Shown: piece by piece, positions 1 through 20,166 of the stretch | How positions within the stretch are numbered: the stretch's first letter is position 1 | How the letters are laid out: each line of letters starts with the position of its first letter | The notes under the pieces: model-generated | What the model was told of the DNA's origin: nothing | What the model saw: the letters and a program-made list of their open reading frames with translations, nothing else | Databases searched by the model: none | Translations under genes and position numbers: made by a program | Source: a virus | IMG/VR virus record: IMGVR_UViG_3300036792_000086 | Location: 1 to 20,166 of that record | Length of the DNA: 20,166 nucleotides | Reading direction: 5' to 3' (one strand)

Positions 1-201
1 CGGGCTAGACTGTTCCAACAGCTTGGCGAACAACGCCGTTATGTCGTTGTAGATTTCCTCGGCCGAGGCGCCATACCAACCGCCGTGTGGGGGTAGGAAT
101 ATGGTGCGCTTGGGGGCCAACAGTTCGGCGAGAGCGGCCGGCGCTACAACACCAACAGCGGCGCCCGTGCCGAGCGCGCGTAGGAAGCCACGACGGTTCA
201 T
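1..201 (-). CDS. Tat-signal phage protein, 3' end outside window
   Basis: Only the first 67 residues are inside the window; the gene runs off the left edge. The start is MNRRGFLRAL followed by a hydrophobic Ala/Gly/Val stretch and APAALA, a textbook twin-arginine (Tat) leader with likely cleavage near residue 25. After it comes KRTIFLPPHGGW, a pattern I associate with short phage proteins encoded near portal or capsid genes. The ATG overlaps the stop of the upstream gene in an ATGA arrangement, so the two are translationally coupled and belong to the leftward structural operon. Function is unknown. A Tat leader would imply export of a folded protein, or the segment may simply be a membrane anchor or an N-terminal region removed during virion assembly. 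Confidence 0.7.
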   Translation of the reverse strand, partial: MNRRGFLRALGTGAAVGVVAPAALAELLAPKRTIFLPPHGGWYGASAEEIYNDITALFAKLLEQSSP

Positions 202-638
202 TCTAACTCGACCTCTATGTCGGCTTCGTCGTCAACGAAGTACACCGAGTTCGCCGAGCCCGTGCCAATCGATTCGCCGGGCACGCCTTGTATGCTTTCA
301 AAACGGCGCTCCGGTGTCAGGGTCAACGAATGTTTGCCGCCGTCGAGTGTCAACGCGGATCGTTGCGCTGCGATGGTCTGGAGCATGTTGGCAACCTGTA
401 GCTCCCGTGCGGCGCGTGTAATCGATAGATGCACGAGACCCCCGACGGTGCGGGCCGCCCTTTGCACTCCAAGGCCAACCGGAACAATAGCATGCCTCGG
501 CGCGATGAAGTCTCTTGCGAGCCGCTTTCGCTCTAGCTGTTCGACGTAATCGGGCGTCACGTCGATATCGGGATTCGGAACGGGTGTCAGCCTTCGCCTT
601 GGCTTTGGCGGTTTTACGAGTCGAATAGCCTTTTGCAC
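198..638 (-). CDS. Unknown protein downstream of portal
   Basis: This is a 146-residue protein starting with GTG at 638. The start is fixed by a strong GGAGG at 650-646. A competing frame starting with ATG at 681 has no ribosome site and gives a low-complexity basic product. The N-terminus is basic and Pro-rich (KPPKPRRRL), the middle has an Ala/Arg helix, and the C-terminus is acidic (VDDEADIEVELE). There is no signal peptide or membrane segment. It lies between the portal and the Tat-leader gene, has its own operator-containing promoter just upstream, and overlaps the next gene by 4 nt. A structural or assembly role is a guess from position only; I do not recognise the family. Confidence 0.7.
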   Translation of the reverse strand: MQKAIRLVKPPKPRRRLTPVPNPDIDVTPDYVEQLERKRLARDFIAPRHAIVPVGLGVQRAARTVGGLVHLSITRAARELQVANMLQTIAAQRSALTLDGGKHSLTLTPERRFESIQGVPGESIGTGSANSVYFVDDEADIEVELE

Positions 639-689
639 CTTTACCCCTCCGTTGCGGAAACGTCATCTTTGTAGATGCCATGGCCGCAC

Positions 690-717
690 CCTATACCAAA
701 ACTGACGCTAGCGTCAA
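690..717 (-). promoter_or_regulatory. Operator-promoter upstream of the 198-638 gene
   Basis: On the minus strand -35 TTGACG (717-712), a 16-nt spacer and -10 TATAGG (695-690) form a plausible sigma70 promoter. The palindrome TGACGCTAGCGTCA (703-716) covers the -35 box and half of the spacer. It is one of about eight copies in the window. The portal stop codon TGA (716-714) is part of the -35 box, so the promoter begins where the portal gene ends. This would give the genes to the left their own regulated transcript. Confidence 0.7.
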
Positions 718-2300
718 TCTTCCTTGGTGTCTACGTCGGTCTCGTCTTCGTCGTCTTCATCCTTGTCCGGGTCGCCGGCCCACGCTTGCGGCTTCGGGGC
801 GTCACCCTGGAGGCCCGAGGTAAAGCCGCTGTCGGGGTCCATGCGTATCTCTTGGCGCACCTCGTCGGGCGATACGACGTTGTTCTGTATGAGCGCAACG
901 AAGCGGTCGGCGTCGGCCTTGCGCTTGTCGGCAATCTCTTTGTCGGTCGGCTCACGAAGCGGTAGCCACTCGAAACCGATATCGGGCTCAACCTTGCCGT
1001 ATAGGTCCATTTGGATAACTTCCAACACGCGCTTTACGTGCGGGTTGGTAAGCTCTTGCATGGCATGCACATACTCGGCGTGCACGTTGAGTTCCGGCTC
1101 GGCTGTTGCGTTTAGCCCCGTGGGCGTCACACCGAAGAACTTGATAAGCGGCAACCGCGACGGTGTTGCCATGTGCTCTTGCGCTTGCGCCTGGAGCTTA
1201 TCCAACGAGCTAAGCGACACGTCGTTAGTTCTAAGTTCCTCGGTGCCCTTGTTGATGGCCAACACGCCCTTGTTGTCCCGCATTTGCGTGAACGCTTTCA
1301 GGCGGGCCATGAACTTCTCGGTGTTCTGTGTCAACGCGGCTAGGTCCGTGGACAACGTAACAATCGAGAAGATGTTGATTAGGTCGTTGACGTTCTTGGC
1401 GGTGCGCTGCCAACGTACAACGTAGGGCATCATAAGTTGCGTCATGCTGATACCCGAGAAGTCGTAGGCCGGCTTCAAGAGGTCGGGCACTTCGCGGAAG
1501 ATGAATGTCATTAGACGCGAGCTATGCGTCTTGCGACCCAACACGAACCAAGACTGTGGCTTGTAGAAGTCGGGCCGCTCGGGGTGTGTTGAGTTCCACG
1601 AGTACGGGGTGAGCCAATACGGCTCGATATCCGAGAACCCGATAAGGTCACCAACCCCAATGGTCTCTAGCGGTAGCTGGCGCGCACGGTCGTCGTCTTG
1701 GGCCTTTACGCTGATGTAGATATGCGCGCGGCCAAACCATTCCGTCTTGTAGATGACCTTCCGAAACAACGCTTGTATGTTCAACACTTCCATGCGTTGG
1801 GTTATTTCCTCGGTCTTTTTATCGAGGGCCTTGTTGCCGTTGTTGGTAAGCTTCAACCAACGCCGTGTCATTTCGATAGCCAACGACTCGGCGGGCGTGC
1901 GGTACTCGGTTATCTGTTCGAGTTCCGCTAGGTACGGAAAGCCAAGGAACGTAACACCGGGGCCTATTGCACCGGTTGCGCCCAATGATGCCCACGCGGT
2001 GGGCTCGGGGCCTTGGTCGGTCGCTAGGTGCTCTTTGTTACCTGCACCGTCCATGGCCAACACAACGCCACCGTCGGTTAGCTCTTTCGACTCGGCTGCG
2101 AACTTCGCGGGCAACACGCCCGGTAGCCGCATGGGCATTTTATACTCGCCCCGCGTGTCGGGCACTTCCGACAATCGCGCCACGATCTTGGCCCATTGCG
2201 CCTCGGCTGTGGGCGCGGTGAGCGCATTGGACGTGCCCGATGGCCGCGCTAGGAACGCGAGCCATGCCGCCTTGAATCGAGCAATAAGGGCCTTTATCAC
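714..2300 (-). CDS. Phage portal protein, DUF1073 type
   Basis: This 528-residue protein forms the dodecameric ring at the capsid vertex through which DNA is packaged and ejected. The identifying stretch is FFGVTPTGLNATAEPE around residues 389-404, matching the conserved 'FG.(T/S)P.GLNATG(E)' signature of DUF1073 phage portal proteins. Length and position directly after the large terminase also fit. The C-terminus is highly acidic (DKDEDDEDETDVDTKED). Translation starts with GTG, overlapping the terL stop as GTGA, so the two genes are coupled. The stop TGA is embedded in the -35 box of the next promoter. The DUF1073 family has also been linked in databases to anti-CBASS Acb1-type proteins; I see nothing here beyond the portal part. 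Confidence 0.88.
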   Translation of the reverse strand: MIKALIARFKAAWLAFLARPSGTSNALTAPTAEAQWAKIVARLSEVPDTRGEYKMPMRLPGVLPAKFAAESKELTDGGVVLAMDGAGNKEHLATDQGPEPTAWASLGATGAIGPGVTFLGFPYLAELEQITEYRTPAESLAIEMTRRWLKLTNNGNKALDKKTEEITQRMEVLNIQALFRKVIYKTEWFGRAHIYISVKAQDDDRARQLPLETIGVGDLIGFSDIEPYWLTPYSWNSTHPERPDFYKPQSWFVLGRKTHSSRLMTFIFREVPDLLKPAYDFSGISMTQLMMPYVVRWQRTAKNVNDLINIFSIVTLSTDLAALTQNTEKFMARLKAFTQMRDNKGVLAINKGTEELRTNDVSLSSLDKLQAQAQEHMATPSRLPLIKFFGVTPTGLNATAEPELNVHAEYVHAMQELTNPHVKRVLEVIQMDLYGKVEPDIGFEWLPLREPTDKEIADKRKADADRFVALIQNNVVSPDEVRQEIRMDPDSGFTSGLQGDAPKPQAWAGDPDKDEDDEDETDVDTKED

Positions 2301-4039
2301 AGTAGCTCCAATAGTTCGTCGCTGAAGTCGAGCGGGGGCCGCGAGTAGCCGAAGTTCTGCATTACCGAGTCGGCGTTGTTCGGGCTAGCAACACCGTCGG
2401 GGGTCTTGTCTATCATGAGCTTGCCGTTTTTGCTCCATTTACGGGTAGGCTGAGCAAGCTCCGATATCAGCTTATCACGTATCTCTATATCTGGCGAAAT
2501 GGAGATAATGTTGTCCGCGTCGTACTCTTCGCCGGCTATAGCCTTGTAGGTTTCCATGAACCGCACGCGCAACACCATCCAACATTGCGCCTTGAGGTTC
2601 TCGAAGTAATCCTCGTTCGTGCGGTCGGTCCCGGCTGCGATGCTTTCGGGGTCCATGACAGCCGCGCCGCCCATGAACTTCTCGACCTCTATCTCATGCT
2701 TGCCACGCTTCTTGCGTTCCTCGTTGACTAGCGAGAAATACTCGTGCCACGTGCCGCCCATGCCGCTAGCATCGTACTTGAGGCGTTTGGTGTTGTAGCG
2801 GTCGCAGATATCGAACGCATGACGGATCGATATCATTGGGTTGATGTTGGAACCGCTCCACTCTTCAGCATGCAAGCACTCTATGCCGTGGCGGATCGTT
2901 ACGGCGTTCATGTCGCTACCGAGGTCGGCTACGTCAAAGCTCGCGCACCGGTCCCCCGTGGGTACGATGCCTAGCTTTTGAGCCGCACCAACAGCGGCTT
3001 GTATCCAAGCGGCCTCGATAACGCCACCGCTGATAGACGCTAGAAAGTCGCACTCCATTTCTTGGTTGCGTATTGCAACGTCCATGGAGTCGTAAAACTC
3101 TTTGAAGTCGGGGTACTTGTCGCCCGGCTTGACCTCAATCTCAGTTACAACACCCTTCTTGCTACGGTGTTGGACCGTTTGCGTGTTAGATGTGTTGTTG
3201 ACCTTGCGCGGGTCGTAGCTGTAGTGGAAGTCAAACCGACGTATCTTACCCCCACGGGCTCGTTGTGCGAATACGTTGTCGATACCTCGCACGCTGGACA
3301 TTTCAATACGACAGCGTGTTACGTTAGACAGCGCAGCATCGACGAGCTTAGGGCGCTCCACTAGCGCGGCCTCATCTACGAAGTACAACGCCGCACGGCC
3401 ACCAACGCCCATATTATCTCCCGCTTCGCCTATCACCGCGCCCTCGGTATCGGGCAACTCTATACGCATGTGGGCCGTATGCTTCTTCGAGTTCCACGAC
3501 CCTCGGAACTCGCGCGGTAGGTAGCGTAGGAACTGGCGGCCCTTGTAGAACAAACAGGTTGGGTCACCGCTACGGTCAACCTTATCTTCCTTGGCGCTAC
3601 CAAACCCAACAGTCATGTTGCGAAAGAACAGGCATAGCGTAATGGCGTAGGCCATGGCTAGCCACGATGCGCCACAGTCGCGCGACTTGACGAGTATGCC
3701 GTCGCCGCTACCGTGTTGGGCCATTTCCAAGCCCTCGTCAATGAACCCAATGAACTCGCGTTGCTTAGGGAACAACACGAACGGCATTAGGATCGGGCGC
3801 GGGCTACCAACATTGCGGGGGTCTACAGTCACGCCCCAATCGCGTATGAAGTCGGCTTTGTGGTGAGGGTAGTACAGGCGCAACGCTTGCACGTACTCGG
3901 CGCCTGTGATGCCTGTAACGGGGTCGGGCTCGGGGTTGCGCATCTTCGCTAGGCGCAACGTGCGTTTCTGCCAGATAGGCAGGTAATCCGGCTCGCGCCA
4001 GTTAAACGCCTCGATTATGTCTTGTACGGCTGCATTCAT
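2297..4039 (-). CDS. terL: Terminase large subunit
   Basis: This 580-residue DNA-packaging motor has an ATPase and a nuclease domain. The Walker A-like motif is VKSRDCGASW (about 117-126), the K-S-R-x-x-G-x-S form typical of phage terminases. Walker B is LYFVDEAA with D222-E223. The RNase H-like nuclease has acidic residues in SFDVADLGSD (D369 region), KYDASGMGG and SPNNADS. The start ATG has no evident SD. A palindromic operator lies 25-42 nt upstream, but it is better matched to the opposite-strand gene at 4115. terS lies 450 bp upstream on the same strand, with that opposite-strand gene in between, so terL may be read from the terS promoter across it or have a weak promoter of its own. Confidence 0.95.
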   Translation of the reverse strand: MNAAVQDIIEAFNWREPDYLPIWQKRTLRLAKMRNPEPDPVTGITGAEYVQALRLYYPHHKADFIRDWGVTVDPRNVGSPRPILMPFVLFPKQREFIGFIDEGLEMAQHGSGDGILVKSRDCGASWLAMAYAITLCLFFRNMTVGFGSAKEDKVDRSGDPTCLFYKGRQFLRYLPREFRGSWNSKKHTAHMRIELPDTEGAVIGEAGDNMGVGGRAALYFVDEAALVERPKLVDAALSNVTRCRIEMSSVRGIDNVFAQRARGGKIRRFDFHYSYDPRKVNNTSNTQTVQHRSKKGVVTEIEVKPGDKYPDFKEFYDSMDVAIRNQEMECDFLASISGGVIEAAWIQAAVGAAQKLGIVPTGDRCASFDVADLGSDMNAVTIRHGIECLHAEEWSGSNINPMISIRHAFDICDRYNTKRLKYDASGMGGTWHEYFSLVNEERKKRGKHEIEVEKFMGGAAVMDPESIAAGTDRTNEDYFENLKAQCWMVLRVRFMETYKAIAGEEYDADNIISISPDIEIRDKLISELAQPTRKWSKNGKLMIDKTPDGVASPNNADSVMQNFGYSRPPLDFSDELLELL

Positions 4040-4055
4040 GGAATTGTGACGGGCA

Positions 4056-4086
4056 TCTAGGAAACTGACGCTAGCGTCAGTACAAT
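4056..4086 (+). promoter_or_regulatory. Operator-promoter for the 4115-4402 gene
   Basis: The perfect 18-bp palindrome ACTGACGCTAGCGTCAGT occupies 4064-4081 and runs directly into a -10 box TACAAT (4081-4086). No good -35 box is seen 17 nt upstream (TAGGAA). The 31-bp block 4056-4086 is repeated at 7000-7030 with only two differences, and in both cases the gene starts exactly 28 nt after the -10. Repressor bound here would cover the core promoter. Because the site is symmetric and terL diverges from it, it might also affect terL transcription. Confidence 0.75.
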
Positions 4087-4114
4087 GGGCTTACCAGTTA
4101 ACGGAGCTTGCAAC

Positions 4115-4402
4115 ATGACCCTCAACGTACAGCCTACCAACGTCATAGAGAACGCCAGCGGACAGCTAAAGGCGGTTACTGGCCCCGAGGCCGTGCAAGC
4201 CTTCGCCTTGCGCACGCTGTTGGTTGGCCTCAAGTTCGAAGCCAAGACCGGCATGCGTATGACGCGCGGCCCTAGCTGCAAGGCGCGAGCCAAAGCGGCA
4301 ACCGGTCTCAAGACCAACGACGTGGCCAAACTCCAGGCAGCACTAGAAGCTAAGCTCGACGCACAGATTGCCAAGTGCCTCGTCGTGACCGACGGCGAGT
4401 AG
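4115..4402 (+). CDS. Unknown 95-residue protein, reversed between terS and terL
   Basis: This is a short protein starting MTLNVQPTNV, followed by alternating helical segments rich in Ala and Lys (KAVTGPEAVQAF, VAKLQAALEAKLDAQ). It has no membrane segment or recognised domain. I prefer ATG 4115 over 4085 because ACGGAG (4101-4106) is well placed and ATG 4085 overlaps the -10 box. It is transcribed against the flanking terminase genes, has its own operator-promoter and is followed by a large inverted repeat, so it is a self-contained unit of the kind called a moron. The opposite-strand frame in this interval reads as low-complexity shadow. Function is unknown; a host-interaction or regulatory role is only a guess. 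Confidence 0.75.
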   Translation: MTLNVQPTNVIENASGQLKAVTGPEAVQAFALRTLLVGLKFEAKTGMRMTRGPSCKARAKAATGLKTNDVAKLQAALEAKLDAQIAKCLVVTDGE

Positions 4403-4412
4403 CCTCCCGGTG

Positions 4413-4492
4413 TAACATGACACCCGCCGACCGCATGCCCGCACGCGAACGCGCCTTGCAAGCGGAGCGTGATAGGTTGGCGGGTCATGTTA
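4413..4492. terminator. Long inverted repeat between convergent genes
   Basis: The left arm 4413-4432 (TAACATGACACCCGCCGACC) and right arm 4475-4492 (GGTTGGCGGGTCATGTTA) are complementary apart from one extra A and one substitution. Inside the loop CACGC (4442-4446) can pair with GCGTG (4467-4471). The repeat lies between the end of the rightward gene at 4402 and the end of leftward terS, and the right arm includes the terS stop codon. A bidirectional terminator or RNA-processing hairpin is plausible. There is no T-run, so rho-independent activity is uncertain, and strong termination here would cut terS from terL. Confidence 0.5.
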
Positions 4493-5380
4493 TGCAAGCT
4501 CGGAGTAAAGCTGTTGGGCCTGTTCCAACGTCATCGTCTTTACCTTCTCGCTGGCCAACACCGCCGCCGCGCCCATAGCCGCACCGACAGCAGCCCCGCG
4601 AGCTATGCCGCTAGCGTCATCTTTGAGTATGCCGCCAGCACGCAAGAGGCGTTCTTTCGCCTTGTCAACATCGTGTAGCAATACCTCGGTCCCGTTGCTC
4701 GTAACCTTGATACCCTTGACTATGGCACGAGCCGGCCCTTGTAAAGCGGTCGTGTCTGCTATAGAGGCAACGGGCGTGCCGCGCCCCTCGCACCGTGGGC
4801 AAAACAGGTTAGGCTCGGCTTGTGGGTCGTAACCGTATCCTCCAACCTCGCTAGGTAAAGGCAACGCACGCTGTTTGGTTTCGCTACGTTTGGCGTTCTC
4901 GTCATCAACACGACTCAACGCGTCGAGGTACTCTTCGAAGTCGGCCCATTGGTAGCGATGCTCAACACCATGGCAGTAGCGGCAACACACGTGCATGTAC
5001 TGTGTTACTTGGTCGGCGTAGCGGTAGCCCTCCACTATCTGCCTATCGTGGTCGAGTATGGCCGCGTAATCGATCACAACAGCAGCCGCCGCAGCCGATT
5101 CAAACTCACGCACACGTGCACGTACCTGTGGCTTGTTCGACATTTCCCACGCTAGCACGCGTGCAACATGGCGCTTGCCCGTGTACTGCGCGGCCTCGAC
5201 ATACGCGCGTGTAGCATTGTTGTACACCACGAATAGGCGCGCGAACGCTTCCTCTAGCGGAGTGAGTAGGACAGCTTTGCTACTTGCAACATCAACAGTG
5301 CTCGCCGTTGTTCCCACGGGAACTAGCGCACCACGTGTCTCGGGCTCATTCGCGGGTCGATTCTTGCGGGGTCTCGGCAT
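4490..5380 (-). CDS. terS: Terminase small subunit with zinc-ribbon insert
   Basis: This 296-residue protein recognises phage DNA and loads the large subunit. Residues 40-95 (LTPLEEAFARLF, NNATRAYVEAA, NKPQVRARV) match the N-terminal helical DNA-binding domain of the Terminase_2 family. It is longer than the usual 150-200 residues because of an insert with two Cys knuckles, C133-x-x-C136 (CCRYCHG) and C194-x-x-C197 (CPRCEG), likely one zinc ribbon. The C-terminal region is Ala/Gly-rich (ARGAAVGAAMGAAAVL) and ends in a helix, probably for oligomerisation or terL contact. The start ATG is not preceded by an SD. A promoter TTGACG-18-TAACGT lies at 5455-5426. It faces the rightward block across a 240-bp divergent region. 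Confidence 0.85.
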   Translation of the reverse strand: MPRPRKNRPANEPETRGALVPVGTTASTVDVASSKAVLLTPLEEAFARLFVVYNNATRAYVEAAQYTGKRHVARVLAWEMSNKPQVRARVREFESAAAAAVVIDYAAILDHDRQIVEGYRYADQVTQYMHVCCRYCHGVEHRYQWADFEEYLDALSRVDDENAKRSETKQRALPLPSEVGGYGYDPQAEPNLFCPRCEGRGTPVASIADTTALQGPARAIVKGIKVTSNGTEVLLHDVDKAKERLLRAGGILKDDASGIARGAAVGAAMGAAAVLASEKVKTMTLEQAQQLYSELA

Positions 5381-5425
5381 AAGTCACGGCTTATAGGTCG
5401 TACAGCTAGTAAGGTTCTATTTCGC

Positions 5426-5455
5426 ACGTTACACGGCTTTTGTGACCCACGTCAA
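5426..5455 (-). promoter_or_regulatory. Candidate terS promoter
   Basis: On the minus strand TTGACG (5455-5450), an 18-nt spacer and TAACGT (5431-5426) form a candidate promoter. The -10 hexamer and the spacing are the same as in the TetR-like gene promoter at 15307-15278. The -35 lies in TGAC-GTGG-GTCA, an inverted repeat with a 4-nt centre. That resembles the dispersed operator but has the wrong spacing (6 nt in the operator). A second -10-like TATAAG (5395-5390) sits 9 nt before the ATG without a good -35. Confidence 0.4.
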
Positions 5456-5524
5456 CGACTTATCTTGCAAGGCTTCTAGCATCTTGCATTACCGAGACCC
5501 TACGACTCCACCTTTAACGCGAGT

Positions 5525-5598
5525 GGTAAATGTTAATTTGTTGAAGAAGGGGTTGTACAAACGAAGGGTAGAGAGTACAGTACAAATTAACATTTACC
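5525..5598. repeat. 17-bp perfect inverted repeat flanking a promoter
   Basis: The left arm GGTAAATGTTAATTTGT (5525-5541) and right arm ACAAATTAACATTTACC (5582-5598) are exact reverse complements separated by 40 nt. Each arm is itself nearly symmetric (AAAT-GTTA-ATTT), as expected of a binding site for a dimeric regulator. The arms are AT-rich in a GC-rich genome. The left arm lies upstream of the -35 and the right arm starts right after the -10 and covers the expected transcription start. The rest of the 5381-5620 gene-free region holds the terS promoter and a direct repeat ATCTTGCA (5462-5469, 5481-5488). No gene is visible there. Confidence 0.85.
5553..5581 (+). promoter_or_regulatory. Main promoter of the rightward small-gene block
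   Basis: TTGTAC (5553-5558), a 17-nt spacer and TACAGT (5576-5581) make a good sigma70-like promoter. The start site would be near 5588, inside the right arm of the inverted repeat. A strong SD (GGGAGG at about 5606-5611) precedes the first gene at 5621. It likely drives the block beginning with the 5621 gene and is probably an early promoter, judging from the accessory-type genes it serves. Confidence 0.65.
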
Positions 5599-5620
5599 GG
5601 TAGAAGGGAGGGTACACCCC

Positions 5621-6055
5621 ATGAGCCTGCTTTTCGGACCACTCAAAGACGCGCAAGGTGAGCTTGTAGTCATCAGCCGCCAAGACGCCTCGGACCAAGG
5701 CCGCTCTTTCTTCTACACGGGGAAACCTTGTCGCAAGCGCGGCCATCATTCGGTGCGCTACGTCAGTAACGGTTGCTGCAAGGCGTGCCTAAATCAGACG
5801 TTCAAGCCTAGAGTAAACCCATGGACTAAGAAGCTCTCCGCCTTTAGCAGCACGCTTCTTTGGACTGGCGCTGACTTGACCAAGGCCGAGCGCATCGTGT
5901 TGCGCGTGTACTTGCAGCATTGCATCTTCGAGTATCTCCGCAAGCTGTACGCTAGCCGCCCCCTCACGTGGCGCGCGGAACTTGAAGAGGCCATGCTAGA
6001 AATAGAGAATCGGGGACGCTTCGCTAGCGTTGAAGACCCCCGCAACACGGACTGA
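5621..6055 (+). CDS. Cys/His-rich phage protein with zinc-knuckle signature
   Basis: This 144-residue protein is first in the rightward block. Residues 31-56 contain FYTGKPCRKRGH and then YVSNGCCKAC, which together give Cys37, His42, Cys52/53 and Cys56, a likely single zinc site. The pattern 'Y-x-TG-x-PC...GH...R-x-x-S...C-x-x-C' is common in phage proteins of unknown role, sometimes next to HNH-type modules, but no HNH catalytic residues are visible here. The C-terminal half is helical and hydrophilic. The start is supported by GGGAGG nine nt upstream. I cannot assign a function; nucleic-acid binding is the likeliest inference. Confidence 0.75.
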   Translation: MSLLFGPLKDAQGELVVISRQDASDQGRSFFYTGKPCRKRGHHSVRYVSNGCCKACLNQTFKPRVNPWTKKLSAFSSTLLWTGADLTKAERIVLRVYLQHCIFEYLRKLYASRPLTWRAELEEAMLEIENRGRFASVEDPRNTD

Positions 6056-6061
6056 TGCACC

Positions 6062-6358
6062 ATGCAATACCGCCCCCTCAATATCGTAACGGACCCCGAG
6101 CTTAGACGCGACTTGCAACGTGCAATAGCCGAGGTAGACCGCGAGTTTGCACGTTGCGTTAAGGTGCTACCGGACAACGGCAACGGCCTACGCTACGCTC
6201 AAGCCATCATAGACGACGTATTCGGTAGGGTGTGCCCACAACGTGGGTTACGCCTCACCGCTAGACGCGATGGCAACCGCATGCTCATGGTAGACATAGA
6301 GGAACCAATACCCGAAACCGTGACCGTGTTCGCATCTTGCAAGACGCAAGGCGAGTAG
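6062..6358 (+). CDS. Unknown 98-residue protein
   Basis: This small soluble protein begins MQYRPLNIVTDPELRRDLQ, with a charged N-terminal helix and a C-terminal strand-rich part (RLTARRDGNRMLMVDIEEP). It lies six nt after the preceding gene and is clearly cotranscribed. No SD stands out immediately before ATG 6062 and the start falls near the previous stop, so translational coupling is likely. It has two Cys residues (RCVKV, RVCPQRG) but no metal motif. Family and function are not recognised. Confidence 0.65.
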   Translation: MQYRPLNIVTDPELRRDLQRAIAEVDREFARCVKVLPDNGNGLRYAQAIIDDVFGRVCPQRGLRLTARRDGNRMLMVDIEEPIPETVTVFASCKTQGE

Positions 6359-6390
6359 TCTTGCATCATTCGCTACAGGAGTTCCGCACC

Positions 6391-6555
6391 ATGAAGACGG
6401 TTAAAGTAGACATCACCTCGGAAGTTCTCGCCCGCTACACGCGTAAGTGCGACGTAGCCTTGGCCGCCGGGGGTTTGGTGCCTATGCCTAGCCGCTTCGA
6501 GTCTCTCGCCCTAAAGGGCATTCCGGTCATCGTCACCGAACGGGTAAAGGTGTAA
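6391..6555 (+). CDS. Unknown 54-residue protein
   Basis: The start at ATG 6391 was chosen because CAGGAG lies 8 nt upstream; an in-frame start at 6337 would overlap the previous gene and lacks an SD. The product begins MKTVKVDITSEVLARYTRKC and ends VIVTERVKV. It looks like a compact alpha/beta protein with no signal or membrane segment. It sits two nt before the next gene, inside the rightward operon. No family recognised. Confidence 0.6.
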   Translation: MKTVKVDITSEVLARYTRKCDVALAAGGLVPMPSRFESLALKGIPVIVTERVKV

Positions 6556-6557
6556 CC

Positions 6558-7004
6558 ATGAGTATCTGTCGCATGTTCCTAAAGGCCACGCGCGCTACCG
6601 CGAACGAGGCCACCAACAAAGCCATGGCCAACGCCGCCGTTCTCGGTGGCTCGGGCCTAGGGTTCACTGTCGAGCTACAAGACGGCTCACAGATTGAGGT
6701 CGGCCGCACGTGTTGTAAATACTGTGCACGCGTCGAGGCGTACAGCAAGGTGTCAACGCGGCTCGCCGAAGGGCGCCCCTTGTGCGACTACGCCAAGCCG
6801 AAGCGTCGAGCGCTCATGACGGGCGTACCCACGTACCCCGAGGCCCTCGGTAAGTTATGTTACGTTGAGGTGCTAGACCCGCTCACGTGCAAGGCGGTCG
6901 CCACGACTTTGGCCCATAGCGATTGGGGTTTGGCCGTCGAGGCCGCCGCACAGCTTTCGGACATCATTGCGACTCAGACTGTGCAAGATGTGACGCGCCT
7001 CTAG
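6558..7004 (+). CDS. Unknown 148-residue Cys-containing protein
   Basis: It begins MSICRMFLKATRATANEATN, has a Gly-rich strand region (LGGSGLGFTVELQDG) followed by RTCCKYCARVEAY near residues 50-62, and a C-terminal helical part. The CC-x-x-C cluster could bind metal, but a second pair of ligands is not obvious (one further Cys in RPLCDYAK). The stop TAG is inside the first bases of the following 31-bp operator-promoter cassette, so this gene closes the first sub-operon. Function unknown. Confidence 0.7.
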   Translation: MSICRMFLKATRATANEATNKAMANAAVLGGSGLGFTVELQDGSQIEVGRTCCKYCARVEAYSKVSTRLAEGRPLCDYAKPKRRALMTGVPTYPEALGKLCYVEVLDPLTCKAVATTLAHSDWGLAVEAAAQLSDIIATQTVQDVTRL

Positions 7005-7030
7005 GAAACTGACGCTAACGTCAGTATAAT
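7000..7030 (+). promoter_or_regulatory. Operator-promoter for the 7059 sub-operon
   Basis: The near-palindrome ACTGACGCTAACGTCAGT (7008-7025) overlaps a consensus -10 box TATAAT (7025-7030). The 31-bp block matches 4056-4086 at all but two positions. The distance from -10 to the ATG at 7059 is 28 nt, identical to the other copy, and ACGGAG (7044-7049) is the SD in both. No consensus -35 is visible 17 nt upstream. It provides an internal regulated promoter within the long rightward block. Confidence 0.75.
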
Positions 7031-7058
7031 CGCCACATCAGAAACGGAGACCGCCTAC

Positions 7059-7262
7059 ATGTTGTACCACGCGATTTTGATTGACGACCAAGACGGTTAC
7101 CTCGCCAACACCGAGCACGAGTCGAAAAAGGCGGCCATCGCGGATGCGAAGGCCATGTTAAATGACCCCGAGTACGCCAATAGCGGCGTCGTCAAGGCCG
7201 CCGTCATCGACGAAGAGGGCGTTGTGCTTTGGGATAAGTCGGCGCCTCCGAGGGTGGAGTGA
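7059..7262 (+). CDS. Unknown 67-residue protein
   Basis: This small acidic protein, MLYHAILIDDQDGYLANTE..., ends with AAVIDEEGVVLWDKSAPP. The pattern is strand-helix-strand, like a single compact domain. It is the first gene after the operator-promoter at 7000-7030, with a clear ACGGAG ribosome site. It overlaps the next gene by 4 nt (GTGA). A product expressed from its own regulated promoter suggests a timing-sensitive function, but the sequence does not reveal which. Confidence 0.7.
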   Translation: MLYHAILIDDQDGYLANTEHESKKAAIADAKAMLNDPEYANSGVVKAAVIDEEGVVLWDKSAPPRVE

Positions 7263-7447
7263 CCTCCGAGGTTGAGGTCTGCCCCGACTGTCGTAAGCCG
7301 ATTGAGGCCGACCAACCCGTGCATGGCACCCTCGGTATTCATTGGGACTGCTACGAGCTTCGTCAGAAGAGGTTCCGCATGTCGCAAAACCGTGCCGAGC
7401 GTGCCCTCAGAGATATCGACCGAATTGTGAACTCCATCAAGGAATGA
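7259..7447 (+). CDS. Small putative treble-clef zinc protein
   Basis: This 62-residue protein starts at GTG 7259, overlapping the previous stop. Residues 8-31 contain CPDCRKPIEADQPVHG and IHWDCYE, giving Cys8, Cys11, His28 and Cys31 as a likely zinc-binding treble clef or LIM-like knuckle. The rest is a charged helix (RMSQNRAERALRDIDR). Such mini zinc proteins are frequent in phage early regions and often bind host proteins or nucleic acid. The specific target is unknown. Confidence 0.65.
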   Translation: MTSEVEVCPDCRKPIEADQPVHGTLGIHWDCYELRQKRFRMSQNRAERALRDIDRIVNSIKE

Positions 7448-7475
7448 TTCGGTAGCCGCAGTTAGTATGCACCTC

Positions 7476-7661
7476 ATGAACTACGACCCTTACAACTCAG
7501 CCCCGACGCGCGCTTGCCCTTGGAAGGTCACGCGTGTTGTCACAGATAGGAGCAAGCCCATATGCCCGCCTTCTCGTTCAACAGTGAATTCCTTGGACAC
7601 CTCGACGGCCTCGAATGTGTCGGCTACGACGCTTCGCAGCCCTTCGAAGTCAAGGGCATGA
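7476..7661 (+). CDS. Doubtful small ORF carrying a YDPYNS motif
   Basis: Reading from ATG 7476 gives MNYDPYNSAPTRACPWKVTR..., which shares YDPYNS-x-x-TR and a following PW with the N-terminus of the 9344-9784 protein. The DNA CTACGACCCTTACAACTC (7481-7498) matches 9391-9408 at 17 of 18 positions. The second half overlaps the better-supported gene at 7562 by 100 nt and looks like shadow sequence. No good SD is present. It may be a degenerate partial copy of the 9344 gene start or a truncated real gene. Confidence 0.3.
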   Translation: MNYDPYNSAPTRACPWKVTRVVTDRSKPICPPSRSTVNSLDTSTASNVSATTLRSPSKSRA

Positions 7662-7855
7662 TTCACCCGCGCTACCCAATGGCGTTCCCCGAGTCGGTCA
7701 TGCCCGAGGTGATCCGCGAGGATGTGTGCGACGCCGTGCTCGACGCGCTTGCCATGCGCAACATGGGCGCCGATGTGCTCGCGCCCGAGGAAGATTGGGG
7801 CATACTCGGTATGTCCGAGCCCGTCACGCTGCCCCCGCACGAACTGGAGTTCTAA
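7562..7855 (+). CDS. Unknown 97-residue acidic protein
   Basis: It begins MPAFSFNSEFLGHLDGLEC and ends EPVTLPPHELEF. It is acidic with no basic patches, membrane segment or Cys pairs. TAGGAG lies about nine nt before ATG 7562 and supports this start. It is followed within two nt by the GTG of the next gene. The acidic composition could fit a protein that mimics DNA or binds a basic partner, but this is not specific. No family recognised. Confidence 0.7.
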   Translation: MPAFSFNSEFLGHLDGLECVGYDASQPFEVKGMIHPRYPMAFPESVMPEVIREDVCDAVLDALAMRNMGADVLAPEEDWGILGMSEPVTLPPHELEF

Positions 7856-7857
7856 CC

Positions 7858-8211
7858 GTGGCCGGTAACACACTCATCCCCAAGGGCCGCGAGTTGCCGC
7901 ATGCGGCCTTGTTCAAGGAACCCGACCCCGACCCGTTGCGCGAGTTCGAGGTGACCGTACCGGAGTTAGAACGGTTGGTAAAGCGCTCGACGGGTCGCGT
8001 GTTGTTTGTGCGTGCCGGTTGGGCGGCTCACGCGATTGACCAGAACGGCGTCGAGCCCGGCAAGTTCCGCTGTTGGGATATCAGCGGCAACGTCGATGTT
8101 CCCAAACGCACCGCGTTGCGCTTCATAGCCAACGCCTACACGGAGCGCGCTCGCGCGGCGGTGTATGCCCGCATCACATTCAACAGTCACTGTCTGTTCA
8201 TTGGAGGTTAG
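7858..8211 (+). CDS. Unknown 117-residue protein
   Basis: I start this at GTG 7858, two nt after the previous stop; the frame is open further upstream but would run through the preceding gene. The product begins MAGNTLIPKGRELPHAALF and contains TVPELERLVKRSTGRVLFVRAGW and RFIANAYTERARAAVYARI regions, suggesting an alpha/beta fold with basic helices. No catalytic motif is evident. It is followed by a strong GGAGG for the next gene. Confidence 0.65.
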   Translation: MAGNTLIPKGRELPHAALFKEPDPDPLREFEVTVPELERLVKRSTGRVLFVRAGWAAHAIDQNGVEPGKFRCWDISGNVDVPKRTALRFIANAYTERARAAVYARITFNSHCLFIGG

Positions 8212-8217
8212 GCTATC

Positions 8218-8400
8218 ATGCCAGCGGATACACCAGACACCCCGGCACAGGCTACCGCGCGCAAGCTGTACGACGATGCTTGCCGCGATCTAGCCGACGC
8301 GGCGGTGAAGCTCAAAAGCGCACAGGCGATCTACGACGGCGCCCACGAGCGCTACAACATTGCGTACGGCATGGCCCTACAGGCGGGAATACTCAAATGA
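8218..8400 (+). CDS. Small helical protein, 60 residues
   Basis: It begins MPADTPDTPAQATARKLYDD and continues as one Ala-rich helix (AAVKLKSAQAIYDGAHERY), probably a short coiled coil. GGAGG about 10 nt upstream of ATG 8218 fixes the start. The stop overlaps the next start as ATGA (8397-8400). It belongs to a tightly coupled run of three tiny genes. Function is not recognised. Confidence 0.65.
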   Translation: MPADTPDTPAQATARKLYDDACRDLADAAVKLKSAQAIYDGAHERYNIAYGMALQAGILK

Positions 8401-8552
8401 GTGTTGAACAGGCGCGCAACAACTTGCGCAAGGTTCTTGCCGAATACTTCCCCTCGTTGGGCACCGTCACCGAAGGTCCGTTAGCCGACGATCTAAACAC
8501 CGCAATGGACGCCCTACAACAAGCCGTCATGCGGGAGTATTACACCTCATGA
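8397..8552 (+). CDS. Small helical protein, 51 residues
   Basis: The start is the ATGA overlap at 8397. It begins MSVEQARNNLRKVLAEYFPS and ends AVMREYYTS, with two amphipathic helices. The frame is open a long way upstream, but the overlap start is by far the simplest choice. It couples to the next gene by another ATGA (8549-8552). No family recognised. Confidence 0.6.
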   Translation: MSVEQARNNLRKVLAEYFPSLGTVTEGPLADDLNTAMDALQQAVMREYYTS

Positions 8553-8764
8553 GCCCCGAGGAAGTCGAGGCCGCCGTTGCGCGGGGCGATAAGGACCCAA
8601 CACTAAAGGCAGTAATGGAATTCGTAACGTCCATGTGCGCCATAGCTGTTGGAGAAACGACCGGGTTTTGGACGGCGAGCACATGCAACGGCATGCGCTC
8701 CGAGTGTTACGCACAGTTCGTTGTTGCCATGGAAAAAGCGGCACCGCCGCCACAAGAGGGTTGA
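8549..8764 (+). CDS. Small protein, 71 residues
   Basis: This is the third of the coupled tiny genes, starting at ATG 8549. The sequence MSPEEVEAAVARGDKDPTLK is followed by a mildly hydrophobic helix with Cys residues (EFVTSMCAIAVGETTG) and ends with APPPQEG. Three Cys residues (MCAI, STCNG, SECYA) could form a disulfide or bind metal, but there is no standard spacing. It ends four nt before the membrane/lipobox gene. Function unknown. Confidence 0.6.
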   Translation: MSPEEVEAAVARGDKDPTLKAVMEFVTSMCAIAVGETTGFWTASTCNGMRSECYAQFVVAMEKAAPPPQEG

Positions 8765-8768
8765 GGTA

Positions 8769-9347
8769 ATGAGCATTCTACACAAAGCCGCGTTGGTTCT
8801 CTTCGCACTGATACTAGGCGAAACCCTGTTATGGGGTGTTGTCCTGAAGAAATGGCCTAGCGTCAAATACTACTGCATAGCCGCCGTGCTGTTGGCTGCC
8901 CTCACGATGGCCGGCTGTGCGGCGCTGCCTATCCCGTTCCAGCCGGCGAACGAACAGTACAACAGCAACATGGCCGAGGGCGCTTGGCTTGTGGTCGAGG
9001 GCGTAGATACCGCACAGACCATGCACCTCCGCGAAGTGCGCAACGTGCCGGCCAACACCCGCGTGTCGTGCAATCACGAGGCCGACCCCATTGCGGCCAA
9101 GATATACGGCTCACAGTATCCAAGCCCTAGCCGCGTGCTCGTAACCAACCTGCTACTAGCCACCGTGCACACCATGGTTACGTCGTGGCTCGACGACAAG
9201 GTTGCGGCCGAGGCCACTAAGCAAACCAACGGCGACGACAACAACCTCGGCCCGTGGTATGTTGGACGCATCGCATGGCACACCGTTTCCCTAGCCTACT
9301 CGGTCGGATCGGTGCTCAACAACGTGAAACAGGGTTGCGAACTATGA
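8769..9347 (+). CDS. Membrane protein with internal lipobox
   Basis: This is a 192-residue protein. Residues 4-26 (KAALVLFALILGETLLWGV) form one hydrophobic segment and residues 34-55 a second, which contains LTMAGC, a good lipobox with Cys50. Downstream, NSNMAEGAWLVVEGVDTAQTM matches a motif I associate with small phage envelope proteins of the 'EGAW...DTAQT' type. Further hydrophobic stretches lie at 123-140 and 166-182. A lipobox 50 residues from the start is unusual; it may be a fusion of a short membrane protein with a lipoprotein, or translation may begin internally, although no normal in-frame start codon lies just before the second segment. GAGG precedes ATG 8769. The stop overlaps the next start. 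An envelope or lysis-related role is possible. Confidence 0.7.
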   Translation: MSILHKAALVLFALILGETLLWGVVLKKWPSVKYYCIAAVLLAALTMAGCAALPIPFQPANEQYNSNMAEGAWLVVEGVDTAQTMHLREVRNVPANTRVSCNHEADPIAAKIYGSQYPSPSRVLVTNLLLATVHTMVTSWLDDKVAAEATKQTNGDDNNLGPWYVGRIAWHTVSLAYSVGSVLNNVKQGCEL

Positions 9348-9784
9348 CCGACTTAGAGAAGTACCAACAGACAATAGCTAACAGCGTGGGCTACGACCCC
9401 TACAACTCCGTGGCCACGCGTACGAAATTCGGGGACGAGAAGGGCATACCGTGGCAAACGTACCTCAAGGTTGAAGAGGCCATACAAACCGTCGAGGAAG
9501 CGCGAGCCCGGCACATTGGCATGATGCCCGAGCTAGTGGCGCCGTTCGTGTTCGCCGAGGCTACGATGCCCATAGGCCCCGACCTCAACAGCATTATCTA
9601 TTGGCTTCAGGAGTTGTTCGCATCCGAGCACGACAACAGTCGCGACGGCGTAGGTCGTTGGATGAAGGCTTATGAGGAACTGAAGAAGATTTCAGTGCAA
9701 TTGAAGTTGCCCACGGTGCACGAGCTTGTACCGTCGTCTATCAAGTACGACCCCAACCGTGTTGTGCCTCACGTATGGGTTTGA
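9344..9784 (+). CDS. Unknown 146-residue protein with YDPYNS motif
   Basis: The start at ATG 9344 overlaps the previous stop. The N-terminus MTDLEKYQQTIANSVGYDPYNS is followed by a mostly helical body (AIQTVEEARARHIG, IIYWLQELFASEH, WMKAYEELKKIS). The GYDPYNS...PW segment is shared with the small ORF near 7476. No membrane span or catalytic motif is apparent. The last ten nt overlap the next gene. Function unknown. Confidence 0.7.
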   Translation: MTDLEKYQQTIANSVGYDPYNSVATRTKFGDEKGIPWQTYLKVEEAIQTVEEARARHIGMMPELVAPFVFAEATMPIGPDLNSIIYWLQELFASEHDNSRDGVGRWMKAYEELKKISVQLKLPTVHELVPSSIKYDPNRVVPHVWV

Positions 9785-10092
9785 AACCGCCCGAGGCGCC
9801 ACACAAGAACTATTCGCTTCCGGCCGGGCCAGTGAAGCGGGTTTACATCAACATCGAAGCGGCCAAACGCGACGAAGCCGCCTGGAGGGTATGGGTAGAT
9901 GAGGATAAGGTGTACGTTGCGGTTACGTGGCGTACGGATCATATGGAGGGGCTCAACGTGCGGGGTGTTGGGTCACGAACGGCAATGCTCACCCCCGAAG
10001 GCCCGGCCTTTTGGCTGGAAACAACCGCAGCAATAGAGATTTACTACGATGCCCCCGAAACGATACATCCTGCAAAAACTATTCGGTCGTAA
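9775..10092 (+). CDS. Unknown 105-residue protein
   Basis: It begins MGLKPPEAPHKNYSLPAGPV and is strand-rich (RVYINIEAAKRD, AWRVWVDEDKVYVAVTW), consistent with a small beta-barrel or beta-sandwich. The start overlaps the previous gene by 10 nt and the end overlaps the next by 44 nt, showing extreme packing. No SD is obvious, so coupling is likely. Function unknown. Confidence 0.6.
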   Translation: MGLKPPEAPHKNYSLPAGPVKRVYINIEAAKRDEAAWRVWVDEDKVYVAVTWRTDHMEGLNVRGVGSRTAMLTPEGPAFWLETTAAIEIYYDAPETIHPAKTIRS

Positions 10093-10246
10093 GGCGATCA
10101 CCGACAGGCACGACGGGCGCGTATATGCCTTCGGTCCAGGGTTCGACTTTACCGCCGCCCCGTTCCAACAGCATCGCGCGGCCTACACCGAGGCCGACGC
10201 CCAAGCTGTCGTTGATTGGATGAATGAGCGTCAGTCGTACGCGTGA
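10049..10246 (+). CDS. Unknown 65-residue basic protein
   Basis: It begins MPPKRYILQKLFGRKAITDR and ends AVVDWMNERQSYA. It is basic at the start, with an aromatic-rich centre (YAFGPGFDFTAAPF) and a C-terminal helix. The 44-nt overlap with the gene before it is long for a phage, but the sequence after 10092 is coding-like and ends in a GTGA overlap with the HNH gene. No family recognised. Confidence 0.55.
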   Translation: MPPKRYILQKLFGRKAITDRHDGRVYAFGPGFDFTAAPFQQHRAAYTEADAQAVVDWMNERQSYA

Positions 10247-10584
10247 GCGCTGAACGTTGGAAAAGCCCCCGGCACAGAAAAATACTCCTAGCCGGGGGCT
10301 CGTGGCGGGGCTTGCGTCGTCACCCGAGGCGCCAATACATAGCCGCCTGTATCTTGGCAACACCCGATTGGGTTAGCCGACACCAGCTACGGGCGATAAA
10401 TGAGATAGCGATAGCTCGTACGGTGCAGACAGGCATACAACATGTCTGTGACCACATAGTGCCCATTACCCACCCGGACGTGTGCGGCCTCAACGTGCCG
10501 TGGAACCTCCAGGTTATTACCCGCGCACAGAACGCCGCCAAGTCTAATACGTGGAACCCTTGGCAACTTGACTTACCTTTGTAA
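10243..10584 (+). CDS. HNH endonuclease
   Basis: This 113-residue nuclease starts with GTG 10243. The HNH core is CDHIVPITHPDVCGL with D70-H71, followed by NVPWNLQVIT (N88) and RAQNAAKSNTW (N97, N102). This is the compact HNH form common in phages, with catalytic His71 and metal-binding Asn/Asp ligands. The N-terminal 60 residues are basic and likely bind DNA. Stand-alone phage HNH proteins can support terminase in genome packaging or act as nicking or homing enzymes; this copy lies at the end of the small-gene block, far from terS/terL, so either role is possible. A short hairpin ACTTAC-CTTT-GTAAGT (10571-10586) overlaps the stop. Confidence 0.88.
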   Translation: MSAERWKSPRHRKILLAGGSWRGLRRHPRRQYIAACILATPDWVSRHQLRAINEIAIARTVQTGIQHVCDHIVPITHPDVCGLNVPWNLQVITRAQNAAKSNTWNPWQLDLPL

Positions 10585-10591
10585 GTTAGGG

Positions 10592-10609
10592 ACTGACGCT
10601 AGCGTCAGT
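10592..10609. promoter_or_regulatory. Perfect palindromic operator, distal copy
   Basis: ACTGACGCTAGCGTCAGT is an exact 18-bp palindrome eight nt after the HNH stop. It is followed by TTTT like most copies, but I see no clear -10 box 16-18 nt from its CTGACG half. Together with the copy at 10698-10715 it brackets an 88-nt gene-free stretch. It could serve as an auxiliary site for loop formation or a promoter with a poor -10 (around 10616). Confidence 0.7.
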
Positions 10610-10661
10610 TTTTCAACCTAACCATGTGCTTAGCAACAGAACTTCATCGATTCTAGCGGTC

Positions 10662-10689
10662 TTGCGGGTTGGCACGGGTGTTGCATACT
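10662..10689 (+). promoter_or_regulatory. Candidate promoter for the 10741 gene
   Basis: TTGCGG (10662-10667), a 16-nt spacer and CATACT (10684-10689) resemble a sigma70 promoter. Transcription would start near 10697, at the edge of the operator 10698-10715, so bound repressor would block initiation. The boxes are only moderate matches, so this remains tentative. Confidence 0.35.
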
Positions 10690-10697
10690 CCTTAGCG

Positions 10698-10715
10698 ACT
10701 GACGCTAACGTCAGT
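10698..10715. promoter_or_regulatory. Palindromic operator, proximal copy
   Basis: ACTGACGCTAACGTCAGT differs from the perfect palindrome at one central base. It is centred 106 bp from the copy at 10592, about ten helical turns, and lies 25 nt before the ATG at 10741. The SD GAGGA follows shortly after. Both copies are on the control region of the 10741-12010 genes. Confidence 0.75.
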
Positions 10716-10740
10716 TTTTACAACACACGAGGATGCAATC

Positions 10741-11469
10741 ATGACCACTACGATTCTTGCCAAGCTCGTCAAGGGCCATTGGGTAGCCACCGAACACGAC
10801 GTTGAGGTGTTGGCGCACGAGCGCTACGCGAACGCCGTGCTTGTCTCGAACTCCGACGGCACGTACCTGAAAGTCGTGTTGGTGGCGGCACAGGCGAAGC
10901 TCGGGCGCCCACGGGGCCGAGGCGTCAAACCCAACGCCGAAGCTCAACTCACCGTTCTGTCGGCCGTGCACGAGGTGTTCTACCCGGCCGTACTGCGCGG
11001 GGTCACGACTCCCGATATCGCTATCGAGGCCGGTCTCGACCCCAAGGAACAGCAACGCCGCAGCCTGGATCGGAACAGCCGCTCGGCCTTCGCCCGGTCG
11101 GCCGTGTCCACTCTCACGGCGTTCGTACGGGCCGGCGGCGACCTCCGCACCGTTGACCCGGCCACAGTCACCAAAGCCGCCCTACGGGCCGCCACGGCGC
11201 CTCCCGAGCCTTCCGAGAAGGTAGCCCGACAGATACAGCGCTCGTCCAAGGCACTGTTGCGGGCTATCGGTCGCCGGGCACGGGACAACCCCGAGGCCGC
11301 ACGCGCCGAGGTCGAGGCCCTCATGCAAGAGTTCCAACGGGTGCTCGATAGCCTGGACGGCAACGGCGAGGAAGAACACACCGAAACAACAACCAAGGTA
11401 CGGCCGCCGCCCGAGCGCGCATTCCAGCGCACGCGCGTGGGCACCCCCTTGTTGAATAGGGGCGCGTAG
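10741..11469 (+). CDS. Putative DNA-binding protein with AT-hook-like motif
   Basis: This is a 242-residue protein. Residues 55-60 are GRPRGR, the core of an AT-hook, followed by VKPNAEAQ. The middle section (VTTPDIAIEAGLDPKEQ, RNSRSAFARSAVSTL) could contain a helix-turn-helix, and the C-terminal part is helical and charged (ARRARDNPEAARAEVEALMQE). This makes DNA binding likely, though no family is firmly identified. A good GAGGA ribosome site precedes ATG 10741. Two copies of the dispersed operator lie upstream, more than for any other gene, which would suit a regulator or a gene needing tight repression. The next gene starts three nt after the stop. Confidence 0.7.
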   Translation: MTTTILAKLVKGHWVATEHDVEVLAHERYANAVLVSNSDGTYLKVVLVAAQAKLGRPRGRGVKPNAEAQLTVLSAVHEVFYPAVLRGVTTPDIAIEAGLDPKEQQRRSLDRNSRSAFARSAVSTLTAFVRAGGDLRTVDPATVTKAALRAATAPPEPSEKVARQIQRSSKALLRAIGRRARDNPEAARAEVEALMQEFQRVLDSLDGNGEEEHTETTTKVRPPPERAFQRTRVGTPLLNRGA

Positions 11470-11471
11470 TC

Positions 11472-11741
11472 ATGCCGGAAGATACACCGCCCCCGCCGCC
11501 CCCGATAGGGCCGCCACGACCGCCGATGTTCGTGCTTGCCGAAGATGACAAGTTGCACGTTGAATGGCGGAGTTGTTTGTTACGCGGTGCACGGTATCGC
11601 CTACTCGCGATGGAAAGCGAGTTAGAACGACACCGACACCTCGACAGCCGCTACGCGCAAGCCGTCATCGACGCGACGCAAATGGAAATGGACTGTTTGC
11701 AAGCCGGTATCGCGTGGCTGTGGAGACACCCCGTTGCTTGA
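11472..11741 (+). CDS. Unknown 89-residue protein with proline tract
   Basis: The N-terminus MPEDTPPPPPPIGPPRPPM is a polyproline tract, followed by a helical domain (CLLRGARYRLLAMESELERH, YAQAVIDATQMEMDCLQAG). The domain looks like two antiparallel helices. It is cotranscribed with the 10741 gene. A strong hairpin follows (11753-11774). The proline tract suggests a flexible arm or protein-protein contact. Function unknown. Confidence 0.65.
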   Translation: MPEDTPPPPPPIGPPRPPMFVLAEDDKLHVEWRSCLLRGARYRLLAMESELERHRHLDSRYAQAVIDATQMEMDCLQAGIAWLWRHPVA

Positions 11742-11752
11742 CGGGATTGTGA

Positions 11753-11774
11753 GCGGGGTCACGGACGGCCCCGC
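11753..11774 (+). terminator. GC-rich hairpin after the 11472-11741 gene
   Basis: GCGGGGTC (11753-11760) pairs with GGCCCCGC (11767-11774), one G-U pair included, around a 6-nt loop. It is followed by TTACTGTC rather than a T-run, so it may be a weak terminator or an RNA-stabilising stem. The next gene's -10-like TACAGT (11785-11790) starts just after it. Confidence 0.45.
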
Positions 11775-11797
11775 TTACTGTCGCTACAGTGCGACCC

Positions 11798-12010
11798 ATG
11801 AACGCCGTACTAAAAATGGACACGACCGCCGAGACCGAGGCCGAGTTTATCGAGCGCCGACGCAAGGCGAACGAGCAAGCGGCTATTGAGGCCGGCGACG
11901 ATCCGCTCATTAAAGCGCTGTTCGGCCCCCATGAGCCGGTCGTCATCAGCGAGCGCGAGCGGCGCCTCTTCTGTTTCCAGCCCGGTTGGATGTTCAAAAA
12001 GCAGGCTTGA
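11798..12010 (+). CDS. Unknown 70-residue charged protein
   Basis: It begins MNAVLKMDTTAETEAEFIERR and ends RERRLFCFQPGWMFKKQA, with an acidic helix first and a basic-aromatic tail. No SD is visible. A -10-like TACAGT ends eight nt before the ATG, so the message may be leaderless, although no good -35 is seen. An in-frame GTG at 11789 is an alternative start. The stop TGA (12008-12010) lies inside the -35/operator of the next promoter. Function unknown. Confidence 0.65.
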   Translation: MNAVLKMDTTAETEAEFIERRRKANEQAAIEAGDDPLIKALFGPHEPVVISERERRLFCFQPGWMFKKQA

Positions 12011-12036
12011 CGCGGGCGTCAGTTTTCCGCAATACT
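12007..12036 (+). promoter_or_regulatory. Operator-promoter for the 36-residue membrane peptide gene
   Basis: TTGACG (12007-12012), an 18-nt spacer and AATACT (12031-12036) form a promoter. The operator TGACGC-GG-GCGTCA (12008-12021) keeps both half-sites perfect but has a different centre. The following AGTTTT matches other copies. Transcription would start near 12043, about 20 nt before the ATG at 12064. Confidence 0.7.
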
Positions 12037-12063
12037 GTGGCCCTCGTCACGGATTGCGGAAAA

Positions 12064-12174
12064 ATGGTAAAGATTCTGATAATCGCAACCGTCCTACTTT
12101 TGGTAGGCATGTGTATCGGCCCGTTCGTTGGCTTCAATCAGCTACCGAAAGAGGGCGACGACGAGAACAGTTAG
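12064..12174 (+). CDS. 36-residue single-span membrane peptide
   Basis: The sequence MVKILIIATVLLLVGMCIGP gives a single transmembrane helix at residues 3-19, followed by a short soluble tail ending KEGDDENS. The frame is open upstream to 11986, but the promoter at 12007-12036 would make only the short form, and GCGGAAAA precedes ATG 12064. It is the last rightward gene before a strong bidirectional terminator. Its own repressor-controlled promoter is notable for such a tiny gene. Possible roles include holin-like or superinfection-exclusion peptide or toxin; none can be proven from sequence. Confidence 0.6.
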   Translation: MVKILIIATVLLLVGMCIGPFVGFNQLPKEGDDENS

Positions 12175-12181
12175 AATCCCG

Positions 12182-12234
12182 CCCGGTAGCGCCCTTGTGT
12201 GTTGACCCCCTCGACCGGCGGGGGCGCTACCGGG
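12182..12234. terminator. Bidirectional terminator hairpin
   Basis: CCCGGTAGCGCCC (12182-12194) and GGGCGCTACCGGG (12222-12234) are perfect 13-bp arms around a 27-nt loop that can itself form a C5/G5 stem. The structure lies between the convergent genes ending at 12174 and 12242, as expected for a terminator serving both strands. There is no clear T-run. Confidence 0.7.
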
Positions 12235-12241
12235 AAATGGG

Positions 12242-12430
12242 TTACCAACGGCCGTTGCCATCCGGGTTCCCTATCTTCCGATTCTGTGTCACACAGAACT
12301 CTCTAGCCGGCACCTCCATGCGGTAGTAACGGCCTTGGTCTCCGTACAGCCACATTTGCCGAACTTCTCGAAGCTGCCACCGGCCTTTGCGGAACTGAAT
12401 GTGCGGTTTCAACATAACTACTCCGGTCAT
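12242..12430 (-). CDS. Unknown 62-residue basic protein
   Basis: The start ATG 12430 overlaps the stop of the primase-helicase gene (ATGA). It begins MTGVVMLKPHIQFRKGRWQL, is rich in aromatic and basic residues (MWLYGDQGRYYRMEV) and looks like a small beta-sheet protein. A second in-frame ATG gives MLKPHIQF. It is the last gene of the leftward replication operon, before the terminator. An accessory role in replication is an inference from position only. Confidence 0.6.
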   Translation of the reverse strand: MTGVVMLKPHIQFRKGRWQLREVRQMWLYGDQGRYYRMEVPAREFCVTQNRKIGNPDGNGRW

Positions 12431-14922
12431 GACCTCTTCTGAGCTTCTAGGAAGCCTTCACGCACTTGCGCGGGGCTAAGGTAGTCAACCGCCCACGGGT
12501 GCCCCTTCTCGACGTACAGGCGCGGCCGTGCGCCGTCGGCAAGGGGTATATCGAGCATGCCCTCGGCGCCGAGGCTCGGGTGCGGGACATACCCTAATGA
12601 CATAACGAGACCCTTGCGGGCGTTGCGCGGTATGGCCTTGTCTCGGCCGCACCGGGCAAGTAGGAAGTCAACGGCTTGGCTCGATATCCAGCCGTTGCGG
12701 AAGCCGTCATGCTGCTGTTTGATCGCCTCGACGAGTTCCTGTTCAATGCCGCCTAGGCTTGCGGTCGCGGCGTGCGTGGTCGAGGTCGTGTTCGGTGCCT
12801 CGATACAGCCAACAGCCGGGTTCAACTCGTCGGGTATATCGTAGCTCATGAGGTAGTCGTACACCATGGCGGCCCCGTCTTGACCCCACAGCCACGCGTT
12901 GAGCCCGATGAAGTACGGCTTGGTGAGGCCGTCGCGGGCCTTGTCCGCTTTGGTCTGTTGGGCACAGAAGAACGCCGCGTAACGGCGCTCGTCGAGGTCG
13001 ATGCGTATGCCGTTCTGATGGTTCGAGAACAACATACCGTTAAAGCAAATTTCCTTCATCGACTTCGGCCCGTACATGGGGCGGATTTCCAGGCGTTCGG
13101 CTGTTACGAGTTGCTTTAGGATTTCCTCGAACTCGCGCTTGTCATCGTTGTACATTTCGTCGATGACCAACAGTAGCTTGCCGACGAGGTGCTCGTTGAA
13201 CTTCTCGCCTAGCTGGTCTGCCTTGGCCCAATGCGTGTAGCGATGCGAGGTGCAATACTCCATTACCTTGCCTATGGTCGTCTTGCCGTTGCCTTTCGTA
13301 CCCTGGACGAACGGCCACCATGTGAACTTGCGGCCGAGGTTTTGGACGCACGCGGCCATGTAACACAACAATATAGTTGCGTCTTGGCCGTCCGGTAGCA
13401 TCTTGCGCACGAGTTCGAGGAAGGGCGTCGGATCACCTTGCACCCGGCGAATGTTGGCCGGCTGATACATGTTAATTTCGTCGCGGCCTTCACGGGTGCG
13501 CTTCGTGCCACACGCTTCGCGCGGGTTGAAGTATTGCGTGTGCACCCGTGGGAAACGGTGTATCTCCGACAGCGTGTAGGCGTCCCACGCGCTCTTGGTC
13601 GGTTTCTGCCCGTCCGCTACCATCGCGAACAGCGGGCCGCCAAACATAGAGTCGAACCGTTCCTTGGTGACGGTCGAGCCGTCTAGTATCTGAATCGCGT
13701 GTATGTCCTGCACATAACAGTAGCCCTCGAAAATCTGTTTCATCATTGCGATGTTGCAATACTCGCCCACGGGCGGTAGCTCGCCGGGCTTGAGCAACTT
13801 ATCAACGATCTTAGGCGGCCCCGAGGGCACCGCCATTTCAACGGTGATCATTCCAGGCGGTGCCGGAACTGAGGGCGGGGCGGGAATTTGAGGGGGCGAG
13901 GGCGCCGGCTGACTACTATCCGGCGCGGTTGGAAGCTCTTGACCGGGGTTAGCGGTTTGTACGAGCTTGGGTTCACTATACCACTCGTGTTGAGTTCCGC
14001 AAGCGCTAAGGATCGTGCGCGGGAGGTAGTCGGGCCGGTCCCATTTGTCGCGGACGAGCGCTGACTGTTTCATCATCCGCAACATTCGCTCGCAATCGTT
14101 GCCGGTCCAGAACGCTAGGTGATTGGCCAAGGCTTGGTCGGCCGCCGAACCGTCCCATTGGCTGTAGCTGTTCTGTGAGGGGAACGCCTTCGCCAGCGTT
14201 TCGGCCTCGGCCCGCCATAGGTCGCTAAACGCCGCCCCGCCGCCGAAGACAGCCTTGAGGGCGATAGACCGAGTAGCGCGGGCGACGAGTTGCGCGTCGT
14301 CTGTGGGACCTTTCCAGGCGGCCACAGGTGCCGTTGTCCACTCGACCCCGTGCTCGGCTTCCTCGTGTTCGGGGAAGTATTCGCCGAGGAACGCCCCGAG
14401 GGCCTTGGTGCAGTCCGCTAGGATGTTCCCGGCGGCCTCGTCGCCCGTCAAGGCCATGAACCGGGCCTTGGTGTAAGCCTCCATTCGATAGAGCTTGTTC
14501 CGGGTCCCGTGGGCGAACGAGCCCGTGTAGGACCCGAAGACGTGCCGGCCGGTGGCCGATAGCGAGGTTTCGCGGTACGCCTCGGGAAAGCGGCCCTCGA
14601 AGCTCACAACGTGAGCCATCCAACCGCCATGGGTCTCGCGGCACCCGTCAAAGTCGAGCGCGAATATCCCGCAGCCCTCGTGAATGACAAGGCCGACGCC
14701 GTAGCTGAGCACGCCGGGCGGCTTCGCAAGGTTCCATTGATCCGCCCACGACTTCGCCTCGTGCGGCAACATCCAATTAGAACGGTCTTGACCGTCTATG
14801 TTGCCGCCGGTCGTCGGGTGCGTAGGGAGTTTGTCGGTCTTGCCGTCTTCGCGCGGTACGGCACGGTAGAGGATAAACATGACACGCGTTGCGAGCGCGT
14901 CAAGCAATAGAGTATTCTTCAT
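12427..14922 (-). CDS. Primase-helicase, primase-polymerase plus DUF5906 helicase
   Basis: This 831-residue protein initiates and drives phage replication. The N-terminal part (about 1-180) looks like a primase-polymerase: D90-F-D92 in IFALDFDG and SLSATGRHVFG (120-130), the S-x-G-x-H type motif. A Pro-rich linker lies around residues 325-355. The C-terminal superfamily 3-like ATPase has Walker A GTKGNGKTT (541-549) and Walker B LLLVIDEM (D588-E589), with GMLFSNHQNG and DLDERRYAAFF further on, matching DUF5906 phage helicases. The order is reminiscent of the NrS-1 phage polymerase. No DnaA-like or separate primase is in the window. No SD precedes the ATG. It follows the TetR-like gene by 61 nt and is probably expressed from that promoter. 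Confidence 0.88.
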   Translation of the reverse strand: MKNTLLLDALATRVMFILYRAVPREDGKTDKLPTHPTTGGNIDGQDRSNWMLPHEAKSWADQWNLAKPPGVLSYGVGLVIHEGCGIFALDFDGCRETHGGWMAHVVSFEGRFPEAYRETSLSATGRHVFGSYTGSFAHGTRNKLYRMEAYTKARFMALTGDEAAGNILADCTKALGAFLGEYFPEHEEAEHGVEWTTAPVAAWKGPTDDAQLVARATRSIALKAVFGGGAAFSDLWRAEAETLAKAFPSQNSYSQWDGSAADQALANHLAFWTGNDCERMLRMMKQSALVRDKWDRPDYLPRTILSACGTQHEWYSEPKLVQTANPGQELPTAPDSSQPAPSPPQIPAPPSVPAPPGMITVEMAVPSGPPKIVDKLLKPGELPPVGEYCNIAMMKQIFEGYCYVQDIHAIQILDGSTVTKERFDSMFGGPLFAMVADGQKPTKSAWDAYTLSEIHRFPRVHTQYFNPREACGTKRTREGRDEINMYQPANIRRVQGDPTPFLELVRKMLPDGQDATILLCYMAACVQNLGRKFTWWPFVQGTKGNGKTTIGKVMEYCTSHRYTHWAKADQLGEKFNEHLVGKLLLVIDEMYNDDKREFEEILKQLVTAERLEIRPMYGPKSMKEICFNGMLFSNHQNGIRIDLDERRYAAFFCAQQTKADKARDGLTKPYFIGLNAWLWGQDGAAMVYDYLMSYDIPDELNPAVGCIEAPNTTSTTHAATASLGGIEQELVEAIKQQHDGFRNGWISSQAVDFLLARCGRDKAIPRNARKGLVMSLGYVPHPSLGAEGMLDIPLADGARPRLYVEKGHPWAVDYLSPAQVREGFLEAQKRS

Positions 14923-14983
14923 CGCGTCAGGTGCGGAGTGTTAGGCCCGGCGTTGCTGTGCGGCTTCGTCGGGTCTCTTTTGT

Positions 14984-15268
14984 TTACTTGCCGGCGATAT
15001 GCGCTGCAACCCGCTCTTTCAACGCGGGGGCCAACCTCCTAACTGCGGGGTGCCTGATAGCTCGCGCTTGCGCGATCACCTCTACGACTTCGTTTTGCAC
15101 CGCGTACTCCACAACGGCGTTGCGCAAGGCGTCCATGGTATCGAAATGATAGTTCACTGTGCCGACGGCGCACTCGGCGACGTGGGCGACTTCAACGCGA
15201 GTCACCGCACTGAGGCCGAGGCCCTTAGCGATGGCTACTGCGCACACTAGGATTTCATCTTTTAACAT
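14984..15268 (-). CDS. Minimal TetR-like regulator, 94 residues
   Basis: Residues 23-42 (TRVEVAHVAECAVGTVNYHF) match the TetR-family helix-turn-helix, with the typical ending 'G-T-V-N-Y-H-F'. The family is normally about 200 residues with a ligand-binding domain; this protein stops at 94, leaving only one or two helices after the HTH (NAVVEYAVQNEVVEVIAQARA). Short TetR-like proteins of this type occur in other phages. Its promoter contains TGACGC-CG-GTGTCA, a variant of the dispersed operator, so autoregulation is likely. I infer that it binds all the copies. The ATG lies only about ten nt after the -10 box and has no SD, so translation may be leaderless. Binding to that site has not been shown. 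Confidence 0.82.
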   Translation of the reverse strand: MLKDEILVCAVAIAKGLGLSAVTRVEVAHVAECAVGTVNYHFDTMDALRNAVVEYAVQNEVVEVIAQARAIRHPAVRRLAPALKERVAAHIAGK

Positions 15269-15277
15269 GGGGGACCT

Positions 15278-15307
15278 ACGTTACTTTAAAACTGACGCCG
15301 GTGTCAA
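15278..15307 (-). promoter_or_regulatory. Autoregulatory operator-promoter of the TetR-like gene
   Basis: On the minus strand TTGACA (15307-15302), a perfect -35, is followed by an 18-nt spacer and TAACGT (15283-15278). The operator TGACGC-CG-GTGTCA (15293-15306) covers the -35 and part of the spacer. One half-site carries a T in place of C and so may bind less tightly, as is usual for autoregulation. The VRR-NUC stop codon is inside the -35. Confidence 0.7.
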
Positions 15308-15795
15308 AGGACGCCGGTGCGATTGGTGATTAGGGCACGACCGCCCGCGCTATTGATCGCGTAGGCCCATTTCTCTTGCGCTATCTCTTCGAGTGTGCCG
15401 CTGTACTTCCAGTCGCCGGCCTTGGCCTCGACCGAGAGAAAGCGGCCAACCTTGTAACCGGGCAAGCCGAGCGCTATGGCTTCTAACACCATTTCCATAG
15501 TAACAAACAGGGTTTCGAGCCCGATAAGATCGGCCGACTTCACAACATCGCCGAGCTTCTTAGAGTCGTTGGCTAACCCGTAGCGCACGAAGTTCCCCGA
15601 CTCCATACGACCGGCGCCTCGGTTGTTGCGAAAGAGAAGCTTGCCGAGGCGCGCGGCTTCCAACCGTAGGTCACGCTGTACGCCGGCTTCCGGGGTTGTA
15701 TCCTCGGATGCACCAAAGTACATGGACGTGTCGCGAAGCTCTTTCAACGCCTCGGGCGGCACGCGCCATTTAATGACCCATTCTAGGAAAGTCAC
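15304..15795 (-). CDS. VRR-NUC family nuclease
   Basis: This 163-residue protein belongs to the PD-(D/E)xK superfamily and is likely to process branched or recombination DNA. E46 in RLEAARLG, D89 in KSADLIG, E123-A-K125 in FLSVEAKAG and Q140 in EIAQEKW line up with the catalytic order of VRR-NUC proteins, and the N-terminal half also carries the FRNNRGAG element. I place the start at GTG 15795, overlapping the stop of the upstream gene (GTGA), rather than at TTG 15828, which adds 11 residues. It lies with a helicase and Spo11-like protein in one leftward operon, which supports a role in recombination or replication. The stop lies in the next promoter's -35. Confidence 0.8.
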   Translation of the reverse strand: MTFLEWVIKWRVPPEALKELRDTSMYFGASEDTTPEAGVQRDLRLEAARLGKLLFRNNRGAGRMESGNFVRYGLANDSKKLGDVVKSADLIGLETLFVTMEMVLEAIALGLPGYKVGRFLSVEAKAGDWKYSGTLEEIAQEKWAYAINSAGGRALITNRTGVL

Positions 15796-16049
15796 GGGTT
15801 GCGCCGCTTGTGCTGATGCATCGCCCAAATACGCATGTTGCTGGCTATGTCCATGGCCTCGGCGTACTTCTTCTGTTGCAACGTAGACATGTTATTCCAG
15901 CCGCCTTTGCTCACGATGTAGTCGCGCGCCCACGCTGCCACGGCGGCCGGCGCGTTCTCGTCGTTGGCGCGCAAGACGAACAGCGGCTCGTCGTCGGCGG
16001 CTTTGTTGAGGCAAGAGGTCTGTGTTGCAAGTTCGTCGCGTTTGAGCAT
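15792..16049 (-). CDS. Small phage protein with EPLFVLRA motif
   Basis: This is an 85-residue protein. The segment DDEPLFVLRANDENAPAA is shared in part with the neighbouring 16059-16271 protein (NNEPIFVLRAINWKAAL), so the two are likely tandem paralogs. The motif 'EP(I/V)FVLRA' is frequent in small phage proteins of unknown role. The C-terminal half is helical (YAEAMDIASNMRIWAM). AGGAA precedes ATG 16049. The stop overlaps the VRR-NUC start. Confidence 0.75.
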   Translation of the reverse strand: MLKRDELATQTSCLNKAADDEPLFVLRANDENAPAAVAAWARDYIVSKGGWNNMSTLQQKKYAEAMDIASNMRIWAMHQHKRRNP

Positions 16050-16058
16050 GTTGGGTTC

Positions 16059-16271
16059 CTAGAATGGTATGTCGGTCTCGTTTAAGAACTCTTTCATTTC
16101 CAACGCGGCGGCAATCAATTGCTCCGCCGTCCGATTCGGGTCCTTATTCAACACGGCAATGATAAGCGCCGCTTTCCAATTGATCGCCCGCAAGACGAAT
16201 ATAGGCTCGTTGTTGTCGGCTTGGTTCCAGTCGCTTTGCGGGTTGAGAATCTGTTGCGCTTTTGTGCTCAT
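16059..16271 (-). CDS. Small phage protein with EPIFVLRA motif, paralog of neighbour
   Basis: This is a 70-residue protein starting at ATG 16271, overlapping the helicase stop (ATGA). MSTKAQQILNPQSDWNQAD precedes NNEPIFVLRA, which matches the next gene's motif, and the tail is helical (AEQLIAAALEMKEFLNE). The frame is open upstream but runs through the helicase gene. The role is unknown; conserved location beside a helicase and nuclease suggests an accessory factor of that module. Confidence 0.72.
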   Translation of the reverse strand: MSTKAQQILNPQSDWNQADNNEPIFVLRAINWKAALIIAVLNKDPNRTAEQLIAAALEMKEFLNETDIPF

Positions 16272-17980
16272 GCTGCCGCCGCTTCTACAACGTTGTTGGC
16301 TGTTAGGTCTTTCTGTATGCGCGTCGCGAGCCCGTCGGCCTCGCCCGTGCCGAGCGTGCAAGCCGTCACCACATCGACGCCGTAGGTAAGGTAAAACCTT
16401 TTCTGCGCCGTGCGCAAGTCTTCGCCTAGATGAATTCGCCAACCGCCCCATATCGCCATGATGTGGCGCAACGAGGCTTGGTGCCGCTGTCGGTTGTAAT
16501 GGTTCTTGACTATCGCGCCGCCGACTACGCCCTCGAAGACTTGGGGCGGCGGCCCGTCGAGCTTCGTAATCTCGTTCTGCAAGGCCACCAGAACGGCCGG
16601 GTCGAGCAACACCATGTCACCATCGACGTGCTCGGGCAACGAGCGCCCGGCAATCTCGGGGGTATGGCCGCAGTAGGGGCACGAGGTGTAGAACCGCTCG
16701 TAAGGCTTCGTGCACTTCACACACGGGCGCAACGAGTCGGCCCCGGCGCGAATCCGCACCCGGCTTTCGCGGTCGTCGAGCGTGTAGGCTTGGCGCGAAC
16801 ATGGGCGGCCGTGCCATTGGGCGAAGTAACACGTGTTGCCAACGTGGTCTATGACAATTGCTTTCGGCTTCGACGAGGTTGCAATACGAGCGAGGCGTTC
16901 CCAATCCGAAAGATTTCCCCACGTGCGCGCCTCGTCATCGCTAACCAAGACTCGAAGCGCGCGGCCAATCTGTTGTGCGAACACTTGAAAGCTCGCCGTT
17001 CGACGCGCCAGCGAGACAACCTCGATAGCAGGCACGTCAACACCTTCTCCCAAACAGTCCACGGAAACGAGTTGCAATATCTTGCGCTCTCGGAACATGC
17101 GCATGAACTGGCCGCGTACGGTGATAGGTGTCTTTGCCGTAATGATTTCAGCCGGCACACCCGCCGCGTTGTACGCCGCCGCGATCTTTTTCGCTTCTTC
17201 AATATCAACGGCAAAGGTAACTCCTAACTTCCCGTAGGCTAGCTCTAGGTACTTCTTGACCACATCGCCGACGAGGCGCTTTGACTGGTGAGTAGCGGCG
17301 CGAAGCTGCGGCAACACGAGGTCGCCGGTTGCGGGGCTTATCTCAACTTCGCTAAAGTCAACATCGCTCTCAGGACAATAGATATCGTAGTCAGTAAGGA
17401 AGCCGCGATTAATAAGCTCGCGGCAAGTAGGACCCAATACCAACCGGTCAACCAAACCTGAAGCATGGCGGCCAAGGCCGTTACCATCAGCCCTGTAAGC
17501 GTGGGCAGTAAGAAACAGCCCGCGAGAATTAGGGAACATGGCGAACGCCTTGCCCCATTTGTTAGCTGTAAGTACATGGTGCCCCTCGTCGATGACGGTT
17601 AGACCAACCTGATTGAACCAACGATCTTTGGTGTCGAGCTTGAGCGAGTCAACTCCCGCTACGCGCACCTCGGAGCGGGAGTTGTAACGGGAGTAACCAT
17701 GTGTCTCATGGTGTAGACGGATAATCTGTTGTTGTATCTTCTTAGGTGCAATGATGCCGTGATAGATGCCTTCGCGATTCAACGCCAACGAGACTTGAGA
17801 CACAAGCTCTTGCCGGTGTGCAATGGCGCATGTCGGGCGGTTCATCTTCTGAATCGTGCTACCCATGAGCACGGTTTTACCGCCCCCCGTGGGCAACACC
17901 GGCATGACGTTCATTACGTTGGGCTCGTGCCAAGCCTCAAATGTGCCGTTCTCTACCTCGGCTTGGAAGTCGCGTAGCAC
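16268..17980 (-). CDS. SF2 DNA helicase (DEAD/DEAH-like) with zinc ribbon
   Basis: This 570-residue protein starts at GTG 17980, which overlaps the previous stop as TAGTG and places MLRDFQ at the expected N-terminal helicase position. A longer version from 18034 would overlap the zinc-ribbon gene. Motif I is PTGGGKT (30-36), motif II DEGH (131-134), motif V region GEGVDVP and motif VI QQIGRALR. Motif III reads LTAHAYRADG rather than the usual LTATPxRxDG. A zinc ribbon CVKC...CPYC follows the helicase core, and the C-terminus is a separate basic and helical region. It likely unwinds or remodels DNA during phage replication or recombination. The next gene is coupled by ATGA. Confidence 0.88.
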   Translation of the reverse strand: MLRDFQAEVENGTFEAWHEPNVMNVMPVLPTGGGKTVLMGSTIQKMNRPTCAIAHRQELVSQVSLALNREGIYHGIIAPKKIQQQIIRLHHETHGYSRYNSRSEVRVAGVDSLKLDTKDRWFNQVGLTVIDEGHHVLTANKWGKAFAMFPNSRGLFLTAHAYRADGNGLGRHASGLVDRLVLGPTCRELINRGFLTDYDIYCPESDVDFSEVEISPATGDLVLPQLRAATHQSKRLVGDVVKKYLELAYGKLGVTFAVDIEEAKKIAAAYNAAGVPAEIITAKTPITVRGQFMRMFRERKILQLVSVDCLGEGVDVPAIEVVSLARRTASFQVFAQQIGRALRVLVSDDEARTWGNLSDWERLARIATSSKPKAIVIDHVGNTCYFAQWHGRPCSRQAYTLDDRESRVRIRAGADSLRPCVKCTKPYERFYTSCPYCGHTPEIAGRSLPEHVDGDMVLLDPAVLVALQNEITKLDGPPPQVFEGVVGGAIVKNHYNRQRHQASLRHIMAIWGGWRIHLGEDLRTAQKRFYLTYGVDVVTACTLGTGEADGLATRIQKDLTANNVVEAAAA

Positions 17981-18153
17981 TATACGAGGTCCGGGTGCGG
18001 GCTTTCGCCGTACGAGCCGCCGCACACGGGGCACACATAGAACCTGTCTTCAAACCCGCCCTTGACCAACAAGGGGTAGATAGGTTCGCCGGCCTCAGTA
18101 AACCCGGTACGACACCGGGTACAATTCTTTGTAGGTATGCAAGGGTTGCACAT
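17980..18153 (-). CDS. Small zinc-ribbon protein, 57 residues
   Basis: The start ATG 18153 overlaps the Spo11-like stop (TAATG). Cys pairs in NCTRCRTG and YVCPVCGGS form a four-Cys zinc ribbon separated by about 27 residues; an additional Cys pair lies at the very start (MCNPC). It overlaps the helicase start by one nt. Such mini zinc ribbons often act as DNA- or protein-binding accessories; the position between the Spo11-like and helicase genes suggests a partner of one of them. Confidence 0.7.
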   Translation of the reverse strand: MCNPCIPTKNCTRCRTGFTEAGEPIYPLLVKGGFEDRFYVCPVCGGSYGESPHPDLV

Positions 18154-19040
18154 TACACGAAGCTCTCGGCGGCCTTGCGGATACGCTCTTGCACGTCTTC
18201 GACCTTGCGCTCGTCGGCTTCCCATTGCCCGTCGTCGATGCGCGCCTGTATTTCCGACTCAACAAGGTTGACAAGGTACTCGGGCGGTAGCGCATCGAGT
18301 TCCCACGACTCGTTGCCGAACTGTTCCATGTACTGTTGGAACCGAGAGTCGGTCGTCTTGGCCGGGTTCGGCGGCGGGCTGCGTTCCTGTATCTGGTCCA
18401 TGGTGAGGGCGAGCCGCACAAGCTCGACGCGGTGCTCGCGGTCGCGGGAGAACATCGCAATGCGTTCCTGTAGATCGCGGGTCATGTCTATGCCGCTCGG
18501 GTCGTGGTCGCCGAGGTGCAGAATCGTAACGTCTTGGTCGTCCATGTGCGGCATGATGTCTTCGACGGCGAAGTCGCGCAACACGGTGCAACTCGGATAC
18601 CCGCGCGCCGCGAGTATCGGCGTATCGTACTTGTTGCATGTTGGAGTTAGGACGCCTACTAGAGCTTCCTTCTCGATGATAACGAACACCCGGCGGGGTT
18701 GGCGCCGCCACATGTCGATGTGAAACGAGCTAGCGGCGGCCTCAAGAATCTCAGCCCCGTTGCCCCAACGCTGGCGGCGTACGAAGTCGCGCGTTCTATC
18801 CTCGATGGCCGACCAGTCCATGAGGCCGGCGATACGGGCGTCGTTGGCGATGCTGGTCACTCGCTTGTAGCTCTTTTGCGAGTTCTCGATTATGTCGCGT
18901 GCCACTAGCTGGTAGTAAAGCTGTCGAATGGTGAGCACGAAGCCTTGGGCGACGTACTTCTCGATAATCTCGTTCATCGTGTCGATGAGCGCGAGGGTTT
19001 TATCCCCGAAATTGAAGTAGCGGTACTTTTCCGTTGCCAT
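18153..19040 (-). CDS. Spo11/topoisomerase VI-A-like protein (Mini-A-like)
   Basis: This is a 295-residue protein. LTIRQLYYQLVARD (36-49) matches the 5Y-CAP active-site segment with candidate catalytic Tyr42 or Tyr43. A TOPRIM domain follows: FVIIEKEAL with E123, AARGYPS, and LHLGDHDPSG with D178-x-D180, the metal-binding acidic pair. Together these mark the topoisomerase VI A / Spo11 family that cuts double-stranded DNA through a phosphotyrosyl link. No GHKL ATPase B subunit is in the window. That, and the short length compared with about 370 residues in Topo VI-A, fits the 'Mini-A' class described in mobile elements. ATG 19040 is preferred to 19124, which overlaps the divergent promoter region. 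It heads the leftward helicase-nuclease operon. Activity is unproven. Confidence 0.85.
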   Translation of the reverse strand: MATEKYRYFNFGDKTLALIDTMNEIIEKYVAQGFVLTIRQLYYQLVARDIIENSQKSYKRVTSIANDARIAGLMDWSAIEDRTRDFVRRQRWGNGAEILEAAASSFHIDMWRRQPRRVFVIIEKEALVGVLTPTCNKYDTPILAARGYPSCTVLRDFAVEDIMPHMDDQDVTILHLGDHDPSGIDMTRDLQERIAMFSRDREHRVELVRLALTMDQIQERSPPPNPAKTTDSRFQQYMEQFGNESWELDALPPEYLVNLVESEIQARIDDGQWEADERKVEDVQERIRKAAESFV

Positions 19041-19057
19041 TGCGTTGACCCCATGAG

Positions 19058-19086
19058 TTGACGGCTCGGTCAGTTTTGTGCAAACT
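19058..19086 (+). promoter_or_regulatory. Degenerate operator-promoter of the 19127 gene
   Basis: TTGACG (19058-19063), 17 nt and CAAACT (19081-19086) form a candidate promoter. TGAC-N6-GTCA (19059-19072) has the same outer half-sites and spacing as the dispersed operator but a different interior (9 of 14 positions), and it is also followed by GTTTT. It may be a weak operator or an eroded one. The stretch also separates the divergent Spo11-like gene. Confidence 0.5.
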
Positions 19087-19126
19087 GGCCGTCCTGTCAA
19101 GTATGCAACCGGGAGATACCGCACAC

Positions 19127-20125
19127 ATGCGCCTCGAAATAAACGACGACGACTTTCGCGCCTTGCCCAAACAAACCTTTCGCGCCGCCGCCTACTTCCT
19201 CTTACACGTCATCGGCGACTTGGACGACGAGACCGGCGTAGTTCCCGTGGGAACTAGTGTCACCCGCACGTCGAGCGAGACCGCAACAGCCGGCGACTTG
19301 TCGCTTACCAAGACGACGAGCGTTACCAAGAGCGCCGCGCCGCCCCCGCCGCCCCCGCCTTCAACTTCCAACACGCCCCCGCCGCCCCCGCCGCCGACGG
19401 CTGCAAGCGACGGTGACTACGACGACGAGACCGGCGAAGCTCACGACACCGGCACGAGCAACGTTGTACAGGGAAATTTTCCCCAAGCGGGCTCGGCAGT
19501 CCCGCCGCCCCCGCCGGGTGCGAATACTGCGGCCGCCCCAACCCAATCGGCCCCGGCTGCAAACGGTGCGGCGGCTGCGGGGGCACCTTCGGGTGTTGTG
19601 TCTGCCGAGTTTGATTCGGCCGGAATGCAGTACGACGACCGTATTCACCAGAAAGCCAAGGGCAAGAAGAAAGACGGCACTTGGAAGTTGATTAAGGGCG
19701 TTGACACCGCGCTCGTGCAGTCGGTCACGGCGGAGCTTGCCGCGCGCAAGGCTTCGTCGGTGTCTCTTCCCCCAAGCGGGAATTCCGTGCCTGTGCCCCC
19801 GGTCTCGGGAGCCGTTCCACCCGCGCCTAGCGGAGTGTCTACACCGACTGCCAACGGTGGGTCATCTGTGCCCGTTCCGCCGGCACCCGCCGTTGGGAGC
19901 GTGGGCGCAAGCCCTTACCGCGCGCTCATCGACAAAATCACCGAGTTGACCAAGGCTAGCAAGATCGCGCCGGCCAAGGTTATGGAGGTATGCCAATCCC
20001 ACGGTGCGCCGTCACTCATGGCGTTGAGCGGCATGCAAGAGGCCAAGTCGCCCCGCGACCCCGGCCTAACAGTGATCCAAGCTGTTGACCGCGATATCGA
20101 CGCGGCGGCGCTCGGGCTGTTGTAA
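19127..20125 (+). CDS. Proline-rich phage protein with RIH/GVD motif
   Basis: This is a 332-residue protein from ATG 19127, with GGGAG 11 nt upstream; in-frame ATG 19103 is an alternative. The N-terminus (RALPKQTFRAAAYFLL) is followed by two polyproline runs (about residues 70-92), an Ala-rich linker, then SAGMQYDDRIHQKAKGKK and DGTWKLIKGVD. This resembles a recurring phage motif 'D-x-x-G-(L/M)-x-(W/Y)-D-x-RIH...DG-x-W...RGVD' found near recombination genes. The C-terminus is a helical domain (ALIDKITELTKASKIAPAKV). It may be a modular adaptor, possibly single-stranded-DNA or recombination related, but no catalytic domain is seen. The final 41 bases of the window (20126-20166) show nothing further. 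Confidence 0.8.
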   Translation: MRLEINDDDFRALPKQTFRAAAYFLLHVIGDLDDETGVVPVGTSVTRTSSETATAGDLSLTKTTSVTKSAAPPPPPPPSTSNTPPPPPPPTAASDGDYDDETGEAHDTGTSNVVQGNFPQAGSAVPPPPPGANTAAAPTQSAPAANGAAAAGAPSGVVSAEFDSAGMQYDDRIHQKAKGKKKDGTWKLIKGVDTALVQSVTAELAARKASSVSLPPSGNSVPVPPVSGAVPPAPSGVSTPTANGGSSVPVPPAPAVGSVGASPYRALIDKITELTKASKIAPAKVMEVCQSHGAPSLMALSGMQEAKSPRDPGLTVIQAVDRDIDAAALGLL

Positions 20126-20166
20126 TGCGTTGGGCTAGCAATAGCCTAACTGTCGTTCGTATCATT

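Follow-up and report, generated by a model that had tools for sequence, protein, structure and literature searches.

The window analysed here, meaning the whole stretch of DNA, is a single virus contig from IMG/VR, 20,166 bases long and likely a fragment. The gene of interest (18153-19040, minus strand) has an ATG start and no internal stops, and encodes a protein of 295 amino acids that is assigned here to Mini-A, a class of truncated topoisomerase VI A subunits (Topo VI-A). It lies among the following features:

12427..14922, minus strand: primase-polymerase/helicase related to NrS-1 polymerase (HBD and DUF5906), assigned by Pfam, PHROGs, and synteny
15304..15828, minus strand: putative VRR-NUC-like endonuclease (phrog_93, E 9e-8), its order conserved in relatives
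16268..17980, minus strand: SF2 DNA helicase (Pfam ResIII, E 4e-11, and Helicase_C, E 2e-9)
17980..18153, minus strand: 57-amino acid ORF with two CxxC pairs, zinc-ribbon-like, no family assigned
18153..19040, minus strand: Mini-A protein, with a Topo VI-A/Spo11-like winged helix (Tyr42-Tyr43), a TOPRIM domain (E123, D178, D180), and E247
19127..20125, plus strand: divergent proline-rich protein (phrog_11133), beside Mini-A in four close relatives

The helicase start was taken as the GTG at 17980 (18034 in the ORF list). At TAATG the ATG of the 57-amino acid ORF overlaps the stop of Mini-A, and at TAGTG the stop of this ORF runs into the GTG of the helicase.

Three motifs described as intact in the initial annotation are all present in the 295-amino acid protein: RQLYYQL at residues 39-45, IIEKEA at 121-126, and GDHDPSG at 177-183. 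Nearly the full length of the protein matches phrog_6247, "DNA topoisomerase" (E 1.5e-114). Pfam returned nothing significant for it (TP6A_N, E 0.063; DUF2399, E 0.008), and among 86 relatives the TOP6A-Spo11 Toprim model was matched weakly by six and TP6A_N by one. PADLOC and NCBIfam gave only matches that were at chance level or confined to the TOPRIM part. Searched by sequence against the PDB, neither the protein nor profiles A1 and A3 found a match, after which fold comparison and a purpose-built Topo VI-A alignment were used. Strong purifying selection acts on Mini-A, with dN/dS of 0.122 between the window protein and its 86%-identical relative L001, and of 0.026 between the proteins of phages SPN19 and BP12C. 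Given the phrog_6247 match, the 73 phage records described below, and the dN/dS of 0.12, the ORF in the window is not a chance one.

Spo11, the initiator of meiotic recombination, derives from the DNA-cutting half of Topo VI. Mini-A came to light in genomes in about 2020, and is said to go back to Takahashi et al. in that year. The definition used here is taken from reviews, and the filing of the window protein under Mini-A, made by sequence comparison, can be graded as safe because of two anchors. The protein of Pseudomonas phage NP1, drawn as a Mini-A example in a review of topoisomerases (PMC7614492, figure 4), is 52.5% identical to it by tblastn, and a gene of the uncultured-archaeon plasmid LC711082, annotated as "Topo Mini-A/DNA topoisomerase VI," is 30% identical (E 2e-23). 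The resemblance to the Mini-A class that had been proposed for this protein is therefore upheld. Full-length homology, the motifs, a truncated Topo VI-A without B, and carriage by viruses and plasmids are common to the NP1 example and the window protein; no feature distinguishes the latter from the family, and adjacency to an SF2 helicase is found mainly in its own lineage. Mini-A is already named and common in phages, and the window protein is a new member of it; what is new is the match to Topo VI-A at the level of residues, the wide search that turned up no B subunit, and the pairs of chiviruses with and without the gene. No biochemistry or assigned activity for any Mini-A was found in the literature searched.

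The same tblastn search found Mini-A in 73 phage isolate records, with one copy in each; IMG/VR holds at least 587 relatives, and 226 were found in bacterial and archaeal genome contigs. The expectation that such an enzyme would be unusual in a phage is contradicted by the isolate and IMG/VR counts. Mini-A is also carried by small circular plasmids of 8.8 and 15 kb, and in PLSDB a divergent branch (25-30% identity) is carried by 33 Streptomyces plasmid records. One contig labelled as a Nanoarchaeota archaeon MAG has a Mini-A (48% identity) close to the bacterial-phage type; of the 60 genomes sampled from that phylum, only this one lacks Topo VI-A, pointing to contamination, misbinning, or incompleteness. 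In the Mini-A of Clavibacter phage 33 (L018:5995-6981), some 37 residues around the first TOPRIM strand and its Glu are duplicated in tandem (TQDRRIFLVVEKEALVGVFQNVCWQFDVPLLAARGYP twice), a candidate for either a real insertion or an assembly error.

The residues expected of a Topo VI-A active site are kept across the family. E123, D178, D180, and E247 are invariant in 177 of 177 Mini-A sequences, and R39 and Y43 are kept in all 176 that cover them, the exception being Roseobacter phage RDJL Phi 1, where they fall in a protein split over two ORFs. In that phage (L016:6001-6902) the annotation divides Mini-A between two ORFs on opposite strands, and the frame is broken at about residue 85-95 by a frameshift or a sequencing error. 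Loss of the catalytic tyrosine in close homologues, which had been named as an argument against cleavage, was not seen in any sequence covering it. Tyr42 is replaced by Phe in one protein (L070) and by Trp in the archaeal plasmid protein, so Tyr43 is the sole invariant tyrosine of the pair; this pattern agrees with mouse SPO11, in which the second tyrosine of the pair (Y138) is catalytic (PMC11922746).

For the comparison with Topo VI-A, 30 archaeal proteins were collected. In the HHalign alignment, TxRxxYY, the TOPRIM Glu, the GDHDPSG/DGDPYG loop, and a later "PPPNPAKxTD / LPTHPLKEVD" segment occur in the same order in both families. In this profile comparison, of a kind suggested in the initial annotation, the score of 28.1 exceeds those of all 100 column-shuffled controls (maximum 26.2), although the probability assigned by HHalign itself is 6% and the Pfam matches are not significant. 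A MAFFT alignment of six Mini-A and three archaeal Topo VI-A sequences places R39, Y43, E123, D178, D180, and E247 in register; the counterparts by motif in Methanosarcina mazei Topo VI-A are R102, Y106, E202, D254, D256, and E342, of which R102 and E342 form a clasp that restrains cleavage (PMC13040014). Compared with the PDB by fold, the AlphaFold2 model of Mini-A (pLDDT 93.5) is closest to three chains of M. mazei Topo VI-A, with probabilities of 0.99-1.00 and an E of about 1.5e-3. The rmsd is high because the two domains are placed differently, so that the agreement found by this structure prediction, also suggested at the outset, holds per domain. While the catalytic Arg and Tyr, the three TOPRIM acids, and the clasp Glu align, Mini-A is about 70 residues shorter than Topo VI-A (295 versus about 360-370 amino acids), mostly at the N-terminus, and 17-19% identical to it. 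Its start lies about 60 residues later relative to the catalytic Arg in the MAFFT alignment, and Mini-A therefore does not have the segment corresponding to Topo VI-A residues 44-67, a latch on DNA required for the relaxation of supercoils.

By Pfam and predicted structure, the 295-amino acid chain consists of winged-helix and TOPRIM parts only, with the ATPase part absent. The absence of a visible GHKL B subunit, reported initially for the window, was confirmed there and in a 52.8-kb contig of a relative whose Mini-A is 86% identical (G001); the genome of the window phage is incomplete, and the result for it rests on its relatives. HATPase_c was found in none of 48 Mini-A-bearing genomes or contigs, complete isolates included, and thus the B subunit elsewhere in the genome that would have made this an ordinary Topo VI or VIII was not detected. 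HATPase_c_3 and Topo-VIb_trans were each found in none of 45 Mini-A-bearing records; as positive controls, both HATPase models were found in 14 of 14 genomes, while Topo-VIb_trans was above the cut-off in only four of the 14, with three bacteria listed below it. Mini-A accordingly lacks the GHKL/transducer B subunit by which Topo VI is recognized. Topo VIII is also a type IIB relative on mobile elements, but it carries an ATPase part, which was found neither in the window Mini-A nor in the genomes of its relatives.

Some related phages differ in whether they carry the gene. The SPN19 region matched 105 Salmonella chivirus records, only six of which cover at least 80% of it; these six are three phages (SPN19, 118970_sal1, and BP12C), all holding Mini-A. 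The site is empty in KFS-SE1 and FSL SP-088. The segment specific to SPN19 is 893 bases, in effect the Mini-A gene alone, and identity in the flanks is 97-99% over the 500-base windows closest to it. Besides this segment, SPN19 has only three regions of at least 90 bases with no match in KFS-SE1, and both phages retain genes for helicase, endonuclease, polymerase, exonuclease, and primase. Among these chiviruses the gene is present or absent as a single unit, the empty sites being clean, and given the purifying selection on it Mini-A can be called dispensable yet useful. Within Queuovirinae, Mini-A lies between the ligase and Sak4 genes in NP1, whereas Seuratvirus Skure and Amoyvirus R7M carry that operon with Mini-A missing. 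Three SPN19 candidates for a co-inherited partner were considered: gp08 is also found in phages without Mini-A, gp32 is missing from BP12C, and for a primase-end segment there was no second Mini-A-bearing phage among the matches listed. With these three set aside, no partner is seen travelling with Mini-A.

The neighbourhood in the window had been read as a recombination operon with a zinc ribbon, an SF2 helicase, and a VRR-NUC nuclease. The helicase is supported by Pfam; the nuclease is an "endonuclease" by phrog_93 only, the product of 15304..15828 having no match to Pfam VRR-NUC; and the zinc ribbon is an ORF for which no family was found at E <= 1 except one PHROG at chance level. Four close relatives (L001, L019, L020, and L021) share the gene order of divergent proline-rich gene, Mini-A, SF2 helicase, endonuclease, small conserved ORF, and primase-polymerase. 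In these relatives the zinc-ribbon ORF is absent, being found only in the window, and is therefore not a conserved partner; the helicase lies directly downstream of Mini-A, with a stop-start overlap between the two in L001, L019, and L021. The operon reading thus holds for the helicase-nuclease-primase order common to the four relatives, but is specific to this lineage and does not extend to the zinc ribbon. Beyond the lineage the tie fails: in other phages Mini-A has other neighbours, and comparable helicase, endonuclease, and primase genes are found in its absence. ThyX adjoins Mini-A in chiviruses and a Brevundimonas phage, and integrase and regulator genes are nearby in temperate elements. 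Among 178 loci no constant neighbour was found, the commonest neighbour family occurring in 26.

The reading preferred here, with a probability of roughly 60%, is that Mini-A is a truncated, B-independent Topo VI-A that acts as a homodimer to cleave DNA through Tyr43 in the manner of Spo11, as an accessory early function. Two subunits would dimerise on DNA, and Tyr43 in the winged helix of one would attack a phosphate held by the TOPRIM metal site (E123, D178, and D180) of the other. The product would be protein-linked breaks made without ATP, as with purified dimers of mouse SPO11, which alone cleaves DNA (PMC11922746). R39 and E247 match the Arg-Glu clasp by which cleavage is restrained in Topo VI. 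Mini-A would then be an accessory early phage enzyme acting on replicating DNA; lacking an ATPase half and the N-terminal latch segment, it is expected to cut DNA and perhaps reseal it, but not to drive directed duplex passage. Recombination, replication topology, and counter-defence are candidate benefits to the phage. Spo11, a possible parallel, is an A-type cleavage protein without strand passage, but it is eukaryotic and works with TOP6BL and other partners. Against the preferred reading, Mini-A resembles Topo VI-A only weakly in sequence (Pfam matches not significant, HHalign probability of 6%, and fold E of 1.5e-3 with high rmsd), and it may have a divergent ATPase outside the GHKL models or a partner from the host. 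A bolder form, in which Mini-A is a complete, partner-free, one-protein cleaver of the Spo11 type, gained as a single gene by phages and small plasmids and making controlled tyrosine-linked breaks in their own replicating DNA, is put forward only tentatively.

The same chemistry could serve a different end if the breaks were mainly resealed, Mini-A then being an ATP-independent relaxing topoisomerase (nick-close or cut-close) that supplements host gyrase in phage or plasmid replication. Breaks left open would be fatal to the 8.8- and 15-kb circular plasmids, and the presence of Mini-A on them argues that breaks are often resealed. The clasp residues R39 and E247, which hold down cleavage in Topo VI, are conserved; ATP-independent relaxation is known for one Topo VIII (PMC7614492), and SPO11 with one active site can relax plasmids (PMC11922746). 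However, the latch segment required for relaxation by Topo VI is missing, as is an ATPase to drive passage. For these two reasons cleavage without directed passage is slightly favoured, and relaxation as the main role is considered rather unlikely.

Hydrolysis by a metal-dependent TOPRIM nuclease in the manner of JetD/MksG or GajA, with the tyrosine not serving as nucleophile, is improbable. The profile similarity to DUF2399 and JetD is weak and limited to the TOPRIM part; rather than a full-length JetD/DUF2220 match, only about 80-100 residues are aligned (E 0.003-0.007). Mini-A shares the TOPRIM nuclease superfamily with JetD/MksG but has a conserved catalytic tyrosine: R39 and Y43 never vary where present, the winged-helix motif TxRxxYY and E247 can be aligned with Topo VI-A, and the solved structures matched best are those of Topo VI-A, the 50 listed including neither JetD nor GajA. 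There is even less to recommend Mini-A as the A half of an ordinary two-part Topo VI or VIII whose B subunit comes from another phage locus or from the host. Known strand passage by Topo VI requires B, the window is a 20-kb fragment, and a very divergent ATPase could escape the models; the 45-48 records searched for the three B-subunit models, complete isolates among them, nevertheless gave none, no gene was found to co-segregate with Mini-A in chiviruses, and Topo-VIb_trans passed its cut-off in only four of the 14 control genomes. Least probable is a selfish homing-like cassette that cuts empty alleles and is copied in by repair, which would fit a single gene present or absent between near-identical flanks but is opposed by the absence of co-conversion (SPN19 and BP12C are 83-90% identical near the gene versus about 93-99% over most of the compared genome), by the low dN/dS in this pair, by the single copy in each phage record, and by the stable operon position in the lineage of the window.

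If Mini-A is partner-free, no simpler form of the Topo VI-A/Spo11 machine would be known. The residues aligned between Mini-A and Topo VI-A point to informative mutants, and the chivirus pairs that differ by exactly Mini-A at its site offer a clean test of a B-less Topo VI-A in vivo, which bears on how Spo11 could have arisen as a cleaver without the topoisomerase B subunit. At that site Chi (L217:1474-1728) and iEPS5 (L218:1630-1884) have an unrelated 84-amino acid ORF, and the position looks like an exchange place for accessory genes.
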